From Teretinema zuelzerae (GTDB taxonomy: Bacteria; Spirochaetota; Spirochaetia; Treponematales; Treponemataceae), in NCBI RefSeq assembly GCF_021021555.1, contig NZ_JAINWA010000003.1, positions 868,001 to 932,000 of the forward strand: DNA of 64,000 bases, given 5' to 3'. Shown in pieces: positions 1 through 64,000 of this stretch. Within the stretch, counting starts at the first letter, position 1; each line of letters starts with the position of its first letter. Position numbers and translations under genes: made by a program. The notes beneath the pieces were generated by a model that did not search any database, was not told the origin of the DNA, and saw only the letters and a list, made by a program, of their open reading frames with translations.

Positions 1-3000
1 ATATCGCCGCTTGCAACCTCTGAAACCGGAGAATCTGATTGCACATAATCGCCTGTACCGCCGAGTTTAATAAACTCATAAACCTTCACGATTCCGCTTC
101 CGTCGGGATCTTCCGACGGACGATCGGTCGCACGGGCGCGAATGTAAAGAACATCGGTATTGCTGAGCCAATATCGTCCGCCTTCGTATCGATAGGAAGT
201 ACCGGCGGCGTTGGTGCACTCGACGGCCGTTATTACCGGCTTCCGCTGATCGTACACATGGCCGACGCGGTGGACCACCACGTTACCAACATTGTCGGGC
301 ACGGTAATTTCCGCGAAATACTGTCCGCTGAGAGTAAAAGTAGTATCGGCGGATGCCGGTAAAACGATGGTCGCAGAACCGTTTCCCGATTCATCGAGAA
401 CGATCGAGGAGGAAGAGCCGATTGCTGTTTCAGTTCCCGAAGCGCTCTTTCGATACAAGGCATATGCCGTGGAAGCTATTTCTGAACCGCTGCCGTCGCT
501 CGCGCCGGAAAGAACCAGCTTGAACGAGGGATGGGTCGCGCCGCCGGTATACGAGTAATCATTCAGCGCGAGAGCCGTCGCGGCAATTGTCGAGAACGGT
601 TTGCTATAGAGTGGTACGCCTGCGGTCGTCTGTACTGCCGTATTGAAGGTCGGCGCTGTAGTATCGAGAGTAACGGGCCAGGATTGGGACGCTGTGCGTC
701 CCGACCAGTCGGAGATTTCCAGGTCGATGGATTTCTCGCCGTCTCCTGCAGTCAGTGATATTGGAACTGATTCAGTTTTGCTCGTCGCGGCGGAAGGAGC
801 CGGAGCGGTGCCCCATGACGCATCAGCCACCGTCGCGAAATCCCCTGAAAGTTTGCGTTTATACAAGCCGGAAGTTCCGTCCGTTCCTGCAAGATCAAGA
901 GTTCTATTCCGCGTATTGACGAAGCGCGTTCCTCCGCCGGAAGTGAAATCGACGCTCGCCAGGTCGAATCCGGTTATTACAGGATTTGCTTCGTCGAGAT
1001 AGATAGACCCTGTTCCCGCCGCTCCCCCGTTGTTTCTCAGGGCGTCGGCTGCGGCAACGGAGAATGCCTTCAACCCGTCGCCCGCATCGAGAGTCGCCGC
1101 CAGTTCGACGGTAAATGCTGTTCCGGCGGGGAGGTTGTCGGTCGATGTGAAGGTAATCGTTTTACCGTCTGCAGAGATCGAGGAAACCTGAGCACCCGAC
1201 GGCGGCGTAACAGCGGTAACCGTATACGGGCCCGCGAGCGTCAGCGTTTTTACACCGACTCCGGTTTCAGTGATGGAAAGCTTGATCCTGACAGTGCGCG
1301 TCGTAGTAAAGTTAGCGGCTCCAGGGAAGCCCATTCCGTCGATACGCTCGACTACGGCGGAAACCGTCGGGCTCGTCGTATCCAAAACGAAGGAATTCGT
1401 TCCCGCTGAATCTAGGTCTCGCGTCGAATGATTTCCGGCAAAATCCATCAGATGGATGTAGCCCTTGACCGCTGTATTCTGGCTCAGGATGGAGCTGAAT
1501 TTCGCTGTTCCGTTCACGGCACCCGAACCATATAGATTCCAATTATCGCCGGTCAGAGCGTCATCGAGAACGGAAGAAGCAAGGGAATACACCGCATTCG
1601 ACGAATCGACCTTCCATGCCCGCACGCCGGAACCGTTCAAGCCGTCGGACGGAGTAAACTGCATGGAAGGGGTTTTCCCGTACCGTTTCGAATGATGAAC
1701 GACTTCGGTTCCTAATCCGGCAGTCAAAGCCGAAAAAACAGGACTCGTTTGATCGAGGGAAACCGTGAAGGATGCGGCGGTTCCGGAATCGCCTTCGTTG
1801 CCGGCTGCGTCTGCGAAGGCTGTTTTAATCTGATACTTGCTGCCGTTCGCCAGGGTAAAGGGTTTCGCCGCTACGGCTGACGAAGAAGAACCGTTGACGC
1901 CGCTGCCGCTCCACAGGTACCGAAGTGCCGGGTCTGCCGCGGCAGGCTCGGAGGCGGCGGCGCTTTCGGTGGAACCGCTTGTCACGGTTCCCGAGCTGTC
2001 TGTTTGAGTCCAGAGTATCCGACCGGAGGAAATGCCGGAGCCTTCGGGATCGACGGAAGGCCGGTCCGTAGCGGCTGTTCTGAAAATAACCTGGGGCGTA
2101 TTCACGAAAAGAGTACCATCGCCCGCTTGATACACCAAAGAAGCCGCTCCGCTCACGTTGAACACTGCAGGAGCTGCCGAGAACGAGGGAGGAGTCCGGT
2201 CGAAGTAATACCCGGCTCGTGCGGCTTTTTTATTTTCGACGTTATCGAAGACAGCGACCTGCGCTATGTAGGTGCCGCTCGAGGGTCTGCCGAGTATCCC
2301 GTTCACGGGCAGGCTGACCGCTGCGGAGGAAGAACCGAGGGCGACTGTTTTCTCCGAACCCGCGACGAGATTTTCCGCGCCCGAGTTCGTTCTATAATAG
2401 AGCGAGAATTCATGAGCCGCGCCTGCTTTCACGCCGGCTCCTGCAGACCCGTCGCCGGGGGCAGGATCGGAAGCTGCAAGATCCAGCGTAAAGCCGGACG
2501 CGTCTGTTCCGTTCCCCGAAACACCTGCGATCGAATTAGAGGCGATCGTTATCGACCCGTTTTTTAACACGACGGTCGCGTCGGGAGGCGTTGCATCGAG
2601 CACGACGGAAAAAGATTTTCCACCGCTGTTGCCGGCATGATCCGCCGCTGAAATCATCAGTTTTTTTAAGCCGTCCGTTCCGGAAAGAGAAAGGGCCTTC
2701 GCCGGAGACGCGGCGTAGAGATTTTCCGCCGCGGCCGATATCGATTCCGCAATGCTTTCTGAAAGAGCCGACGAACCGGCATCGTTCGCGATCGCGTAGG
2801 ATTTCAGGCCGCTCACTGCTTCACCCGCCGTTCGAGCTTCCGTTGCCGAGAACGAAAGCGTTACCGCATTTGAGGCGGACCACAAGGTTCCCGAGGAGTC
2901 GCTGTAATAACCCGACCCGGCAACAGGCGCCGTTATTGCGACGCTGCCGACGACGGGAGGGCGGTTGTCGAATACGATGCGGTTTCCGTTCGTCACGTCC

Positions 3001-5297
3001 GCGCTTGAAGAGGACAGGCGAACCCGGTCGCGGACGCGGAGGGTTATCGAACGGCTGTCGTTGACTGCGTCGATCTTGAGCTTTCCGCTGACGAAATACA
3101 AACCGTTTCCGAGATCGGTTCTCTTGACCATGCTAACCGAAAGCGCGCCCGAGGTTTGAGCTTCGCTGAGTATTTCCCCGCTTCCAGCCGAGAAATAATC
3201 CGACGTTGCGCTTCCGATGGAATAACTGAACGAGCCTACTCCGGAGCCTTGCCCGTCCGAAGCGATAAATCCGAAATACCATTCATCTGAATTCGAGTAC
3301 TGCGAACCGGGGTTCGCCATGGCCGTACCGCTTTGAGACGGAGCGGAGGCCGCGCGGAGGAAGAACGAGGAAACGGTCGGATCGGTATTATCGAGGAAGG
3401 CGGAGTCCGACGAAGGAGAAGCGGTGATGTTTCCGGCCTTGTCCATAAACCATGCGTTCAGTGCATGGCTGCCGTCGGTATTCGACACAGTGCACGAAGC
3501 GGTGACACCGTCCGAGTATGCAGTCCAGCGCGGATCTGCGTACGAGGGAGCGGCAGAGCCTTCGGCGACGAGATACTTCCACATCCCGCTGAGCGAGTCG
3601 GAGGCCTGGAGAATCGCCTTGAATTCCGGCGATCCGAGCATGCGATACTCGCCGATTTCTGTCGTTCCCTGAATCGATACAGGACCTGTGCCGGAAGGAA
3701 CAGGAGGAGTCCTGTCCAAGAGCAGACCGTTCACGGCAGCCGCCTCCGAAGCGTTGCCGAGATCGTCCCTGAACTTCACATAGAGGGGAATTGATCCGTC
3801 CGCGACAGCGGCGGGAATAGCGAGAGACATCGTTCCCGAGGCCGAACTCCACTCGTCGAATCCTGCAGACGAGTTGAAGCTGAACGACCATTCGACGTTC
3901 GCGGAACGGGTTCTCAAAACAGAATCGGAGCCCGCAAAACCGGAGTCGGTTATCTGATTCGAGCCGGGCAGGCGTATCTGATTATTCGCCACTCCGTTGT
4001 AGTAATTATTTAATTGTCCTTCGGGTTTGAGCAGAGCGCTGTTGGCCGCGGCGTCCGGGGCGACAGTGTCGCGAATGAAGCGATAGACGGGAGCGTCTGC
4101 GAGCGCGGTTCTGTTTCCGTTGCTGTCTGAAACCTGAAGAGCCAGGCTGACGACGCCGTCTGTCGTAGTTTGCAGCTGATACGCGAATACAGGAGCCGTA
4201 GAACCGTCGTTGTCGTCGTCTATGTAATCGAAATATTTCTCGACCGTTTGGCTTGATTCAGGAATCGTGCCGTCGGCCAGATGGGTAAGAGTCTCGGTTA
4301 CATAGAGGCGGCTTACGCTCGCGATGGCGTCGGCCGCGTCGACCGATAGATACACGGTTCCCGCGGAACCTATGCGGTGGCTCGCCTCGTCTGCGGAATC
4401 GAAGAATACAGCGGCCTGGGAACCGGCATTGATTGCGTTAAAGAACGGAGCCTCGTTGTCTTCGCTCGCTCCGACGTAATACGTCCAGTTGTAGTCTTGC
4501 GCCATGGAAAGGCCGGACGAATCGAAGATCGCCTTATCGAGGGTTACCGCGATTTTTTTCATGGGAGGAATCGCGTCGGCGCCGGAGCGCGGCTGGATCG
4601 TCAAAATTTTACCGCTTGCGCTCAACTCGGGATCATAGAAATATTTTTCATACGATTCGAATTCCGAATCGGCTTCCAGAGCGCTTTCCGTTCCCTGGAT
4701 GCCGATATTCTTGAAAAGCCCGGTTACGGAGTCGCGTTTCACCTGCGTTCCGTCTGTGCCGGTAGAAAAGATGAACGAGGAGGGATCGATCGCTTTAGAA
4801 AAATATACTTTTACCGGGAAATTTCGAACGACGGCGCTTTGCACGGAACTCTCGGGAAGCTTGCTGAGAACAGAGGGGCGCTTTTCGCATACCGGCATTA
4901 TCTGCAGATCGGCTGATTCTATTTTCAGAGTCGCGGTGGTTTCAAGGGCTAAGGGATTGCCGAACTCGACGGCGTCGGCCAGCTCGGTATTGAGGTCGTT
5001 TCGATAAAATGCCGCCCAGCGGACGAAGCCGTAATTGTCGTCCACCTTCGTAAGATATAAATTGAAGGGAACACCGACCTTGACTGTCGTTACGCCCGAG
5101 GGAGTAGTGGTCGTACTGCCTGCGTTCGCGATCACACGGATATCGACTTTTGCAGCGTTCGCAACAGTCACTTCCTGTTTTATTTTCGCCTTGAAATCCT
5201 TGTCGCCGGACATGAAGTTATCGCATCCGTTCAACATGAACAGCGCGGCGACGAACAAAACAGAAGCCGAAAAAAATGATCCGTGTAATCGTTTCAT
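1..5297 (-). CDS. giant Ig-repeat lipoprotein (3' end outside window)
   Basis: An uninterrupted minus-strand frame runs from the ATG at 5297 to the left edge, at least 1765 residues; frame was checked at seven points. The N-terminus is a lipoprotein signal: basic start, hydrophobic core and lipobox LNGC (Cys at about 25). Residues about 140-180 resemble a Big_5/SbsA-type Ig-like domain (PVKVYFSKAIDPSSF). The rest is a train of Ser/Ala/Gly-rich beta modules, each opening with a D-x-T-x-P-like motif (DRTPPVPS, DTTSPTVS, DATPPDAT, DQTSPVFS); eleven such anchors are seen between about 4070 and 240. Start: AAGGAAG at 5304-5310 overlaps the stop of the upstream gene, 3 bases away, so it is the last visible gene of an operon with the two transglutaminase-like genes. 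Probably an envelope- or surface-anchored elongated protein; ligand unknown. Confidence 0.85.
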   Translation of the reverse strand, partial: MKRLHGSFFSASVLFVAALFMLNGCDNFMSGDKDFKAKIKQEVTVANAAKVDIRVIANAGSTTTTPSGVTTVKVGVPFNLYLTKVDDNYGFVRWAAFYRNDLNTELADAVEFGNPLALETTATLKIESADLQIMPVCEKRPSVLSKLPESSVQSAVVRNFPVKVYFSKAIDPSSFIFSTGTDGTQVKRDSVTGLFKNIGIQGTESALEADSEFESYEKYFYDPELSASGKILTIQPRSGADAIPPMKKIAVTLDKAIFDSSGLSMAQDYNWTYYVGASEDNEAPFFNAINAGSQAAVFFDSADEASHRIGSAGTVYLSVDAADAIASVSRLYVTETLTHLADGTIPESSQTVEKYFDYIDDDNDGSTAPVFAYQLQTTTDGVVSLALQVSDSNGNRTALADAPVYRFIRDTVAPDAAANSALLKPEGQLNNYYNGVANNQIRLPGSNQITDSGFAGSDSVLRTRSANVEWSFSFNSSAGFDEWSSASGTMSLAIPAAVADGSIPLYVKFRDDLGNASEAAAVNGLLLDRTPPVPSGTGPVSIQGTTEIGEYRMLGSPEFKAILQASDSLSGMWKYLVAEGSAAPSYADPRWTAYSDGVTASCTVSNTDGSHALNAWFMDKAGNITASPSSDSAFLDNTDPTVSSFFLRAASAPSQSGTAMANPGSQYSNSDEWYFGFIASDGQGSGVGSFSYSIGSATSDYFSAGSGEILSEAQTSGALSVSMVKRTDLGNGLYFVSGKLKIDAVNDSRSITLRVRDRVRLSSSSADVTNGNRIVFDNRPPVVGSVAITAPVAGSGYYSDSSGTLWSASNAVTLSFSATEARTAGEAVSGLKSYAIANDAGSSALSESIAESISAAAENLYAASPAKALSLSGTDGLKKLMISAADHAGNSGGKSFSVVLDATPPDATVVLKNGSITIASNSIAGVSGNGTDASGFTLDLAASDPAPGDGSAGAGVKAGAAHEFSLYYRTNSGAENLVAGSEKTVALGSSSAAVSLPVNGILGRPSSGTYIAQVAVFDNVENKKAARAGYYFDRTPPSFSAAPAVFNVSGAASLVYQAGDGTLFVNTPQVIFRTAATDRPSVDPEGSGISSGRILWTQTDSSGTVTSGSTESAAASEPAAADPALRYLWSGSGVNGSSSSAVAAKPFTLANGSKYQIKTAFADAAGNEGDSGTAASFTVSLDQTSPVFSALTAGLGTEVVHHSKRYGKTPSMQFTPSDGLNGSGVRAWKVDSSNAVYSLASSVLDDALTGDNWNLYGSGAVNGTAKFSSILSQNTAVKGYIHLMDFAGNHSTRDLDSAGTNSFVLDTTSPTVSAVVERIDGMGFPGAANFTTTRTVRIKLSITETGVGVKTLTLAGPYTVTAVTPPSGAQVSSISADGKTITFTSTDNLPAGTAFTVELAATLDAGDGLKAFSVAAADALRNNGGAAGTGSIYLDEANPVITGFDLASVDFTSGGGTRFVNTRNRTLDLAGTDGTSGLYKRKLSGDFATVADASWGTAPAPSAATSKTESVPISLTAGDGEKSIDLEISDWSGRTASQSWPVTLDTTAPTFNTAVQTTAGVPLYSKPFSTIAATALALNDYSYTGGATHPSFKLVLSGASDGSGSEIASTAYALYRKSASGTETAIGSSSSIVLDESGNGSATIVLPASADTTFTLSGQYFAEITVPDNVGNVVVHRVGHVYDQRKPVITAVECTNAAGTSYRYEGGRYWLSNTDVLYIRARATDRPSEDPDGSGIVKVYEFIKLGGTGDYVQSDSPVSEVASGD

Positions 5298-5300
5298 AGC

Positions 5301-8300
5301 CTACTTCCTTTTATGCCGGTTAAACCGAAACCGGCGGAATCCATATCCGACAATTCCTCCGAGGCCGGCGAGAGCGCCTGCTAGGGCGGCTCCCAATGGC
5401 ACACGGGAAGATTTCTGTACATCGTCAATCCTGCTGTCAGCAACGGTCGCAGCTTCCACAGGCGCGGCAGCTTCCACAGGTGCGGCGGCTTCCACAGGCG
5501 CGGCGGCTTCCACAGGCGCGGCAGCTTCCACAGGCGCGGCAGCTTCCACAGGCGCGGCAGCTTCCACTGGCGCGGCGGCTTCCACAGGCGCAGCAGCTTC
5601 CACAGGCGCAGCAGCTTCCACAGGCGCAGCAGCTTCCACAGGCGCGGCAGCTTCCACAGGCGCGGCAGCTTCCACAGGCGCAGCAGCTTCCACAGGCGCG
5701 GCGGCTTCCACAACGGTGTCAGCTTCCTCAGGCGCTGCGGCTTCCGCAACAGTCGCAGCTTCCGCAACTATCGCGGATTCCACAGGCGCAGCAGGTTTCA
5801 CCGGAACAGGGGAAGGAGCCAGGAGTGGCGGCGGAACGACAGGGGGTATTACAGGCGGAACTACCGCCGGAATAGCAGGGGGAATTACCGGAGCGATTAC
5901 GGGCGGAAGCAGCGGCGCGCTAACGGAGCGCGGCTCCGAAAAGAGGCTGAGTTCTGAGGCAAGCGAGCGGCGAACGGGAGGAGCGGACGCGACAATCATC
6001 GGCTCCCGGGAAGGAAGGTCTGGCGCGGGGGCAGACGCCGGAGACTCGGAAGAAACCGACGGCGCCTCCGAGATCGCTTCCGGAGCGGCGCGGGCGACGG
6101 GTGCCGGTTCAGCCGAGACAGTCCGAGCGGCTGACGCGATCGGTTCGGCAGCCGGATGAACGAGCGTTTCCGCTGCGACTGCGGGGGCGGTTTCCGGAGA
6201 AACGTCGGCGACGGGCGCCGGTTCGGCAGAGACATTCAGAGCGGTTGACGCGATCGGTTCGGCAGCCGGAGGAGCGAACGTTTCCGCTGCGACACCGGGG
6301 GCGCTTTCCGGAGTGGCGGAGGGAGGGGCGACAGCCGCGGATAAAGCGGCGTCAGCGAGCGGCTGCGGGATGGGGCTTGATTCGTCGGTGTCGGGGTCGC
6401 CGCCGACGCCCTCCGGAGAAGAATCTTGAGATTCTTTGTTTTCAGGGTCGGCGGAGGAAGCGAGAGAGGCTTGAACGATCGGGACTGCAGGAACCGCCGG
6501 GACAGCGGGAGGAAGAGGGGTTCCGCTTCCGGGATTGCCGTCGGCCGGAACCAGGGGAGAATCGCCGCGGACATCGGAGACCGGGACGCCGCGATCAAGG
6601 ATTTCTTCCATGGAATTTTGAAGGACAGGAAGAGGGGGGCGAACCTGCGGAGGAGGAAGGGCGGCGCCGGTTTTTTCCGTCCCGGAAGATTCGCTCCAGA
6701 CGGTGGTTTCAAGACGTTCGGAGAAGGACCAGGCGCGTCCGGTTTTATCGAAGAAGGAGCCGAGGTAGGAGAAGTCGCGGTAGAGCGCCATGTCGCGCGT
6801 GCCAAGTTCCGCGTAGAGGGCGTCGGAGTAGCCGAATTCGTCCATCTCGTAGTAGCAGCGCGCGGAGCCGAGCAGCGCTTCGTGAAGGGACTCGTCCCGC
6901 GAAAGCGCCCACGAGTAATAGCCCAGGGCTTCCGAATATTTCTGCTCCATGAAGGCGACGTTTCCCAGGTTGACCCAGGCTCGCGAATATCCCGAGCCGG
7001 CGGCGGCGGTGAATTGTTCTTTCGCCCGGGAGAGCATGCCGTAGCGGCCGTAAAGGATGCCGAGAGAGTTGCGAACTGCGGGGTCGTCTTTTTTGACGAG
7101 CTGAGCTTCGAAGCCGCGAACCTGCGGGCGGATGAGGCGCTCGACCAGGGTGTCGATGGATACGTCGAAGGCGGCGGCGGTTTTCGAGTCCTCCGGCAGG
7201 GAGAATCGGCTCGCGGCGCCGGGGACGCTCACCGGACGATACTGGGTCCAGGCGGATCTGACCGGATAGAGGGCGGCCTCTCCGCGGGAAAAGGCGTCAC
7301 CCCACTCTTTCGCGCCGATGCGCCAGGCCTTCGCGAAGCCTTCCTTGGTGAGGGTGATTTCCAGGGGAACCCAGACCTCGCCGTCGACGACCGCGAACTG
7401 GGAGAGGTCTCCGAAGACCGAGAGCGCTTCGGCCTCGGTGAAGCCGGAATCGAAGCCGATGAAGATGTGGCCGGGTATGGTGATGAAGGAGGCGCGGACG
7501 CCGATTCCTTCCAGGAGAGAACAGAAGAGGATGGAGATGTCGTCGCAGTCGCCGCCGCGGTACATGAGGGTTTGATAGGGATATTGCAGGAAGTCGAGGG
7601 AGGACCCCGAGCCCGAGAGGTCGGCGTAGGAGCTGGCCGGATCGATGACGTAATTCAGGCCGTACTGGTTGAGAGATTCGAATATGCCGATCGCGTACTG
7701 CATGTTGCGGCTTAAGCCCGGCCGGAAGCGTTCCTGCACGACGGACGACACGTAGCGGGAAAACCAGAGGGCCGCGGGGTCCTTGGCCGACACGAAGGCG
7801 GCCGCCCTGCGGTCGTCCTCCCAGGACATCGCGTTGCGGTGCTGAACCGGAAGGCGCACCTGGATTTCCGTATGGCGCTTGGAACCGAGCACCTCGTAGG
7901 AGAGAAGAAAGCGGCCTTCGGCTTCGATGGATTCGGTCAGATTGAGCATGGCTTCGTTGAAAAAGGCGGTGAGCGGAATTTCCGCCGACTGCCCCGGAGC
8001 AAGAGATTCGATTTCGGCGCATTGTTTGGGGCCGCTCATGAACTGCTCGAGGTAAAAACTGCCGCGGACGCCGGTGATCGTCGTATCTTCATGGTTGGTG
8101 ATCCGCACCGAGCCGAATGGATTGTCGTCGTACCAGGAGTAAAAGACGGGGAATACGTTGCCGGTTTTCACCGGTTCGGCGAGAACGCGGGCGCGGGGGG
8201 AAACGAGTTCGCCGATGTCGACCGAAAGTCCCATCCCCAAGGACACCGAGTTCATGAAGGGTTCGGGGGAGTACATGTAGTGCCTGGCTGAAAGGTTGAC

Positions 8301-8782
8301 GGACGCGGCGAGAGACGGGGTAAGCCGCCAGGCCGCGGATGCTCCGGCCCCCGCGGCGATTCCCGAGATGCTTCCCGTCGGCGCCGAGGCGCTGTACACG
8401 CCGCCTTCGAGGTCTCCCCGGACCGAGAGCCGCTCTCCGATTCTGCGCCTGAGGGACGCGCCCAGCGTGCCCTCAGTCAAGGCGATGCTTTCACCGGTGT
8501 CGAGCGGTATTCCGGTGTAGCCGGCGCGGAGAAACACGGCAGACCAGGTCGACGGCTGAACGTCGAAAGCGCCGAAGACCGCCGGCCCGCTGCCGAAAAG
8601 AGGGGCGCCGAGGGGGCGGAATACTGGGCGGAGACGCGGAAGGCGAAGGGGCTTTCCGCGGGAAGCTGCGGCTGATGAACGAGCATGACGATGACGGCGA
8701 GAGGAGCCGCCTGTTGCAGGCGGAAAAGACGGCGAACCGTCAGGGCAATTCTGCTTTTTGAAACCGCGTTCCACGCTCCCAT
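5301..8782 (-). CDS. transglutaminase-like/TPR envelope protein, frameshifted near 8614
   Basis: About 1160 residues if one missing base is restored. From the ATG at 8782 the first frame gives a signal peptide (hydrophobic core followed by AES) and then FAFRVSAQYS. The continuation matching the upstream paralogue lies in the next frame, and one extra G in the G5 run at 8612-8616 (plus strand) would join them as YSAPLGAPLF. Next come a beta-rich outer-membrane-like segment, a transglutaminase-like core with Cys in GGDCDD (codon 7545-7547) and His in GHIFIGF (7467-7469), and two or more TPR units (VNLGNVAFMEQKYSEALGYY). A long Pro/Ala-rich tail follows with 14 AAPVEA repeats, then a C-terminal membrane helix (LGAALAGALAGLGGIVGYG) and a basic tail. 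The start is 9 bases after the paralogue's stop. Function unknown; a cysteine peptidase or crosslinker in the envelope is plausible. Confidence 0.8.
5453..5704 (-). repeat. 18-bp minisatellite, 14 units, in frame
   Basis: Fourteen tandem copies of an 18-bp unit (plus strand cttccacaggcgcggcag with a few third-position changes) encode AAPVEA repeats in the tail of the transglutaminase-like protein. Units 7 and 2 have single substitutions, so copies are near identical. The length is a multiple of 3 and copy change keeps the frame. It probably forms an extended stalk between the globular part and the C-terminal membrane helix. Confidence 0.95.
6076..6303 (-). repeat. 114-bp direct duplication within the Pro/Ala tail
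   Basis: Two adjacent copies of a 114-bp segment (about 6076-6189 and 6190-6303) encode 38-residue units that share VAAET, AAEPIAS and VSAEPAPVA. The copies have diverged at several positions, so this duplication is older than the 18-bp array downstream in the same gene. Confidence 0.85.
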
Positions 8783-8791
8783 GAAAATCTC

Positions 8792-10714
8792 CTAATTCAC
8801 CTGATCCGCGAGCACCCGTTCAAGGCCGCTCAACGCGCCGCGATTATCCTCCTGAATATCCAGCGCCCGGCGGAACCACCGTTCCGCGGAAGACAGATCT
8901 TTTTCGAGAAGAGCTATGTTTCCCAGATTAACCATCGCCGGAACCGACTGTTTGTCGGCGGCCAGGGCGTAGAATTTCTTAGCTTCCGCGTACATTCCGG
9001 CGCGGACATAAAGGAGGCCCAGCTGATTGTTGAGCGCCGGGGTCGATCCTTCGGCAAGGATTTTTTCCTGTATTTCGCGGATCTTCGGTCCGAATTCCGC
9101 GCCGATATAGCGGCGGAGATTCGTTTCCACGGCCGATGAAATAAGCGCTTCCTCGGGTTTGTCCGATTTGACGCCGCTGCCGGTTATGCGCGCCGCGGGA
9201 TAGGAAAGCCAGGCCGAGCGGAGATCGACGAAGTCGACGTCCCTCCCCGCTTCCGCTTCCGATCCGATGGCGGAAACGGCCGTATACCAGCTGTTGATGA
9301 AGCCTTCCTTCAGGGTTTTGCAGGAAAGCGAAATCCAGACGCTGCCGTCGATATCCAAAAGACGGTCGTAGCCGGAGAACAGGCCTTCCGCCGCCGCGGC
9401 GTCGATGTCGAGAGCGAAGGCGACGACGAAATCTTCCGGCAGGGGAATGAAGGCGGTTCTGATTCCCACCGACTCCAGAAGGGCGGCGAAGAGGATGCCG
9501 ATGTCGTCCAGATCGCCCGAGCGGTACGAAAGGGTTTGAAAGGGATATTGAATGCTGTCGAGGGCCGCCGGATCGAGATGGAAGGCTTCATAGGGAGTAT
9601 CTCCGCCGTTTACGGCAAGTCCTGAAATCCTGAGGCTTTCGAACAGATACATGGCGAACTGCATGTTCCGGTTCAACCCTGTTCGCAGGCGGTCGCGCGC
9701 CATCCCGACGACGTATTTGGACAGGTCCAGAACCTCCGGCGCGTTCGGAGAAATGAATGAGGCAAGGATTCTGCTATCCGTCCATCTTGCCATATTTCTA
9801 TTATAAGTCTCCACGACCACGGGGCGCACGGATTCCCGCTGTTCTCCCAAAACCGTGTAGGAAACGACCATTTCCGCGGGAAATTTTCCGTTTTCGGTGA
9901 ATTGCTGAATGGCTTCGGAGAAATCGGCCGTAACGGGGATGTCGCCGCTCTTTCGTTTAGCGAGAACGGGAATGGAGCCGCAAAACACGGTGGAAGCGGT
10001 ATAATCGCCGGCGCGAAAGCTGACCCGGACGTTCCTGATTTCGGCTGTTTCCTGATTGGTTATGCGTACCGATCCGAGGCTCGAATCGCGATACACCGAA
10101 TACACAAGGGGAAAAACCGGTTCGTCCTGATGCAGGAGGGCATCGACTCCGCCTGTGGAAGATCTGGTGTCGAGCAGGTAGCGGAGGCTCAGTCCGGCAG
10201 AAAGGCCGCTGTACATCGGGCCGCCGGTCTCGTTGACGGAGGCGTTGAACAGGTAGGTCGACCAGCCGGCCGCCGCGGAAACGCTCATCGAAGGCGAAAA
10301 GCGGAAACCCGCTTCGCCCCAGGCGCGATACCAGAAATCGCCGTAGGTTTCGCCGTCGTAGAACCACTCGTAGATTCCGCCTGAAACGCCGGCTTGAGCG
10401 AATACGCGGGAAAACGGATAGGCGGAAACCGTAAGGGCCGGCCCGAAGCGGACGAACTGGGGAAGGGAGGACGAGGCGTCGACGCGGGTGAGCTCCCACC
10501 CGGCTTCAGGTCCGAGGCCGATCAAGCCGGCGAATATGAAGTCCGCGTTGAAGCTGCCGGAGGCGCCGAGGGAATAGAGCTCTTTCTGATCGCCGCCGAA
10601 GGGAATGCTCGCCTGCGGAGTCAACCGGAAAGCAATTTCCAAAGCCGCCGCCGGGCCGATGCAGAGAAGAATACTGATGAATACGAACACATGAACTTTT
10701 TTATTGGGAGCCAT
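8792..10714 (-). CDS. transglutaminase-like/TPR paralogue lacking catalytic residues
   Basis: 640 residues. It begins with a signal peptide (MAPNKKVHVFVFISILLC..., cleavage near AAALEI) and a strong RBS (GAGGGGAAGG). The architecture matches the downstream gene: beta-rich barrel-like first 200 residues (LGSVRITNQE versus FGSVRITNHE), a transglutaminase-like fold and C-terminal TPRs (VNLGNIALLEKDLSSAERWF). The catalytic Cys is replaced: GGDCDD in the neighbour is SGDLDD here (Leu codon 9509-9511), and the GHIF histidine is lost (PEDFVV). It is therefore likely a non-enzymatic partner or pseudoenzyme of the active copy. It lacks the Pro/Ala tail and membrane anchor. First gene of a three-gene operon. 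Function inferred from family resemblance only. Confidence 0.85.
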   Translation of the reverse strand: MAPNKKVHVFVFISILLCIGPAAALEIAFRLTPQASIPFGGDQKELYSLGASGSFNADFIFAGLIGLGPEAGWELTRVDASSSLPQFVRFGPALTVSAYPFSRVFAQAGVSGGIYEWFYDGETYGDFWYRAWGEAGFRFSPSMSVSAAAGWSTYLFNASVNETGGPMYSGLSAGLSLRYLLDTRSSTGGVDALLHQDEPVFPLVYSVYRDSSLGSVRITNQETAEIRNVRVSFRAGDYTASTVFCGSIPVLAKRKSGDIPVTADFSEAIQQFTENGKFPAEMVVSYTVLGEQRESVRPVVVETYNRNMARWTDSRILASFISPNAPEVLDLSKYVVGMARDRLRTGLNRNMQFAMYLFESLRISGLAVNGGDTPYEAFHLDPAALDSIQYPFQTLSYRSGDLDDIGILFAALLESVGIRTAFIPLPEDFVVAFALDIDAAAAEGLFSGYDRLLDIDGSVWISLSCKTLKEGFINSWYTAVSAIGSEAEAGRDVDFVDLRSAWLSYPAARITGSGVKSDKPEEALISSAVETNLRRYIGAEFGPKIREIQEKILAEGSTPALNNQLGLLYVRAGMYAEAKKFYALAADKQSVPAMVNLGNIALLEKDLSSAERWFRRALDIQEDNRGALSGLERVLADQVN

Positions 10715-10796
10715 AGCCTTCCCCTCTCGTTGATCCGCATCCGCTAAATCCTGACATGTCCTGGATTTACGCTGACGCCGGTGCGTTGAGGATGAC

Positions 10797-10861
10797 AGTA
10801 TAGCCCCTCCAAATCATAAAAAACGTCCAGAATTCCTTCTATACGGTATTTTTTTCTGGAC
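10797..10861 (-). promoter_or_regulatory. likely promoter and inverted repeat before the envelope operon
   Basis: On the minus strand a TATACT box lies at 10797-10802, about 85 bases before the operon's first ATG. Upstream of it the arms GTCCAGAA (10825-10832) and TTCTGGAC (10854-10861) form an 8-bp inverted repeat with a 21-base gap, a possible regulator site or hairpin. No good -35 was seen, so the promoter is tentative. Confidence 0.4.
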
Positions 10862-10888
10862 ATCTGTTTCTTTTACATTCGCAGGGCG

Positions 10889-10925
10889 AAAAAAAACCGC
10901 CCCGCGCGGAAAGCGCAGGACGGTT
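10889..10925 (-). terminator. intrinsic terminator of the lysine operon
   Basis: Read on the minus strand, AACCGTCCTGCGC pairs with GCGCGGGGCGGTT (one wobble, one bulge) around a TTTCC loop, followed by eight T. It sits about 20 bases after the lysA stop and separates lysA from the envelope operon. Confidence 0.85.
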
Positions 10926-10946
10926 CGGTATTTCAGCGGTTTTCTC

Positions 10947-12218
10947 TTACGCCTTGAAGCCCGGAAGCTTCTTGAAATCAAGCGTGGCGAAATAATCGTC
11001 GATGATTTCCTTGCGGCGGATTTCGATGATCTTTCCGTCTTCGCGCAGGAGAAGTTCTCCGGCGCGGAGCTTCGCGTTGTAGTTGAACCCCATCGCCCGG
11101 CCGTGGGCTCCGGCGTCGTGGATCACGACGAAGTCGCCCTTCTCGATTTCCGGAAGCTCGCGCTGAACTGCGAATTTGTCGCAGTTTTCGCACAGGGATC
11201 CGACCACGTCGTAGGTTTTAGACGCGGGAGCGTCTTCCTTGCCGACGACCGAAACATGGTGATAGGCGCCGTACATTCCGGGCCGCATGAGGTCGGCCAT
11301 GCTGGCGTCGACTCCGATGTACTCGCGGTAGATGTGCTTCTCGTGGATCGCCTTCGTCACCAGCCAGCCGTAGGGTCCGGTGAAGGGCCGGCCGCACTCG
11401 AAGCAGATCCGGACCGGATCAAGGCCTGCAGGCTTCATGACGGCGTCGTAGGCGGCCTTCATTTTATCGGCGACATAGTCGTAATCGATCGCCTTCTGCC
11501 CCGGCCGGTAGGGAATGCCGATGCCGCCGCCCATGTTGATGAACTCGACGGCAACGCCGGTTTTTTCCTTGATCTCGACGGCGAGCTCGAAGAGCATGCG
11601 GGCTGTCTCGACGAAATAGTCGGGATTGAGCTCGTTGGAGGCCACCATCGTGTGCAGTCCGAAGCGCTTCGCTCCCCGTTTGGCGGCTTCCGCGTACGCT
11701 TCGAGAATTTGGGGCCGGGTGAGGCCGTACTTTGCTTCCTCGGGCTTGCCGATGAGGGCGTTGCCGTCGCGGAGGGGGCCGGGATTGTAGCGGAAACAGA
11801 TAAGCTCGGGCAAACCGCCCAAGGCCTTGTCCAGATAGTCGATATGGGTGATATCGTCCAGATTGATTATGGCGTTCATCAGATTCGCGTAGACGTATTC
11901 CGATTCGGGCGTCTCGTTCGAGGTGAACATCACCTGATCGCCGGTAAGGCCGGACTTCTGAGCCAGAATGAGTTCGGGCATGCTGGAGCAATCCGCGCCG
12001 AGTCCCTCGGCCGCGAGAATCTTCATGATGAAGGGATTGGGGCAGGCTTTTACCGCGAAGTACTCGCGGAAACCGGGGAAGCGGGAGCTGAATGCGTTCA
12101 TAAAACGCCTGGCGTGCTCGCGGATTCCCTTCTCGTCGTAGAGATAGAAGGGAGTCGGGTACTGCGCGGTCAGCCCGCGGAGATCCTGCAGAGTCAGCGG
12201 GAAGGATTTTTCGCTCAT
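10947..12218 (-). CDS. lysA: diaminopimelate decarboxylase
   Basis: 423 residues, normal for the family. It is a fold-type III PLP enzyme that decarboxylates meso-diaminopimelate to L-lysine, the last step of the pathway. The PLP lysine is in FAVKACPNP (K57). The phosphate-binding Gly loop is GGGIGIPYRPG, the substrate/PLP motif is ECGRPFTGPYGW, and the second-subunit active-site motif is SLCENCDKFA, followed by HDAGAHGRAMGFNYN. The start chosen is the ATG at 12218, which overlaps the asd stop as ATGA; an upstream in-frame start would put a basic low-complexity tail inside asd. Last gene of dapA-asd-lysA. Confidence 0.95.
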   Translation of the reverse strand: MSEKSFPLTLQDLRGLTAQYPTPFYLYDEKGIREHARRFMNAFSSRFPGFREYFAVKACPNPFIMKILAAEGLGADCSSMPELILAQKSGLTGDQVMFTSNETPESEYVYANLMNAIINLDDITHIDYLDKALGGLPELICFRYNPGPLRDGNALIGKPEEAKYGLTRPQILEAYAEAAKRGAKRFGLHTMVASNELNPDYFVETARMLFELAVEIKEKTGVAVEFINMGGGIGIPYRPGQKAIDYDYVADKMKAAYDAVMKPAGLDPVRICFECGRPFTGPYGWLVTKAIHEKHIYREYIGVDASMADLMRPGMYGAYHHVSVVGKEDAPASKTYDVVGSLCENCDKFAVQRELPEIEKGDFVVIHDAGAHGRAMGFNYNAKLRAGELLLREDGKIIEIRRKEIIDDYFATLDFKKLPGFKA

Positions 12219-13306
12219 GCGAGGTACCCCTTCGCCTTGAGGAGTTCGGCGTTCAGGATTCCGCCGCCGGCGGCTCCGCGCACGGTGTTGTGCGAAAGAC
12301 CGACGAAGCGGATGTCGAACAGGGGGCATTCGCGGAGACGGCCGACGGAAACGGCCATGCCCTTGTCCTCGTCGCGGTCGCGCCTTGGCTGCGGGCGATT
12401 CGCTTCTGAGCGCACGATGATCGGCTGGCGGGGAGCGAAGGGAAGGTCCAGCTCCTGGGGCAGGGCGCGGAATTCGCGCCAGATTTTTTCAACCTCTGCA
12501 AGGGACGGCTTCTTGTCGCCGAATTCGAGGCTGATGCAGGCAGTGTGTCCGTTGATGACCGGCACGCGGTTGCAGTGGGCGGAAACCTTGAGGCCGCCGA
12601 AGTTGACGATCTTTCCGTTCTCGACCTTGCCGAGAATCTTGAGGGGTTCCTTCTCGCTCTTTTCCTCTTCGCCGCCGATGTAGGGAACCACGTTGTCGAT
12701 CATGTCGAGGCTGGGCACGCCCGGATAACCGGCGCCGGAGACGGCCTGCATGGTGGTGACGAACATGCGCTTCACCTCGTAGCCGGCCTGCATGAGGGCC
12801 CAGATGGGGGTCATGTAGCTCTGGAGGGAGCAGTTCGGCTTGACGGCGACGAAGCCCTTGTCCCAGCCGTGGGTTTTGCGCTGGGCGTCGATGACGGAAA
12901 TGTGGTCGGCGTTGATTTCGGGGATGAGCATGGGAACGTCCTCCGACCAGCGATGGGCGGAGGCGTTGGAGACGACCGGAATGCCGAGGGCCGCGTACGC
13001 ATTTTCCAGGGCCTTGATTTCGTCCTTGCTGTCCAGCTCGAGGGCGCTGAATACGAAGCGGCAGCGGCCGAGAGCCTTCGAGGCGTCGTTCGCGTCTTCG
13101 ATGATCAGGTCCGCGACTCCTTCGGGGATGTTCGCGCCGAGCAGCCACTTGCTCGCGACTACCTCGCGGTAGCTTTTTCCGGCAGAACGGGGGCTCGCCG
13201 CGATATACGAGACTTCGAACCAGGGATGGTTCTGCAGAAGATAGATATAATTCTGGCCGACGGCGCCGGTGGCGCCGAGTATTCCTACGGGTATCTTTTG
13301 ACTCAT
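12215..13306 (-). CDS. asd: aspartate-semialdehyde dehydrogenase
   Basis: 363 residues. It reduces aspartyl phosphate to aspartate semialdehyde with NADPH, the branch point to lysine, threonine and methionine. The dinucleotide loop is GILGATGAVGQ at 8-18. The catalytic Cys is in KPNCSLQ (C159), and the motif SGAGYPGVPSLDMIDNVVPY follows. VSAHCNRVPVINGHT carries the active-site His. The length and these motifs fit the archaeal/fungal-type branch of the family rather than the E. coli Asd branch. It lies 52 bases after dapA and overlaps lysA by 4 bases, so the three are surely cotranscribed. Confidence 0.95.
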   Translation of the reverse strand: MSQKIPVGILGATGAVGQNYIYLLQNHPWFEVSYIAASPRSAGKSYREVVASKWLLGANIPEGVADLIIEDANDASKALGRCRFVFSALELDSKDEIKALENAYAALGIPVVSNASAHRWSEDVPMLIPEINADHISVIDAQRKTHGWDKGFVAVKPNCSLQSYMTPIWALMQAGYEVKRMFVTTMQAVSGAGYPGVPSLDMIDNVVPYIGGEEEKSEKEPLKILGKVENGKIVNFGGLKVSAHCNRVPVINGHTACISLEFGDKKPSLAEVEKIWREFRALPQELDLPFAPRQPIIVRSEANRPQPRRDRDEDKGMAVSVGRLRECPLFDIRFVGLSHNTVRGAAGGGILNAELLKAKGYLA

Positions 13307-13358
13307 GATAAAAAACTCCTGTACGATGCTGTTCGGTTCGGCTTTACAAGCCGCGTTA

Positions 13359-14246
13359 TCAAAGAATTCCGGCGGCCTGGAAGGCGGCGCGGAGCTTGGG
13401 AGCGTTAGCCGGATCGAGCGGAGCCAGAGGCAGCCGGAGAGATCCCGCGGGCAGGCCCTTCATGTTCATGACCGCCTTGATGGGAACCGGATTGGTTTCC
13501 ACGAAGGCAGCCTTGAAGGCCGGAAGCAGCTTGTAATGAAGCGTTCGGGCTTTTTCCATGTCTCCGTTCACCGCAGCCGTCGCGAGGGCGGTTACTTCCG
13601 CCGGAGCGATGTTGGACACGACCGAAATGACTCCGTCGCCGCCGAGGGCCGCGAGGGGGAGAGTCAGCGCGTCGTCGCCGGAAAGGACGCTAAAGCCGGG
13701 CTTTTTTCGGGCGATGGTTTCGATGACTTCCATCATCTGGTTGATGTCGCCCGAAGCTTCATTGACTCCCGCGATATTCGGAAGTTCGGCGATGCGGGCG
13801 AGCAGAGCGGTGGAAATATTCTTGCCGGTCCGTCCGGCGATGTTGTATACGATAATGGGAAGACCCACTTCCGCGCAGGCGGCGAAATGCAGGAAAATTC
13901 CCTCGTCGTTGGGCTTATTGTAGTAGGGAGTCACGACCAGAGCGTAGTCGGCTCCCTTCTGTTTGGCGCGTTTGACGTATTTGACCGCATCCCGGGTATT
14001 GTTGCTCCCGGCGCCCACGATGACGGGAACCTTTCCTTTGGCTTCCTCCATGGCAATGTCGATCAAGGTTTCTTCTTCGCTCTCGTCCAGGGTCGGGGTT
14101 TCGCCCGTGGTTCCCAGGGGAACGATTCCGGAAATACCGCTTTTGAGCTGGAACCGCACCAGATCGCGGAATCCCTCGAAGTCGACTGAGCCGTCTTCCT
14201 TCATCGGGGTGACCAGGGCGGTGAATGCTCCACGCAGTTTCATCAT
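13359..14246 (-). CDS. dapA: DapA-family 4-hydroxy-tetrahydrodipicolinate synthase, Schiff-base Lys replaced
   Basis: 295 residues, (beta/alpha)8 aldolase of the DapA/NAL superfamily. In the family a Lys forms a Schiff base with pyruvate, which then condenses with aspartate semialdehyde. Present here: the GTTGE turn (T46, T47), TPYYNKP (Y109), VYNIAGRTG (Y134, R139). The Lys of the usual G-(I/V)-K-E-A motif is Asn: GVNEASGD, N162, codon 13761-13763. Operon position with asd and lysA argues for the DapA role, but the standard mechanism needs that Lys. Start: ATG at 14246, 7 bases after AAGGAG; a second ATG follows directly. The leader has a hairpin just before the RBS. Confidence 0.85.
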   Translation of the reverse strand: MMKLRGAFTALVTPMKEDGSVDFEGFRDLVRFQLKSGISGIVPLGTTGETPTLDESEEETLIDIAMEEAKGKVPVIVGAGSNNTRDAVKYVKRAKQKGADYALVVTPYYNKPNDEGIFLHFAACAEVGLPIIVYNIAGRTGKNISTALLARIAELPNIAGVNEASGDINQMMEVIETIARKKPGFSVLSGDDALTLPLAALGGDGVISVVSNIAPAEVTALATAAVNGDMEKARTLHYKLLPAFKAAFVETNPVPIKAVMNMKGLPAGSLRLPLAPLDPANAPKLRAAFQAAGIL

Positions 14247-14253
14247 ATCGCGT

Positions 14254-14309
14254 CTCCTTATGAGATACCCTCCAACGCGCCGGAGGAGACTATCTCTTGC
14301 AATTTTATA
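14254..14309 (-). promoter_or_regulatory. dapA promoter (-10) and 5' leader hairpin
   Basis: An extended -10 (TGG followed by TATAAA, box at 14304-14309) precedes a short leader. The leader holds a hairpin at 14262-14296 with outer arms GAGATA/TATCTC and inner arms CTCC/GGAG. It ends two bases before the AAGGAG (14254-14259). The hairpin is too small for a lysine riboswitch; it may tune translation of the operon. Confidence 0.5.
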
Positions 14310-14403
14310 CCAGTTTATTACATATTTATGCATAATGACAAGGGGCTGGATGTCCTTACGCGCGAAAGAATGCGCGCAATACACACGAATCGACAAAAGA
14401 GAG

Positions 14404-14409
14404 TATACT
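14404..14409 (+). promoter_or_regulatory. possible -10 box giving a leaderless transcript
   Basis: TATACT at 14404-14409 ends 8 bases before the ATG at 14418. No Shine-Dalgarno lies in the usual window. No clear -35 was found, so this is a candidate only; it belongs to a pattern seen at other genes in this window. Confidence 0.35.
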
Positions 14410-14417
14410 CGGTAGCC

Positions 14418-15695
14418 ATGAAAAAGATGCTCAAAAACCCCGGAGAGCTGTTCAGAAAAATCTGGATTACCTCAGGCGCCTTCCTCGAGAACGATCTGTT
14501 TACCTACGCGGCCGCAGGAGCCTGCAATTTCATACTTTCGGCCCTGCCGATTCTGCTCATGACGCTTGCTGTCCTTTTGCGCGTGTTCCACGCTTCCCCG
14601 GAAGCCCTGCTCCAGCTGGTAGATTCAGTACTTCCCCAATTCCATGTCTTCGATTACGAGACTACGGTTTCATCCATATTATACGCGCGCACGACCAGTT
14701 GGGTGGAAATCATTCTGGGACTGACGATTTTCTGGATGGCCCGCCGGTTCTTCGCCTCTCTGCAGCGGGGCCTCGCGCAGATCTGGAGGAAGCGGGGCAA
14801 GGGACGGCCGATACGGGAAAACCTGCTGATCATCGCCGGAGAGGTGCTGCTCGTGGTATTGATTGTGAGCACGGCGATATCGGTCACCACCGCAAACGCG
14901 TTTTTCCGTTCTGCCCTCTCGCGCGAACTGATCAACCCCGCGGCCGCGAATTTCCTGTCGCGTCTGTTTCTCTACACTCCGCTGGGAGCGATTTTCCTCT
15001 TTCTCTTCCTGGTGTACGATCTGCTTCCGCGCGTGCGGCCGGCTCACCAGGACGCGGCTCTCGCGGCGGCGGCGTGCACCGCCTCGTTCTGGATCACGCA
15101 AACCCTGTATTCGCTGTTCATCGATATGACCCGATACAATCTGGTGTACGGCATCCTGAGCAACGCGATCGTGCTGGTGCTGGAGGTGTATACCTTCTTT
15201 TTGCTGTTTCTGTACTGGGCGCAGTTTCTGTACGCCAAGCAATTCTACGAAAGCTTTCTGGTTTCCCGGATCTGCCTGCTCCCTCCGGCTGACGAAACGA
15301 ATCTGTTCCGCAGAATCGAGCGGAGGATCTTCCGGCGCCCGGAGCTTTTTTTCCGCAAATACGCCTGCGAATACCGGGCCGGGGACGCCGTCTATTCGAA
15401 AAACGACGAAAGCCAGGGACTCTTTTATATCTGGAAGGGTTCGATTTTGACGGAGACGAAAAACGAGATTTCACGACTCGGGGAAGGAAGCGTCTTCGGC
15501 GAAATAGAAAGCCTCTCCGGAGCCCTCAGGATATCTACCGTACGCGCCGAGACGGATTCGACGGTCCTGAAAATCCCGGAGGATATCTTCCTGGAAACCC
15601 TGGAAGTGGACGGAGAGCTTTCCCGCTGGGCCCTTTTTTCCATGACGGACTTTTTGCGTAAAAAACAGGGGAAAACTATTTCCATGCACCCGTGA
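14418..15695 (+). CDS. YihY/BrkB-family membrane protein fused to a cyclic nucleotide-binding domain
   Basis: 425 residues from the ATG at 14418. Residues about 1-285 are a BrkB/YihY-type integral membrane domain with about six hydrophobic segments (for example FILSALPILLMTLAVLL, IIAGEVLLVVLIVSTAI, YTPLGAIFLFLFLVYDLLP). The C-terminal about 120 residues look like a CRP-type cNMP-binding beta barrel: YRAGDAVYSKNDESQGLFYI, then LGEGSVFGEIESLSGALRISTVRAETDSTVLKI, matching the G-x-x-F-G-E phosphate-binding cassette. The membrane family has no settled activity. A nucleotide- or ligand-gated version is inferred from the fusion. Divergent from dapA; no RBS at the start. Confidence 0.85.
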   Translation: MKKMLKNPGELFRKIWITSGAFLENDLFTYAAAGACNFILSALPILLMTLAVLLRVFHASPEALLQLVDSVLPQFHVFDYETTVSSILYARTTSWVEIILGLTIFWMARRFFASLQRGLAQIWRKRGKGRPIRENLLIIAGEVLLVVLIVSTAISVTTANAFFRSALSRELINPAAANFLSRLFLYTPLGAIFLFLFLVYDLLPRVRPAHQDAALAAAACTASFWITQTLYSLFIDMTRYNLVYGILSNAIVLVLEVYTFFLLFLYWAQFLYAKQFYESFLVSRICLLPPADETNLFRRIERRIFRRPELFFRKYACEYRAGDAVYSKNDESQGLFYIWKGSILTETKNEISRLGEGSVFGEIESLSGALRISTVRAETDSTVLKIPEDIFLETLEVDGELSRWALFSMTDFLRKKQGKTISMHP

Positions 15696-15746
15696 ATCGT
15701 GTTATCTCTGAAGGGCTTTGTTGTTTGATTGCAAAAGAGGTTAACT

Positions 15747-17576
15747 ATGTGCGGAATTGTCGGATATATCGGTGACGAAGAAGCCACCCCGGTGTTGATT
15801 AACGCCCTTAAAAAACTTGAGTACCGCGGTTACGATTCTGCGGGAATAGCCGTTCTTGGAACCGAGAGCCTCATCGTTCGAAAAGCCAAGGGCGCATTGA
15901 AATTTCTTGAACAGAAAATAGCGACGGAGATTATCCAGGGATCCATGGGAATCGGGCATACCCGCTGGGCGACCCACGGAGAGCCGAGCGACATCAATTC
16001 GCATCCCCATACGGACGTATCAGGAAAAATAGCTGTCGTGCATAACGGAATCATCGAAAACCACGCGAAGCTTCGTTCCTGGCTCGAAGGCCACGGAGTC
16101 GTATTCCGCAGCCAGACGGATACGGAAGTAGTAGCCCACATGATAGACTTCCATTACAACGGAAACCTCCTTGAAGCCGTCCAGGAAACCCTGAAGCGTC
16201 TTGAAGGCTCGTACGCCCTCGCGGTGATTTGCGAAAGCGACCCGGACAGGATCATCGCCGTGAGAAAAGACTCGCCCCTCATCATCGGAGCCGGCGACGG
16301 AGAAAACCTCATCGCGAGCGACGTTCCGGCGATTCTGGAATACACCCGCGACGTATACTATCTCGACGACCGGGAGCTGGCGGTGCTCTACCGCGACCGG
16401 GTGGAGTTCTTCGACGAAGAGGGCAATCCGCGGAACAAGGAGCTGGTGCACGTAGAATGGGACGTGGCGGCGGCGGAAAAGGGCGGATACGAACACTTCA
16501 TGCTCAAGGAGATCCACGAGCAGCCGAAGGCCCTCACCGACACCCTCCGCGCGCGCGTGAAAACATACTCGAACAAGACGATACACCTTGAAGAAATCGG
16601 ATTCGACGCATCCTGGGCCGAGGCGAGCCGGGTGGTGATCACCGCCTGCGGCACCGCGTGGCACGCCGGAGTCGTAGGAAAGTACGCCTTCGAGCACTTC
16701 GCGCGCATCCCGACGGACGTAGACATCGCGAGCGAATACCGCTACCGCAAGCCCATCTTCAACCCGAAGGACATCTTCATCATCATCAGCCAGTCGGGAG
16801 AAACCGCCGATACCCTGGCAGCCATGCGCATGGCGAAAAAAGGCGGAGCCCGCATCATCGCGATCACCAACGTAGTCGGCTCCACGCTCGCGCGAGAGGC
16901 CGACCTCGTGATGTACACCTGGGCGGGCCCGGAGATCGCGGTCGCCTCGACCAAGGCATTCACCACGCAGCTCATGTGCGTGTATCTGATCGCCATGCAG
17001 TTCGGATCGCTCCGGGGAACCATCAGCGAAGACGAACTCACCGGCTACATCGACGCCCTCGAGCAGATACCAGCCCAGGCCGAATCCCTGCTCGCCCACA
17101 AGGAAGCGATTCAGCGCTTCGCCAGCCAGCAGTTCAACAAAACCAAGGCCTTCTTCATGGGCCGCCTCTTCGATTACGCGATCAGTCTGGAAAGCGCCCT
17201 CAAACTCAAGGAAATCAGCTATACCCACTCCGAGGCCTTCGCGGCAGGAGAGCTGAAACACGGACCGATCGCCCTCGTGGACGAGTCGACCCTGGTCGTC
17301 GCTATCTGCACGCAAAGCGCCCTGTTCGACAAGATGGATTCGAACATCAAGGAAGTGAAGGCGCGCGGAGCGACCGTCCTGGTGATCACCTACGAGGGAG
17401 AACCCTACTTCGACGGAACCGCGGACGAGATATTCCGCATTCCCCGCACCCTCGATCCGCTGACGCCGATTCTCTCGGTGATCCCGAGCCAGCTGTACGC
17501 CTATTACGCCTCGCTGCAGCGCGGACTCGATCCCGACAAGCCGAGGAACCTCGCGAAGAGCGTCACGGTAGAATAA
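15747..17576 (+). CDS. glmS: glutamine--fructose-6-phosphate aminotransferase (isomerizing)
   Basis: 609 residues, the usual size. It makes glucosamine-6-phosphate from fructose-6-phosphate and glutamine, the entry to peptidoglycan and lipid A sugars. It begins MCGIVGYIG, so Cys2 becomes the N-terminal nucleophile of the class II amidotransferase domain after Met removal; this fixes the start at 15747 (AAGAGG 8 bases upstream) rather than an ATG 18 bases earlier. Amidase motifs GHTRWATHG and HNGIIEN follow. Two SIS sugar-isomerase domains fill the rest (SQSGETADTLAAMR; ACGTAWHAG; C-terminal DPDKPRNLAKSVTVE). Confidence 0.97.
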   Translation: MCGIVGYIGDEEATPVLINALKKLEYRGYDSAGIAVLGTESLIVRKAKGALKFLEQKIATEIIQGSMGIGHTRWATHGEPSDINSHPHTDVSGKIAVVHNGIIENHAKLRSWLEGHGVVFRSQTDTEVVAHMIDFHYNGNLLEAVQETLKRLEGSYALAVICESDPDRIIAVRKDSPLIIGAGDGENLIASDVPAILEYTRDVYYLDDRELAVLYRDRVEFFDEEGNPRNKELVHVEWDVAAAEKGGYEHFMLKEIHEQPKALTDTLRARVKTYSNKTIHLEEIGFDASWAEASRVVITACGTAWHAGVVGKYAFEHFARIPTDVDIASEYRYRKPIFNPKDIFIIISQSGETADTLAAMRMAKKGGARIIAITNVVGSTLAREADLVMYTWAGPEIAVASTKAFTTQLMCVYLIAMQFGSLRGTISEDELTGYIDALEQIPAQAESLLAHKEAIQRFASQQFNKTKAFFMGRLFDYAISLESALKLKEISYTHSEAFAAGELKHGPIALVDESTLVVAICTQSALFDKMDSNIKEVKARGATVLVITYEGEPYFDGTADEIFRIPRTLDPLTPILSVIPSQLYAYYASLQRGLDPDKPRNLAKSVTVE

Positions 17577-17622
17577 CAGAACTGTCAAAACGGAACGCAA
17601 AGGGGCGTTCGATATTCACGGA

Positions 17623-18156
17623 ATGAAAATAGCACTTTTGATAATCGATATGCAGAAAGCTTCCTGGTCGGGAACGAGCAGGAAGGAAATGGACAAGGCG
17701 GCGGAAACCCTGCGGGGAATCCTCCCCTTTTTCCGGGAACGGAAACTGCCGGTGATCTGGATTCAGGACGTCAGCTCGATGAACAGTCCCGATCATCCGG
17801 GAGAAGCCTTCGACCTCATCGACGGCCTTGAGCCGCTCGACCGCGAAACCCGCGTCCGCAAGCGGTATTGGAACGCCTTCAACAAGACGGAACTGAAAGA
17901 CGTCCTCGAAGCTGAAAAGGTTAAAACCGTTATTCTCGCCGGATACTGCGCGGAGTGCTGCGTGCTTTCCACGTACCGGGGCGCGCTTGATCTGGATCTG
18001 GAGCCGATTCTGTTGGAAGGCGCGCTCGCAAGCGAAAATCCGGATAACCGGAGGTTCGTACAACGGATCAGCAAAACGGCATCCCCGGTTATGGTCCGCC
18101 GGCTGGCGGGAAGCGCGGCGGAACCGGAAGCAACCCCGGACTGTTGCCCGCGATAA
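17623..18156 (+). CDS. isochorismatase-family cysteine hydrolase
   Basis: 177 residues, a Rossmann-like cysteine hydrolase. The first triad residue is Asp in ALLIIDMQ (D9), and the nucleophile is Cys in AGYCAECCVLSTYRGALD near residues 107-113. The family includes nicotinamidases, isochorismatases and N-carbamoyl hydrolases; the substrate cannot be told from sequence. It follows glmS by 46 bases on the same strand and could be cotranscribed. No strong RBS precedes the ATG. Confidence 0.8.
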   Translation: MKIALLIIDMQKASWSGTSRKEMDKAAETLRGILPFFRERKLPVIWIQDVSSMNSPDHPGEAFDLIDGLEPLDRETRVRKRYWNAFNKTELKDVLEAEKVKTVILAGYCAECCVLSTYRGALDLDLEPILLEGALASENPDNRRFVQRISKTASPVMVRRLAGSAAEPEATPDCCPR

Positions 18157-18219
18157 AAAATCGATACAGGATAGACGGCGCGGAAAGAAGGGGGAGCGGA
18201 AAAACGTCAAGCGCGCTTT

Positions 18220-18241
18220 CTATACCTACCGGTAGGTATAG
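18220..18241. promoter_or_regulatory. perfect 22-bp palindrome, TetR-operator-like
   Basis: Arms CTATACCTACC and GGTAGGTATAG form a perfect palindrome with no gap in the noncoding space between the isochorismatase-like gene and guaA. Size and symmetry are typical of a TetR-family dimer site. No intact regulator gene is adjacent, so the protein that binds it is unknown. Confidence 0.6.
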
Positions 18242-18288
18242 CGAACCGGCAACACTCAAGACGTTCAAACTTTCGTTCCGCGGTACCG

Positions 18289-18346
18289 CCCGCGCTTGAT
18301 CTTTTGGAGCGCGGGGGAGACTTCCCCCCGCAAGATTTGATATACT
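18289..18346 (+). promoter_or_regulatory. guaA upstream hairpins and extended -10
   Basis: Two hairpins share bases: CCCGCGC (18289-18295) with GCGCGGG (18309-18315), and GCGGGGGA (18311-18318) with TCCCCCCGC (18323-18331). They cannot form together, which resembles an attenuator switch, though no T tract follows. An extended -10 (TGA then TATACT, box 18341-18346) lies 5 bases before the guaA ATG, placing the likely transcript start at or next to that ATG. Confidence 0.45.
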
Positions 18347-18351
18347 GCGAC

Positions 18352-20259
18352 ATGGATCACGACAAAATAGTAGTTTTGGACTTCGGCAGCCAGTACGCCC
18401 ATCTCATCGCCAAGCGATTGCGCCTGATGGGTTTTTATTCGGAAATCGCCCTGCCCCAGGCGGAAGTCGCCTCTCTCGCGGCGGCGAAGGGAATCGTGTT
18501 TTCAGGCGGACCCTCTTCCGTCTACGATGAGCATGTTCCCGAATTTAATTCAGACATATTGAAGCTCGACATCCCTATTCTGGGATTGTGCTACGGCCAC
18601 CAACTAATGGCGAAGGAATACGGCGCGTCGGTCGGCAAGGCCGAGGTCGGCGAATTCGGCATCGCGCATCTGACAGCTTCGACCGGCGCAGGAAACGCTA
18701 TTCCCGCGTCTCCCCTTTTCGAGGGAATCGCCCTGCCCTCCCAGGTGTGGATGAGCCATCAGGACGCGGTTCTAAGCCTTCCCGCAGGATTCGAGACGGT
18801 CGCCTCGACGAAGGACTGCCCCTATGCGGCGCTGCAGGACCTGAAGAGAAAGCGATTCAGCCTTCAGTGCCATGTGGAAGTGAAGGACACCCCGGAAGGC
18901 GACAGGATTCTCGCTAATTTCGCGAACCGCATTTGCGGCATGGAGAAAAACTGGAGCCGCGATCAGGTTCTGGAAACGATAATGACGGAGATCCGCGATG
19001 CCGCCGACGGAAGGGGCATCGGAACGAACGGCCGGGAGCGGGACGGCAAAAAGCGCAAGGTGCTGCTCTTCCTCTCCGGCGGAGTGGACTCTACGGTCGC
19101 GTTCGCCCTCCTTAACGCGGCGCTCGGCCAGGAGCGCGTACTGGGCCTTCATATCGACAACGGCTTTATGCGCAAGGACGAAAGCAGGATTATCGAGAAG
19201 CGCTACAAGGAAGCGGGTTTTACGAATTTCATCGTGGAGGACGCGAGCGAGGCCTTTCTGCAGGCGGTATATAAGGAAGCCGATCCGCAGAAAAAGCGAA
19301 AGGCGATCGGAGAAACCTTCATCCGGGTCCGGGATTCGGTCGTGGCGCGGCTCAAGCTCGCCGAGGACGACTGGCTCCTGGGCCAGGGAACGCTGTATCC
19401 GGATATCATCGAGTCCGGCGGCACGAAAAACTCCCATGTGATTAAAACGCATCACAACCGCGTCGACGGCATACAGGCCCTGATCGAAAAGGGCTTGATC
19501 ATCGAACCGCTGAAGGATCTCTATAAGGACGAGGTCAGGATAATCGGCAAACAGGTCGGGCTTTCCGACGAGCTGGTATTCCGCCATCCCTTCCCGGGCC
19601 CCGGGCTTTCCATCAATGTGCTGTGCAGCGACGGCGTGTTCGCCGACAGGGCGGAGTTCGAAGCCTCCGGAGAGCGAATCAAAGCGATTTCTATCGAGGG
19701 CGCTTTGACCAAAGGACGATTCAGCGGGATTTCCGTTCTTCCCGTCCGATCGGTCGGCGTCCAGGGCGATTTCAGAACCTACCGGTTCCCGGCGGTGCTT
19801 TCGTTCGGCGACATCTTCGGCGACTTTCCCTCTTGGGACGAGCTTGAAGAGCTTTCTTCCAAAATCACGAACGCCAGCGCCGACGTGAATCGAACAGTCG
19901 TGGAATTGTGGAAACGCCCGGGCGCGGAACCGGCGCTCCGAGAACTTTGGTGCGACAAGCCGAGGCTCGACCAGACGAGGGAGGCCGACGCAATCGTGCT
20001 CGACGAGCTGAAGAAGGCCGGCTGGTACAGCGCAATTTTTCAGCATTTGACGATTAATCTCCCGCTCGCCTCGGGACCGGACCGATGCTCCATCGTGCTG
20101 CGTCCGGTCGTTTCGGAAGACGTGATGACGGCGCGCTTCGCCCATCTGGACAGGGATCTGCTCAAGCGCATCGTCGAGAGGATCGTGGCGCTCGGATTCG
20201 TGGACGCAATCTATTACGATATTACGAACAAGCCGCCGGCCACCTTCGGGTGGGAATAA
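18352..20259 (+). CDS. guaA: GMP synthase (glutamine-hydrolysing), long eukaryote-like form
   Basis: 635 residues, about 110 more than the E. coli enzyme. It converts XMP to GMP with ATP and glutamine. Class I amidotransferase: C80 in GLCYGHQ, H174 and E176 in QCHVEV. The ATP pyrophosphatase P-loop is SGGVDS (242-247), and the end is YYDITNKPPATFGWE. The extra length lies in the C-terminal dimerisation region: after HPFPGPGLSINVLC comes an insertion before LPVRSVGVQGDFRTY and another before EADAIVLDELKKAG, the arrangement known from human GMPS. The start at 18352 was chosen because MDHDKIVVLDFG opens the domain; an earlier in-frame start would add an unrelated stretch. Confidence 0.95.
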   Translation: MDHDKIVVLDFGSQYAHLIAKRLRLMGFYSEIALPQAEVASLAAAKGIVFSGGPSSVYDEHVPEFNSDILKLDIPILGLCYGHQLMAKEYGASVGKAEVGEFGIAHLTASTGAGNAIPASPLFEGIALPSQVWMSHQDAVLSLPAGFETVASTKDCPYAALQDLKRKRFSLQCHVEVKDTPEGDRILANFANRICGMEKNWSRDQVLETIMTEIRDAADGRGIGTNGRERDGKKRKVLLFLSGGVDSTVAFALLNAALGQERVLGLHIDNGFMRKDESRIIEKRYKEAGFTNFIVEDASEAFLQAVYKEADPQKKRKAIGETFIRVRDSVVARLKLAEDDWLLGQGTLYPDIIESGGTKNSHVIKTHHNRVDGIQALIEKGLIIEPLKDLYKDEVRIIGKQVGLSDELVFRHPFPGPGLSINVLCSDGVFADRAEFEASGERIKAISIEGALTKGRFSGISVLPVRSVGVQGDFRTYRFPAVLSFGDIFGDFPSWDELEELSSKITNASADVNRTVVELWKRPGAEPALRELWCDKPRLDQTREADAIVLDELKKAGWYSAIFQHLTINLPLASGPDRCSIVLRPVVSEDVMTARFAHLDRDLLKRIVERIVALGFVDAIYYDITNKPPATFGWE

Positions 20260-20274
20260 AAAATGGCGCCTAAA

Positions 20275-20310
20275 AAGCTGTTCGGCCCCCCGGTCGAACG
20301 GCTTTTTTTT
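20275..20310 (+). terminator. intrinsic terminator of guaA
   Basis: AGCTGTTCG pairs with CGAACGGCT (one G-U) around a GCCCCCCGGT loop, followed by eight T. It starts about 15 bases after the guaA stop and isolates the sigma/caspase/Ton operon downstream. Confidence 0.92.
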
Positions 20311-20401
20311 GCGCGTTCGCCCCGGTCGAGAAGGCCTGAACGTGATACACTTATTCGACCCCCGGGAAACGGAAATTTTCTCTCCAGTCCGGTAACACTC
20401 C

Positions 20402-20430
20402 TTGAAAGACGATGTGTTATATCCTATGTG
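20402..20430 (+). promoter_or_regulatory. candidate promoter of the sigma/caspase/Ton operon
   Basis: TTGAAA (20402-20407) is spaced 17 bases from TATGTG (20425-20430), 20 bases before the sigma gene ATG. A GGAAC-type ECF motif also occurs at about 20436 but is too near the start to serve it. Weak evidence. Confidence 0.3.
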
Positions 20431-20450
20431 CACAGGAACTACAGAAAGAA

Positions 20451-20975
20451 ATGAACGCAACGGGAACGATCACGATCGATGATTTCGGCGAACTATACGG
20501 CAAATACGGCCCGATGGTTCTGCGAAGGTGCCGCTTCCTCCTGAAAGACGAGGAACGAGCGCTGGACTGCATGCAGGACACCTTCGTCCGCATCATCGAA
20601 CGGCGCGAACGGCTTTCCGGCGTCTGTTCCAGCTTGTTTTACACAGTGGCGACCTCCGTCTGCATGAACCGCATACGGTCCGACAGATTGCGCAGAGGCC
20701 CGCAGATTGAAAACCTGCTGCACGAGATCGAGGACTCGAAGTCCGCCCGCCATGAAGAAATCGTGGATACGGCGGCCCTCCTCGATCAGATATTCGAGGA
20801 TACAAAGGATGATACACGAACTATGGCTGTTCTCCACTATGTAGACGGTTTAACGCTGGAAGAAACGGCGGAGGAAATGAGAATGTCGGTTTCGGGAGTC
20901 CGCAAACGGCTCGCCGTGCTGAGAAAGAAGGCTTTGCGGGACGCAGGGACTTTACAACAGGGGGCGTCGAAATGA
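20451..20975 (+). CDS. ECF-type sigma-70 family sigma factor
   Basis: 174 residues. The sigma2 region at about 10-80 (YGPMVLRRCRFLLKDEERALDCMQDTFVRIIE) has the D-x-x-Q-D-T-F signature; sigma4 at about 115-165 has a helix-turn-helix (LTLEETAEEMRMSVSGVRKR). There is no sigma1.1 or sigma3, as in extracytoplasmic-function sigmas. The ATG at 20451 opens the conserved part; 13 upstream in-frame residues look noncoding. It overlaps the next gene by 4 bases (ATGA) and heads a nine-gene operon, so it probably drives that operon in response to an envelope signal. ECF group not assigned. Confidence 0.9.
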   Translation: MNATGTITIDDFGELYGKYGPMVLRRCRFLLKDEERALDCMQDTFVRIIERRERLSGVCSSLFYTVATSVCMNRIRSDRLRRGPQIENLLHEIEDSKSARHEEIVDTAALLDQIFEDTKDDTRTMAVLHYVDGLTLEETAEEMRMSVSGVRKRLAVLRKKALRDAGTLQQGASK

Positions 20976-21742
20976 AACAACATGCGCTTCATACGGAACA
21001 AATAGCATTGGGCGAACGCGCGAATCCCGGAACGATGGACGCGGAACTGAGGGAACTCCATGCTTCAACCGCTGATATTCTTCGCCGCTATCCGGCCGAC
21101 CTGATAGAAACGGAAATACGGGCCCGGCTTTCGCACGATACGGAACGCAGGGCGAACGCTGCAGGTTCGCGGTTCCGCGCCGTTCAAACGATGGGATTCG
21201 CAGCGGCAGCCTGCCTGGTTGTCGCCCTCGCGGTCGGCGTCGTTCAAACGTCCGGAAGCGCATCGCTGGAAGGCAATATGGCCGATAACGGAGTTCTGCA
21301 TCTTGCAGACCGAGCAAAGGGAAACGGCCCGATCCTCTTCGTTTACCGTAAGGAAGGAAGCGAGGCCGTACTGCTGCGGCAGCGGACGAAGGTATCAGAG
21401 GGAGACGTGCTCCAGCTCAGCTACGTAGCCGCGGGAGACGCCTTCGGCGCCATCATTTCGATCGACGGCAACGGAGTCATCACCCGGCACTACCCGGACG
21501 ACGGCCTCATGGCGGGCCAGCTCCGGACGAACGGCGAAATCCCCCTGGACTTTTCCTATCAGCTCGATTCGGCCCCGGCGTACGAGCGGTTCATATTCAT
21601 CTCGGGAAAGCGGAACTTCTCCGTTTCCAGCATCATAACATCGATACAAAACGCGGGCCGCTTCGCTCTCGCCGCGACCTCCGACCTCTCCGGATATCTT
21701 CCGGCGGGAGTGAGGATGACCGAAATCCTCCTTTTCAAATAA
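20972..21742 (+). CDS. single-pass membrane protein, possible anti-sigma factor with DUF4384-like domain
   Basis: 256 residues. About 70 cytoplasmic residues (acidic, helical, no His/Cys zinc-finger motif) precede one membrane helix at about 73-91 (MGFAAAACLVVALAVGVV). The outer domain of about 160 residues (VSEGDVLQLSYVAAGDAFGAIISIDGNGVITRHYP, then IPLDFSYQLDSAPAYERFIFIS) resembles the DUF4384 domains that accompany caspase-type proteins. Overlap with the sigma gene, topology and position all suggest an anti-sigma or signal-sensing role, but there is no recognised anti-sigma motif, so this is inference. The caspase gene starts 10 bases downstream. Confidence 0.7.
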   Translation: MKQHALHTEQIALGERANPGTMDAELRELHASTADILRRYPADLIETEIRARLSHDTERRANAAGSRFRAVQTMGFAAAACLVVALAVGVVQTSGSASLEGNMADNGVLHLADRAKGNGPILFVYRKEGSEAVLLRQRTKVSEGDVLQLSYVAAGDAFGAIISIDGNGVITRHYPDDGLMAGQLRTNGEIPLDFSYQLDSAPAYERFIFISGKRNFSVSSIITSIQNAGRFALAATSDLSGYLPAGVRMTEILLFK

Positions 21743-21752
21743 GGACTTCTGA

Positions 21753-24149
21753 ATGAAAACACCGTATCTTGCCCTCGCCCTTTCCGCCGCGGCCTTATTA
21801 ACGGCCGCGCAGGAGGGATTCTGCCAAACGACCGAGAAATCCCCCATCGACCGGTACGCCCTGTACGTAGCCTCCAACAACGGCGGCCCGGGACGGGAAG
21901 TGCTCCGCTACGCGGGATCGGACGCCGAGAAGGTAGCGCAAACCCTCTCCGAAATCGGCGGAGTTCCCGCCGCGAAAAGCATACTCCTGATAGACCCCGC
22001 CCGCTCCGATGTGGATCTCGCCTTCGAGTCCATCGCCGCCGATATCTCGCGAAACAAGGGAAAGGCGCGGCGCAGCGAGTTCATATTCTATTATTCGGGA
22101 CATTCGGACGAAGCGGCGCTTCTTCTGGGAACCGAAACCTACGGATACGGAGAGCTGAAAGCATCCCTTGGAACGGTGCCCTCCGATGTGCACGTCGTCA
22201 TGCTGGATTCCTGTTATTCGGGCAATTTCGTCCGAACCAAGGGCGGTTCGCGGCAAAAGCCTTTTTTGATGGACGATTCGACCATTGTCCAGGGACACGC
22301 CTATCTTTCGTCCAGTTCCGAATACGAAGCTTCGCAGGAATCCGACAAGCTCCAGGCCTCCTATTTTACCCACGCTCTGGTAAGCGGCCTGCGGGGAGCG
22401 GCGGACAGCTCGGGAGACCGGAGGGTTTCGCTCAACGAACTCTACCATTACGCCTTCAACGAGACGCTGGCGAAAACCGAATCCAGCACGATCGGCCCTC
22501 AGCATCCTTCCTATAACATCACCCTTGTCGGTTCAGGCGATCTCGTCATGACCGATATTTCGGACGCCGAGTCCATGATTCATATACCGGCGGATCAGGA
22601 GGGAGCGTATTTCTTCCGGAACAGCGGGGGCATCCTGGTTTCCGAGATAAACAAGATGAAGGGCACCGAAGTAGCCCTCGCCCTTCCGTCCGGCTACTAC
22701 CAGGTTTCTCTGGTGACTCCGCTCGCCGCGAGCCAGGGTTCCATCCGCCTTGAGCGGGGACAGAAAATCTCGCTCGACCCCTCGCACTTTTCCTCCGTTA
22801 TCCGCAGCCAGGGCAGAGCCCGGGGAATGACGGTGCAGCCGCTTTCAGGCGAGGAAGAAGAATACGATCCCTACGGCGAGTTCGATCCGAACAACGAAGC
22901 CGATCTCGCCGCCGTGCGCGAATACGCCAGAGCGAGGGCCGAGGAAGCCGATCATGCATCCCGGCAGGAACAGGCCGAAAACCAGGCGGGAGCAGGACTT
23001 CCCGGTCCGGGAACGAGATGGGAACCGATCAGCGTGTCCCTGTTCCCCGGATTAGAATTTCCCCAAAATCCCGGGGACTACGTCAACGTCGCGGTAAGCC
23101 CCTTCATGCTTGCCAACCGGCATATCAACGGCGTGCAGGCGGCGGGCTTCATGGCGATGAACGACGGATCGCTGCAGGGAGTTCAGGCGGCGGGCTTCAT
23201 GGCGACGGCCACCGGCGTCATCAACGGAGTGCAGGCCGCGGGCTTCATGTGCACGGCGGATTCGGATCAAACCATGAACGGCATGCAGGCGTCCGGTTTT
23301 CTCAACAGCGTCGAAGGATCCCTCCACGGACCCCAGTTCGCCGGATTCCTTAATTCGATCAGCGGCGACCTCAAGGGATTCCAGGCAGCCGGCTTCATGA
23401 ACAGCGGAGAAGGATTCATCGACGGCGGACAAGCCGCCGGCTTTCTCAACAGCGCGGACAAGGGCTTTAACGGATTGCAGGCGGCGGGCTTTCTGAACTC
23501 CGCCGGCGAAGTTTCCCGCGGCGTCCAGATTTCAGGCTTCATCAACGTAGCGAATGAAATCGAAGGCGCCCAGATCGGCATCGTCAACATAGCCAAGAAG
23601 AATCAGGGCGTCGCGCTGGGTCTGCTCAACTTTATCGCGGACGGCATCATGGCAGCCTCCGTCTACGGAGACACCAACGGAATGGGATGGGCGCAGTATC
23701 AGGGCGGAACCAAGCAGTTCTTCACCACCTTCTGCCTGGGAACGCCGGTCAGGTGGGATCGGCAGTGGGACTGGGACTTCACCGTTTTCGGCTTCGGAGT
23801 CGGGCATCGCCTGTTCGAATTCGGCAACATGAGCGTCGATGTCGAAATATTCTCGAAGCAGGTTATAGACACGAAAGAATGGGATAGCTACGGAGAGCTT
23901 GTGATCGAGACCGACGAGGAAGCGGAAAGATTCGGCTGGGAGCTGGCGCAAATGCAGATTCCTTCGGCGCGGATCACCGGCAACATGCATATCGCAGACC
24001 ACCTGAGCTGCTTTGCGTCCTGGAACGCCGACGTCCTGATCCCTGGATACAACGATAAGGCGTTCACCTACGGAAAAACCGGAACGCTCCAGGAAATGAA
24101 CGACAATCTGGCGGTGTATACCAGCTGGTCCTTCGGCGTGAGGTTTTAA
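21753..24149 (+). CDS. exported caspase-family (C14) protease with surface-repeat C-terminus
   Basis: 798 residues. A signal peptide (cleavage near FCQTTE) leads to a caspase/metacaspase p20-like domain at about 33-270: catalytic His in FYYSGHSDE (H117) and Cys in MLDSCYSGNF (C154), both present. A middle region (about 270-400) has no known domain; an acidic, Glu/Ala-rich linker follows. Residues about 455-625 are eleven repeats of 14-18 residues around GVQAAGFMN, like the LA_2272-type surface repeats described in Leptospira, probably a beta structure. The end (WSFGVRF, aromatic last residue) looks like an outer-membrane beta-barrel C-terminus. Probably secreted or displayed on the outer membrane. 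Substrate unknown; it lies between the possible anti-sigma and the TonB-dependent receptor. Confidence 0.9.
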   Translation: MKTPYLALALSAAALLTAAQEGFCQTTEKSPIDRYALYVASNNGGPGREVLRYAGSDAEKVAQTLSEIGGVPAAKSILLIDPARSDVDLAFESIAADISRNKGKARRSEFIFYYSGHSDEAALLLGTETYGYGELKASLGTVPSDVHVVMLDSCYSGNFVRTKGGSRQKPFLMDDSTIVQGHAYLSSSSEYEASQESDKLQASYFTHALVSGLRGAADSSGDRRVSLNELYHYAFNETLAKTESSTIGPQHPSYNITLVGSGDLVMTDISDAESMIHIPADQEGAYFFRNSGGILVSEINKMKGTEVALALPSGYYQVSLVTPLAASQGSIRLERGQKISLDPSHFSSVIRSQGRARGMTVQPLSGEEEEYDPYGEFDPNNEADLAAVREYARARAEEADHASRQEQAENQAGAGLPGPGTRWEPISVSLFPGLEFPQNPGDYVNVAVSPFMLANRHINGVQAAGFMAMNDGSLQGVQAAGFMATATGVINGVQAAGFMCTADSDQTMNGMQASGFLNSVEGSLHGPQFAGFLNSISGDLKGFQAAGFMNSGEGFIDGGQAAGFLNSADKGFNGLQAAGFLNSAGEVSRGVQISGFINVANEIEGAQIGIVNIAKKNQGVALGLLNFIADGIMAASVYGDTNGMGWAQYQGGTKQFFTTFCLGTPVRWDRQWDWDFTVFGFGVGHRLFEFGNMSVDVEIFSKQVIDTKEWDSYGELVIETDEEAERFGWELAQMQIPSARITGNMHIADHLSCFASWNADVLIPGYNDKAFTYGKTGTLQEMNDNLAVYTSWSFGVRF
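23128..23640 (+). repeat. protein-coding GVQAAGF repeat block
   Basis: Eleven consecutive units of 14-18 codons in the caspase gene. Each contains a G-x-Q-x-x-G-(F/I) core (GVQAAGFMAM, GMQASGFLNS, GPQFAGFLNS, GGQAAGFLNS, GVQISGFINV) and decays to GAQIGIVNI and GVALGLLNF at the end. DNA copies are diverged except for the core, so the block is old and held by selection on the protein. Confidence 0.9.
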
Positions 24150-24184
24150 CGCTCCCGTCGATTCCCTGAGATTAAGAGGACAAC

Positions 24185-26752
24185 ATGAAAAAAATCGTAT
24201 CAGCGGCCCTGGCCGCCTGGGCGGCAGCCCTTCTGGGAGCCGCCGGGCTCGAGGTGCGCGTACAGGACAGGGAGCTCGAGCTTCCTCTGGAAGGCGTGAT
24301 CCTGCAGATTTCCCTTTCCGGTCCGACCCTCCCCGGCGGCATGACGATCAAGGGAGAAACCGGCGCCGACGGTTCGGCCGTTCTGGAAATTCCGGACGAG
24401 TTCGCCCGCGGCGTGCTGGGGGCTCAGTTTCCCGGCTATGAAACCGCGCGATTGCCGGTACGGCCGGGAGCATCCGAAATCCTCGTGGAAATGAATATCT
24501 CGGGCGTCATCGAGGGAAAGGAGCTGGTGGTCGAACGCAAGGCTCCCGGCGTCGCGGATGAAGAGTCGGGCGTATCAGTCGCGATGGACAAAAAGGACAT
24601 GGAGACGACGGCGAACATCGGCCTCGTGGAGGACGTTATGAACTCCATCAAGACCCTTCCCGGAGTCACCTACGCTGGAGGATGGAACGCGCAGCCGTCC
24701 ATCCGCGGCGGCTACCCCTCGCAGATGGGAACCGTTCTGGACGGCGTCTACATCATCGCTCCCTTCCACTGGGGCGGAGCGTTTTCGATCTTCAATCCGA
24801 ATATGGTGGAGAGCGCGAAAATGTCCCACGGCATTTTTTCAGCGCGCTACGGCCGGGCAATGTCCGGACTGCTGGAAGTAACGACGATCAACCCGAAAAG
24901 CGAAGCCTTCCGTTTCGACGTGATCAACTCGACCACGTCACTGGAAGCCTTCGCCCAAATCCCGCTGGGTAAAAAAGCGGGGCTGTTCACCGGGGGAAAG
25001 ATCACCTATATGGAGACGCTCGCCTTTCTGAACGATGAAATACTTAAAAGCGAACCGAAGCTCGGCGAAACCATTCCGACGATGCCGTTCATACGCGACA
25101 TGTACGCGAAGCTCTGGTTCACGCCCGAGCCCGAGCTATCCTTTTCCTTCAACGCTTTTTTCGGAAGCGACGGAATCGGAACCTTTTTCGACGGAACGAC
25201 CGACGGAATCCGCACGGTTTCTTCCTTCGACTGGCTCAACCTGATGGGCTTCGCGGCCGCCCATGCGCGATGGATGCCCGGCGACCGGACGGCGATTAAA
25301 GCACTTGCGGCCTATAACAACAACACGATGAACTTTTCCTTCGACAACGCGATATCGGGAACCCGCGCGTACAGCGGCTCTTTTCTGGATGCGTTCGATA
25401 CAACCTACGACGCGGACGACGACGGCCTGATCCGGGGCAGCTCCGAATACGCGATGGACGGCATCGACTTAAAAGTCGACTCGGTACAGACTATTCAGCA
25501 GCTTCAGGGAAAACTCGAAACCGATATTCTGATTTCAGGATCGCATATCGTCTCCTTCGGCGCAGACGAAGTGTTCCAGTTTTTCACCTCGGATCAGGAC
25601 GTAAACGGCATGACGGTGATCGGCGAAGCTCCCGGCCAAACGTACTATCCGGTTAACTCAAGCCTCAATCTCGAAGGAAACCGGGTGCTCAACACTTCAG
25701 CCTTCGCCCTGTGGTCGTTCGGGAACGAAAACTCGACGCTCCGCGGAGAGGCGGGAATTCGCGGGGACCACTTCTATCTCTGGAACAAGAACTTCGCCAT
25801 CAATACCTGGCCCGTAGCGAATCCGCGGGCAAGCGCCGAGTGGACGCCGATCCGCGACGAGGGAATGCTGGAAGCCCTCACCTTCTCCGCCGGCACGGGA
25901 TTCTTCTCCATGGTGCCGCTCGACTCTCTCGCGGCGGACGAACAGTTCGAGATAGAAAGCTTCAAAATCGGCCCTGACCGGTCCTGGTTCCAGATTATAG
26001 GAGCCCAGGCGGACCTGGCCGACGACTGGACGTTCAGAATCGAGGGATACTACAAACAGTACTTTAACCGGCTGTATTTTACGAACAGGTACATCTACAA
26101 CGAATCCGGAGAACCCGAAACGCTCACCTACGACATCCATTCGGACGGCAAGGGGTTTTCCGCCGGCTTCGATCTCATGCTGCAAAAGAAAAACGGCCGC
26201 CATTTCGACGGGTATCTCAGCTGGTCGTATGTCGTGACGAAATACTACAATCCCGCTTCTCCCCAGGAAGAAGGCGATACGAGCGCTTACGGAGAACCGC
26301 TGGAGGAATGGTTCTACCCCTCCTTCCATCGTTTTCATTCGCTCAACCTGATCGCCAACTGGAAGCCGGTTTCAGGCCTTACCCTTACGGCGAAGGCCAG
26401 CCTCGCGACCGGCGCGCCCCGATCCAAACCCGGCGACATCACCGCGACGGGGATCGAATACAACGAAGCGATCATCGAGCGCTACACCCGGAGCGAAACC
26501 TACGACGAAGGCTTGCGGAACGGAATATCATGCCCGGTGGATTTCCGGATTTCCTACGCTTCGTATAAACCGGGCAGCAAAATTCGCACCGAGATTTATT
26601 TCGCCCTCGAAGACGTATTCGTGAATCTCTATAAGGCGAAAGGAAACACCTCCTTCGATCCGTATACCGGAAAGGAAATCGAAAACAGCGATTCCGCCGA
26701 CTATAATATCGGGATACCGACTCCCTCGATCGGCTATAAACTCAGTTATTAA
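24185..26752 (+). CDS. TonB-dependent outer-membrane receptor
   Basis: 855 residues. A signal peptide (end near GAAGLEV) is followed by a carboxypeptidase-regulatory-like beta domain at about 25-110 (GETGADGSAVLEIP, ISGVIEGKELVVERK). The plug domain has VMNSIKTLPGVTYAGGWNAQPSIRGGYPSQ and the LDGVYI motif, then a beta barrel with many aromatic strands ending in IGYKLSY. It should import, or sense, a ligand across the outer membrane using the Ton complex encoded four genes on. The ligand is not evident. The 35-base gap after the caspase gene is the widest in the operon; an AAGAGG lies before the ATG. Confidence 0.9.
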   Translation: MKKIVSAALAAWAAALLGAAGLEVRVQDRELELPLEGVILQISLSGPTLPGGMTIKGETGADGSAVLEIPDEFARGVLGAQFPGYETARLPVRPGASEILVEMNISGVIEGKELVVERKAPGVADEESGVSVAMDKKDMETTANIGLVEDVMNSIKTLPGVTYAGGWNAQPSIRGGYPSQMGTVLDGVYIIAPFHWGGAFSIFNPNMVESAKMSHGIFSARYGRAMSGLLEVTTINPKSEAFRFDVINSTTSLEAFAQIPLGKKAGLFTGGKITYMETLAFLNDEILKSEPKLGETIPTMPFIRDMYAKLWFTPEPELSFSFNAFFGSDGIGTFFDGTTDGIRTVSSFDWLNLMGFAAAHARWMPGDRTAIKALAAYNNNTMNFSFDNAISGTRAYSGSFLDAFDTTYDADDDGLIRGSSEYAMDGIDLKVDSVQTIQQLQGKLETDILISGSHIVSFGADEVFQFFTSDQDVNGMTVIGEAPGQTYYPVNSSLNLEGNRVLNTSAFALWSFGNENSTLRGEAGIRGDHFYLWNKNFAINTWPVANPRASAEWTPIRDEGMLEALTFSAGTGFFSMVPLDSLAADEQFEIESFKIGPDRSWFQIIGAQADLADDWTFRIEGYYKQYFNRLYFTNRYIYNESGEPETLTYDIHSDGKGFSAGFDLMLQKKNGRHFDGYLSWSYVVTKYYNPASPQEEGDTSAYGEPLEEWFYPSFHRFHSLNLIANWKPVSGLTLTAKASLATGAPRSKPGDITATGIEYNEAIIERYTRSETYDEGLRNGISCPVDFRISYASYKPGSKIRTEIYFALEDVFVNLYKAKGNTSFDPYTGKEIENSDSADYNIGIPTPSIGYKLSY

Positions 26753-26766
26753 GGAAGGATCGGCAA

Positions 26767-27573
26767 ATGATGCACACAAGGCAGACGAACAGAAAAGGCA
26801 AGACGCAGAGGCCCGCAGCAAGCAGGAGCATTTCGGCGGCGGCCGCTCTGCTGGTCGCGGCGGCGGTTATCGCCGCAAGCGGCTGCGCGTCAAACGCGTC
26901 GAAACGTGAAATCAACGGCTGGAAGCTTACAGAAACCGAAGAAGGCGCCGCCTTGGTCCGCTACGAAAAAGACCGGTTGCGAATCCTCGGAGAAATATCG
27001 GAAGAAGAAACAGAAGGCCGGGTCTTTACCGTTCGCGAGGTGCGCTGGTTCAGCAACTGGAACGACGGCTGGACAGAAGCGGTTCTGTTCGCCGACGGAA
27101 CAGCCCGCCTGGTGCCGAGCGAAAAAAAAGGAGAGACGGCGGTATTCGAAGGGCCGGTCCTGCTCGACGAGCCCTATTCGGCCGCGATCCGCTACCGCGA
27201 TACCGTTATCGTCGGAGCGGAAGCTGCGAGCGCGTTTAAAAGAAGGCTCGACCGCATCGAGGCCGCGGTCGAATTTCTCTCCGCCCGGGAAGAATTGCGC
27301 GAAAGGGCGAAGAGCCGGAAAACCTTCATCCGCGGCGCAGGCTCGCTTCTATTCCCCGAAGTCTACGGCTATCCGGACGGATCGCGGCCGGGCCCGAAAC
27401 AGGCCGATAACCGATCGAAGGCCGAAGGAATTTCCTGGGATCTGGCGTACAGCGCGGAATATATTCCCGCCGAGCTTGCGGAAATCCGGAACAGCGGAAC
27501 CCTATTCCGCGACTGGGAAGAAACCGCGGATTTGTTTTACTTTATATTCATCATGAGGAGCGATACAAAATGA
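26767..27573 (+). CDS. lipoprotein of unknown function in the Ton operon
   Basis: 268 residues, with a long basic N-terminus (about 20 residues) and a hydrophobic stretch ending in lipobox AASGC (Cys at about 40). The mature part has beta-like segments (KLTETEEGAALVRYEKDRLRILGEI, TVREVRWFSNWNDGWTEAVLF) and a Lys/Arg-rich helical region. I do not recognise the family. It lies between receptor and ExbB and overlaps exbB by 4 bases, so a periplasmic accessory of the Ton system is a reasonable guess. An internal Met nearer the hydrophobic stretch is not available, so the 26767 start stands. Confidence 0.75.
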   Translation: MMHTRQTNRKGKTQRPAASRSISAAAALLVAAAVIAASGCASNASKREINGWKLTETEEGAALVRYEKDRLRILGEISEEETEGRVFTVREVRWFSNWNDGWTEAVLFADGTARLVPSEKKGETAVFEGPVLLDEPYSAAIRYRDTVIVGAEAASAFKRRLDRIEAAVEFLSAREELRERAKSRKTFIRGAGSLLFPEVYGYPDGSRPGPKQADNRSKAEGISWDLAYSAEYIPAELAEIRNSGTLFRDWEETADLFYFIFIMRSDTK

Positions 27574-28220
27574 CCGAAGAATGGAGCCTTATTCACCTGT
27601 TCAACCTCGGAGGGGCCTTTATGTGGCCGCTGCTCGCCTTTTCCGTCGCGACAATCGCGCTCGTGATCGAGCGCATCGCGTACCTGCTGTACCACAGCCT
27701 GAACGTTTCCAGGCTGAGAGACGAAGTTTCTTCGCTGATACGCGAGGGAAAAAGAAGCGAGGCTCTCGCGCTTTTGCAGAACGCGCCGCGCAAACTCACC
27801 TGCGCCTCTATCTTCCTGGCCCTCGTGTCGAACGCGAAGCACGGCGAAGCGCGAATGGAAAAAGCCGCGGAGGCCGAGGCGCGCGAACGCATACGCCGGC
27901 TTGAAAACGGATTCAATTATCTGACGGCCCTCGCCTCGCTCGCGCCTCTGACGGGATTCCTGGGAACGGTCTCCGGCATGATCGGCGCCTTCAAGTCGAT
28001 CGCGAGCGCGACCGAAGTGAACGCCCAGCTCGTCGCTAACGGAATCTACGAGGCGCTGATCACGACCGTATTCGGCCTGTGCATCGCGATTCTCGCCCTT
28101 GTGGCGTACAATCTGCTCATCCAGCGGGTGGACACCTTCGCCGCCGATATCGTGAAATCGATCAGCGATCTCACCAGCGATCTCCTCGAGCATGCGGACG
28201 GGGAAGGAAGAGGGGAATGA
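27570..28220 (+). CDS. exbB: ExbB/TolQ/MotA-family proton channel protein
   Basis: 216 residues. Three membrane segments: FMWPLLAFSVATIALVIERIAYLL near the N-terminus, then LTALASLAPLTGFLGTVSGMIGAF and LITTVFGLCIAILALVAYNLL. The last two match the conserved ExbB/TolQ channel motif (P-L-x-G-x-x-G-T-V-x-G-M). In the family, ExbB with ExbD couples proton flow to TonB. Linked by 4-base overlaps to the lipoprotein and the first exbD. TolQ identity is not excluded, but the tonB gene downstream favours ExbB. Confidence 0.93.
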   Translation: MTEEWSLIHLFNLGGAFMWPLLAFSVATIALVIERIAYLLYHSLNVSRLRDEVSSLIREGKRSEALALLQNAPRKLTCASIFLALVSNAKHGEARMEKAAEAEARERIRRLENGFNYLTALASLAPLTGFLGTVSGMIGAFKSIASATEVNAQLVANGIYEALITTVFGLCIAILALVAYNLLIQRVDTFAADIVKSISDLTSDLLEHADGEGRGE

Positions 28221-28627
28221 TCCGTCTTCCGGAACGGCGAAAAATCGACGACCCCGGCTCTTCCGGAGCGCTGAACGATCTTTCGTTTATACTGATCATC
28301 TTTTTCATCGTCATCGCGGGATTCAACATCAACAAGGGATTCCTGCTGACGCTCCCGGACGCCGAGCGGCCGAGAATCGTGCAAACCGACGATCTGGTCA
28401 AATGCAGGATCGACGCGGCCGGCACGATTTCGATCGACGGAAACGCGCTGAGCGTTGAAAAGCTCGAGAACCTGCTTGTCGAAAAAAAAGCGAAGTGGCC
28501 GAACATGACCTTTCTCCTGATCATAGACGAGGATTGCGCATGGGAGCACGTCGTACGGGTGATCCATGAAGTTCGGAAGCTCAGGATAGAAAATTTCAGC
28601 TTTAAAATGGACGGAGAACGCAGATGA
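28217..28627 (+). CDS. exbD: ExbD/TolR-family protein, first copy
   Basis: 136 residues. A short basic start is followed by one membrane helix (LNDLSFILIIFFIVIAGF) and a periplasmic domain (KCRIDAAGTISIDGNALSVEKLE). The helix carries the N-D-L-S form of the conserved Asp motif of the family, so the proton-carrying Asp is present. The ATG overlaps the exbB stop (ATGA). It differs clearly from the second copy next door, so the two probably form a mixed ExbD pair. Confidence 0.9.
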   Translation: MIRLPERRKIDDPGSSGALNDLSFILIIFFIVIAGFNINKGFLLTLPDAERPRIVQTDDLVKCRIDAAGTISIDGNALSVEKLENLLVEKKAKWPNMTFLLIIDEDCAWEHVVRVIHEVRKLRIENFSFKMDGERR

Positions 28628-29028
28628 TAGACCTGAAAAGACGAAACCGCAGGCCGCTCATCGCCATGTCTTCGATGTCGGACATCGGATTCCTGCTGCT
28701 CATCTTCATCATGCTGATTTCGCTCATTAATCAGCGCTATGAAGAACCGATCGAATATCCTGAAGCGAAGCTTCTGGAAAAAACCCAGGAAAAGGATAAT
28801 CTGGAAATCTGGATCGAAGCGGGCGGAGCAGTCTCGGTGGAAGGAAATCGGGTCACGGGCGAACAGCTTGAACACATTATCGCGCAGTCCCTTGCGGAAA
28901 CGCCGGGGATACGGGTGCACGTCATCGCGGATAAAAACGCGCCGTACCGACACATCGATTCGGTCGTAAAGGTATTGCAGAAACTCCAGCACCGCGTCGT
29001 CAGTTTCGTCGTGAAGGAGGAACTGTGA
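28624..29028 (+). CDS. exbD: ExbD/TolR-family protein, second copy
   Basis: 134 residues, again one N-terminal membrane helix with the channel Asp (MSSMSDIGFLLLIFIMLISL) and a periplasmic domain (GAVSVEGNRVTGEQLEHIIAQSL, VHVIADKNAPYRHIDSVVKVLQKL). The motif S-D-I-G-F-L-L matches canonical ExbD better than the first copy. 4-base overlaps on both sides. Confidence 0.92.
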   Translation: MIDLKRRNRRPLIAMSSMSDIGFLLLIFIMLISLINQRYEEPIEYPEAKLLEKTQEKDNLEIWIEAGGAVSVEGNRVTGEQLEHIIAQSLAETPGIRVHVIADKNAPYRHIDSVVKVLQKLQHRVVSFVVKEEL

Positions 29029-29630
29029 ACAGGGAATGGATTATCCGACACCGCATGCCGGTGTTCCTCGCCGCGGCGGTCACGCTGCACGCGCTCGCGT
29101 TTCTTTTGATACGGTTCGCGATTCCCGCCGCCGTTGCCGAGGAAGAGCCGGAATACGCAGTGCTCAAGCTCGTCGATGTGGAGGAATTCAGGCCCCCTCC
29201 CCCGCCGAAGGAAGAAACGGTCATGCTCTACCAGAGGCCGGAAGCCTCGGAAGAAATAGTGGAAACGGCGAAGGCGGTCATTGAAACGGACGACAAGGCA
29301 TACGACATCGTGGATGCCCAGCCGGAAATCGACTATCTGCCGCAGCACAAGATTTCGCAAATCCCTGAAGTGCCCTCGCGCGAGGTGCTTGCAAAAATCG
29401 TGTACCCCCCGATCGCGCTCAGGCAGAAAATCGAGGCCGTCGTGTATCTGGAGCTGTTCATAGATCAGACGGGCAAGATACGGAAAGTGCAGATTTTAAA
29501 GGATCCCGGCAACGGATTCGCGGAAGCGGCGGTCGCCGCCCTGGAAGGGGTTGTTTGCAAACCGGCGGCGGCGAACGGGGTGCCGGTCGCCGTGCGGTTC
29601 AGGTACCCGGTTCGCTTCGCCTTGAACTGA
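29025..29630 (+). CDS. tonB: TonB energy transducer
   Basis: 201 residues. A single N-terminal membrane helix (PVFLAAAVTLHALAFLLI) includes the conserved His. A very short proline stretch (RPPPPPKEE) and acidic spacer precede a C-terminal TonB domain (VVYLELFIDQTGKIRKVQILKDPGNGFAEAAVAALEG, PVAVRFRYPVRF). The YP in IVYPPIALRQK matches the domain's start. The spacer is short for spanning a periplasm. Last gene of the operon and presumably dedicated to the receptor upstream. Confidence 0.93.
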   Translation: MNREWIIRHRMPVFLAAAVTLHALAFLLIRFAIPAAVAEEEPEYAVLKLVDVEEFRPPPPPKEETVMLYQRPEASEEIVETAKAVIETDDKAYDIVDAQPEIDYLPQHKISQIPEVPSREVLAKIVYPPIALRQKIEAVVYLELFIDQTGKIRKVQILKDPGNGFAEAAVAALEGVVCKPAAANGVPVAVRFRYPVRFALN

Positions 29631-29685
29631 GCGGCGCGCGAAAATAAAAACGAGCCGGCTGGAATACGGCACGCGGCGACTGGCA

Positions 29686-29706
29686 GCTCGGCCTTTACGG
29701 TCGAGC
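29686..29706. terminator. possible hairpin between convergent genes
   Basis: GCTCGGCC and GGTCGAGC pair (8 bp, one G-U) around TTTAC in the 98-base gap between tonB and the convergent acyl-CoA synthetase gene. There is no T tract on either side, so a termination role is uncertain. Confidence 0.3.
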
Positions 29707-29728
29707 CCCCGCCGGCGCGGAAAGCGTT

Positions 29729-31504
29729 TTACGATTTCGAGCCGATGTGCATGCTCTTTTTGAAGTTGTAAAGGTAGCGCTTGATTTTCTGGCTCGCGGT
29801 TTTTTCGAACTTGTCGATGAACTCGACCCGGTCGATGCGGGAAATCTTGTTGACGTTCTGGTTCACGAAGAACTTGATCTCGTTCAGAATCTGCTCTCTT
29901 CGATACGCGAGAGCCCTGCCGGCGTCGTTCGCGGCGGCGGATACGGCTTCTCCCATCTGGGCGCCCATCTGTCGAGCCTGTTCGACAAAACCGGAATTCG
30001 CGGAAGCATCGCCCTGAGAGATAACTCCCTGGGCGGCCTTCGCCGCGATGTCGGCGGCGAGTTTCTCCTCGTCGAGCTGGACGATCGCGACGAGGGAGGA
30101 GTTGTCTCCTTCCACGACGAGAGAGTCCGCGACGAAGGGATGCTGGTTGAGCACGAACTCGATATCCTCGGGATAGATGTTTTCCCCGGACGAGCCGAGA
30201 ATCATGTTCTTGGATCTTCCCTTCAGCGACAGCCGCACGCCCTTTTTATCCATGACGCCGAGGTCTCCGGTGCGGAACCATCCGTCGTCGGTGAAAACGG
30301 AAGCGGTCATTTCAGGATCCTTGTAATAGCCCTTCATGACGTTCGGACCCTTCACGACGACTTCTCCGATTCCGGTTTCGGGATCGGGATCGAGGAGCTT
30401 CAATTCGATTCCGGGCATTGCAGGACCGACTGAGCCGGGAACGGTGATCTTCGGGCCGGAGCCGGCTAACAGCGGAGCGGTTTCGGTCAATCCGTAGCCG
30501 ATCGCGTAGGGGAACTTCGCTTCCTTCAGGAATGTTTCGACGACAGGATCTACTTTCGAGCCGCCGATGCCGAAGAACTTGATCCGCCCGCCGAATGTTT
30601 TTTTCAGGGACTTTCCCGCGATCCGGTGCAAAATTTTGCGAAAAAACGGCTTGGCGTACAACTTCGCGACAGCTGGTTTGGAAGTGAAGGTGGGAACGAT
30701 CTTATTTTTGTAGATTTTTTCCATGATGATGGGCACGCTCAAAATGAGGGTCGGCCGGACCTTTTTCAGGGCAGGCAGGAGGGTGCTGACGGTCGGCGCT
30801 TTTTCCAGATAGCGGACGCAGGCTCCGTTGAGGAAGAACATCAGGAAGCCGATAGTGAACTCGTAGACGTGGGAGAGCGGCAGAAAGGACAGGGCGACGT
30901 CGATTTTGTTGATGCGCTGGAAGAATTGTCCGCCGATCGCGGTGAATACGAGGTTTTTATGGCTGAGCTCGACGCCCTTGGAGCGGCCGGTGGTTCCTGA
31001 GGTGTAAATAATGGACGCGGTGTCCTCTTCTTCGATGCGGATTTCCCCCGGCGTTCCGGTGCGGGTTTCGGCTCCGAGAGAGAGTGAGAAATCCTCGATT
31101 CTGAGGATGCGGTTTATGCCGAGAGATGCGGGATCGGGAACCTTCTCCAGAAGGCGGGCCGAACCGATGAGGATCGAGGCGCCGGAGTGCTTGATGCAGG
31201 TTTCGATTTCTTTTTGGCTGAAGTCCGGCAGAAGGGGCACGGCGATCGCGCCCATTGTGACGATGGCGAAATAGCTGACGCCCCAGTTCGGCGCGCTGGT
31301 GCTCAGAATGACGACGCGGTCGCCTTTTTCCACTCCGAGCCTGTAGAGCAGGGCGCGGGTTTCCTCAACTCTTGCGCCGAATTCTGCGTAGGTGATGCAG
31401 TCGCCGGAAACGAATCCGAGCGCGGGACGATCAGCGAATTTTTTAAGGCTGTTGGCCAGCATGGCCGGAAAGGTATAAGTTCCAAGGTCGTCGATAGTTT
31501 GCAT
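29729..31504 (-). CDS. AMP-forming long-chain acyl-CoA synthetase-like protein
   Basis: 591 residues of the ANL (acyl-adenylate-forming) family. The P-loop-like motif YTSGTTGRSKG is at 167-177, then GYGLTETAPL, GWFRTGDLG (ATP-binding Asp), and LKGRSKNMI. A helical Ala-rich stretch (about 500-545) interrupts the C-terminal lid, which resumes at FFVNQNVNKISRIDRVEFID and ends in KTASQKIKRYLY, with the catalytic Lys expected there. It should activate fatty acids as acyl-CoA. Monocistronic as far as seen. Chain-length specificity cannot be told. Confidence 0.88.
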   Translation of the reverse strand: MQTIDDLGTYTFPAMLANSLKKFADRPALGFVSGDCITYAEFGARVEETRALLYRLGVEKGDRVVILSTSAPNWGVSYFAIVTMGAIAVPLLPDFSQKEIETCIKHSGASILIGSARLLEKVPDPASLGINRILRIEDFSLSLGAETRTGTPGEIRIEEEDTASIIYTSGTTGRSKGVELSHKNLVFTAIGGQFFQRINKIDVALSFLPLSHVYEFTIGFLMFFLNGACVRYLEKAPTVSTLLPALKKVRPTLILSVPIIMEKIYKNKIVPTFTSKPAVAKLYAKPFFRKILHRIAGKSLKKTFGGRIKFFGIGGSKVDPVVETFLKEAKFPYAIGYGLTETAPLLAGSGPKITVPGSVGPAMPGIELKLLDPDPETGIGEVVVKGPNVMKGYYKDPEMTASVFTDDGWFRTGDLGVMDKKGVRLSLKGRSKNMILGSSGENIYPEDIEFVLNQHPFVADSLVVEGDNSSLVAIVQLDEEKLAADIAAKAAQGVISQGDASANSGFVEQARQMGAQMGEAVSAAANDAGRALAYRREQILNEIKFFVNQNVNKISRIDRVEFIDKFEKTASQKIKRYLYNFKKSMHIGSKS

Positions 31505-31661
31505 CGCTGAATAGTCTCCTGTAGCGTGTGATTTACATCGTTTCTTCTGCCGGCGCGTAAAGCGCCCATAACAAGGTTCGACACTGAATCGGCGGCGAAG
31601 GTTGCAAAAACGGATCGCTGACGCGCGAATCGGACTCCCGCAGGGCGAAAGCCGCGCGTTT

Positions 31662-31699
31662 TCAAAAAAAAGACGCGGCCGGGTTCCGGACGCGTCTTT
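31662..31699 (-). terminator. intrinsic terminator after purA (bidirectional shape)
   Basis: GACGCG and CGCGTC arms enclose a GC-rich loop and are flanked by a run of A on one side and T on the other. On the minus strand the run after the hairpin is eight T. It lies about 70 bases downstream of the purA stop. Confidence 0.8.
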
Positions 31700-31769
31700 T
31701 AGTTATTAAGCGATTGTACTTCAGGTTCGCCGCTTCGTCAAAGAAAAAGAGAAGCGGAGCGAAGGGTTG

Positions 31770-32990
31770 TTACCAGACGGTATCTCTGATGAAGGTGTCC
31801 TTTCGGTCGTAGCCGACGGATATGATGCCGACCTTGGTCGAAGTGTATTCTTCGATGAAATCCACATAGGATTTCGCTTCCGAAGGAAGGGCGTCGTAGG
31901 AGCGGCATTCCTTGAGGCAGGTTTTCCAGCCCTTGAAATGCTTGAGCACCGGCTTGGCCGCGTTCAGTTCTTCGATAGAGGCCGGGAAATCCTCGGTGAT
32001 TTTTCCGTTGATGTCGTAGGCAACGCATGCTTCGATGTCCGAAAGCGTGTCGTAGACGTCGAGGTGGGTGAGAACCAGATCGTCGATCGAGTTCGACTGG
32101 CAAGCATAGCGGAGGGCGACCAGGTCGAGGTATCCGCATCTGCGGGGGCGCCCGGTGGTCACGCCGTATTCCCGGCCTGTTTCGCGCACGTAGTTGTACA
32201 ATTCGCTCTGGCTTTCAGCGTCGAATTCGGTGGGCATCGGGCCGTTTCCGACCCTGGTCGAGTAGGCCTTGAAAACGCCGAGAACCTTATCGATGGATCT
32301 GGGACCGACGCAGCCGCCGATCGCCGCTCCTGCCGAGGAGGAGAAGCCGGAGGAAACGTAGGGATAGGTTCCCAGGTCGAGATCGAGAAGAGCCCCCTGG
32401 GCGCCTTCGAAGAGGACCTTCTTGCCGCGAGCCTTCCACAGTTCGCTTGTAAGGTTCACTTTCATAACGAGAAGGCGGTCGATGAAGGGAGCGAGGAATT
32501 CGCGGTCTTCCGCTTCCAGATCGGCCATTTTTTCCTTCCAGGTAAGGTCGGCGAGACGGATTCCGTCGCGTTCGCTCTTCATGGCGTAGGTGGTGCCGAT
32601 GCCCCGGCCGGTGGTTCCGATGGGGCGCTTTCTCGCGGCGTCGCGCTGTTTATCGAGCGCGCGGTATCGGGGCAGCACAATGTGAGCCCGGTCGGAAATG
32701 AACACCCTGCCTTCCCAGGAAATGCCCTTTTCAGTGAGCATCGCAAGTTCGGCGAACAGAGCGTCCGGATCGATCACCATGCCCGCGCCCAGATACACCG
32801 TGTTCTGGGGGTGGAGGATTCCCGAGGGAACCAGGTGGAGAGCATACTGTACTCCATCGGACACAATCGTGTGCCCGGCGTTCGCTCCGCCGGAAAAACG
32901 CACGATACACTGGGATTCGTCTGCCAAATAATCGACAATCTTTCCCTTTCCCTCATCGCCCCACTGGGCCCCGATAACGACTACGTTCAT
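31770..32990 (-). CDS. purA: adenylosuccinate synthase
   Basis: 406 residues, slightly short of the usual 425-430. It joins IMP and aspartate using GTP, the first step to AMP. The GTP/IMP loop WGDEGKGKIVDYLA is at about 10-22 with catalytic D12 and K16 type residues, then FSGGANAGHT, IGTTGRGIGTTY and VTTGRPRRCGYLDLVALRYA. A shortened loop region probably explains the length. It follows guaB by only 12 bases and overlaps nothing. Last of purB-guaB-purA. Confidence 0.96.
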   Translation of the reverse strand: MNVVVIGAQWGDEGKGKIVDYLADESQCIVRFSGGANAGHTIVSDGVQYALHLVPSGILHPQNTVYLGAGMVIDPDALFAELAMLTEKGISWEGRVFISDRAHIVLPRYRALDKQRDAARKRPIGTTGRGIGTTYAMKSERDGIRLADLTWKEKMADLEAEDREFLAPFIDRLLVMKVNLTSELWKARGKKVLFEGAQGALLDLDLGTYPYVSSGFSSSAGAAIGGCVGPRSIDKVLGVFKAYSTRVGNGPMPTEFDAESQSELYNYVRETGREYGVTTGRPRRCGYLDLVALRYACQSNSIDDLVLTHLDVYDTLSDIEACVAYDINGKITEDFPASIEELNAAKPVLKHFKGWKTCLKECRSYDALPSEAKSYVDFIEEYTSTKVGIISVGYDRKDTFIRDTVW

Positions 32991-33002
32991 GTCTACCCGC
33001 TT

Positions 33003-34448
33003 TTAAAACCGTGAATAGTTCGGAGCCTCTTGCGTGATGGTGACATCGTGCGCATGGCTTTCCCGAAGACCCGACGAGGTGATCCTAACAAATTTCCGAT
33101 AATTCTTCAATTCCTCTACAGTTTTGCAGCCGCAATAACCCATGCCCTTTCTGAGGCCGGAAACCATCTGATGGAGGAAGCTCTTAAGCTCGCCCTTGTA
33201 GGGAACCCTGCCCTCGATGCCTTCCGGCACGGGGGATTCGTCCTTCGCGATACCGTAACGGTCTCCCGAACCGTCCTTGATGGCGCCGAGCGATCCCATG
33301 CCGCGATATTCTTTGTAAATTCGTCCGTCGAAGATGATTTCGCGGCCGGGAGCTTCCTTGAGGCCGGCGAAAAGGTTGCCGATCATGACCGCGTTCGCTC
33401 CGGCGCCGAGCGCCTTGGCGATGTCGCCGGAGAATTTGATGCCGCCGTCGGCGATGACCGGAATATTCGATTTGGACGCTTCCTCGGCGCAATCGCAGAC
33501 CGCCGAGAATTGCGCGGCTCCCACGCCGGAGACGATGCGGGTGGTGCAGATGGATCCCGGTCCGACGCCGACTTTTACGGCGTCCGCTCCTGCTTCGATC
33601 AGGTGCCGGGTTCCGGCCGCCGTCGCGACGTTGCCTCCGATGACCGGAAGATCGGGATATTTCTTCTTGATTTCGCGCACCGCTTCGATGACGCCCTTGG
33701 AGTCGCCGTGGGCGGTGTCGAGGACGACGAAGTCTACATGGGATTCCAGAAGCAGGGGGATGCGGACAGACCAGTCGTTATTGCTGATCGCCGCTCCTAC
33801 GATCAGGCGGCCCTTCGCGTCGCGGGAGGCGTGGGGGAACATCTCCTGCTTTTCCATGTCCTTCACGGTGATCAAGCCGGTAAGGTGGCCTTCACCGTCG
33901 ATGACGGGAAGCTTTTCGATGCGGTGCTTGTCGAACTTTTGGCGGGCGTCTTCGGTGGAGGGCTTGCCCTCGGTAACGACGATGTCCTTCGTCATCACGT
34001 CGCGGACGAACAGGGAATCGTCGCGGCAGAAGCGGAGGTCGCGGCCGGTGATGATTCCGACAAGGCGTCCTTCGCGGGTGATGACGGGAAGGCCGGATAC
34101 GTTGTAGCGATGCATGATCTGCTTCACGTCTCCGATGGTCCGGTCGTCTTCCACGGTGACGGGAGACTCGATCACCCAGTTGAGGTAGCGCTTCGCGTTC
34201 GAAACCTGCTCGGCCTGGACGGGAGGAGGAAGATTCCGGTGGATGACGCCGGCGGCTCCCTCGAGGGCGAGGGCGACGGCCATTTTTTCTTCGGTGACGG
34301 TATCCATGGCGGCGGAGATAACCGGAACGTTCAGCCGCACGTCGCGGACAAGAAAGGTGCTCACATCGGTTTCGCGGGGCAGAACCTCCGAATAACCGGG
34401 AACCAGCAGAACGTCGTCATAGGAAAGGGTTTCCTTCATTTCAATCAT
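33003..34448 (-). CDS. guaB: inosine-5'-monophosphate dehydrogenase
   Basis: 481 residues, the normal bacterial length. It oxidises IMP to XMP with NAD, feeding GuaA. LSYDDVLLVPGYSEVLP opens the barrel. Two CBS domains at about 92-205 (IMHRYNVSGLPVITREGRLVGIITGRDLR; KLPVIDGEGHLTGLITVKDM) interrupt it. The catalytic Cys is in GPGSICTTRIV, the flap has KDGSGDRYG, and the phosphate site is ADGGIKFSGD. Start at 34448: GGAGG lies 7 bases upstream. A terminator-like hairpin separates it from purB. Confidence 0.97.
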   Translation of the reverse strand: MIEMKETLSYDDVLLVPGYSEVLPRETDVSTFLVRDVRLNVPVISAAMDTVTEEKMAVALALEGAAGVIHRNLPPPVQAEQVSNAKRYLNWVIESPVTVEDDRTIGDVKQIMHRYNVSGLPVITREGRLVGIITGRDLRFCRDDSLFVRDVMTKDIVVTEGKPSTEDARQKFDKHRIEKLPVIDGEGHLTGLITVKDMEKQEMFPHASRDAKGRLIVGAAISNNDWSVRIPLLLESHVDFVVLDTAHGDSKGVIEAVREIKKKYPDLPVIGGNVATAAGTRHLIEAGADAVKVGVGPGSICTTRIVSGVGAAQFSAVCDCAEEASKSNIPVIADGGIKFSGDIAKALGAGANAVMIGNLFAGLKEAPGREIIFDGRIYKEYRGMGSLGAIKDGSGDRYGIAKDESPVPEGIEGRVPYKGELKSFLHQMVSGLRKGMGYCGCKTVEELKNYRKFVRITSSGLRESHAHDVTITQEAPNYSRF

Positions 34449-34500
34449 ATCGATACCTCCAAATAATGTGCTCTCTATTCTCCGGGCTTACGTCCGGATA

Positions 34501-34533
34501 CAAAAACCGGCTGTCCGCGGGGGCAGCCGGCTT
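34501..34533 (-). terminator. terminator or attenuator between purB and guaB
   Basis: On the minus strand AGCCGGCTG pairs with CAGCCGG around a GC-rich loop, followed by TTTTTG. It lies 26-58 bases after the purB stop and about 50 bases before the guaB start, so it may partly or fully end purB transcripts before guaB. Confidence 0.7.
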
Positions 34534-34558
34534 CCCGGCCGCCGAACGGGACCGGTTG

Positions 34559-35998
34559 TTAGTTCTTTTTTTCCGCGCTCTTCATCAGCGCGGCGTATTT
34601 TTCTGCGATGCGAGCCGCTTTCTCCGCGGCCAGTCCGCGGTAGCGCTCCGGATTCTCGAAGAATCCCGCAGGATCGGCGATGCCCAGCTTTTGCAGCTGG
34701 CCTGAAATCCGGCCGAAGGCGTCAGGGTTCTTTTTAAGCGCTTCGTAAAATGAAATGGAATTGGTTTCCGCGTCGAGGGTGATTTTGCGGATCACTTCAT
34801 GGCCGTCGGAGACGCCGGTTTCGGCGAGGAGAATGTAGGCGGGCTCGGCAAGGACTCCGCCTTTCACCTTTCCGCCGGCGTTCGCCAAATTGCGCGCCAT
34901 GCCGTCGCGGTCCGCCTGAAGGCCGGAAACCACGCTTTTCATGCGGGAAACGGCGAGAGTGAAGCCTGCGATGTAATCCGCCATGAACCGCTGGCTCGCG
35001 GAGTTCGAAAGATCCCGCTGGTGCTCGGAGATCTGATCCATGAAGAAGGTCATGACGCGGGGAGCGAAGGCCTTCCACAGGCTTTTGACGTGTTCTGAAT
35101 TCCAGGGGTTGCGTTTCTGGGGCATCGTGGAGGAGCCGACCTGGGTGGAGCTGAAATACTCGAATACTTCGCCGACCTCGGATCGCTGCAAATTCCGCAG
35201 ATCGTCCGCAAGATTCGCGATGATTCCGAAGGCTACGTTGCATTCGAGAAGAAGGCGGAGCAGGTATTCCGGCTCGACGAGCTGGGTCGAATGCTCGGAA
35301 GGGACGAGGCCGAGGTAGCCGAGATAGCGTTTTTCCAGATCTTCCGGATCGCGTACGATCATGCTCGTCGCGTTGTAGGCGCCGACCGCTCCTGCGAGCT
35401 TTCCGGCAAGGCCTTCTGCCCGCGTTTCAATTTCGAGTATCGATTTTCCGAGGCGGCTCGCGTATTCGGCCATGGCGAAGCCGAAGGTTATGGGAACGGC
35501 GTGCTGGCCGTGGGTTCGTCCGACCTGGGGGGTAGCGGCTTCGCGGGAAGCGATTTCGCAGAGTTTGGTTTCAAGGGCGCGCAGTTCGGGGAGAACGGCG
35601 TCGCGCACGCAGTCGCGCATGCGGACGGAAAGGGCGGTGTCGAGGATGTCTACGCTCGTCGCGCCGAGATGCACGAGGGGGGCGACTTCCTCGGGAACCA
35701 TCTCCTTGAGGACATTCACGAGAGCCCGTATGTTGTGGCGGGTTTTTTCTTCTTCTTCGTATACCCGTGACGGATCGATGGTAAGCGCTACTTCGTCGAG
35801 CTTTTTTTCCATCTCGGCCGTCAAGCCGCCGCGAACCGAAAGATGAGCCTTTACAAGGGCTATCTCCGCGCGCGCACAGGAGACGATCGATGCCTGTTCC
35901 GAAATATGCGAGGACAGCCGGTCGAAGACCGCAGATTCGGAGAGGGAATAACGATGATCCAGGGGGGAAATGTTCAGAAAAATATTACGTGTTTCCAT
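34559..35998 (-). CDS. purB: adenylosuccinate lyase
   Basis: 479 residues, fumarase/aspartase superfamily, cleaving SAICAR and adenylosuccinate to release fumarate. The signature loop SSTMPQKRNP is present, as are GRTHGQHAVPITFG (catalytic His) and HLGATSVDILDTA. The C-terminus is helical. I place the start at the ATG 35998; a TTG two codons upstream is the alternative. No Shine-Dalgarno is visible, and a consensus promoter ends 5 bases before the ATG, so the mRNA is probably leaderless. Grouped with guaB and purA, all of the IMP branch. Confidence 0.95.
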   Translation of the reverse strand: METRNIFLNISPLDHRYSLSESAVFDRLSSHISEQASIVSCARAEIALVKAHLSVRGGLTAEMEKKLDEVALTIDPSRVYEEEEKTRHNIRALVNVLKEMVPEEVAPLVHLGATSVDILDTALSVRMRDCVRDAVLPELRALETKLCEIASREAATPQVGRTHGQHAVPITFGFAMAEYASRLGKSILEIETRAEGLAGKLAGAVGAYNATSMIVRDPEDLEKRYLGYLGLVPSEHSTQLVEPEYLLRLLLECNVAFGIIANLADDLRNLQRSEVGEVFEYFSSTQVGSSTMPQKRNPWNSEHVKSLWKAFAPRVMTFFMDQISEHQRDLSNSASQRFMADYIAGFTLAVSRMKSVVSGLQADRDGMARNLANAGGKVKGGVLAEPAYILLAETGVSDGHEVIRKITLDAETNSISFYEALKKNPDAFGRISGQLQKLGIADPAGFFENPERYRGLAAEKAARIAEKYAALMKSAEKKN

Positions 35999-36003
35999 AA
36001 TCA

Positions 36004-36033
36004 ATATTGCCGGAAAACCATTTATTATGTCAA
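36004..36033 (-). promoter_or_regulatory. purB promoter, apparently leaderless
   Basis: TTGACA (36028-36033), an 18-base spacer and CAATAT (36004-36009) read on the minus strand. Five bases separate the -10 from the purB ATG, so transcription should begin at the start codon. Confidence 0.55.
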
Positions 36034-36073
36034 GACAGCCCCGCGTTTCAGCGCCCTCGAAACAACCTCAGTC

Positions 36074-36102
36074 TTGCGTTCGCCCATCTTTTAAGCTACA
36101 GT
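36074..36102 (+). promoter_or_regulatory. promoter of the DUF1538/P-II-like pair
   Basis: TTGCGT (36074-36079), a 17-base spacer and TACAGT (36097-36102). The expected transcript start is about 5 bases before the ATG at 36114, and no RBS lies between. Confidence 0.5.
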
Positions 36103-36113
36103 GAAGCGCAATA

Positions 36114-37616
36114 ATGAATTTGTTGAAAACCCTTCGCGAAACCGCGCTCGCGGTTCTTCCCGTCTGCGCGATAGTCTGCATACTCGCCTTCACCATCGCT
36201 CCGCTCGAGACGGCCCTCATCGGCGAGTTCCTGTTCGGTTCGAGCCTCGTCATCATCGGCCTTTCCTTTTTCCTGACCGGAGCCGAACTGGGAATAATTC
36301 CCGCGGGATCCTATCTGGGCGCAGCCCTCACCCGGTCTCGAAAGATTCTTCTTATTCTTGGATCCGGATTCGTCATCGGTTTTTTCATCACGATAGCCGA
36401 ACCCGACCTGCATATACTCGGCTCCCAGGTCCAGGAAATTTCGGAAGGCATCACCGCGAATTCGCTGATCCTATCCATCTCGCTCGGCATCGCCGTCTTT
36501 CTCCTGCTCGCTCTGGCGCGGGTCGTCTTCCATATATCCTTCCGATTTCTGATCATCGCAGGATACGCTGCCGTGTTCGCGGCCGCGTCTCGAATAACGC
36601 CGGAGTTCGTTGCGGTCGCTTTCGACTCGGGAGGAGCCACTACCGGGCCCATGACCGTTCCGTTCATCATCGCCCTGGGCATCGGAGTTTCAGCCGTTCG
36701 CGAAGACAAGAGCGCGCTCGAAGACAGCTTCGGCTTCACCGGCATCGCGTCTATCGGCCCGATACTCGCCGTAGCGCTGCTTGGTTTGTTACGCGCTCCT
36801 CAAAAGGCGGCCTTGGCGGCGGAAACGGCCCTATCAGTCGCCGTAGAAACGCCCGGTTTTTTCGCGGAACTCCTGCACCGCATTCCCAAAACTGCCGCAC
36901 ATGTTTTTTTGGCCCTCGCCCCGATAGCCTGCATCATCCTGCTGTTCCAGATTTTTTTCATGAAGCTGCCGCCCAAACAGACGAGGAAGATCGCATTCGG
37001 ATTTTTTTACGCCTGGCTCGGACTCGTATTCTTTTTCACCGGAACGGAAACAGCCTTTGTTCCGGCCGGCCGCGCGATAGGCTCGATTCTGGGAGCCTCG
37101 GAATCCTCTTGGATTCTCATCCCGCTCGGATGCCTCTTAGGAGCGATCGTTGTCTGCGCCGAGCCCGCGATCTGGGTATTAACCGAACAGGTAGAAGAAA
37201 TCTCGGCTGGAAATATCCGCAAGCCGGTATTGCTGACGGCCCTCGCTTTGGGAGTCGCGGCGGCTGTGGGGCTTTCCATGTTCAGGATACTGGAGGGTTT
37301 CAGCATCTGGCTGCTCCTCCTTCCGTTTTACGGAGCGGCCCTGGGACTGACCTTCGTAACGCCGCGGCTTTTCACCGCTATAGCCTTCGATTCGGGAGGA
37401 GTCGCTTCGGGTCCGATGGCGAGCACCTTCATACTGTCGCTTGCTATCGGAGCGGCGTCCTCGTCGGGAGGAAATCCCGGCACCGACGGATTCGGAGTGA
37501 TAGCCCTCATCGCGGCGACTCCGCTGGTCACGATTCAATTGCTGGGCATTCTCTATCAGCGCAGCGAAGACAGGGTTCTTGCAGCCGGACAAAAAAGCAA
37601 GGAGGCGCTTCGATGA
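36114..37616 (+). CDS. DUF1538-family multi-pass membrane protein
   Basis: 500 residues with about 12 hydrophobic segments in two similar halves. Each half has an F-L-T-G-A/T-E-x-G/A-x-x-P-A-G stretch (SFFLTGAELGIIPAGSYLG; VFFFTGTETAFVPAGRAIG) and an A-F-D-S-G-G motif (VAFDSGGATTGPMTVPFI; IAFDSGGVASGPMASTFIL), so the protein is an internal inverted or tandem duplication. This matches the DUF1538 family, whose transported substrate is not established to my knowledge. It overlaps the P-II-like gene by 4 bases, implying a regulated transporter. Confidence 0.88.
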   Translation: MNLLKTLRETALAVLPVCAIVCILAFTIAPLETALIGEFLFGSSLVIIGLSFFLTGAELGIIPAGSYLGAALTRSRKILLILGSGFVIGFFITIAEPDLHILGSQVQEISEGITANSLILSISLGIAVFLLLALARVVFHISFRFLIIAGYAAVFAAASRITPEFVAVAFDSGGATTGPMTVPFIIALGIGVSAVREDKSALEDSFGFTGIASIGPILAVALLGLLRAPQKAALAAETALSVAVETPGFFAELLHRIPKTAAHVFLALAPIACIILLFQIFFMKLPPKQTRKIAFGFFYAWLGLVFFFTGTETAFVPAGRAIGSILGASESSWILIPLGCLLGAIVVCAEPAIWVLTEQVEEISAGNIRKPVLLTALALGVAAAVGLSMFRILEGFSIWLLLLPFYGAALGLTFVTPRLFTAIAFDSGGVASGPMASTFILSLAIGAASSSGGNPGTDGFGVIALIAATPLVTIQLLGILYQRSEDRVLAAGQKSKEALR

Positions 37617-38224
37617 ACTACGAATGGGAGCTTCACGCAGTCGTGCCCCACGGCCGGGGAGAAAGGCTGGCCGCCGCAGCGAGAAAAGCAGGAGCGCGCG
37701 GAGGAACCATACTTGTGGGACGGGGGGAACATTCCTCGCCCGTGCTGCGCTTTCTCGAATTGGCAGAATATGAAAAAGACATGCTGGTCGTGCTGGTCTC
37801 CGCCGCCGATCTCGATCGCGTTTGGGACGCGCTGAAAGCCGAGGCCGACGGAGACGGAAAAAAATCGAAGGGCATTCTCTATGCCCAGCCTTCAGGGAGG
37901 ACGCAGATGGAAGCCGACAACGGACATGAATTGATTACAGTGATCGTTAACCGCGGCTACGCCGAAGATATTATGGATAGGGCGAGAAAGGCAGGCGCGA
38001 AAGGCGGCACGATTCTCCATGCTCGCGGAACGGGGAAGCCCGAAGACGAAAAGTTCTTCGGCGTCGCCATCGTGCCTGAAAAAGAAGAAGTGCTCATTCT
38101 GGCCGATACGGACAATTCGGCGGCGATTCAGGAAGCGATTCTCGCGCTTCCCTGCCTGACGACGCCGGGAATCGGCATCATGTATACCACCCGGGTTTCG
38201 CGCTTCGCGCAACTGGGTCGATAA
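37613..38224 (+). CDS. tandem P-II-like regulatory protein
   Basis: 203 residues made of two P-II/GlnB-like halves in one chain: HAVVPHGRGERLAAAARKAGARGGTILVGRG at about 8-38 and TVIVNRGYAEDIMDRARKAGAKGGTILHARG at about 107-137. The shared A-(R/K)-x-G-G-T-I core matches P-II family members found beside membrane proteins. The usual uridylylated T-loop Tyr is not evident. Start by ATGA overlap and a perfect AAGGAGG 7 bases upstream. It probably binds nucleotide or a ligand and controls the DUF1538 partner. Confidence 0.85.
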   Translation: MNYEWELHAVVPHGRGERLAAAARKAGARGGTILVGRGEHSSPVLRFLELAEYEKDMLVVLVSAADLDRVWDALKAEADGDGKKSKGILYAQPSGRTQMEADNGHELITVIVNRGYAEDIMDRARKAGAKGGTILHARGTGKPEDEKFFGVAIVPEKEEVLILADTDNSAAIQEAILALPCLTTPGIGIMYTTRVSRFAQLGR

Positions 38225-38238
38225 GGCGGGAACCCGGT

Positions 38239-38826
38239 TCAGGAGCGGCAGCGATCTTCTATCATTCTCAGAATGACGTCGCGTCCGGTTTTTTTGTCCG
38301 CCGAAGATACGGGCACCATGTCCGGAGTCCGGTTGCAGTAAGCGGCGATGGCGCGTACGGATTTCGCGATTTCATTGTTGCTGAGTTTGTCGGCCTTAGT
38401 CCCGACGATGACGACTTCCAGACCGAGCCGCTCGAAATACTCGATGGTATTTTTTTCGGTTTCGCCGGGGACCCTGCGAAGATCCATCAGAAAAAAAAGA
38501 GTTCTCAAATCGCTCCTGTTCGAAGCGTATTCGGCAAGCATTCTGTCGAAATCCTCGTTTTCTTTGGCGGACCGTTGAGCGTAGCCGTAGCCCGGAAGAT
38601 CCGCGAGCATGAAGGTCTGATTTATCCTGAAAAAATTGATGACCCGGGTCATTCCCGGCCGAGAGCCGGTTTTCACCAGTGTTTTTCTGTTAACGAGCAT
38701 ATTGATGAGGGACGATTTCCCGACGTTCGACCTTCCGAAAAAAGCGAATTCAGGCAAACCTTCTCCCGGGTATTGGGACGCCTTAGTCGCTCCCTTCACA
38801 AAATCCGCAGACACAATCTTAAGCAT
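38239..38826 (-). CDS. engB: ribosome biogenesis GTP-binding protein EngB (YihA/YsxC)
   Basis: 195 residues. TRAFAC GTPase: G1 GRSNVGKSSLIN (31-42), G2 around TRVINFF, G3 DLPGYGYA, G4 TKADKL, G5 near VSSADKKTG. It acts in large-subunit assembly. Start at the ATG 38826, 5 bases after GGAG; a GTG two codons upstream is possible. It converges with the P-II-like gene (14-base gap); upstream lies the repeat array. Confidence 0.95.
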   Translation of the reverse strand: MLKIVSADFVKGATKASQYPGEGLPEFAFFGRSNVGKSSLINMLVNRKTLVKTGSRPGMTRVINFFRINQTFMLADLPGYGYAQRSAKENEDFDRMLAEYASNRSDLRTLFFLMDLRRVPGETEKNTIEYFERLGLEVVIVGTKADKLSNNEIAKSVRAIAAYCNRTPDMVPVSSADKKTGRDVILRMIEDRCRS

Positions 38827-38932
38827 GGCCACTCCAGTGTAAAAAAGCGCACATCCCGCATTGCATGCGGGCCGCTCGCATCCACTATACCGGAAACCGG
38901 GTTCGTCTTCCAGCCCTGAGAAAGGAGCCTGC

Positions 38933-39603
38933 CGGCGGTAAGCGTCCTACGCTTGAACGCGTGTTTCCACGGACGGTAAGCCTAGTACGCTCATGCGCGA
39001 GCTAACCGCACCCCGCAAGCGCAACACGCTCACGGCGCGCGGGGTTTCGCGGACGGTAAGCGTCCTACACTCATGCGCGAGCTAACCGCACCCCGCAAGC
39101 GCAGCACGCTCACGGCGCGCGGGGTTTCGCCGGCGGTAAGCGTCCTACGCTTGAACGCGTGTTTCCGCGGGCGGTAAGCGTAGTACGCTCATACGCGAGC
39201 TAACCGCACCCCCGCAAGCGCAGCACGCTCGCGGCGCGCGGGGTTTCGCGGGCGGTAAGCGTAGTACGCTCATGTGCGAACTAACCGCACCCCGCAAGCG
39301 CAACGCGCTCATGCGCGCGCGAGTTTCCGCCGGCGGTAAGCGTCCTACGCTTGAACGCGTGTTTCCACGGACGATAAGCGTAGTACGCTCATGCGCGAGC
39401 TAACCGCACCCCGCAAGCGCAGCACGCTCACGGCGCGCGGGGTTTCGCGGGCGGTTAGCGCAACACGCTCATGCGCGAGCTAACCGCACCCCGCAAGCGC
39501 AGCACGCTTATGCGCGCGCGGGGTTTCGCTGACGGTAAGCGTAGTACGCTCATGCGCGAGCTAACCGCACCCCGCAAGCGCAGCACGCCCACGGCGCGCG
39601 CGG
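38933..39603. repeat. noncoding higher-order A-B-B repeat array
   Basis: 671 bases without a believable gene. Two unit types: A (38 bp, cggcggtaagcgtcctacgc...) at 38933, 39131 and 39331; B (80-81 bp) at 38971, 39051, 39169, 39250, 39369, 39449 and a shorter one at 39530. The order A-B-B, A-B-B, A-B-B, B gives a 198-200-bp higher-order period. Each B folds twice: GCGGTAAGC with GCTAACCGC around smaller stems (AGCGTAGTACGCT), then ACCCCGC with GCGCGGGGT. It lies between engB and the yjfF terminator. The open frame across it is a by-product of the repeats. Confidence 0.93.
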
Positions 39604-39608
39604 GCAGC

Positions 39609-39645
39609 AAAAGGAGGAGGGCTGCCCTGAGCGGACAGCCCTCCT
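39609..39645 (-). terminator. terminator of the ytf sugar-transporter operon
   Basis: On the minus strand AGGAGGGCTG pairs with CAGCCCTCCT (10 bp) around an 11-base loop, followed by CCTTTTG. It sits about 75 bases past the yjfF stop. Confidence 0.8.
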
Positions 39646-39719
39646 GAAGGAGAAAAACAATGAACAGGATGCGGCCGGAAAAACCGGAATTCATTCCGGC
39701 CGCACAGGGAGACCGGAGA

Positions 39720-40748
39720 TCAGGACTTCTTTTTCGCCTTCCAGATCGCGAAGAGGCTTTGAAGGACGATAAAGAAGCACAGGAGAATCGAGAGCACTAT
39801 CTTGTTCCACCAGGAAGACAGCGTTCCGTCGCACCTGATGAACGTTTCTATTGTAGCCTTGATGAGCACTCCGAAGAACGTGCCGACGACGGTGCCGACT
39901 CCGCCGGTGAGCAGCGTTCCGCCGATGACCGCCGAAGCGATCGCCTCCATCTCGAAGCCGCGCGCCTGCTCCACGAAGCCGGCGGAGGTATTCAGACAAA
40001 ATACGAATCCGGCAAGCGACGCCAGAAAGCCGTTCAGCACATAGGCGCGAAGCTTGGTTCTCCGGACGTTTATTCCCATGAGCAGGGCGGACTGTTCATT
40101 TCCGCCGACCGCAAACAGGGCTCGTCCGAACCGGGTGTACTTGCAGACGTACCAAATCGCGAACAAGGCTACTATCGCGATGACGACGTTCGGATGTATG
40201 AAGGGGAACAAAAGCTTTCCGCGTTTATTCATCGTCGCGCCGAACGGAAGATAGATGTTTTTCTGAGCCATCGCGAGGAAGGTCGGATTCATGATCGCGA
40301 TCTGCTCTACGCTGATCATCGCGGTAAGACCGCGGCAGAAGAACATTCCCGCGAGGGTGACGATGAAAGGCTGCAGCTTCAAGTACGCGATCAAAAATCC
40401 CTGGATAAATCCGAAGAAGGTTCCGAACGCGAGCACCAGGGCGATCGAAGTCCACGCGGGCACTCCCTGCTTTTCCATGAGCCAGGCGAGCATCATGCAC
40501 ACGAGGCCGACGACCGATCCGATGGAGATGTCTATTCCGCCGGCTACCAGTACGAGGGTCATCCCCCCGGCCGCTATGATGAGGCCGGCGTTGTCGATGA
40601 GCATATTCAGGAAGGTTTGCATCGTTCCGAAATTCTGATCGCTGTAAATGACCAGACCGAACAGATACATCAGCATGAACATTGCTATAGTAACGCTGAG
40701 CAGAAAGGTGTTTCCGCCGAAGCGTCTTTTTAACGAGCCGAGATTCAT
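39720..40748 (-). CDS. yjfF: galactofuranose-type ABC transporter permease
   Basis: 342 residues with 8-10 membrane segments, BPD_transp_2 family (sugar permeases like RbsC). Family motifs are DNAGLIIAAGGMTLVLVAGGIDISIGSVVGL near the N-terminus and AIASAVIGGTLLTGGVGTVVGTFFGVL near the C-terminus. The start at 40748 overlaps the ytfT stop (ATGA) and removes a long basic antisense-like extension. Last gene of ytfQ-ytfR-ytfT-yjfF; the two permeases form a heterodimer. YjfF is chosen by order and similarity. Confidence 0.88.
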   Translation of the reverse strand: MNLGSLKRRFGGNTFLLSVTIAMFMLMYLFGLVIYSDQNFGTMQTFLNMLIDNAGLIIAAGGMTLVLVAGGIDISIGSVVGLVCMMLAWLMEKQGVPAWTSIALVLAFGTFFGFIQGFLIAYLKLQPFIVTLAGMFFCRGLTAMISVEQIAIMNPTFLAMAQKNIYLPFGATMNKRGKLLFPFIHPNVVIAIVALFAIWYVCKYTRFGRALFAVGGNEQSALLMGINVRRTKLRAYVLNGFLASLAGFVFCLNTSAGFVEQARGFEMEAIASAVIGGTLLTGGVGTVVGTFFGVLIKATIETFIRCDGTLSSWWNKIVLSILLCFFIVLQSLFAIWKAKKKS

Positions 40749-41821
40749 TTTATTCCTCCCGCCGGAAGCTTCCGGGAAAGCTGATACGTTCTCCACCAAT
40801 TGCGGAATTCGGCGGACTGGATTATTACGATGAGGATGACGACGATCGCCTTGTACACGGGAAGCTGGTCTGCCGTAACGCCGACCGCGTAGAGGCTCGT
40901 GGTGAGCGCCTGAATCGTGAGCGCTCCGATCACGGAGCCGGCAAGGCTGAACTTTCCGCCTCCCAGGCTGTTTCCGCCCAGGGCCACGGCGAGAATCGCG
41001 TCCAGCTCCATGTACAGTCCGATATTGTTCGCGTCGCTCGAATAGATGCGGCTCGAAGAGATGAAGCCGGCCAAACCGGAACAAATTCCCAGAAAGGCAT
41101 AGGTTCCGAAAATGATCAGGGCCGAGTTGAGTCCGACGAGTCGCCCCGCCTTCGGGTTTATTCCTACAGTCTTGATGTAGAGGCTCATCGCGGTGCGGTG
41201 CAGAATAAACCAGGTGACGATCACGAAGCCCGCGGCGATGAACACCGGAGTGGGCACCACTACCCCGTCCAGGAATCCGCCGAATTGCTTGAACGATTCG
41301 ATGCGAACGTACAGGATCTGTCCCGGCACCATCTTCCCGTTTATCTCGCGGGCGCTGATGAGCTGGGCGATTCCCCGCCCGGCGGTAAAGAGGATGAGCG
41401 TCGCGACCATCGGTTGAATCTTGAGCCGCGCGACCAGAAAGCCGTTGAACATGCCGCACAACAGGCCGGCTGCTAACGCCGCCGTTACGGCGACGGGAAT
41501 CGGGACGGCGTAGGCTTCGGGGCTCGAACCCAGAAGGCGCACGCAGATCGCCGCCGACAGGGCGCTTATCGCGCCGACGGAAATATCGGTTCCGCGCGAA
41601 GCGGCGACGACCAGGGTCATGCCGACTGCGAGGATTACGAGTTCGCTCGAGCGGTTCACGATGTCGACGATGTATCCGTAGAGAACCCCGTTCTGAATCG
41701 AGATATTGAAAAACGTCGGCGTGATGATCACGTTTATGACGAGCATCAGGACGAGGGCGAACAGCGGCAGGAACAGCGGTTTTCTCAGGATATCCTTAAA
41801 GTGCAAAAGAGAGCGGTTCAT
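40745..41821 (-). CDS. ytfT: galactofuranose-type ABC transporter permease
   Basis: 358 residues, BPD_transp_2 permease with about 9 membrane segments. Motifs are SSELVILAVGMTLVVAASRGTDISVGAISAL and LDAILAVALGGNSLGGGKFSLAGSVIGAL. The start at 41821 overlaps the ATPase stop (ATGA). Inner-membrane partner of YjfF; imports sugar bound by YtfQ using the YtfR ATPase. Confidence 0.88.
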   Translation of the reverse strand: MNRSLLHFKDILRKPLFLPLFALVLMLVINVIITPTFFNISIQNGVLYGYIVDIVNRSSELVILAVGMTLVVAASRGTDISVGAISALSAAICVRLLGSSPEAYAVPIPVAVTAALAAGLLCGMFNGFLVARLKIQPMVATLILFTAGRGIAQLISAREINGKMVPGQILYVRIESFKQFGGFLDGVVVPTPVFIAAGFVIVTWFILHRTAMSLYIKTVGINPKAGRLVGLNSALIIFGTYAFLGICSGLAGFISSSRIYSSDANNIGLYMELDAILAVALGGNSLGGGKFSLAGSVIGALTIQALTTSLYAVGVTADQLPVYKAIVVILIVIIQSAEFRNWWRTYQLSRKLPAGGIK

Positions 41822-43365
41822 AGTATTTTTCCTCCCGCGATCGCCGCCATGACTTTCGGCCGATCCAGATTTTCGTTCACCAGTTCGCCGACCTTCATTC
41901 CGTCGCGCAGAACGCAGAGGCGGTGCACGGTGCGCAGCATCTCGTCGATTTCCGAGCTGATGAACATGATGGTCATGCCTTCGCCGGCAAGCTTGAGAAT
42001 GAGCTTTTGAATTTCGGTTTTCGTGCCGACGTCGATTCCGCGCGTCGGCTCGTCGAGTATGAGGAAGTCGGGATTCGTCACGAGCCATCTTCCGAGTATG
42101 ACCTTCTGCTGGTTTCCGCCGGAAAGCTGGCTTATCAGGGTTTCAGGAGAGGGCGTCTTGATGTTCAGCGCCTTGATGTATTTATCCGCGAACTCGATCT
42201 GTTTCGCCATCGGCAGGAGCTTGAACACTCCGGTTTTAGCCTGCAGCGCAATGATCAAATTTTCCCTGATAGAAAGATCCGCGATGATGCTTTCTTCCTT
42301 TCTGTCTTCCGGAAGAAAGGCCATGCCGGCCTTCATGGTGTCGATGGGTTCGTGGGCCTTGAGCTCGTTGCCGTTGAACCAGAGTTCGCCTTGATCAGGG
42401 CTGTCCGCCCCGTAGAGCGCCCGGGCGAGCTCTGAGCGTCCCGAGCCGAGCAGGCCGGTAAGGCCGATAACCTCGCCCTTGTGTATGTTAATGTCGAACG
42501 GCTGTATGCTTCCGGTGTGCGACAATCCGACGGCGCGGATGATCTCAGGAGTGTTCCGTTCGGCGCTTTCGTCGTAGTCGGGCACGCGTATCGCGGCGAG
42601 ATCGTCGAACTCGTGGCCGAGCATCCGCGCCACAAGCTGAACGCGCGGCAGTTCGCTCACCGCGTACCGCCCGACGAGCTCTCCGTTTCGCAGAACCGTG
42701 ATCGCGTCGCACACTTCGTACACCTGCTCGAGAAAGTGCGTCACGAAAATAATCCCGACGCCCCGAGATTTAAGCTCCCTCATCATCTCGAACAGCTTCG
42801 CCACTTCGATCTCGTCGAGAGAGCTCGTCGGCTCGTCCAGGATGAGAACCTTGCAGTTGATGTCGATCGCGCGAGCGATGGCGACCATCTGCTGCACCGC
42901 CACCGAGTATTCTCCCAGAGATCTCGTCACGTCTATTTTTTCCAGTCCGACCCCGGCCAATACAGCCTGAGCCTTTCTGTTCATTTCTTTCCAGTCGATT
43001 CCGCCGATCCTGTTTCTCGGATGGCGGCCGATATAAATATTTTCGGCTACCGAAATATTCGGGCACAGATTCACTTCCTGATAGACCGTGCTGATTCCGT
43101 TTTTCTGCGCGTCTTCTGGAGACCTGTTGTGGATCGGACGGTCTATGCCGTCGAGGACTATTTCCCCTGAATCCATAGAATACACGCCGGTGAGAACCTT
43201 TATCAGCGTGCTCTTTCCGGCTCCGTTCTCTCCCATCAGGGCGTGAATCTCGCCCTTGTTCAAAGTAAAAGCGACATCGTTGAGCGCTTTCACGCCGGGA
43301 AACGTCATATGTATGTTCTTCATCGACAAGACGACAGATCCGCCCGTCGAAACCTCGTTGTTCAT
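41818..43365 (-). CDS. ytfR: sugar ABC transporter ATPase (two nucleotide-binding domains)
   Basis: 515 residues, two fused ABC domains as in RbsA/MglA/YtfR. First domain: Walker A GENGAGKST, Walker B LILDEPTSSLDEIEV, where an intact Q-loop and LGEYSVAVQQ signature variant are seen. Second domain: a degenerate Walker A (GLLGSGRSE), as usual in this family, and a good signature LSGGNQQKVILGRWL with LILDEPTRGID. Start at 43365 from GGAGGAG 5 bases upstream; the upstream in-frame ATG would start within the terminator region. Confidence 0.93.
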   Translation of the reverse strand: MNNEVSTGGSVVLSMKNIHMTFPGVKALNDVAFTLNKGEIHALMGENGAGKSTLIKVLTGVYSMDSGEIVLDGIDRPIHNRSPEDAQKNGISTVYQEVNLCPNISVAENIYIGRHPRNRIGGIDWKEMNRKAQAVLAGVGLEKIDVTRSLGEYSVAVQQMVAIARAIDINCKVLILDEPTSSLDEIEVAKLFEMMRELKSRGVGIIFVTHFLEQVYEVCDAITVLRNGELVGRYAVSELPRVQLVARMLGHEFDDLAAIRVPDYDESAERNTPEIIRAVGLSHTGSIQPFDINIHKGEVIGLTGLLGSGRSELARALYGADSPDQGELWFNGNELKAHEPIDTMKAGMAFLPEDRKEESIIADLSIRENLIIALQAKTGVFKLLPMAKQIEFADKYIKALNIKTPSPETLISQLSGGNQQKVILGRWLVTNPDFLILDEPTRGIDVGTKTEIQKLILKLAGEGMTIMFISSEIDEMLRTVHRLCVLRDGMKVGELVNENLDRPKVMAAIAGGKIL

Positions 43366-43395
43366 TGAAACTCCTCCCCCTTGCCGGTTCCTGTA

Positions 43396-43441
43396 CAAAA
43401 AACGGGACAGCGTGCCCCTTCCGGGGGGAGCGCCGTCCCGT
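43396..43441 (-). terminator. strong terminator between ytfQ and ytfR
   Basis: On the minus strand ACGGGAC, then CGCTCCCC, pairs with GGGGCACGC and GTCCCGT, followed by TTTTTTG. It lies between the binding-protein gene and the ATPase gene of one operon, a common way to make more binding protein than membrane components through partial termination. Confidence 0.85.
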
Positions 43442-43458
43442 CCTCGATCAAACTTCGA

Positions 43459-44448
43459 TCAATATTTGCGGGTCGGGAGCTTGGCTGCCGCGTTCTCGGT
43501 ATCGAAGACTTCTTCCACAACGTACATGATCTTCTCGACAGATCCGCCGTTCTCGAGGGTCTGGATGATTTCCGCGACGCGCGGGCCGTGGAGAGGATTG
43601 CATTCCACGTCTGCGTTGATTTCGCCGGCGATCATGCGGTTAAAGGCTTCTTTAACAGCGTCGAAAGAAATGATGATGATGTCTTTTCCGGGCTTCTTTC
43701 CGACGGCCTTGATGGCGTCGATCGCGCCGAACGCCATGTTGTCGTTCTCGGCGATGACGATGTCGATCTTCGGATAGGCTTTAAGGAAAGACTCCATTAC
43801 TTCCTGGCCCTTGGCCTGGGTGAATTCGCCGGTCTGCTTGGCGAGCAGCTTGTATTTCGGATTCTTCGCGAGTCCTTCGGTAACGCCCTGGGTGCGTCCG
43901 ACCTGGGCTGAAGAACCGATAGTTCCCTGCAGAATGACGATGTTCAGATCTTCATTGGTGCGGCCTGATTTTTTGACATAGGAATCGAGCCACTTGGCAG
44001 CGTCGCGTCCTTCCTGAAGGAAGTTTCCGCCTACCCAGCAAGTGTAGAGGCTGGGATCGGAGACCTTCATCATGCGGTCTGAAAGAATGACGGGGATTCC
44101 CGCGGCCTTCGCTTCTGCGAGAACCGTTTCCCAACCGGTTTCAACGACCGGAGCGACGACGATGTAGTCGACGTCCTGCTGGATGAAGTTGCGGATCGCC
44201 TTGATCTGGTTTTCCTGCTTCTGCTGGGCATCGTCGAAAATCAGCTTATAGCCGTTCGCTTCGACGAAGGTGCTCTTGAAGGATTCGGTGTTGGCGGTGC
44301 GCCAATCCGACTCGGCTCCGACCTGGGCGTAGCCGACCACGATCAGGTCTTTCTTTCCGGCCGCCGGAGCGTCCGCTTTTCCGCCGGCGAAAGCTGTTCC
44401 GCCGAGTACCGTCGCCAGGGCCAATGCCGCTGCAACAATCTTTTTCAT
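43459..44448 (-). CDS. ytfQ: galactofuranose-type periplasmic sugar-binding protein
   Basis: 329 residues, periplasmic-binding-protein-like fold of the LacI/ribose-binding family. The signal peptide is cleaved near TAFAGG (no lipobox). Landmarks are GYAQVGAESDWRTANTESF, the QKQENQIKAIRNFI motif of YtfQ-like proteins, ILSDRMM, and NADVECNPLHGP near the end. RBS AAGGAGGAG sits 4 bases before the ATG. It is a clear paralogue of the lipoprotein in the sensory unit upstream. Galactofuranose is the family's known ligand; the actual sugar here is inferred. Confidence 0.9.
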   Translation of the reverse strand: MKKIVAAALALATVLGGTAFAGGKADAPAAGKKDLIVVGYAQVGAESDWRTANTESFKSTFVEANGYKLIFDDAQQKQENQIKAIRNFIQQDVDYIVVAPVVETGWETVLAEAKAAGIPVILSDRMMKVSDPSLYTCWVGGNFLQEGRDAAKWLDSYVKKSGRTNEDLNIVILQGTIGSSAQVGRTQGVTEGLAKNPKYKLLAKQTGEFTQAKGQEVMESFLKAYPKIDIVIAENDNMAFGAIDAIKAVGKKPGKDIIIISFDAVKEAFNRMIAGEINADVECNPLHGPRVAEIIQTLENGGSVEKIMYVVEEVFDTENAAAKLPTRKY

Positions 44449-44469
44449 ATTTCTCCTCCTTGGGGATTC

Positions 44470-44488
44470 ATGTAGCTGAATCCTACAT
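44470..44488. promoter_or_regulatory. inverted repeat before ytfQ
   Basis: ATGTAG and CTACAT arms around 7 bases, 22 bases before the ytfQ ATG. It may be a hairpin in the leader or an operator. A CCCCCCGGGG stretch lies just upstream of it. No clear promoter was seen here. Confidence 0.35.
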
Positions 44489-44571
44489 CCGCCCCGGGGG
44501 GAAGTACATGAACAAATTACTCGACTTTGGTGGAATTTTTTCCGCCGCGCCGTTTTGAAAGGTGCGTTTTT

Positions 44572-46161
44572 TTATTCTTCAGGTTGATTTTTTTCCGCCC
44601 GGAACTCCCTCGGGGAAACGCCGGTTTTTTTCTTGAACATGAAGCTGAAATAATGAGGGTCGTTGAACCCGCTCTCGTAGGCTATGTCGACGCTCTTCAT
44701 CCGGGTTTCCGCGAGCAGTCTCTTTGCATGTCCGATGCGCACGCAGGTGAGATACTCGATAAAGCTTTCGCCGGCCTCCTGGGAAAACACCGTGCTGAAA
44801 TGGTTCGGGCTTACGTTGACCACAGAGGCTACCGAGTGAAGCGAAATATCGGGATCCGCGAAATGAACGTCGATGTAGTTTTTCGCCTTCAGGATCATCG
44901 ACAGGTGGCGGCCGGCCGGAGATTCGTCGCGCAGCAACATGATCCGTTCAAGGATGCGGCGAACCTCCGCAAGAAAGGTTCCCCGCTCGGAGGCGATGCC
45001 GATGATCAGCTCGTGGCTTCGCGGAGAGGGGAAAAGAGCCGCGGGGTCTCCGCCGAGTTCGCGGGCAACCGTCGCCGCCGCGACTATCAGATCGTACAGA
45101 AGATAATAGCCGATATAGCTCGCCTGGCTCTCGTTCTTCCCGAGCATCTCGGCGTACTGCTCCACGAAGCAGTCGATATCGCTTCGGGACAGGGTGCGCA
45201 GCCGGTCTGCAACGGGGTCGGCTCCCGAACGCGACGCGGCCCGTTCGCTCGAATCCATATCGGCGAAACCCGCGATTTCCGTCCGGCCGGAAGCCGTAAG
45301 ATGGCGGAGCGCCGCGTTCGCCTCGGCGAATGATCGGGGAATTTCGGCTATGCGTTCGGCAGGAAGGCCTATGCCGATAGTCAGCCGGCAGGAGGTCTTT
45401 CTATTCGTCTCGAAGCTCAGACCCTGAGCGAAGGAATAGGAATCCTCTTCAAGAGAGTTCTGTTCCGATTCCTTGATGATGAACGCGTACTGGTTCACGC
45501 CGAGCGGAAACGAAATCACGTCCGCCCTCGAAGACGCGAACCCCTCGACCGCCCTGCGAACCCGATCGAGCCGGGGAAAATCCTCCGGCGGCAGATGTAT
45601 TTCAGCGGCGATCGCCGCATAGCCGCGGGCTATCAGATCGATGCCGTAGGATTGCGCGGTTTCGATCGCCTTCTCGGTCGAAGCTTCTCCGGTGACGAGG
45701 CCTGCAAGCCACTTTTCGCGCAGAGCCTGGGCATTCGTCCGCGCCTGTAAACGCAACCGTTCGATATCGTCAGACTCGCGTTTTTCGGCCTCGATGCGCA
45801 AGGCGACCTTTTCAAGGCAGCGAAGCATGTCCGCGGCTGATACCGGTTTTAAAAGATATTCTTCCACGCCCAAAGATATGGCCTCGCGGGCATATTGGAA
45901 TTCGTCGTGGCCGGAAATAATGACGACCTTCATCCACGGCTGCGTTTTGCGGACGATGCGGGTAAGCGCGAGGCCGTCCAGAAAGGGCATTTTAATATCG
46001 GTCAACAGGATGTCCGGTTTGAGCTCCTGGAGCATGGAAAGCGCCATTTCGCCGTCGGGAGCTTCCCCGACGAGGGTAAAGTCAGTCTCATCCCAGGGGA
46101 TGCTCGAGCGGATGCCCTCTCGAACGACTATTTCATCTTCCACCAGAAAAACGCTATACAT
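44572..46161 (-). CDS. AraC-type response regulator (YesN-like)
   Basis: 529 residues. The N-terminal receiver domain has D10/E9 acid pocket (LVEDE), phosphoacceptor D55 in LLTDIKMPF and K in LLKPVSAADM. A long middle region (about 150-400) includes a GGDEF-like-position fold of the YesN kind without GGDEF residues. The C-terminal AraC/XylS domain at about 425-525 has two helix-turn-helices (SLHSVASVVNVSPNHFSTVF; SVDIAYESGFNDPHYFSFMFKKKTGVSPREFR). It overlaps the kinase gene by 8 bases. Likely activator of the adjacent ytfQRT-yjfF genes. Confidence 0.93.
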   Translation of the reverse strand: MYSVFLVEDEIVVREGIRSSIPWDETDFTLVGEAPDGEMALSMLQELKPDILLTDIKMPFLDGLALTRIVRKTQPWMKVVIISGHDEFQYAREAISLGVEEYLLKPVSAADMLRCLEKVALRIEAEKRESDDIERLRLQARTNAQALREKWLAGLVTGEASTEKAIETAQSYGIDLIARGYAAIAAEIHLPPEDFPRLDRVRRAVEGFASSRADVISFPLGVNQYAFIIKESEQNSLEEDSYSFAQGLSFETNRKTSCRLTIGIGLPAERIAEIPRSFAEANAALRHLTASGRTEIAGFADMDSSERAASRSGADPVADRLRTLSRSDIDCFVEQYAEMLGKNESQASYIGYYLLYDLIVAAATVARELGGDPAALFPSPRSHELIIGIASERGTFLAEVRRILERIMLLRDESPAGRHLSMILKAKNYIDVHFADPDISLHSVASVVNVSPNHFSTVFSQEAGESFIEYLTCVRIGHAKRLLAETRMKSVDIAYESGFNDPHYFSFMFKKKTGVSPREFRAEKNQPEE

Positions 46162-47614
46162 TCTGCGCCTCCTGGGGAACTCCGAACGAAACCACGGTTC
46201 CCTCGCGATGGACGCTCTTTATTTTCAGGAACACATCCTTTCCGTAATACAGTTGAAGCCGTTTGCTCACATTATAGAGGCCGTACATATCGGCTACTCC
46301 TTCTCCCTCTCTGTCGGCCATGAGGCCTCTGCGCACCTCGGCGAGGCGCTCCTCCGTCATGCCGATTCCGTTGTCCTCGACGGAAAACCTGAGCTGGCCG
46401 GCTTCCCTGAAGGCCCGCACCCGCAATACGCCGCGTCCGCGCTTATTCTTGATCCCGTGGTACAGGGCGTTTTCGACCAGGGGCTGCAGCACCAGTTTCA
46501 ACACCGGATACGAGGCCATGGCCGGATCGTACTCGATCGAATAATCCAAAATATCACGGTAGCGAATTTTCTGAATCGTCAGATAGTTTTCCACGTGGGC
46601 TATTTCGTCAGCGACCGTTACCCAATCGCGTCCGCGGCTAAGCGATATTCTGAAAAAACTGGAGAAGGCGCGCGTAATGTCGATGACCTGGTCGTACTGC
46701 TTGCCTTCCGCGAGCCAGATGATGGTGTCGAGCGTATTGTACAGAAAGTGCGGCGTGATCTGCGCCTGCAGGGCCTTCATTTCGGATTTCTGAAGATTTT
46801 GCTGTTCGAGAATGTTCATGTCGATGAGTTCGCGTATTTTAACCGCCATCGTGTTTAAATTGACGGCGAGGTTCTCGAGTTCCTGTATCCGGGGAATGTC
46901 GGCCCGCGCCTCAAGATCGCCCGATGCGATCTTCGTGGAAAAGAGTTCAAGCTCCTTGATCGGCATGTTGATCATGACGGACACGGACTGCAGCGCGAAA
47001 ATGGCGAAGCCGGCGACGCCCAGCACGGTAACCGTCTGAAAAACCGCGAGCACCCAGACCATCGTTTTGATGCGTTCGTTGGTGCGCTCTGCCGATTCGA
47101 TCTCGAGAACGATGAACTCTTCGAGAATATCGGAAACCAGGGCCGCTACGCCGCGGATTTCGTCCAGAAGCTTTTCGTTTTCGATGACCGGATAGCGATA
47201 CTGGATTTGCAGCCCGATGCGTCCTACGTAGTTTGACAAGGTGTTCATGGCGCGCCCGGCGACCTCCAGCATCTGGCGGTTTCCGGTTACCGAGGTCGTT
47301 TCCAGTATTTCCTGCAACCCCTGGTTGATCGAGTTGATGATCTGGTAATGACGGCCTTCCTCGAATCGCCTGTTTCCCGCGACGATGTCCCACAACTCGT
47401 TGGAAATATCGGTCTTTACGATTTGATTGATGCGGTTCGTCTTGCTCACGTTCGATATCATCAGGTCGTACTGGGCGCTCTGAGCCAGGGAACTCAGGAT
47501 GGTAGTGACCGGCAAAATGAGCATGAGCACGATGATTATCGTGTACGAATATTTGAGCATTCGCGAGAGGCTGGTCATCGGAAGAAAGCGGCTGCGGCGG
47601 AATGTAGCGAACAT
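46154..47614 (-). CDS. YesM-like sensor histidine kinase
   Basis: 486 residues from the ATG at 47614 (overlaps the upstream stop as TGATG). Two membrane helices (about 24-45 and 195-218) bracket a helical periplasmic sensor of about 150 residues. A HAMP domain follows (NMPIKELELFSTKIASGDLEARADIP), then the His_kinase module with phosphoacceptor His in QITPHFLYNTLDTI (about 290) and the ATPase with PLVENALYHGI and VEDNGIGM. This is the kinase class that pairs with YesN/AraC regulators. Its sensor has no sugar-binding domain, so the lipoprotein upstream probably supplies it. Confidence 0.93.
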   Translation of the reverse strand: MFATFRRSRFLPMTSLSRMLKYSYTIIIVLMLILPVTTILSSLAQSAQYDLMISNVSKTNRINQIVKTDISNELWDIVAGNRRFEEGRHYQIINSINQGLQEILETTSVTGNRQMLEVAGRAMNTLSNYVGRIGLQIQYRYPVIENEKLLDEIRGVAALVSDILEEFIVLEIESAERTNERIKTMVWVLAVFQTVTVLGVAGFAIFALQSVSVMINMPIKELELFSTKIASGDLEARADIPRIQELENLAVNLNTMAVKIRELIDMNILEQQNLQKSEMKALQAQITPHFLYNTLDTIIWLAEGKQYDQVIDITRAFSSFFRISLSRGRDWVTVADEIAHVENYLTIQKIRYRDILDYSIEYDPAMASYPVLKLVLQPLVENALYHGIKNKRGRGVLRVRAFREAGQLRFSVEDNGIGMTEERLAEVRRGLMADREGEGVADMYGLYNVSKRLQLYYGKDVFLKIKSVHREGTVVSFGVPQEAQNV

Positions 47615-48675
47615 CAGTAACCCCGCGGAGGAAGAAGTTCGAGCCCGGGATCTCCCTCTTTGAACACCGCTTCTTCGACATGGATGAGGGGAGGTATTTT
47701 TTCGCCCTTCGCCAGCTTGCGGGCGAGATCCATGATGATCGGCCCCGTTTTCGGATTGCATTCGATGACGCAGTTCACTTCCCCGGCGACGAGGGCGTCG
47801 ATCGCGGCCTGTTCCGCGTCTATGGTGACGATGATGTTGTCCCTTCCGGGCTTCAGCCCCTTTTCCTTCATCGCTTCAAGGATTCCGAGCGTCATGCCGT
47901 CGTTATGCGAAAACACGGCATCGAAGGCGACGCCGCTTTCCAGTATCGAGCGCATTATTTCGTAACCCTTCGAACGCAGGAAATCCCCTGAACGCGTATA
48001 TACTATTTGAAAACCGCTATCGTCGCCGAGCTCTTCCCGAAAGCCGCGCGCGCGGCCGTTCGCCGCGGACGAACCCTCGGTTCCAGATATTTCCACAATC
48101 TTCATCGGCCTCGCCGCGTTCTTTTTTTCCCATGCGCCGCGTAAAAAAAGGGCCGCTTCCCTGCCCTCCTGTTCGCTGTCCGTTCCGATGAAGCCCGCAA
48201 AGAGAGTATAATCTTCTGTTTCGATTTTCCGGTCGGTTACAAGGACGGGGATTCCGGCATCCTTAGCTTCGCGCAGCACATTGTCCCAGCCGTTTGAAAC
48301 GATCGGAACGAAGGCGATGACGTCGACCTGATACGCGATGAAAGACCGGATCGCCTTTATCTGGTTTTCCTGTTTTTGTTCGGCGTTTTCGAACAGGAGC
48401 TGGATTCCCGCGTCGTCGGCCGCTTCGCGTATCGAGCGGGTGTTGCAGTTCCTCCAGGCGCTTTCGGCTCCGATCTGGGAAAAACCAAGAATGAGCTGTT
48501 CCTGGAGAACCGGTCCGGACGCCTGTTCTTGCGTTGTTTTCAACGCCTTATTTGTGCCGCCTTCCCCGCGGGGAGTTGGGCGGCCGCAGCCTGAAAAAAC
48601 AAATGCGAAAGCCGCGGCGAACAAAAGGGCCAAAGATACGGCCCGACCAGTCTGCAAAATCCGTATATTCACCAT
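47614..48675 (-). CDS. YtfQ-like sugar-binding lipoprotein, likely sensor component
   Basis: 353 residues from the ATG at 48675. Lipobox FVFSGC (Cys near 30) makes it a lipoprotein, unlike YtfQ. The domain closely parallels YtfQ: GAESAWRNCNTRSIREA, EQKQENQIKAIRSFI, PVLVTDRKIE, and NCVIECNPKTGPIIMDLARK. Placed directly before the kinase and regulator genes and apart from the permeases, it is probably the ligand sensor of a three-component system rather than a transport protein. A TATACT box at 48718-48723 is a likely promoter. Confidence 0.88.
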   Translation of the reverse strand: MVNIRILQTGRAVSLALLFAAAFAFVFSGCGRPTPRGEGGTNKALKTTQEQASGPVLQEQLILGFSQIGAESAWRNCNTRSIREAADDAGIQLLFENAEQKQENQIKAIRSFIAYQVDVIAFVPIVSNGWDNVLREAKDAGIPVLVTDRKIETEDYTLFAGFIGTDSEQEGREAALFLRGAWEKKNAARPMKIVEISGTEGSSAANGRARGFREELGDDSGFQIVYTRSGDFLRSKGYEIMRSILESGVAFDAVFSHNDGMTLGILEAMKEKGLKPGRDNIIVTIDAEQAAIDALVAGEVNCVIECNPKTGPIIMDLARKLAKGEKIPPLIHVEEAVFKEGDPGLELLPPRGY

Positions 48676-48717
48676 ATGTAACCCGCCCCGATATAACTGC
48701 GTGTACGATAGACAAGC

Positions 48718-48744
48718 AGTATACCCCGGTAAAAACCGCCGGGG
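48718..48744 (-). promoter_or_regulatory. sensor-operon -10 and adjoining hairpin
   Basis: TATACT at 48718-48723 abuts a hairpin with arms CCCCGG (48724-48729) and CCGGGG (48739-48744) whose loop holds five T on the minus strand. The hairpin lies 30-50 bases past the ilvB stop and may end ilvB transcripts, or act as an operator over the promoter. Confidence 0.4.
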
Positions 48745-48772
48745 CAAGCTTTTTTCAGACAATACTGCCCGG

Positions 48773-50515
48773 TTATGAAAGAACGGCCGCAGGAGCGGTC
48801 ATCGCTTCCACGTTCGCCTTCCCCGCCGGAACGAAAGGATACACGTTTTCCGCCTGCCGGATTTTCTTTACGACGAATACCGGCCCGGATGATGCGAAGG
48901 CGCGCTCAGCCCAATCAGGATCGTCGGCGTCAGCGATCGCGATCCCGAACCCTTCGGCGATCTTCAACAGATCGGGAGAGCGGGAAAAGACGCTCGCGGA
49001 ATACCGTTTGTCGAATAACACCTCCTGCTGCTGCCTGACCATTCCGAGGGCTCCGTTGTCCAGAACGATGACGGTGACCGCATAATTGCGTTCGGCGAGC
49101 GTCGCCAGCTCCTGGATATTCATCATGATCGATCCGTCGCCGGACACGCACACCACCCGTTTATCGGGATTCGCCGCCGCCGCTCCCAGAGCGGTCGGAA
49201 GGCCGAAGCCCATCGTGCCCAGGGACCCGGAGGTTAAAAACTGGCGGGTCCGTTCAAAGGGATAGTGCTGAGCCGTCCACATCTGATGCTGGCCTACGTC
49301 CGTAGTGACAATGATTGATGAGGGATCGAGCCCTGCCCGTTCGGCTGCCGCGGGAATGCCGGCGATAAAGGAACAGGCGCTGTCGGCCCCGTCGGCTTCC
49401 GGAACGCGGTCGGCTTCCTCGTGGAGAGCCGCGAGCCGGGAAAGCCATTCGGCTCTTTCAGCCGCCCGCGCCGCGTATGGAGCCGGCGAAGAAAGCTCGT
49501 CGTGAACGAAGCGGGCGAGCACGGGCAGGGACGATTCCGCGTCCGCTACGAGGGAGAGCACGGCCGGAAGAATCTTGTTGATCTCCGCCGCGTCGATATC
49601 TATGTGGATGATCCGGGCATCAGGACAGAAGCGCTTGATGACTCCGGTGGCCCGGTCGTCGAAGCGCACGCCGCAGGCGAGCACTACGTCGGAATCATGC
49701 ATGGCGCGGTTTGCGGCGATGCTTCCGTGCATTCCGACCATCCCCATCGCCTGCGGATCGCTTGTCGGTATGACGCCGATGCCCATCAGGCTCGTCGCTA
49801 CCGGCATCGGCATCGCTTCCAGCAAGCTGCGGACTCCCTTCGACGCGGCGGGCGAAGCGCAACCGCCCCCGGCGTACAGGACCGGCCGGGAAGAGGAAAC
49901 GAGTATCCGCGCCGCTTCCGCCAGGATTTTCCCGAAGTTCTCGGGGGAGGTATGGAAGCGGGAACCGCTGCGCTCGCCTTTTCCGGGTTCCGGCCAGGAA
50001 TCGAAGCGGACTTTCTGAAGCTGAATGTCGCGGGGAATGTCTACAAGCACCGGACCGGGACGGCCGGAGGCGGCGATGCGGAACGCGTCGGGTATTGCTC
50101 GAAGCAGCTCCTCGGCCGAATTAACCATAATGCTGTGTTTTGTAATAGGAAACGAGAGGCCGAAGGTGTCGGCTTCCTGAAAAGCGTCGGTGCCGATCAG
50201 GTAGGTGTTGACCTGGCCGGTGATGGCTACCATCGGGATGGAGTCCGAGCGGGCGTCCGCAACGGCGGTGAGAAGGTTCATGGCTCCGGGACCGCTCGTC
50301 GCGATGCATACCGCGGTCTCTCCCGTTGATCGGGCCATGCCCTGGGCGAAAAAACCGCCGCCCTGTTCATGGCGAACCAGAATGTGGTCGATATCGCTTT
50401 TCATCAATTCATCGTAGAGGGGCAGAACAGCCCCTCCCGGGATTCCCGCCACTGTCTTGATGCCCTGCCGTTCCAACAGCGTAACTACGATTTGAGCGCC
50501 GGTTGCTTCGATCAT
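48773..50515 (-). CDS. ilvB: acetolactate synthase large subunit
   Basis: 580 residues, thiamine-diphosphate enzyme of the acetohydroxyacid synthase type (first common step to valine, leucine and isoleucine). Catalytic Glu is in VRHEQGGGF (E50). Then GPGAMNLLTAVADARSDSIPMVAITGQV, the FAD/beta domain (DVVLACGVRFDDRATG), and the ThDP motif GDGSIMMNIQEL. The tail LGMVRQQQEVLFDKRYS fits biosynthetic AHAS. GGAGAGG is 6 bases before the ATG. No ilvN small subunit follows; the next gene is the sugar sensor. Preceded by an ilv-type leader peptide and attenuator. Confidence 0.94.
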   Translation of the reverse strand: MIEATGAQIVVTLLERQGIKTVAGIPGGAVLPLYDELMKSDIDHILVRHEQGGGFFAQGMARSTGETAVCIATSGPGAMNLLTAVADARSDSIPMVAITGQVNTYLIGTDAFQEADTFGLSFPITKHSIMVNSAEELLRAIPDAFRIAASGRPGPVLVDIPRDIQLQKVRFDSWPEPGKGERSGSRFHTSPENFGKILAEAARILVSSSRPVLYAGGGCASPAASKGVRSLLEAMPMPVATSLMGIGVIPTSDPQAMGMVGMHGSIAANRAMHDSDVVLACGVRFDDRATGVIKRFCPDARIIHIDIDAAEINKILPAVLSLVADAESSLPVLARFVHDELSSPAPYAARAAERAEWLSRLAALHEEADRVPEADGADSACSFIAGIPAAAERAGLDPSSIIVTTDVGQHQMWTAQHYPFERTRQFLTSGSLGTMGFGLPTALGAAAANPDKRVVCVSGDGSIMMNIQELATLAERNYAVTVIVLDNGALGMVRQQQEVLFDKRYSASVFSRSPDLLKIAEGFGIAIADADDPDWAERAFASSGPVFVVKKIRQAENVYPFVPAGKANVEAMTAPAAVLS

Positions 50516-50574
50516 TTTCTACCTCTCCTTTCCTGATGTCTTCGTTCGGAAGACTGTTTGCATCGTGCCGGATA

Positions 50575-50608
50575 ATAAAAAAACCCCCCGGGCCTGCCGG
50601 AGGGTTTC
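50575..50608 (-). terminator. ilvB attenuator terminator
   Basis: On the minus strand AACCCTCCGG pairs with CCGGGGGGTT (one G-U) around a short loop, followed by TTTTTTTATT. It sits between the leader peptide stop (50626) and ilvB, the classic position of an amino-acid attenuator. Confidence 0.88.
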
Positions 50609-50625
50609 GCATATTATGCGTACAC

Positions 50626-50718
50626 TCACACCCGCGACAGACGCCCCTGAGAGCCGGTAACGACGACCAGTTCGACGACGAGAAGGACTACTGCTGCGAG
50701 CGCTAAAATCATATTCAT
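50626..50718 (-). CDS. ilvL: ilv leader peptide (attenuation control)
   Basis: A 30-codon open frame, MNMILALAAVVLLVV onward, ending ...GRLSRV. Of its first 20 residues, eight are Val, four Leu and one Ile, the product amino acids of the pathway that ilvB opens. It is followed at once by a terminator hairpin with a T tract. Ribosome stalling at the Leu/Val codons when those amino acids are scarce would prevent the terminator from forming. There is no RBS: the -10 ends 6 bases before the ATG, so the peptide appears to be translated from a leaderless mRNA. Confidence 0.85.
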   Translation of the reverse strand: MNMILALAAVVLLVVELVVVTGSQGRLSRV

Positions 50719-50724
50719 AATGCT

Positions 50725-50753
50725 ATGATACGTATAAATATACAGGCTGTCAA
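50725..50753 (-). promoter_or_regulatory. ilv promoter
   Basis: TTGACA (50748-50753), a 17-base spacer and TATCAT (50725-50730), a near-consensus sigma-70 promoter. The ATG of the leader peptide begins 6 bases after the -10, at the expected transcript start. Confidence 0.8.
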
Positions 50754-50759
50754 GCATAT

Positions 50760-51257
50760 TTATGCATTCTCAATGCCATGAAAAGCTTTTTCCACGATTT
50801 TTTCATCCACCGGCGGAGTGAAAAAGGTCGTCGCGGCATAGACACAGGCTGAAACCGGCAAAGCTATGATGATCGCGTCCACGTTCGCAAGAGCCGGAAA
50901 GAGGCTGGGTACTCCGAAAAGAGCCTTGCACAGGCCGAGCGGCACCGCTTCCTTGGCGTGGATGAACAAGAGCCAGAACAAGCTCACGCTCACCCCGGAG
51001 ATAAAGCAGGCGACCGCGGCTGCCCTGCTCGCCCGCTTAACGTAGAGCGCGCCGACAGCCACGAAAAACAAAAGCGCGACCTCGTAGGGAATGTGCAGCG
51101 TCTGCGAGACGAACTGGACGCCGCCGATTATCACTGAACCGGCGTACAACGGCATCGCCAGGAAGATGAGGACTCCGCCGGCAGTCTGCAGGAAGGTAGA
51201 ATCGTACCGCTTACCCAAAAGCTCGGGGAAGGTGTGGGCGTCGAGGCTGTGGCCCAT
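50760..51257 (-). pseudogene. remnant of a sodium:solute symporter
   Basis: 165 codons open with SLDAHTFPELLGKRY, a motif from the first third of SSS-family symporters, then two membrane segments, and then jump in frame (ALYV/KRASRAAAV) to what looks like the family's C-terminal helices. Intact members have about 480-550 residues, so the N-terminal part and an internal block are missing. The 5' end fuses with the truncated TetR gene. The C-terminus (DEKIVEKAFHGIENA) is intact. Unlikely to transport anything. Confidence 0.75.
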
Positions 51258-51390
51258 TTTTCTCGTCCGCCTTCCGCACTATCGTATCCAAACTGGTCTT
51301 TTCATAGCCGGACAGGGAAAATTCTTCCAAAACCGCATTCATGATGCGGGCCTGCTTTTCTTCGCTTAAATTAAAAAACGTTTCTTTCAT
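51211..51390 (-). pseudogene. truncated TetR-family regulator
   Basis: From the ATG at 51390 the product begins MKETFFNLSEEKQARIMNAV and has FSLSGYEKTSLDTIVRKAD, the first helices of a TetR DNA-binding domain. After about residue 43 the frame passes into symporter sequence read out of frame (stop at 51211). The recognition helix and whole ligand-binding domain are gone. A TetR-like operator remains upstream (51440-51459). Confidence 0.75.
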
Positions 51391-51439
51391 TTCGTACCGA
51401 CACCCCGCAGCGAATCGCCTGTCAAGCGGTTCGCTTAAA

Positions 51440-51459
51440 AACCGACTGACCAGTCGGTT
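51440..51459. promoter_or_regulatory. TetR-operator-like palindrome upstream of the truncated tetR
   Basis: AACCGACT and AGTCGGTT arms flank a 4-base centre (GACC). Its place 50 bases before the broken tetR start suggests the lost protein's own operator. A TTGACA lies closer to the gene on the same strand. Confidence 0.6.
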
Positions 51460-51513
51460 CATGGTAAACCGGCGATATAGAGCTGTCAAGAAAAATGTAT
51501 CTGCAGAAAGAAA

Positions 51514-51562
51514 CAAAAAAAGCCGGAACCTGTGCGAACTTCGATTCGCACGGATTCCGGCC
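51514..51562 (-). terminator. terminator of the liv operon
   Basis: On the minus strand GCCGGAA, then TGCGAA, pairs with TTCGCA and TTCCGGC (internal mismatches) and is followed by TTTTTTTG. It lies about 70 bases after the livF stop and ends the branched-chain amino-acid transporter operon. Confidence 0.9.
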
Positions 51563-51631
51563 TCAAAATAAGCGAATTACTGTTTTTTTAGGCGCGAACT
51601 GCCCTCGCGGCGCGCCGTCGGGCGTGATATC

Positions 51632-52339
51632 TCAGATTTCGCCGAGATAGGCCTTGCGGACGCGGTCGTCCGCGAGAAGCTCCTTTCCGACGCCCTGCAG
51701 AATGATCGAGCCCGTTTCAAGCACGTAGCCCATGTCGGCCACCTCGAGCGCCGCATGGGCGTTCTGCTCCACGAGGAGGACAGTGGTGCCCTTGCGGTTG
51801 ATCTCCCTGATTATCTCGAAAATCATCTTCACGATCAGCGGGGCCAATCCGAGAGACGGTTCGTCGAGCATGAAAAGCTCGGGGCGGGTCATCAGGCCCC
51901 GGCCGACTGCGAGCATCTGCTGTTCGCCCCCCGAAAGGGTTCCGGCGCTCTGGTTGATCCGCTCGCGAAGGCGGGGGAACAGATCGTACACCATCTCCCT
52001 GTCCTTTTTCACTTCCGAGCGGTCGGTGCGCGAATACGCCCCGAGAGCGAGATTTTCCTCGACCGTCAAATTCGGAAACACCCTGCGGCCTTCGGGAACC
52101 AGAACGATTCCCCGTCGCACGATATCCTTGGTCTGGGCGGCGGATATTTCACGTCCGTGCCAGCTGATCGAGCCGGAGGCAGGACGCACGAGGCCGACGA
52201 TCGATTTAAGCGTCGTTGACTTGCCCGCTCCGTTCGCTCCGATGAGCGATACGATCTTGCCCTCGGGCACATCGATGGACACTCCCTGCAGGGCGTGTAT
52301 GCCGTCGTAAAAGACGGAGACATCTTCAAGTTTAAGCAT
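51632..52339 (-). CDS. livF: branched-chain amino-acid ABC transporter ATPase LivF
   Basis: 235 residues, one ABC domain: Walker A GANGAGKST, signature LSGGEQQMLAVGRGLM, Walker B LFMLDEPSLGLAP. LEDVSVFYDGIHALQGVS is the typical LivF opening. The start codon overlaps the livG stop by one base. Last gene of livJ-livH-livM-livG-livF. Confidence 0.95.
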   Translation of the reverse strand: MLKLEDVSVFYDGIHALQGVSIDVPEGKIVSLIGANGAGKSTTLKSIVGLVRPASGSISWHGREISAAQTKDIVRRGIVLVPEGRRVFPNLTVEENLALGAYSRTDRSEVKKDREMVYDLFPRLRERINQSAGTLSGGEQQMLAVGRGLMTRPELFMLDEPSLGLAPLIVKMIFEIIREINRKGTTVLLVEQNAHAALEVADMGYVLETGSIILQGVGKELLADDRVRKAYLGEI

Positions 52340-53094
52340 CAGTCCACCCCCAGATACGCGTCGATGACCCGCGGATTGCTGCGTATTTCCGCCGGCGTTC
52401 CGTCGGCTATGGTCAAGCCGTATTCAAGCACGTACATCCGGTCGCACACGCCCATGACCACCTGCATGTGATGTTCGATCAGCAGTATCGAAAGGCTGAA
52501 TCGGTCGCGTATCGCCCGGATGAACTCCATCAGTTCGCGCGATTCATGGGGATTCATTCCCGCGGCCGGCTCGTCGAGCAAAAGCAGAGACGGCTTGGTC
52601 GCCAGGGCGCGCACGATTTCGAGCCTCCGCTGTTTACCGTACGGGAGGGAGGTCGCGGCCTCGTAGGCAAGGTCGGCCAGCCCGACAGAATCGAGCAGCT
52701 CCAGAGCCTCCTCCTTCGCAATGCGTTCGCGCTCCCGGTACACGGGAAGATGGAGAACGGAGGAGAAAAAGTTCACCCGATTGCGGAGATTAGCCGCGAC
52801 CAGCACGTTCTCGAGCACGTTCATGCCCCGGAACAAGCGGATATTCTGAAAGGTGCGGGCCAAGCCGATTTCGGTTATCTTGTGAGGCGGGAGCCGGGAA
52901 ATATCCGTTCCGTTGTATTCGACGCTGCCTTCGGTGGGCTTATATACGCCGGTTATCATGTTGAAGGCGGTCGTTTTGCCGGCGCCGTTGGGTCCGATCA
53001 AGCCGACGATCTCTCCGTCGGAAACACTCATATTCAGGGCGGAGACGGCTGTCAGGCCGCCGAAGCGCATTGTCGCGTTGTCTGTACGAAGCAT
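52339..53094 (-). CDS. livG: branched-chain amino-acid ABC transporter ATPase LivG
   Basis: 251 residues. Walker A GPNGAGKTT, the LivG-type insert with GLARTFQNIRLF, signature variant LPYGKQRRLEIVRAL, Walker B LLLLDEPAAGMNP, and C-terminal IRSNPRVIDAYLG. It pairs with LivF on the cytoplasmic face of the LivHM permease. One-base overlap with both neighbours. Confidence 0.95.
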   Translation of the reverse strand: MLRTDNATMRFGGLTAVSALNMSVSDGEIVGLIGPNGAGKTTAFNMITGVYKPTEGSVEYNGTDISRLPPHKITEIGLARTFQNIRLFRGMNVLENVLVAANLRNRVNFFSSVLHLPVYRERERIAKEEALELLDSVGLADLAYEAATSLPYGKQRRLEIVRALATKPSLLLLDEPAAGMNPHESRELMEFIRAIRDRFSLSILLIEHHMQVVMGVCDRMYVLEYGLTIADGTPAEIRSNPRVIDAYLGVD

Positions 53095-54179
53095 CAGTTT
53101 CCTCCCTTCGTCCGGCCTGCGGATGGAGCGCGCGCGAATAAGCGTTTCGCGCCGGAGGCCGCGTCGGAAAGCATATTCCAGGAAAATTCCTTCTGCCCCA
53201 TCAAGCCTTTTTGCCGGTAAATGACTACGATCATCAAAAGGAGCGAAAAGACGACCATGCGGAGTCCCGGCAATCCGTCGGTTTTGATAAAAATCAGGTT
53301 GAGCGGACCGTCGAGGAAGCGCAGAATCTCCATCATGAAGGTGACGACCACGGAGGCGATCACCGAGCCGGTGATGCTCCCGTTTCCGCCGAGCACGACG
53401 ATGAGCAGGATATTGTAGGTAAGAGAGAACACGAACATTCTGGGGTCTATCGTCGTCATCAAATGGCCGAGCAGGGCTCCTCCTACTCCGGCCATGAAGC
53501 TTGAAACCACGAAGCTGACGATTTTCACATGGGCGACGTCGATTCCCATAGCCTGGGCGGCGATTTCGTTGTCGCGGACAGCCTTCATCGAGCGGCCGAA
53601 AGCGGAATGGATAAGAGAAAGCATGAACACGACGGAGAGGGCCGCGGCTCCCCAGATCACCCAGGTGGTCGAATACTTGGGCAGGCCTTTGAGGCCGAGG
53701 GCTCCGTTCGTCACGGTCTGCATGTTGGTGATCAGCACCCGCACGATCTCCGCGAAGCCGAGGGTGGCTATCGCCAGATAATCGTCCCGCAGACGGAGAA
53801 CGGGAGCGCCGATGAGCCAGGCAAAGAAAGCCGCGGCGAGGCCGGCGAGAATCAGCGACGGAACGAAGGGCAGCTGGACATTCGCCAGAAACGGCACGAT
53901 CGGAGCGAGGAAGAAGTTGAGCTCCTTCTGGGCGGGGCTCAGCGTTAAAAGAGCGCAGACATAGGCGCCGATCGCCATGAAGCCTGCGTGGCCGAGCGAG
54001 AACAGGCCGGTGAAGCCGTTGAGCAGGTTCATGGAAAGCGCGAGAACAATGTAGATCCCGCAGAGATTAAAGACCCGGAGCGTAAAGTTCGCGAACAGGT
54101 TGTCCGCTATGCCGACGAACACTAGGGCGGAAACGATAGCCGCCGCGGTCAGGATATTCTTTGTTTTGGAGTTCATCAT
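53094..54179 (-). CDS. livM: branched-chain amino-acid ABC transporter permease LivM
   Basis: 361 residues with about 9-10 membrane segments. Family motifs are GFTGLFSLGHAGFMAIGAYVCALL, RDDYLAIATLGFAEIVRV and VRDNEIAAQAMGIDV. The C-terminal basic tail of about 35 residues (FARAPSAGRTKGG) is longer than usual. The ATG at 54179 overlaps the livH stop; a second ATG follows directly. Confidence 0.94.
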   Translation of the reverse strand: MMNSKTKNILTAAAIVSALVFVGIADNLFANFTLRVFNLCGIYIVLALSMNLLNGFTGLFSLGHAGFMAIGAYVCALLTLSPAQKELNFFLAPIVPFLANVQLPFVPSLILAGLAAAFFAWLIGAPVLRLRDDYLAIATLGFAEIVRVLITNMQTVTNGALGLKGLPKYSTTWVIWGAAALSVVFMLSLIHSAFGRSMKAVRDNEIAAQAMGIDVAHVKIVSFVVSSFMAGVGGALLGHLMTTIDPRMFVFSLTYNILLIVVLGGNGSITGSVIASVVVTFMMEILRFLDGPLNLIFIKTDGLPGLRMVVFSLLLMIVVIYRQKGLMGQKEFSWNMLSDAASGAKRLFARAPSAGRTKGGN

Positions 54180-55069
54180 ACCTTCTCCACCTGGTTTTTG
54201 CCCAACAATCCGGCGGGCTTCAGCAGCAGAACCAGAATCAGCGCTACGAAGGCGAACGCGTCGCGGTATCCGGTGAGATCCGGCAGAAAGGCTATGATCA
54301 TGATTTCAATAAGTCCGAGAAGGAAGCCGCCGAGCACCGCGCCCATGATGTTTCCGATGCCTCCGAGAACGGCGGCGATGAAGCATTTGAGTCCGGGCAT
54401 AATGCCCATAGTCGGATTAAGCTGCGGATATTTCAGGGCCCACAGGATTCCGCCGATCGCCGCGAGAAGGGATCCGAGTCCGAAGGTGAAGGACACGACG
54501 CGGTTTACGTCGATAGCCTGCAGTCTGGCGGCGTCGATATCGGTGGAGACGGCCCTCATCGCCATTCCCGTTTTGGTTTTATGGACTATCCACAGGAGCA
54601 GGGCCAGGAGCGCGAAGGTGAAAACAGGTATGATCACGCTGACGGAGACGACTGAAACCGAGCCGAAGTGCAGAACCTTGCTGAAGAGGGGCGGAACGGG
54701 AAATCCCTTGGGCCTTCCTCCGAACAAAACAGTCGCCAGATTCTCTATTAAAAAAGACGCGCCGATGGCGCTTATCATAATCGAAATTTTCGGGGAATCT
54801 CTCAGGGGTTTGTATGCTGTCCTCTCGAGGCCGATTCCGAATAAAGCGGTGCACGCGATGGCGACGAGAAAGGCCGCCCACCAAGGAAGCAGGAAAAAGG
54901 TTGTAAGGTAGAAGGCGATGTACGCACCCAGCATGAAAACGTCGCCGTGGGCGAAATTGATCAGGCGCAGTATTCCGTACACCATGGTATAACCGATAGC
55001 GATCAGGGCGTATAAGCTGCCGAGCGACAGCGCGTTGGTCAGGTGCTGTAAAAATAATGAAAAAGTCAT
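54176..55069 (-). CDS. livH: branched-chain amino-acid ABC transporter permease LivH
   Basis: 297 residues with about 8 membrane segments. Motifs are LGSLYALIAIGYTMVYGILRLINFAHGDVFMLGAY-type opening in two parts, MRAVSTDIDAARLQAIDVNRV, and FIAAVLGGIGNIMGAVLGG. These match LivH. It follows livJ by 109 bases that hold a large hairpin, and overlaps livM. Confidence 0.94.
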   Translation of the reverse strand: MTFSLFLQHLTNALSLGSLYALIAIGYTMVYGILRLINFAHGDVFMLGAYIAFYLTTFFLLPWWAAFLVAIACTALFGIGLERTAYKPLRDSPKISIMISAIGASFLIENLATVLFGGRPKGFPVPPLFSKVLHFGSVSVVSVSVIIPVFTFALLALLLWIVHKTKTGMAMRAVSTDIDAARLQAIDVNRVVSFTFGLGSLLAAIGGILWALKYPQLNPTMGIMPGLKCFIAAVLGGIGNIMGAVLGGFLLGLIEIMIIAFLPDLTGYRDAFAFVALILVLLLKPAGLLGKNQVEKV

Positions 55070-55123
55070 GTGCGTTTCCGTATGTACGGTTAGGGTAACC
55101 CGGCAGACTCCGGGCGGAAAGGG

Positions 55124-55165
55124 ACCGCGGAAGGATCTCCTTAAAACAGAAAATCCCGCCGCGGT
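55124..55165. promoter_or_regulatory. long-loop hairpin between livJ and livH
   Basis: ACCGCGG (55124-55130) and CCGCGGT (55159-55165) form a 7-bp perfect stem around 28 bases. No T tract follows, so it may stabilise the 3' end of livJ mRNA or mark partial processing rather than terminate. Confidence 0.35.
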
Positions 55166-55178
55166 TCGGTAACCGGAA

Positions 55179-56339
55179 TTAAGGCTGAACGACGGTCAGA
55201 TACGTGAACTTGCCGTCTTTAACTGTTTTGATGAAGGCGCTCTTCGTGGCGTCTCCGTTGGCGTCGAGGGTGACGGTTCCCGCGGCTCCTTCGAATCCCT
55301 TGGTCGCGGCGATCGCGTCGCGGATCTTGACGGTGTCGAGGCTGTCGGCGCGCTTGATAGCGTCGAGGGCGACGAGGTATCCGTCGAAGCCGAGAGCGGT
55401 GACGGCTGCGGGCTCTTTTCCGTATTTCGCGCGGTAGGCGTCTACGAAGGTCTTGGAAACGCCGGAGGTAGCTCCTTCGGCGGCGAAGAAGGTGGAGAAG
55501 GTCGCGCCTTCGACGAGGTTCTTGCCTACATCGATGAACTCAGGGGTTTCCCAGGTGTCGCCGCCGAGGAAGGGCGCGGTGATTCCGAGTTCGCGGGCCT
55601 GCTTCATGACGAGGGCGCTTTCGGTATAGTTTCCGGGAGCGAAGATGACGTCGGGATTCAGGGACTTGATGGTGGTCAGCTGAGCGGTGAAGTCCTGGTC
55701 TCCGGTGTTGTAGTTGAGCACGGAAAGCACGCAATCCTGGTTTCCGGTGAGCGTGCGGAAGTTGTCGGTGAAGAACTTGGCCAAACCGACAGAGTAATCG
55801 TTGGAAACTTCCTGAACAATGACGGCGGTGCGGGCGTTCGCGACGGTGTACGCGTAGTTAGCCATGACGACGCCCTGGAAGGGATCGATAAAGCAAACGC
55901 GGAAGTAGTAGTCGTTTCCGAGAGTGACCAGGGGGTTCGTGCAGGAAAGTCCGATGGCCGGCACCTTTGCCTCCATCACGAGGGGACCTGCGGCCATGGA
56001 AAGAGAGGAACCCCATGAGCCGAGAATGACGGAAACGCGGTCCTTGTCGAGAAGGCGCTGGGCGGCGTTGGCTGCCTCGACCTTGTCAGACTTGTTGTCC
56101 GCGATCACCAGTTCGACCTTGTATTCTTTTCCGCCGACGGTGACCGTGGGGAACATTTCATTGGCGAGCTTGATTCCCTCGACTTCCATTGCGCCGCCGG
56201 CCGCGTTCGCGCCGGTCATGGGCTCGAATACTCCGATCTTGATCACGCTGGAATCGGCGGCGGCAGACTTGCTGCAGCCGATGAATCCGACAGAGGCCGC
56301 AAGCACGCAGGCGGCGGTCATCAGTATTGCTTTTTTCAT
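55179..56339 (-). CDS. livJ: branched-chain amino-acid-binding lipoprotein LivJ/LivK-like
   Basis: 386 residues. The signal sequence ends in lipobox GFIGC (Cys near 22), so the binding protein is membrane-tethered rather than free in the periplasm. The Peripla_BP_6 domain shows IKIGVFEPMTGANAAGG, LIIADNKSD-like ELVIADNKSDKVEAANAAQRL split over two motifs, AIGLSCTNPLVT and FFRVCFIDPFQG-like residues. GGAG lies 7 bases before the ATG. First structural gene of the liv operon. Confidence 0.92.
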   Translation of the reverse strand: MKKAILMTAACVLAASVGFIGCSKSAAADSSVIKIGVFEPMTGANAAGGAMEVEGIKLANEMFPTVTVGGKEYKVELVIADNKSDKVEAANAAQRLLDKDRVSVILGSWGSSLSMAAGPLVMEAKVPAIGLSCTNPLVTLGNDYYFRVCFIDPFQGVVMANYAYTVANARTAVIVQEVSNDYSVGLAKFFTDNFRTLTGNQDCVLSVLNYNTGDQDFTAQLTTIKSLNPDVIFAPGNYTESALVMKQARELGITAPFLGGDTWETPEFIDVGKNLVEGATFSTFFAAEGATSGVSKTFVDAYRAKYGKEPAAVTALGFDGYLVALDAIKRADSLDTVKIRDAIAATKGFEGAAGTVTLDANGDATKSAFIKTVKDGKFTYLTVVQP

Positions 56340-56358
56340 GCGTTTCTCCTTTTTTCAC

Positions 56359-56434
56359 AAAAAAACGCCGGGCGTATTAAACTCCGGCGTCTTTGCTCCC
56401 GGGGATTATACCCCGGGAAAAGGATGTCACGCAA
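56359..56434 (-). promoter_or_regulatory. liv promoter inside a palindrome, with a leader terminator
   Basis: TATAAT (56405-56410 on the minus strand) is the exact centre of a palindrome with arms TCCCGGGG (56397-56404) and CCCCGGGA (56411-56418); TTGCGT (56429-56434) is the -35, spacer 18. The leader then holds ACGCCGG pairing with CCGGCGT (56365-56390) and seven T (56359-56365), followed by the livJ RBS. The hairpin may be an attenuator for liv, or simply the terminator of the small gene upstream. Confidence 0.6.
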
Positions 56435-56476
56435 GTTATCAGACTGATGAACCGCTTTATTTCGGTAAAAAAAGGG

Positions 56477-56695
56477 CTATTTTCTCCGCGAGGAAAGATA
56501 TACGCCGGCGATTAACAGAAGGGCTCCCAGAATGAACAACACCCAGGTTGTTTCGTCGAATTTTAAGCCCCCCTTCCCGACGAGTTTCGAAAAGCCTGAA
56601 GAAAGCTTGTTTCCCGCCATCTGAGTCCGCTGCACCCCGGCGCCTATCAAACCTCCGCCGAGAGTCGTACCGATCATGCCCGCAAATCTGTTCAT
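56477..56695 (-). CDS. small single-pass membrane protein
   Basis: 72 residues. A Gly-rich amphipathic start (GMIGTTLGGGLIGAG) precedes one strong membrane helix (WVLFILGALLLIAGVYL) and a basic end (SSRRK). AAAGGGGAA lies 6 bases before the ATG, supporting translation. No family recognised. It lies between dapB and the liv leader; the terminator at 56359-56390 may be its own. Confidence 0.65.
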   Translation of the reverse strand: MNRFAGMIGTTLGGGLIGAGVQRTQMAGNKLSSGFSKLVGKGGLKFDETTWVLFILGALLLIAGVYLSSRRK

Positions 56696-56757
56696 AGTCG
56701 TTCCCCTTTAATACAAGCGATTGCTGCCGGAGAAGTCCCCGGCCGTTAGTATCCATA

Positions 56758-57534
56758 TTATACCAGAATACGGTTGACCGCTATCTTTTCGATGAAGGCC
56801 GCTCTCATCAGCTCTTCCATGGTGAAAAAACCGGTCTTTTGATCTTTAATGGCGCGAGCCGCGAACAGGGCTCCAGCTCCGAAAGCGCAACGGGAAATAA
56901 CGTCGTGGGCGATTCTGATAGTCTGGTTCGGAAGGCCGAACACGACTTCGTGTTTCCCGACTATTCCCCCGACCCGGATAGAATTGATGTGCTGAACGGG
57001 ATCGAGATTCAATTTCTCGGCGATTTTCAACGCGGAACCAGAAACGCCTTTTTTCTGTCTGAAGTGTTCTTCGATCACTTCAATATCGGCGTTCGGCACG
57101 ATCTGTTGCAGGATCTGCGATGCGACCAGAAGAAAATTGATGCCGAGCGTAATGTTCGCTGAATATAATACTGCCGTCTTTTCCGATAGTTTTTTAAGAA
57201 AGTCTATTTCAGGCTGCTCGAAATGCGAAATCGCGGAAACGATGTGAATGCCGCAGTCCGCCGCGTGGGCGTACTCGTACAGCCCCTGCGTGGACGAAAA
57301 ATCGATAATGACGTCTACCGGGTTATTGCAAAAAAACTCAGGATCCTTCGTTTCTTCCATAGAAAAGAAGTAACCTTGCCGGTTTTTCGGAAAGCCCAAA
57401 AAATCGCTGGCGTATTCATGATTGTTTTTATCGGACTTCCTCACAACCCAGGTCAACGTACAGTCAGGGTCGTTTATAATTTCCTCTGCCACCAGCCGTC
57501 CCGTGCGGCCGAATCCAAATAATCCTACCTTCAA
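56758..57534 (-). CDS. dapB: 4-hydroxy-tetrahydrodipicolinate reductase
   Basis: 258 residues. It reduces the DapA product with NAD(P)H. The Rossmann loop GLFGFGRTGRLV is at 4-15, and the FSS-type nucleotide contact is IIDFSSTQG. The catalytic motif is EEHFRQKKGVSGSAL: H157 and K161 occupy the places of the catalytic His and Lys of the E. coli motif, but the second His is Phe and DAPSGTA is GVSGSA. Start is a TTG at 57534, fixed by GGAGG 7 bases upstream. Far from dapA-asd-lysA and apparently on its own transcript. Confidence 0.88.
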   Translation of the reverse strand: MKVGLFGFGRTGRLVAEEIINDPDCTLTWVVRKSDKNNHEYASDFLGFPKNRQGYFFSMEETKDPEFFCNNPVDVIIDFSSTQGLYEYAHAADCGIHIVSAISHFEQPEIDFLKKLSEKTAVLYSANITLGINFLLVASQILQQIVPNADIEVIEEHFRQKKGVSGSALKIAEKLNLDPVQHINSIRVGGIVGKHEVVFGLPNQTIRIAHDVISRCAFGAGALFAARAIKDQKTGFFTMEELMRAAFIEKIAVNRILV

Positions 57535-57662
57535 TAATCAACCTCCGTTCATTTTATTGTCCTAAAGATAGAATGATACGCGCGATACGTCAAGGAAAGG
57601 GCAAAAACCGGTTAATTCGGGGTAAAAACAGTTTTTTTTTCTGCTTTTAACAGAAAATCTGA

Positions 57663-57684
57663 TATAGTGTAGAGTACGGATAAT
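57663..57684 (+). promoter_or_regulatory. candidate -10 boxes of the DHH gene
   Basis: An extended TGA-TATAGT (box 57663-57668) and a GATAAT (57679-57684) precede the ATG at 57690. With the second, transcription would begin at the start codon. No RBS is present in either case. Confidence 0.35.
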
Positions 57685-57689
57685 ACTAC

Positions 57690-58871
57690 ATGACAGACAC
57701 ACACCCGCTGTCCGGAACTGCAAAAATCGGATTCGCGTCCATCGCTGAAAAAAACAGGACGATAGACAGGATTCTTGCGGTACTGGGCGAAAAAAACGGA
57801 TTTCTCCTGCTCGGCCACGAGCTGCCCGACGAGGATTGCATATCCTCGCTGGTATCGATGGCTCTCGTCATCAAGAAATTCCACAAAAACGTCTCCGTCT
57901 GCATAACCGATAAAATTCCGGACCAGCTTTCCTATCTCGTCAACATCTGCGAATATAACCAGATCACCTTGCTGCGCGAATGCGACAGCCTCGAACACAG
58001 GCCGGAAGCCATCATCGTTCTCGACACCCCGAAGCCCGACATGATCGCCGCTCCGCCGTGCGCCAAAAAACTCATAGAAGACCGCGCAGTGAGGGTAATA
58101 GAACTTGATCACCACCTCTCCGCCGACGCCGCCTGCACCGGAGACCCGGGATACTGCCTCGTCGCCCGCGCCACGAGCACCTGCGAGCTGATCGCCCTTC
58201 TCTGTTATAAGCTCTCCTGCAAACCTGAACTTCTGGAGAAGCACAAGATCGACGAGCTCTATTCCCGGAATCTCGTGCTCTCCCTCCTCACCGGCATGAT
58301 CGGAGACACGAGGCTGGGCCTCACCCTGAAAAAAAACAGGGATATTTTCTTCTATAAACACTTTACGCACCGGTTCAGCGGAATCCTGCAAAGCACGGTC
58401 CGAAAAAACAGCGGCAACTATTCCTCCATGACCGATATTTTCGATACCCTTCAGTCCCTCTCTCCGGTCGAACTCGACTTGTACCGGGAGCTTTTGGAAC
58501 GGGCGCATTATTTCGGAAGAACCGGCTATATGGTCATACCGGAAGAGGAAACGGCAAAATACATGGCAGGGGTCGAATACCCGACCTTCGTGAAAGTAAT
58601 CAAGGCGGTCACCGATTTCCTGTCGGAAAAATCCGGAACCCTCGGACTCACCGTCTATTACGATCCCCCGGAGGTTTCCGACCTCATCCAGTTCCGCGTG
58701 CGGATTTCCCGCCGAGTAACGGACATCGACCTGAGAAAATTGCTCATGGACTTTTCTATAACCGACGGCGGCGGACACCCCGGAGCCATCGGCTTCCGGT
58801 TTCCCCGGTCACAGCTTCCGTCGCTGACCGATTATCTCGTAACCTTGCTGGAAAAACTGGAAACCGTGTGA
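57690..58871 (+). CDS. DHH-family phosphoesterase (NrnA-like)
   Basis: 393 residues. DHH domain: GHELPDEDCISS (H43, D47, D49 metal ligands, a variant of H-x-x-P-D-x-D), VLDTPKPD, the DHH motif in ELDHHLSAD, and GMIGDTRL. The C-terminal DHHA1 domain ends GGGHPGAIGFRF. Members degrade nanoRNA, pAp or cyclic dinucleotide products; the exact substrate is not settled by sequence. It overlaps queH by 4 bases (GTGA). Confidence 0.88.
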   Translation: MTDTHPLSGTAKIGFASIAEKNRTIDRILAVLGEKNGFLLLGHELPDEDCISSLVSMALVIKKFHKNVSVCITDKIPDQLSYLVNICEYNQITLLRECDSLEHRPEAIIVLDTPKPDMIAAPPCAKKLIEDRAVRVIELDHHLSADAACTGDPGYCLVARATSTCELIALLCYKLSCKPELLEKHKIDELYSRNLVLSLLTGMIGDTRLGLTLKKNRDIFFYKHFTHRFSGILQSTVRKNSGNYSSMTDIFDTLQSLSPVELDLYRELLERAHYFGRTGYMVIPEEETAKYMAGVEYPTFVKVIKAVTDFLSEKSGTLGLTVYYDPPEVSDLIQFRVRISRRVTDIDLRKLLMDFSITDGGGHPGAIGFRFPRSQLPSLTDYLVTLLEKLETV

Positions 58872-59575
58872 ACCCTACCCGCTCTACCCAAAACTGGAAC
58901 CGTCTCATGGAAGACGAAATAGCCTCGCTCGAAGGCCGAAGGCCGACCCTCCTCCTCCATTCCTGTTGCGCCCCGTGCAGCACCGCGGTAATCGCCCTGC
59001 TCTCCCGGCATTTCCGCCTGACCGTCTTTTATTACAACCCGAATATAGACGAAGAAAGGGAATATAGGCTTCGGGCCGCCGAACAGCAAGAACTCTTATC
59101 CAAAATGGAAGAAGCCGAGGGAGTTTCATTCATAGAAGGCGAATACCGGCCGGAAGACTTTCTCGACCATGCGAAGCATCTCGCGCACGAACCCGAAGGG
59201 GGAAGCAGATGCACTTTCTGTTACGCCCTGCGTCTTGAAAAAACGGCGGAGAAGGCCCGCGAGCTCGGATTCGAGTTTTTCACGACCACGCTTTCGATCA
59301 GCCCTATGAAGGACGCCCAGCGCATCAACCTCATCGGAAGCTCCCTTCAGGAAACCTGGGGAGTGCGCTGGCTGTGGTCGGATTTCAAGAAAAAAGACGG
59401 CTTCAGGCGGTCGGTGGAGATAAGCAAAAAATTCGGGCTGTATCGGCAGGACTGGTGCGGCTGTTCATGGTCGAAGGCGGAAGCCCTCGGACGGATAAAG
59501 AACACGGCTTCAGGCTCAGCCCCGGACGGAAACGCGGCGAAACCGCGCGAGGAAGAACTCCCGGAACGCAAGTAA
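58868..59575 (+). CDS. queH: epoxyqueuosine reductase QueH
   Basis: 235 residues, DUF208 family, which reduces epoxyqueuosine to queuosine in tRNA. Metal-ligand Cys: HSCCAPCST (C33, C34, C37), a Cys pair in RCTFCYALRLEKTA, and a third pair in QDWCGCSWS near 197-200. FYYNPNIDEEREYRLR and TTLSISPMKD are typical. Start is a GTG overlapping the DHH stop. The last about 30 residues are a polar extension. Confidence 0.92.
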   Translation: MNPTRSTQNWNRLMEDEIASLEGRRPTLLLHSCCAPCSTAVIALLSRHFRLTVFYYNPNIDEEREYRLRAAEQQELLSKMEEAEGVSFIEGEYRPEDFLDHAKHLAHEPEGGSRCTFCYALRLEKTAEKARELGFEFFTTTLSISPMKDAQRINLIGSSLQETWGVRWLWSDFKKKDGFRRSVEISKKFGLYRQDWCGCSWSKAEALGRIKNTASGSAPDGNAAKPREEELPERK

Positions 59576-59595
59576 GCATTCCAAATCAAACCCGA

Positions 59596-61275
59596 TCACT
59601 CCTCGTCGGATACGGGAGATACCATCGAACGCGCGGCGTAGGCCAGGGCTTCGTCGAGATTGCCCAGTATCGCACCCGGGCTCAGTTTTTCTTCGAGCCC
59701 GGATTTGCAGGCGAGCATGTACGGCTGGGTATGGATGTCAGAAATCAGCAGCAGAATGCCTCTCTTTTTGCAATCTTCTCCGAGCTGGACGAGCATGCGG
59801 ATTCCCGCGTCGTCGAGGTACACCGTGTTGCGCATGCGCAGAATCATCGCGCGGCACCCGTGCATCGATGAGCGCAGGGTTTGGCTGAACTTCTGGACGC
59901 TCCCGAAAAACAGCGGACCGGAAATTTCGAAGACCGCGGCGCCCGGAGGAATCGAGCGGGAGGCGACGCTGTTCGGATCGCTTTCCTCCGGATCGCGGTC
60001 GGCTTCCGAGAGCTCGGTCTTGATGGCGGAGAACGAAGCAAGGTCGATCATCTTCTTGATGAAGAAGAAAGCCGAAAGCAAAAATCCCACGCCGAGCGCG
60101 GTCGTCAAAGACAGGAATACCGTAACGGCAAAGGTGGCCGTCATGACGGCGGCGTCTGATTTCTGGCCCCTGAACACCGAACGTATGGAAACGGGATCGA
60201 TCATCCTGAACGCAAGATGGACAAGAACGGCGGCGAGCGCGGGAATCGGTATTAGAGACACGAGGGGGGCGCAGCACAGCGTTATCAAAAACAGTAAGAG
60301 CGCGTTCATGACGCCTGAAACCGGGCTGGATGCGCCGCTCCTGATGTTCGCGGTAGTTCTCTCAACGCTGATGGAAACGGGAATTCCGCCGAATAAGGGA
60401 ATAACAATATTCGCGAGGCCGAGGGCGGCCAGATCGGTATTTGCATTATGCTTCCTGCCCGTCATGCCGTCGGCAACGGCTCCGCTGAGCAGCGACTCCA
60501 CCGCGATGAGAAGGGCGAAAGGCAGCGCCTTGGGAATGAGATCGTGGAGCAGCTGATAATCGGGGAGCGGCGGAAGGGAGGGCGTAAAAATACGGGAAAA
60601 ATCGCCGTAGCGCGAGCCGATGGTCGCGACCGGAACGCCGAATGCCGCGGCGGCGAGCGTGGCGAGCGCGATGGCCGGCAGAGAGCCGGGGAATCGGGGG
60701 AGGAGCTTGCTCCAGAGAATGATGCACACGAGGGTTCCCAGCCCTACGAGAGCCGAGGCCGGATCGAATGATGAAATCGAATTAATGAAAAAACCGATTT
60801 TTCCGGCGAGATGGTCAGGGAGAAAGTATCGTTCTATTCCGAGAATATCCGACACGCCGGTGAGAGCGATTAGTACGGCGGCGCCGGCGGTGTAGCCGGT
60901 CACCATGGTGTACGGGATGAAATGAACAAGACCGCCCAGGCCGAGCAAACCGGTAACGATCAACAGAGAACCGGCCATGATCGATACCAGCTGAATGCCG
61001 GGAAAGCCGTACCGAAGGCCGATCGAATACAGCACGACGGCGAAGGTCGCGCTCGGTCCGGCTATCTGGAAGCGGCCGCCGCCGAAAGCCGACACGATCA
61101 GGCAGCCGAGAACCGCTCCGGCGAGACCGCTCGCCGGAGTCATGCCGCTGGCCATGGCGAAGGCGACGGCGAGCGGCAGCGTGAGCACGACCAGGCTTCC
61201 GCCGGCAAGGGCGTCGGCGAGGATTTCCCGGCGGCTCAAAGCCGGTGCGATCGAAAAAAGTTCAGGACGTTTCAT
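59596..61275 (-). CDS. SulP/SLC26-family anion transporter with STAS domain
   Basis: 559 residues. About 12 hydrophobic segments with ADALAGGSLVVLTLPLAVAFAMASG and AGPSATFAVVLYS-type motifs of SulP permeases are followed by a cytoplasmic STAS domain (GAAVFEISGPLFFGSVQKF, DDAGIRMLVQLGEDCKKRG) at about 425-535. The conserved phosphorylatable Ser/Thr position of anti-sigma antagonists reads DDAG, so no Ser there. Substrate could be sulfate, bicarbonate or a dicarboxylate. Start at 61275 from GGGAGG. Confidence 0.9.
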   Translation of the reverse strand: MKRPELFSIAPALSRREILADALAGGSLVVLTLPLAVAFAMASGMTPASGLAGAVLGCLIVSAFGGGRFQIAGPSATFAVVLYSIGLRYGFPGIQLVSIMAGSLLIVTGLLGLGGLVHFIPYTMVTGYTAGAAVLIALTGVSDILGIERYFLPDHLAGKIGFFINSISSFDPASALVGLGTLVCIILWSKLLPRFPGSLPAIALATLAAAAFGVPVATIGSRYGDFSRIFTPSLPPLPDYQLLHDLIPKALPFALLIAVESLLSGAVADGMTGRKHNANTDLAALGLANIVIPLFGGIPVSISVERTTANIRSGASSPVSGVMNALLLFLITLCCAPLVSLIPIPALAAVLVHLAFRMIDPVSIRSVFRGQKSDAAVMTATFAVTVFLSLTTALGVGFLLSAFFFIKKMIDLASFSAIKTELSEADRDPEESDPNSVASRSIPPGAAVFEISGPLFFGSVQKFSQTLRSSMHGCRAMILRMRNTVYLDDAGIRMLVQLGEDCKKRGILLLISDIHTQPYMLACKSGLEEKLSPGAILGNLDEALAYAARSMVSPVSDEE

Positions 61276-61297
61276 CGTACGCCTCCCTTGGCGATAC

Positions 61298-61335
61298 AAC
61301 TTTCGCGCGGATTTTTAAGCATTCGCGCGAAAGTT
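61298..61335. promoter_or_regulatory. inverted repeat before the SulP gene
   Basis: AACTTTCGCGC (61298-61308) and GCGCGAAAGTT (61325-61335) are perfect 11-base arms around a 16-base A/T-rich loop, 23 bases before the SulP start and after the ybaK stop. A third TTTCGCGC copy follows at about 61340. Either a terminator for the plus direction (TTTTAGTTTT follows) or an operator. Confidence 0.5.
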
Positions 61336-61360
61336 TTAGTTTTCGCGCCTTGTTTCAGCT

Positions 61361-61840
61361 TCACAGGGTCAGATCGGCGTAGACGGCCGACGAGGCCTCG
61401 AGCAAACTCCCGGGGTCGAGTACCAGCTGGGTTCCGCGGATGCCGGCGCTTACATATACAGTCTCGTGCAGAATCGCGGTTTCGTCGATAAAGGTGCGAA
61501 AGCGCTTTTTCATTCCGAGGGGCGAACAGCCGCCGCGGATATAGCCGGTAAGGCCCAATAGCTCGGCCGGCTTTACCGGCGCGATTTCCTTCGATCCTGC
61601 CGCGGCCCGCGCCTTTTTCAGGTTCACCTCGGAGTCCGCGGGAACGCAGAACACGCAGATCTCGTTTTGATCTGTCCGCATCACGATGGTTTTGAACACC
61701 CGAGCCGGCTCTACGCCGAGCTTGCGCGCCGCCGTTTCCGCGTCCAGCGCGTCTTCGTCGACCTCGTAGTGCGAAACGCCGTAGGGGATGCCCCGCGCTT
61801 CAAGAATCCTCATGGGATTCGTCTTTTTTACTTCCGCCAT
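61361..61840 (-). CDS. ybaK: Cys-tRNA(Pro) deacylase (YbaK/EbsC family)
   Basis: 159 residues. Family marks are KTNPMRILEARGIPYGVSHYEV, ARVFKTIVM with the catalytic Lys, and GYIRGGCSPLGMKKRFRTFIDE. It hydrolyses misacylated Cys-tRNA(Pro). No RBS; an extended -10 (TGG then TATACT, 61851-61856) lies 10 bases before the ATG, so the mRNA has at most a few leader bases. Divergent from dnaE. Confidence 0.93.
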   Translation of the reverse strand: MAEVKKTNPMRILEARGIPYGVSHYEVDEDALDAETAARKLGVEPARVFKTIVMRTDQNEICVFCVPADSEVNLKKARAAAGSKEIAPVKPAELLGLTGYIRGGCSPLGMKKRFRTFIDETAILHETVYVSAGIRGTQLVLDPGSLLEASSAVYADLTL

Positions 61841-61850
61841 ATCGAGGAAA

Positions 61851-61923
61851 AGTATACCACACTCCGATACCGAGAGTCCGCAGGCAGCAAGCTGATTACA
61901 AAAAAGGCCTTCCGTGCTATTAT
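61851..61923. promoter_or_regulatory. divergent promoters of ybaK and dnaE
   Basis: Minus strand: extended -10 TGG-TATACT (61851-61856) for ybaK. Plus strand: TTACAA (61896-61901), 16-base spacer, and TGC-TATTAT (box 61918-61923) for dnaE, with only 6 bases to the dnaE ATG. Neither gene has a Shine-Dalgarno. Confidence 0.5.
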
Positions 61924-61929
61924 CTGCTC

Positions 61930-64000
61930 ATGCAGGATTTTGTCCATCTTCACGTTCACACCGATTATTCGCTTCTGGACGGCGCCTCGTCCTATAAAAA
62001 AATGATAGCCCGGGCCAAGGCCATGGGGCAGAAAGCGATCGCGATCACCGACCACGGAAACATGTTCGGAGCGCTCCGCTTTTTCCGCGAATGCAAGGAA
62101 CAGGGCCTGAACCCGATCATCGGAAGCGAATTCTACGTTGCGCCGGGTTTCCGGGGAGAGCGCGGATCGAGCGAACACAACACCAAGTACTACCACCTGG
62201 TCCTTCTGGCGAAAAACGAGGAAGGCTACCGGAATCTCATGGTATTAAGCTCGAAATCCTTCACCGAAGGCATGTATTACAAGCCCCGAATAGACGAAGA
62301 ACTGATTAAAACCTATTCAGGCGGCCTCGTGTGCCTCACCGCATGCCTTGCCGGACAGCTTCCCTCCCTCCTGCTCGAAGGCAAATACGCTGAAGCAGAA
62401 TCGTTCGCCCGCCGGTACCGCGATTATTTCGGCGACGAAAACTTCTATATAGAGTTGCAGGATCACGGAATCCGGGAGCAAAAAGAGGTTGCGCCCAAGC
62501 TTATCGCTATGGCCCGGCGGCTGGGAATCCCTATGGTCGTTACGAACGACTCCCACTACGCAGAACAGAAGGACTACATCGCCCAGGACATCCTCCTGTG
62601 CATCGGAACCAAGAGGAACCGGAACGAACCGAACCGGATGCGCTTCGACGGAGACCAGTTCTATCTCAAGGACGGGGACGAAATGGCCCGCCTCTTCCCG
62701 GACTATCCGGAGATGCTGAGCAACACCGTGCGCATCGCCGAGATGTGCGAGCTGGAAATTCCGAAACCCGGCCCCATCCTCCCGATTTATGAAATACCGC
62801 CCGAGTTCCCGGATAAAAAAGACTTTATCACCCATATCGTGAACGAAGGCCTTAAAAAGAGATATCCGGTCATCACGGAACAAATCCAGGCGCGAGCGGA
62901 TTACGAACTTTCCGTCATCATCAACATGGACTTCGTCGGCTACTTCCTCATCGTGTGGGACTTTATCCGCTGGGCGAAGGAGCACGAGATTCCGGTAGGC
63001 CCCGGACGCGGTTCGGGAGCCGGCTCCATCGTAGCCTACGCGATGGAGATCACCGACATCGACCCCCTTCGCTACAACCTTCTGTTCGAACGCTTCCTCA
63101 ACCCGGACCGCATCTCCATGCCGGACTTCGACGTCGACTTCGACTTCGAACGCCGCCAGGAGGTCATCGAATATGTGCGCGAGAAATACGGAGAGGACCA
63201 GGTCGGCCAGATCATCACCTTCGGAACGCTCAAGCCGAAGGCCGCCATCAAGGACGTCGCGCGCGTTCTGGAGATTCCGCTCCAGGAAGTAAACGCCATC
63301 ACCAAGATGGTTCCGGAAGACCTGAAGGCCCACCTCATCGACGCCTTCGTCGAAAATCCCAAATTCCAGGGTTCGGGCCAGATGGCCGGCATCCGCGAAG
63401 ACCCGCGCTACAAGGAGCTGTTCGACATAGCCCTCGCCCTGGAAGGGGCGAACCGCAACACCAGCCTCCACGCCTGCGGAATGGTTATCGGAAAAACAAT
63501 CCTGACCGACTACGTGCCGGTCTATAAGGACTCGAAAACCGGCAAGGTCGCCACCCAGTACACCATGGACCTGATCGAAGACTGCGGCCTGGTCAAAATG
63601 GACTTTCTCGGGCTCAAAACGCTCACCCTCATCCGCCACTGCGAGGAGCTGATCCACAAGCGGGGCGGAGAATTCGCCCATTTTTCCGTAAAAGAGCAAA
63701 GCGATTCGGATCCGGCCACCTTTAAAATGCTCAGCGAAGGCAAGAGCGCGGCCATATTCCAGTTTGAAAGCCAGGGCATGCAGAACATCCTCAAGCGGGC
63801 GAAGCCGGACAAGATGGAAGACCTCATAGCCTTGAACGCCCTGTACCGCCCGGGACCGATGGCCTACATCGACCAGTTCATCGAATCCAAGTTCGATCCC
63901 TCGAAAATCGAATACCCCGATCCCTGCCTGAAGGACATCCTCGAGGAAACCTACGGAGTCATCGTCTACCAGGAACAGGTTATGCAGGTCGCCCAGAGGA
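61930..64000 (+). CDS. dnaE: DNA polymerase III alpha subunit (3' end outside window)
   Basis: 690 residues visible, open to the right edge. The PHP domain opens HLHVHTDYSLLDGASS with AITDHGNMFGALRFF. The polymerase core carries the metal-binding MPDFDVDFDFERR (about 395-407) and PVGPGRGSGAGSIVAYA; LHACGMVIGK and ALYRPGPMAYID follow. The N-terminal PHP with no exonuclease insertion identifies DnaE rather than Gram-positive PolC. The chromosomal replicase; full length would be about 1150-1200 residues. Confidence 0.97.
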   Translation, partial: MQDFVHLHVHTDYSLLDGASSYKKMIARAKAMGQKAIAITDHGNMFGALRFFRECKEQGLNPIIGSEFYVAPGFRGERGSSEHNTKYYHLVLLAKNEEGYRNLMVLSSKSFTEGMYYKPRIDEELIKTYSGGLVCLTACLAGQLPSLLLEGKYAEAESFARRYRDYFGDENFYIELQDHGIREQKEVAPKLIAMARRLGIPMVVTNDSHYAEQKDYIAQDILLCIGTKRNRNEPNRMRFDGDQFYLKDGDEMARLFPDYPEMLSNTVRIAEMCELEIPKPGPILPIYEIPPEFPDKKDFITHIVNEGLKKRYPVITEQIQARADYELSVIINMDFVGYFLIVWDFIRWAKEHEIPVGPGRGSGAGSIVAYAMEITDIDPLRYNLLFERFLNPDRISMPDFDVDFDFERRQEVIEYVREKYGEDQVGQIITFGTLKPKAAIKDVARVLEIPLQEVNAITKMVPEDLKAHLIDAFVENPKFQGSGQMAGIREDPRYKELFDIALALEGANRNTSLHACGMVIGKTILTDYVPVYKDSKTGKVATQYTMDLIEDCGLVKMDFLGLKTLTLIRHCEELIHKRGGEFAHFSVKEQSDSDPATFKMLSEGKSAAIFQFESQGMQNILKRAKPDKMEDLIALNALYRPGPMAYIDQFIESKFDPSKIEYPDPCLKDILEETYGVIVYQEQVMQVAQR

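Follow-up and report, generated by a model that had tools for sequence, protein, structure and literature searches.

A candidate envelope switch of spirochaetes that links a caspase to a sigma/anti-sigma pair, with TonB uptake among its possible outputs

In regulated intramembrane proteolysis of the RseA/RpoE type, DegS acts as the site-1 protease. To our knowledge, the roles of bacterial caspases outside defence and presumed cell death are largely open. Cell-surface signalling has been described for the FecI-FecR-FecA system (PMC9249621), in which RseP cleaves FecR (PMC8144685), and site-1 cleavage of RsiP provides a further comparison (PMC8844934). ECF54 sigma factors have CHAT, subtilase, and carboxypeptidase neighbours and were described without an anti-sigma factor (PMC8999054). 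In the Bacteroides dual membrane-spanning systems, the anti-sigma factor itself is described as crossing both membranes (PMC13088901). Orthocaspases cleave after basic residues (PMC6426788).

The locus described here occupies positions 20451-29630 of the window, which is the 64,000-nucleotide stretch of Teretinema zuelzerae DNA that was analysed. The parts of this locus described below lie on the + strand. Nine ORFs are arranged head to tail and encode an ECF sigma factor, a one-pass membrane protein (p2), an exported caspase, a TonB-dependent receptor (TBDR), a probable lipoprotein (p5), ExbB, two ExbD proteins, and TonB. Five junctions have a 4-base overlap (sigma/p2, p5/ExbB, ExbB/ExbD1, ExbD1/ExbD2, and ExbD2/TonB), and the remaining gaps are 10 (p2/caspase), 35 (caspase/TBDR), and 14 bases (TBDR/p5). 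The first-pass annotation had reported this arrangement, with overlaps or gaps of at most 35 bases, and all of its ORFs, their order, strand, and spacing are confirmed. It had also placed a strong terminator between guaA and the operon. The intrinsic terminator of guaA (20272..20307), which has a predicted RNA fold of -24.4 kcal/mol (z = -3.8) and a T-run, indeed sets the operon apart. The gene on the 3' side (29729-31504) is convergent.

A scan with the whole caspase protein recovered nine loci, all from Treponema or Spirochaetaceae MAGs. Eight of these run past the caspase gene, and all eight carry TBDR, exbB, exbD, exbD, and tonB in the same order; in the ninth, the contig stops inside the caspase. 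A profile of the caspase domain, applied to 393 Spirochaetota genomes, gave 58 strong matches in 54 genomes, counts that do not represent independent events, many genomes being MAGs and several Treponema entries being closely related. The strong matches are clearly apart from weak matches to other caspases, and in the flanks of every one of them the sigma and p2 genes are found directly upstream. A p2 profile gave 61 strong matches, and all but three of them share a contig with a strong caspase match. Of the three exceptions, two lie at contig edges, and one (in G351) is broken in both genes. Pairwise distances of the sigma, p2, and caspase genes correlate at 0.71-0.83, which no permutation reaches. 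Because the three genes are constantly together and their distances are correlated, the triad is, as judged from these sequence comparisons, the conserved core of the operon and an old, jointly inherited unit. Past the triad the gene neighbourhood varies, and the Ton module comes next only in part of the window's family. The expectation that gene order would be conserved across spirochaetes is therefore borne out far beyond chance for the first three genes, and for the Ton genes in part of the family only. A literature search that covered few subscription journals found no description of the triad.

The caspase gene (21753..24149) encodes a Peptidase_C14 protein (PF00656, 1.2e-6) that carries an N-terminal export signal and is predicted to be exported, with C-terminal surface repeats and, in a structure model, a predicted outer-membrane barrel. 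All 45 caspase homologues have a Peptidase_C14 match, and the operon protein scores above the cut-off of this family, which is characterised by a p20 fold with SGH and D-x-C catalytic motifs. His117 (22101..22103) and Cys154 (22212..22214), the catalytic residues that had been proposed earlier, are encoded where expected and do not vary among 45 diverse family members. No Peptidase_C14 protein other than the operon caspase was found in this genome. Between the window and its Treponema relatives, the catalytic domain is 63-67% identical and the whole protein about 40%. Profiles of the caspase and the receptor found no match among sequences of solved structures, and the caspase domain found none in plasmids. 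Similar caspase sequences presumably occur in myxobacteria, which we take as a lead only.

LA_2272-type repeats and a C-terminal beta-barrel ending in Phe (23082..24146) are indicated by an NCBIfam LA_2272 repeat match (4.6e-5), AF2 strands, and Foldseek. In Foldseek searches, the N-terminal part of the protein matches caspases, and the best matches of the C-terminal part are 8-stranded membrane barrels such as OprF, NspA, and OmpA; no E-value is better than 0.003. The C-terminal residue in the family is often aromatic. The caspase may be held in the outer membrane by this barrel, as suggested by a model of modest quality. Residues 150-272 of the AF2 model have pLDDT below 50, so the loop after Cys154 cannot be judged from it. 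The C-terminus differs among family members, which have repeats, Kelch, or CsgG, and a few distant caspases have neither repeats nor a barrel-like end.

The p2 gene (20972..21742) encodes a protein with a cytoplasmic N-terminus, one transmembrane segment at about residues 73-91, and a periplasmic DUF4384 domain, as judged from family domains, transmembrane prediction, and AF2. It had been called DUF4384-like, a label that holds for the family, because 16 of 51 diverse homologues match PF14326, and that the window protein alone cannot prove. The zf-HC2 zinc finger is a classic anti-sigma domain. It is found in 2 of the 51 homologues which, together with the single transmembrane segment ahead of the periplasmic part, corresponds to a membrane anti-sigma factor of the ZAS type. 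The window protein has no zinc motif, and its match to the anti-sigma model NF052375 (1e-7) is weak and under the cut-off. Its AF2 model has a beta domain from residue 121 with pLDDT of about 90 and is of low confidence at residues 53-117; a fold search returned nothing beyond weak immunoglobulin-like matches. Overall, p2 is probably an anti-sigma factor that binds and holds the ECF sigma factor.

The sigma gene (20451..20975) encodes Sigma70 regions 2 (PF04542, 3.9e-9) and 4 (PF08281, 1.8e-6) only, scores above the cut-off of TIGR02937 in NCBIfam, and adjoins the anti-sigma gene, as is expected for an ECF sigma factor. Upstream is a conserved ECF-type promoter, GTAACA-N16-GTGTTATAT (20392..20422). 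Because this element overlaps the alternative start at 20412, which belongs to a longer ORF, the start at 20451 is preferable. The promoter matches 14 of 14 positions of the consensus GTRACA-N16-KTGTYWNAT, which was derived from the DNA upstream of sigma across loci. Upstream of sigma, most members of the window's family and many distant loci match it at 13 or 14 positions, compared with a mean of about 10 and a maximum of 13 for shuffled upstream regions. A sigma-70 consensus scan of the region revealed no useful promoter.

The core form of the motif, GTRACA-N15-17-GTGTTA, occurs once in the 3.6 Mb genome, at 20392 before sigma, and a relaxed form occurs at four sites, one of which is the operon's own promoter. 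The second precedes a tandem TetR-type regulator; in two other Treponema genomes, relatives of this regulator likewise lie behind the motif (28% identity with one of the two). The third, with a spacing of 15, is 21 bases before another ECF sigma gene, which is followed by a zinc-finger-like anti-sigma gene, and the fourth has no substantial ORF behind it. Elsewhere in relatives, the motif precedes genes for outer-membrane-like proteins, an exported M16-type peptidase, an exported DUF4097 protein, and small exported proteins, and these putative targets look like an envelope regulon. The promoter is likely recognised by the operon's own sigma factor, and its predicted use agrees with the earlier suggestion that the circuit controls its own expression. 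By sequence alone, an autoregulated ECF promoter and an envelope regulon are both present, and the system would work like an ECF pathway with regulated proteolysis.

Such a pathway would include site-1 cleavage of p2 by a periplasmic protease, and a candidate motif for this step exists. The p2 linker has only three conserved columns, R114 (48/51), K116 (51/51), and G117 (50/51), and their neighbours are variable. The resulting juxtamembrane motif, R114-A-K116-G117 (21311..21322), is near-invariant and lies in the low-pLDDT linker. It is not a general feature of DUF4384: among such proteins outside the triad, R-x-K-G occurs just before the domain in 1 of 20. Caspases self-activate in the loop past the catalytic Cys. 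In the loop after Cys154, the operon caspase has R161-T-K163-G164 (22233..22244), a candidate self-activation site. R-x-K-G is found from seven residues past Cys154 in 47 of the 57 caspases in which this region was read, and K-G in all 57; where Arg is absent (10/57), the matching p2 in most cases keeps its own. Cleavage after Arg or Lys, as in orthocaspases, is predicted for the operon caspase. The simplest reading is a single specificity, with the cut between Lys and Gly of R-x-K-G, that would serve self-activation and then cleavage of p2. Alternatively, the K-G-G beside the active-site Cys and the R-x-K-G of p2 could both serve structural roles and resemble each other by coincidence.

A mechanism can be proposed on this basis. 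p2 would keep the ECF sigma factor at the inner membrane. The caspase, probably anchored in the outer membrane by its barrel, would be switched on by an envelope or outer-membrane signal and would mature by cutting itself between K163 and G164 of R161-T-K163-G164. Site-1 cleavage would follow, with p2 being cut between K116 and G117 of R114-A-K116-G117, just outside the membrane, and a site-2 protease would finish p2 and so free sigma. Free sigma would then bind the GTRACA-N16-KTGTYWNAT promoter and transcribe its own operon, which here includes the receptor, ExbB, two ExbD proteins, and TonB. The obligate triad, the catalytic conservation, the promoter common to sigma, TBDR, and exbB, and the two motifs support such a switch. 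We consider it somewhat probable that the triad forms an envelope switch of spirochaetes in which a caspase is linked to a sigma/anti-sigma pair, and that the TonB uptake system is among the outputs of this switch. The more specific proposal, in which the caspase self-activates at R-x-K-G, cuts the identical anti-sigma motif, and carries an outer-membrane signal to transcription throughout the phylum, has in our estimate not quite an even chance. The caspase may thus be the site-1 protease that releases sigma, and the proteolytic step that had been imagined for this operon would have a specific candidate site.

The caspase might instead be an effector. Sigma, freed by another protease or by a ligand of DUF4384, would then induce the Ton genes together with an outer-membrane caspase whose task is the processing or degradation of other envelope proteins. 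The caspase gene does lie within the sigma operon, behind the sigma promoter, and the other motif targets in relatives are envelope proteins (outer-membrane-like, the exported M16-type peptidase, and the exported DUF4097 protein). Also, a variable C-terminus such as that of the caspase (repeats, Kelch, CsgG) is frequent in effectors. However, an effector role leaves unexplained both the constant pairing of p2 with the caspase and the matching R-x-K-G in p2, and we regard it as a tentative and rather unlikely alternative to cleavage of p2 by the caspase.

The Ton module begins with the receptor gene (24185..26752), whose product has a Plug domain (2e-9) and a CarboxypepD_reg-like N-terminus without an STN domain. 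It is followed by p5 (26767..27573), which is a probable lipoprotein with ASGC in an N-terminal hydrophobic segment. No p5 homologue was found in the Treponema Ton loci, and one distant homologue (51 bits) lies between TBDR and exbB in G177 (locus L108). ExbB (27570..28220; PF01618, 6e-29), the first ExbD (28217..28627; PF02472, 3e-18), the second ExbD (28624..29028; PF02472, 1e-19), and TonB (29025..29630; TonB_C, PF03544, 3e-13) provide all parts of the energising system. This Ton system had been called dedicated, a description that does not fit, as no TonB_C protein was found elsewhere in the genome, which has two plug-domain receptors.

An ECF sigma factor, a one-pass anti-sigma factor, and a TonB receptor in one operon are suggestive of FecIRA-type surface signalling, in which the receptor would sense a ligand and signal p2 directly, the caspase being accessory. 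However, the nine receptors examined have Plug and, in some cases, CarboxypepD_reg-type domains, and none has an STN domain; likewise, none of the 51 p2 proteins has a FecR domain. This difference from FecIRA had been anticipated. Moreover, often no Ton module is near the triad, and the triad is complete in six genomes (G273, G287, G232, G215, G338, and G203) in which no TonB is detectable. For the latter reason, Ton is better regarded as an output than as a sensor. FecIRA-type signalling is therefore very improbable here, and the proposal that the receptor is the sensor is not sustained. The Ton module looks like a lineage-specific addition, an output of the switch in one lineage. Two distant cases again tie the triad to the outer membrane or to its energising proteins: G174 has a plug-domain receptor with the promoter motif on the upstream side of the triad (L073), and G245 has ExbB and ExbD after the caspase (L082).

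Because the Ton module adjoins the triad in some family members only, and the triad exists without it, an autoregulated sigma/caspase unit might have come by accident to lie before an unrelated, separately regulated Ton operon. The distribution of the promoter argues against such chance adjacency, which we judge to be highly unlikely. In a survey of 1.16 Mb of loci for matches of at least 13/14 located 25-120 bases upstream (Markov background, 5.9 per Mb), the promoter was found before 13 of 16 TBDR genes, 4 of 16 exbB genes, and 5 of 754 other genes, and before 26 of 64 sigma genes, a lower bound, since some of the 64 ORF starts were called too early. The Ton module is wholly or partly separated from the triad in G239, G197, and G301, where the unlinked TBDR or exbB has the promoter 36-51 bases before it (L104, L105, and L106). 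In G308, another unlinked receptor gene starts 15 bases after the promoter (L142), whereas no such promoter was found for the Ton module of G290 (L103). Since unlinked Ton modules of several species have this promoter in front of them, the association of triad and Ton appears to be regulatory rather than mere adjacency, and control of the Ton genes by sigma, whether in cis or in trans, is probable.

Most Ton-bearing relatives have a separate copy of the promoter about 50 bases before TBDR. No such copy was found inside the window operon. Because the best match upstream of its TBDR is only 9/14 and the gap there is 35 bases, one long transcript from 20392 is likely in the window. The first-pass annotation had joined ligand binding, Ton energy, and proteolysis in one surface-sensing or defence circuit that controls its own expression. 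The promoter evidence favours the self-control and the functional link between caspase and Ton, and the sensing receptor and the defence role are the parts that fall away. Caspase-like proteases do occur in some defence systems, but anti-phage defence or abortive infection, with the caspase killing the cell, is scarcely credible for a locus that has no PADLOC match, a caspase with an N-terminal export signal and a barrel-like end, triad genes whose common evolutionary distances are consistent with joint inheritance, and motif targets that are uptake and envelope genes.

If the caspase-linked switch exists as proposed, caspases gain a bacterial signalling role, in which transcription is switched from the envelope. 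Spirochaetes would possess an envelope response tied to the outer membrane, which in Treponema relatives would drive TonB uptake as well. The role can be tested directly, because the caspase is ancient and constantly paired, and a single substrate, cut site, and promoter are predicted for it.

The locus shares features with several known systems. Like FecIRA, it has an ECF sigma factor, a one-pass anti-sigma factor, and a TonB receptor as a target gene; unlike FecIRA, it lacks STN and FecR domains, the exported caspase is an invariant third member, and the receptor is optional. As in RseA/RpoE, cleavage of a membrane anti-sigma factor outside the membrane and an envelope regulon are proposed, but the site-1 enzyme would be a caspase (a clan CD cysteine protease) rather than DegS or signal peptidase, and the periplasmic domain is DUF4384. 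ECF54 provides the nearest published link to caspases, because proteases of caspase fold (CHAT in that case) are predicted to control an ECF sigma factor there. In contrast, the present locus has a membrane anti-sigma factor and an exported Peptidase_C14 protein. The caspase resembles orthocaspases (PMC6426788) in its Peptidase_C14 domain, His-Cys dyad, and presumed basic P1, but differs from them in being exported, fused to surface repeats and a barrel-like domain, and tied to a sigma/anti-sigma pair. Finally, as in the Bacteroides dual membrane-spanning system, anti-sigma signalling appears to be linked to the outer membrane, although in the present locus it is the caspase that has the barrel-like part.

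Outer-membrane-like proteins that lack a caspase domain adjoin the triad at loci L070 and L077 (5' of the triad) and at L071 (11846-13042). The L071 protein carries LA_2272-type repeats, and the sigma motif lies immediately upstream of the genes for these proteins in L070 and L071. In the caspases of two other loci (L096 and L097), Kelch repeats replace the usual C-terminus. Proteins of the p2 type adjoin these caspases, and that of L097 has an intact HxxxCxxC zinc motif.

A decayed triad is found in a single genome (G351:C3:69298-70245), where p2 contains a stop codon and the caspase is truncated, as if the two had been lost as a pair.

The window's genome encodes another ECF sigma factor (G000:C1:707926; L112:1927-3178), whose gene is followed by one for a zinc-finger-like anti-sigma factor of the HxxxCxxC type. 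A close variant of the triad's sigma promoter, with a spacing of 15, occurs 21 bases upstream, and there may be cross-talk between the two sigma factors. The sigma motif also lies upstream of a tandem TetR-type regulator with two TetR_N domains (G000:C1:1329696; L101:1501-2767), as it does in two other Treponema genomes (L151 and L158).

In genome G177, consecutive genes encode two receptors, a p5 homologue, ExbB, two ExbD proteins and TonB (L108; G177:C1:33700-41950). No site at this locus matches the sigma motif at 13 or more of its 14 positions. The locus is possibly a relative of the ancestral Ton module.

In G245, which belongs to another family of the order, ExbB and ExbD are encoded downstream of the caspase (L082). 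The same run continues with a proline-rich TonB-like protein, for which a Pfam search returned no match, and an 1809-amino-acid protein with Ig-like and OmpA domains. The triad is perhaps linked here, independently, with an energised system of the envelope.
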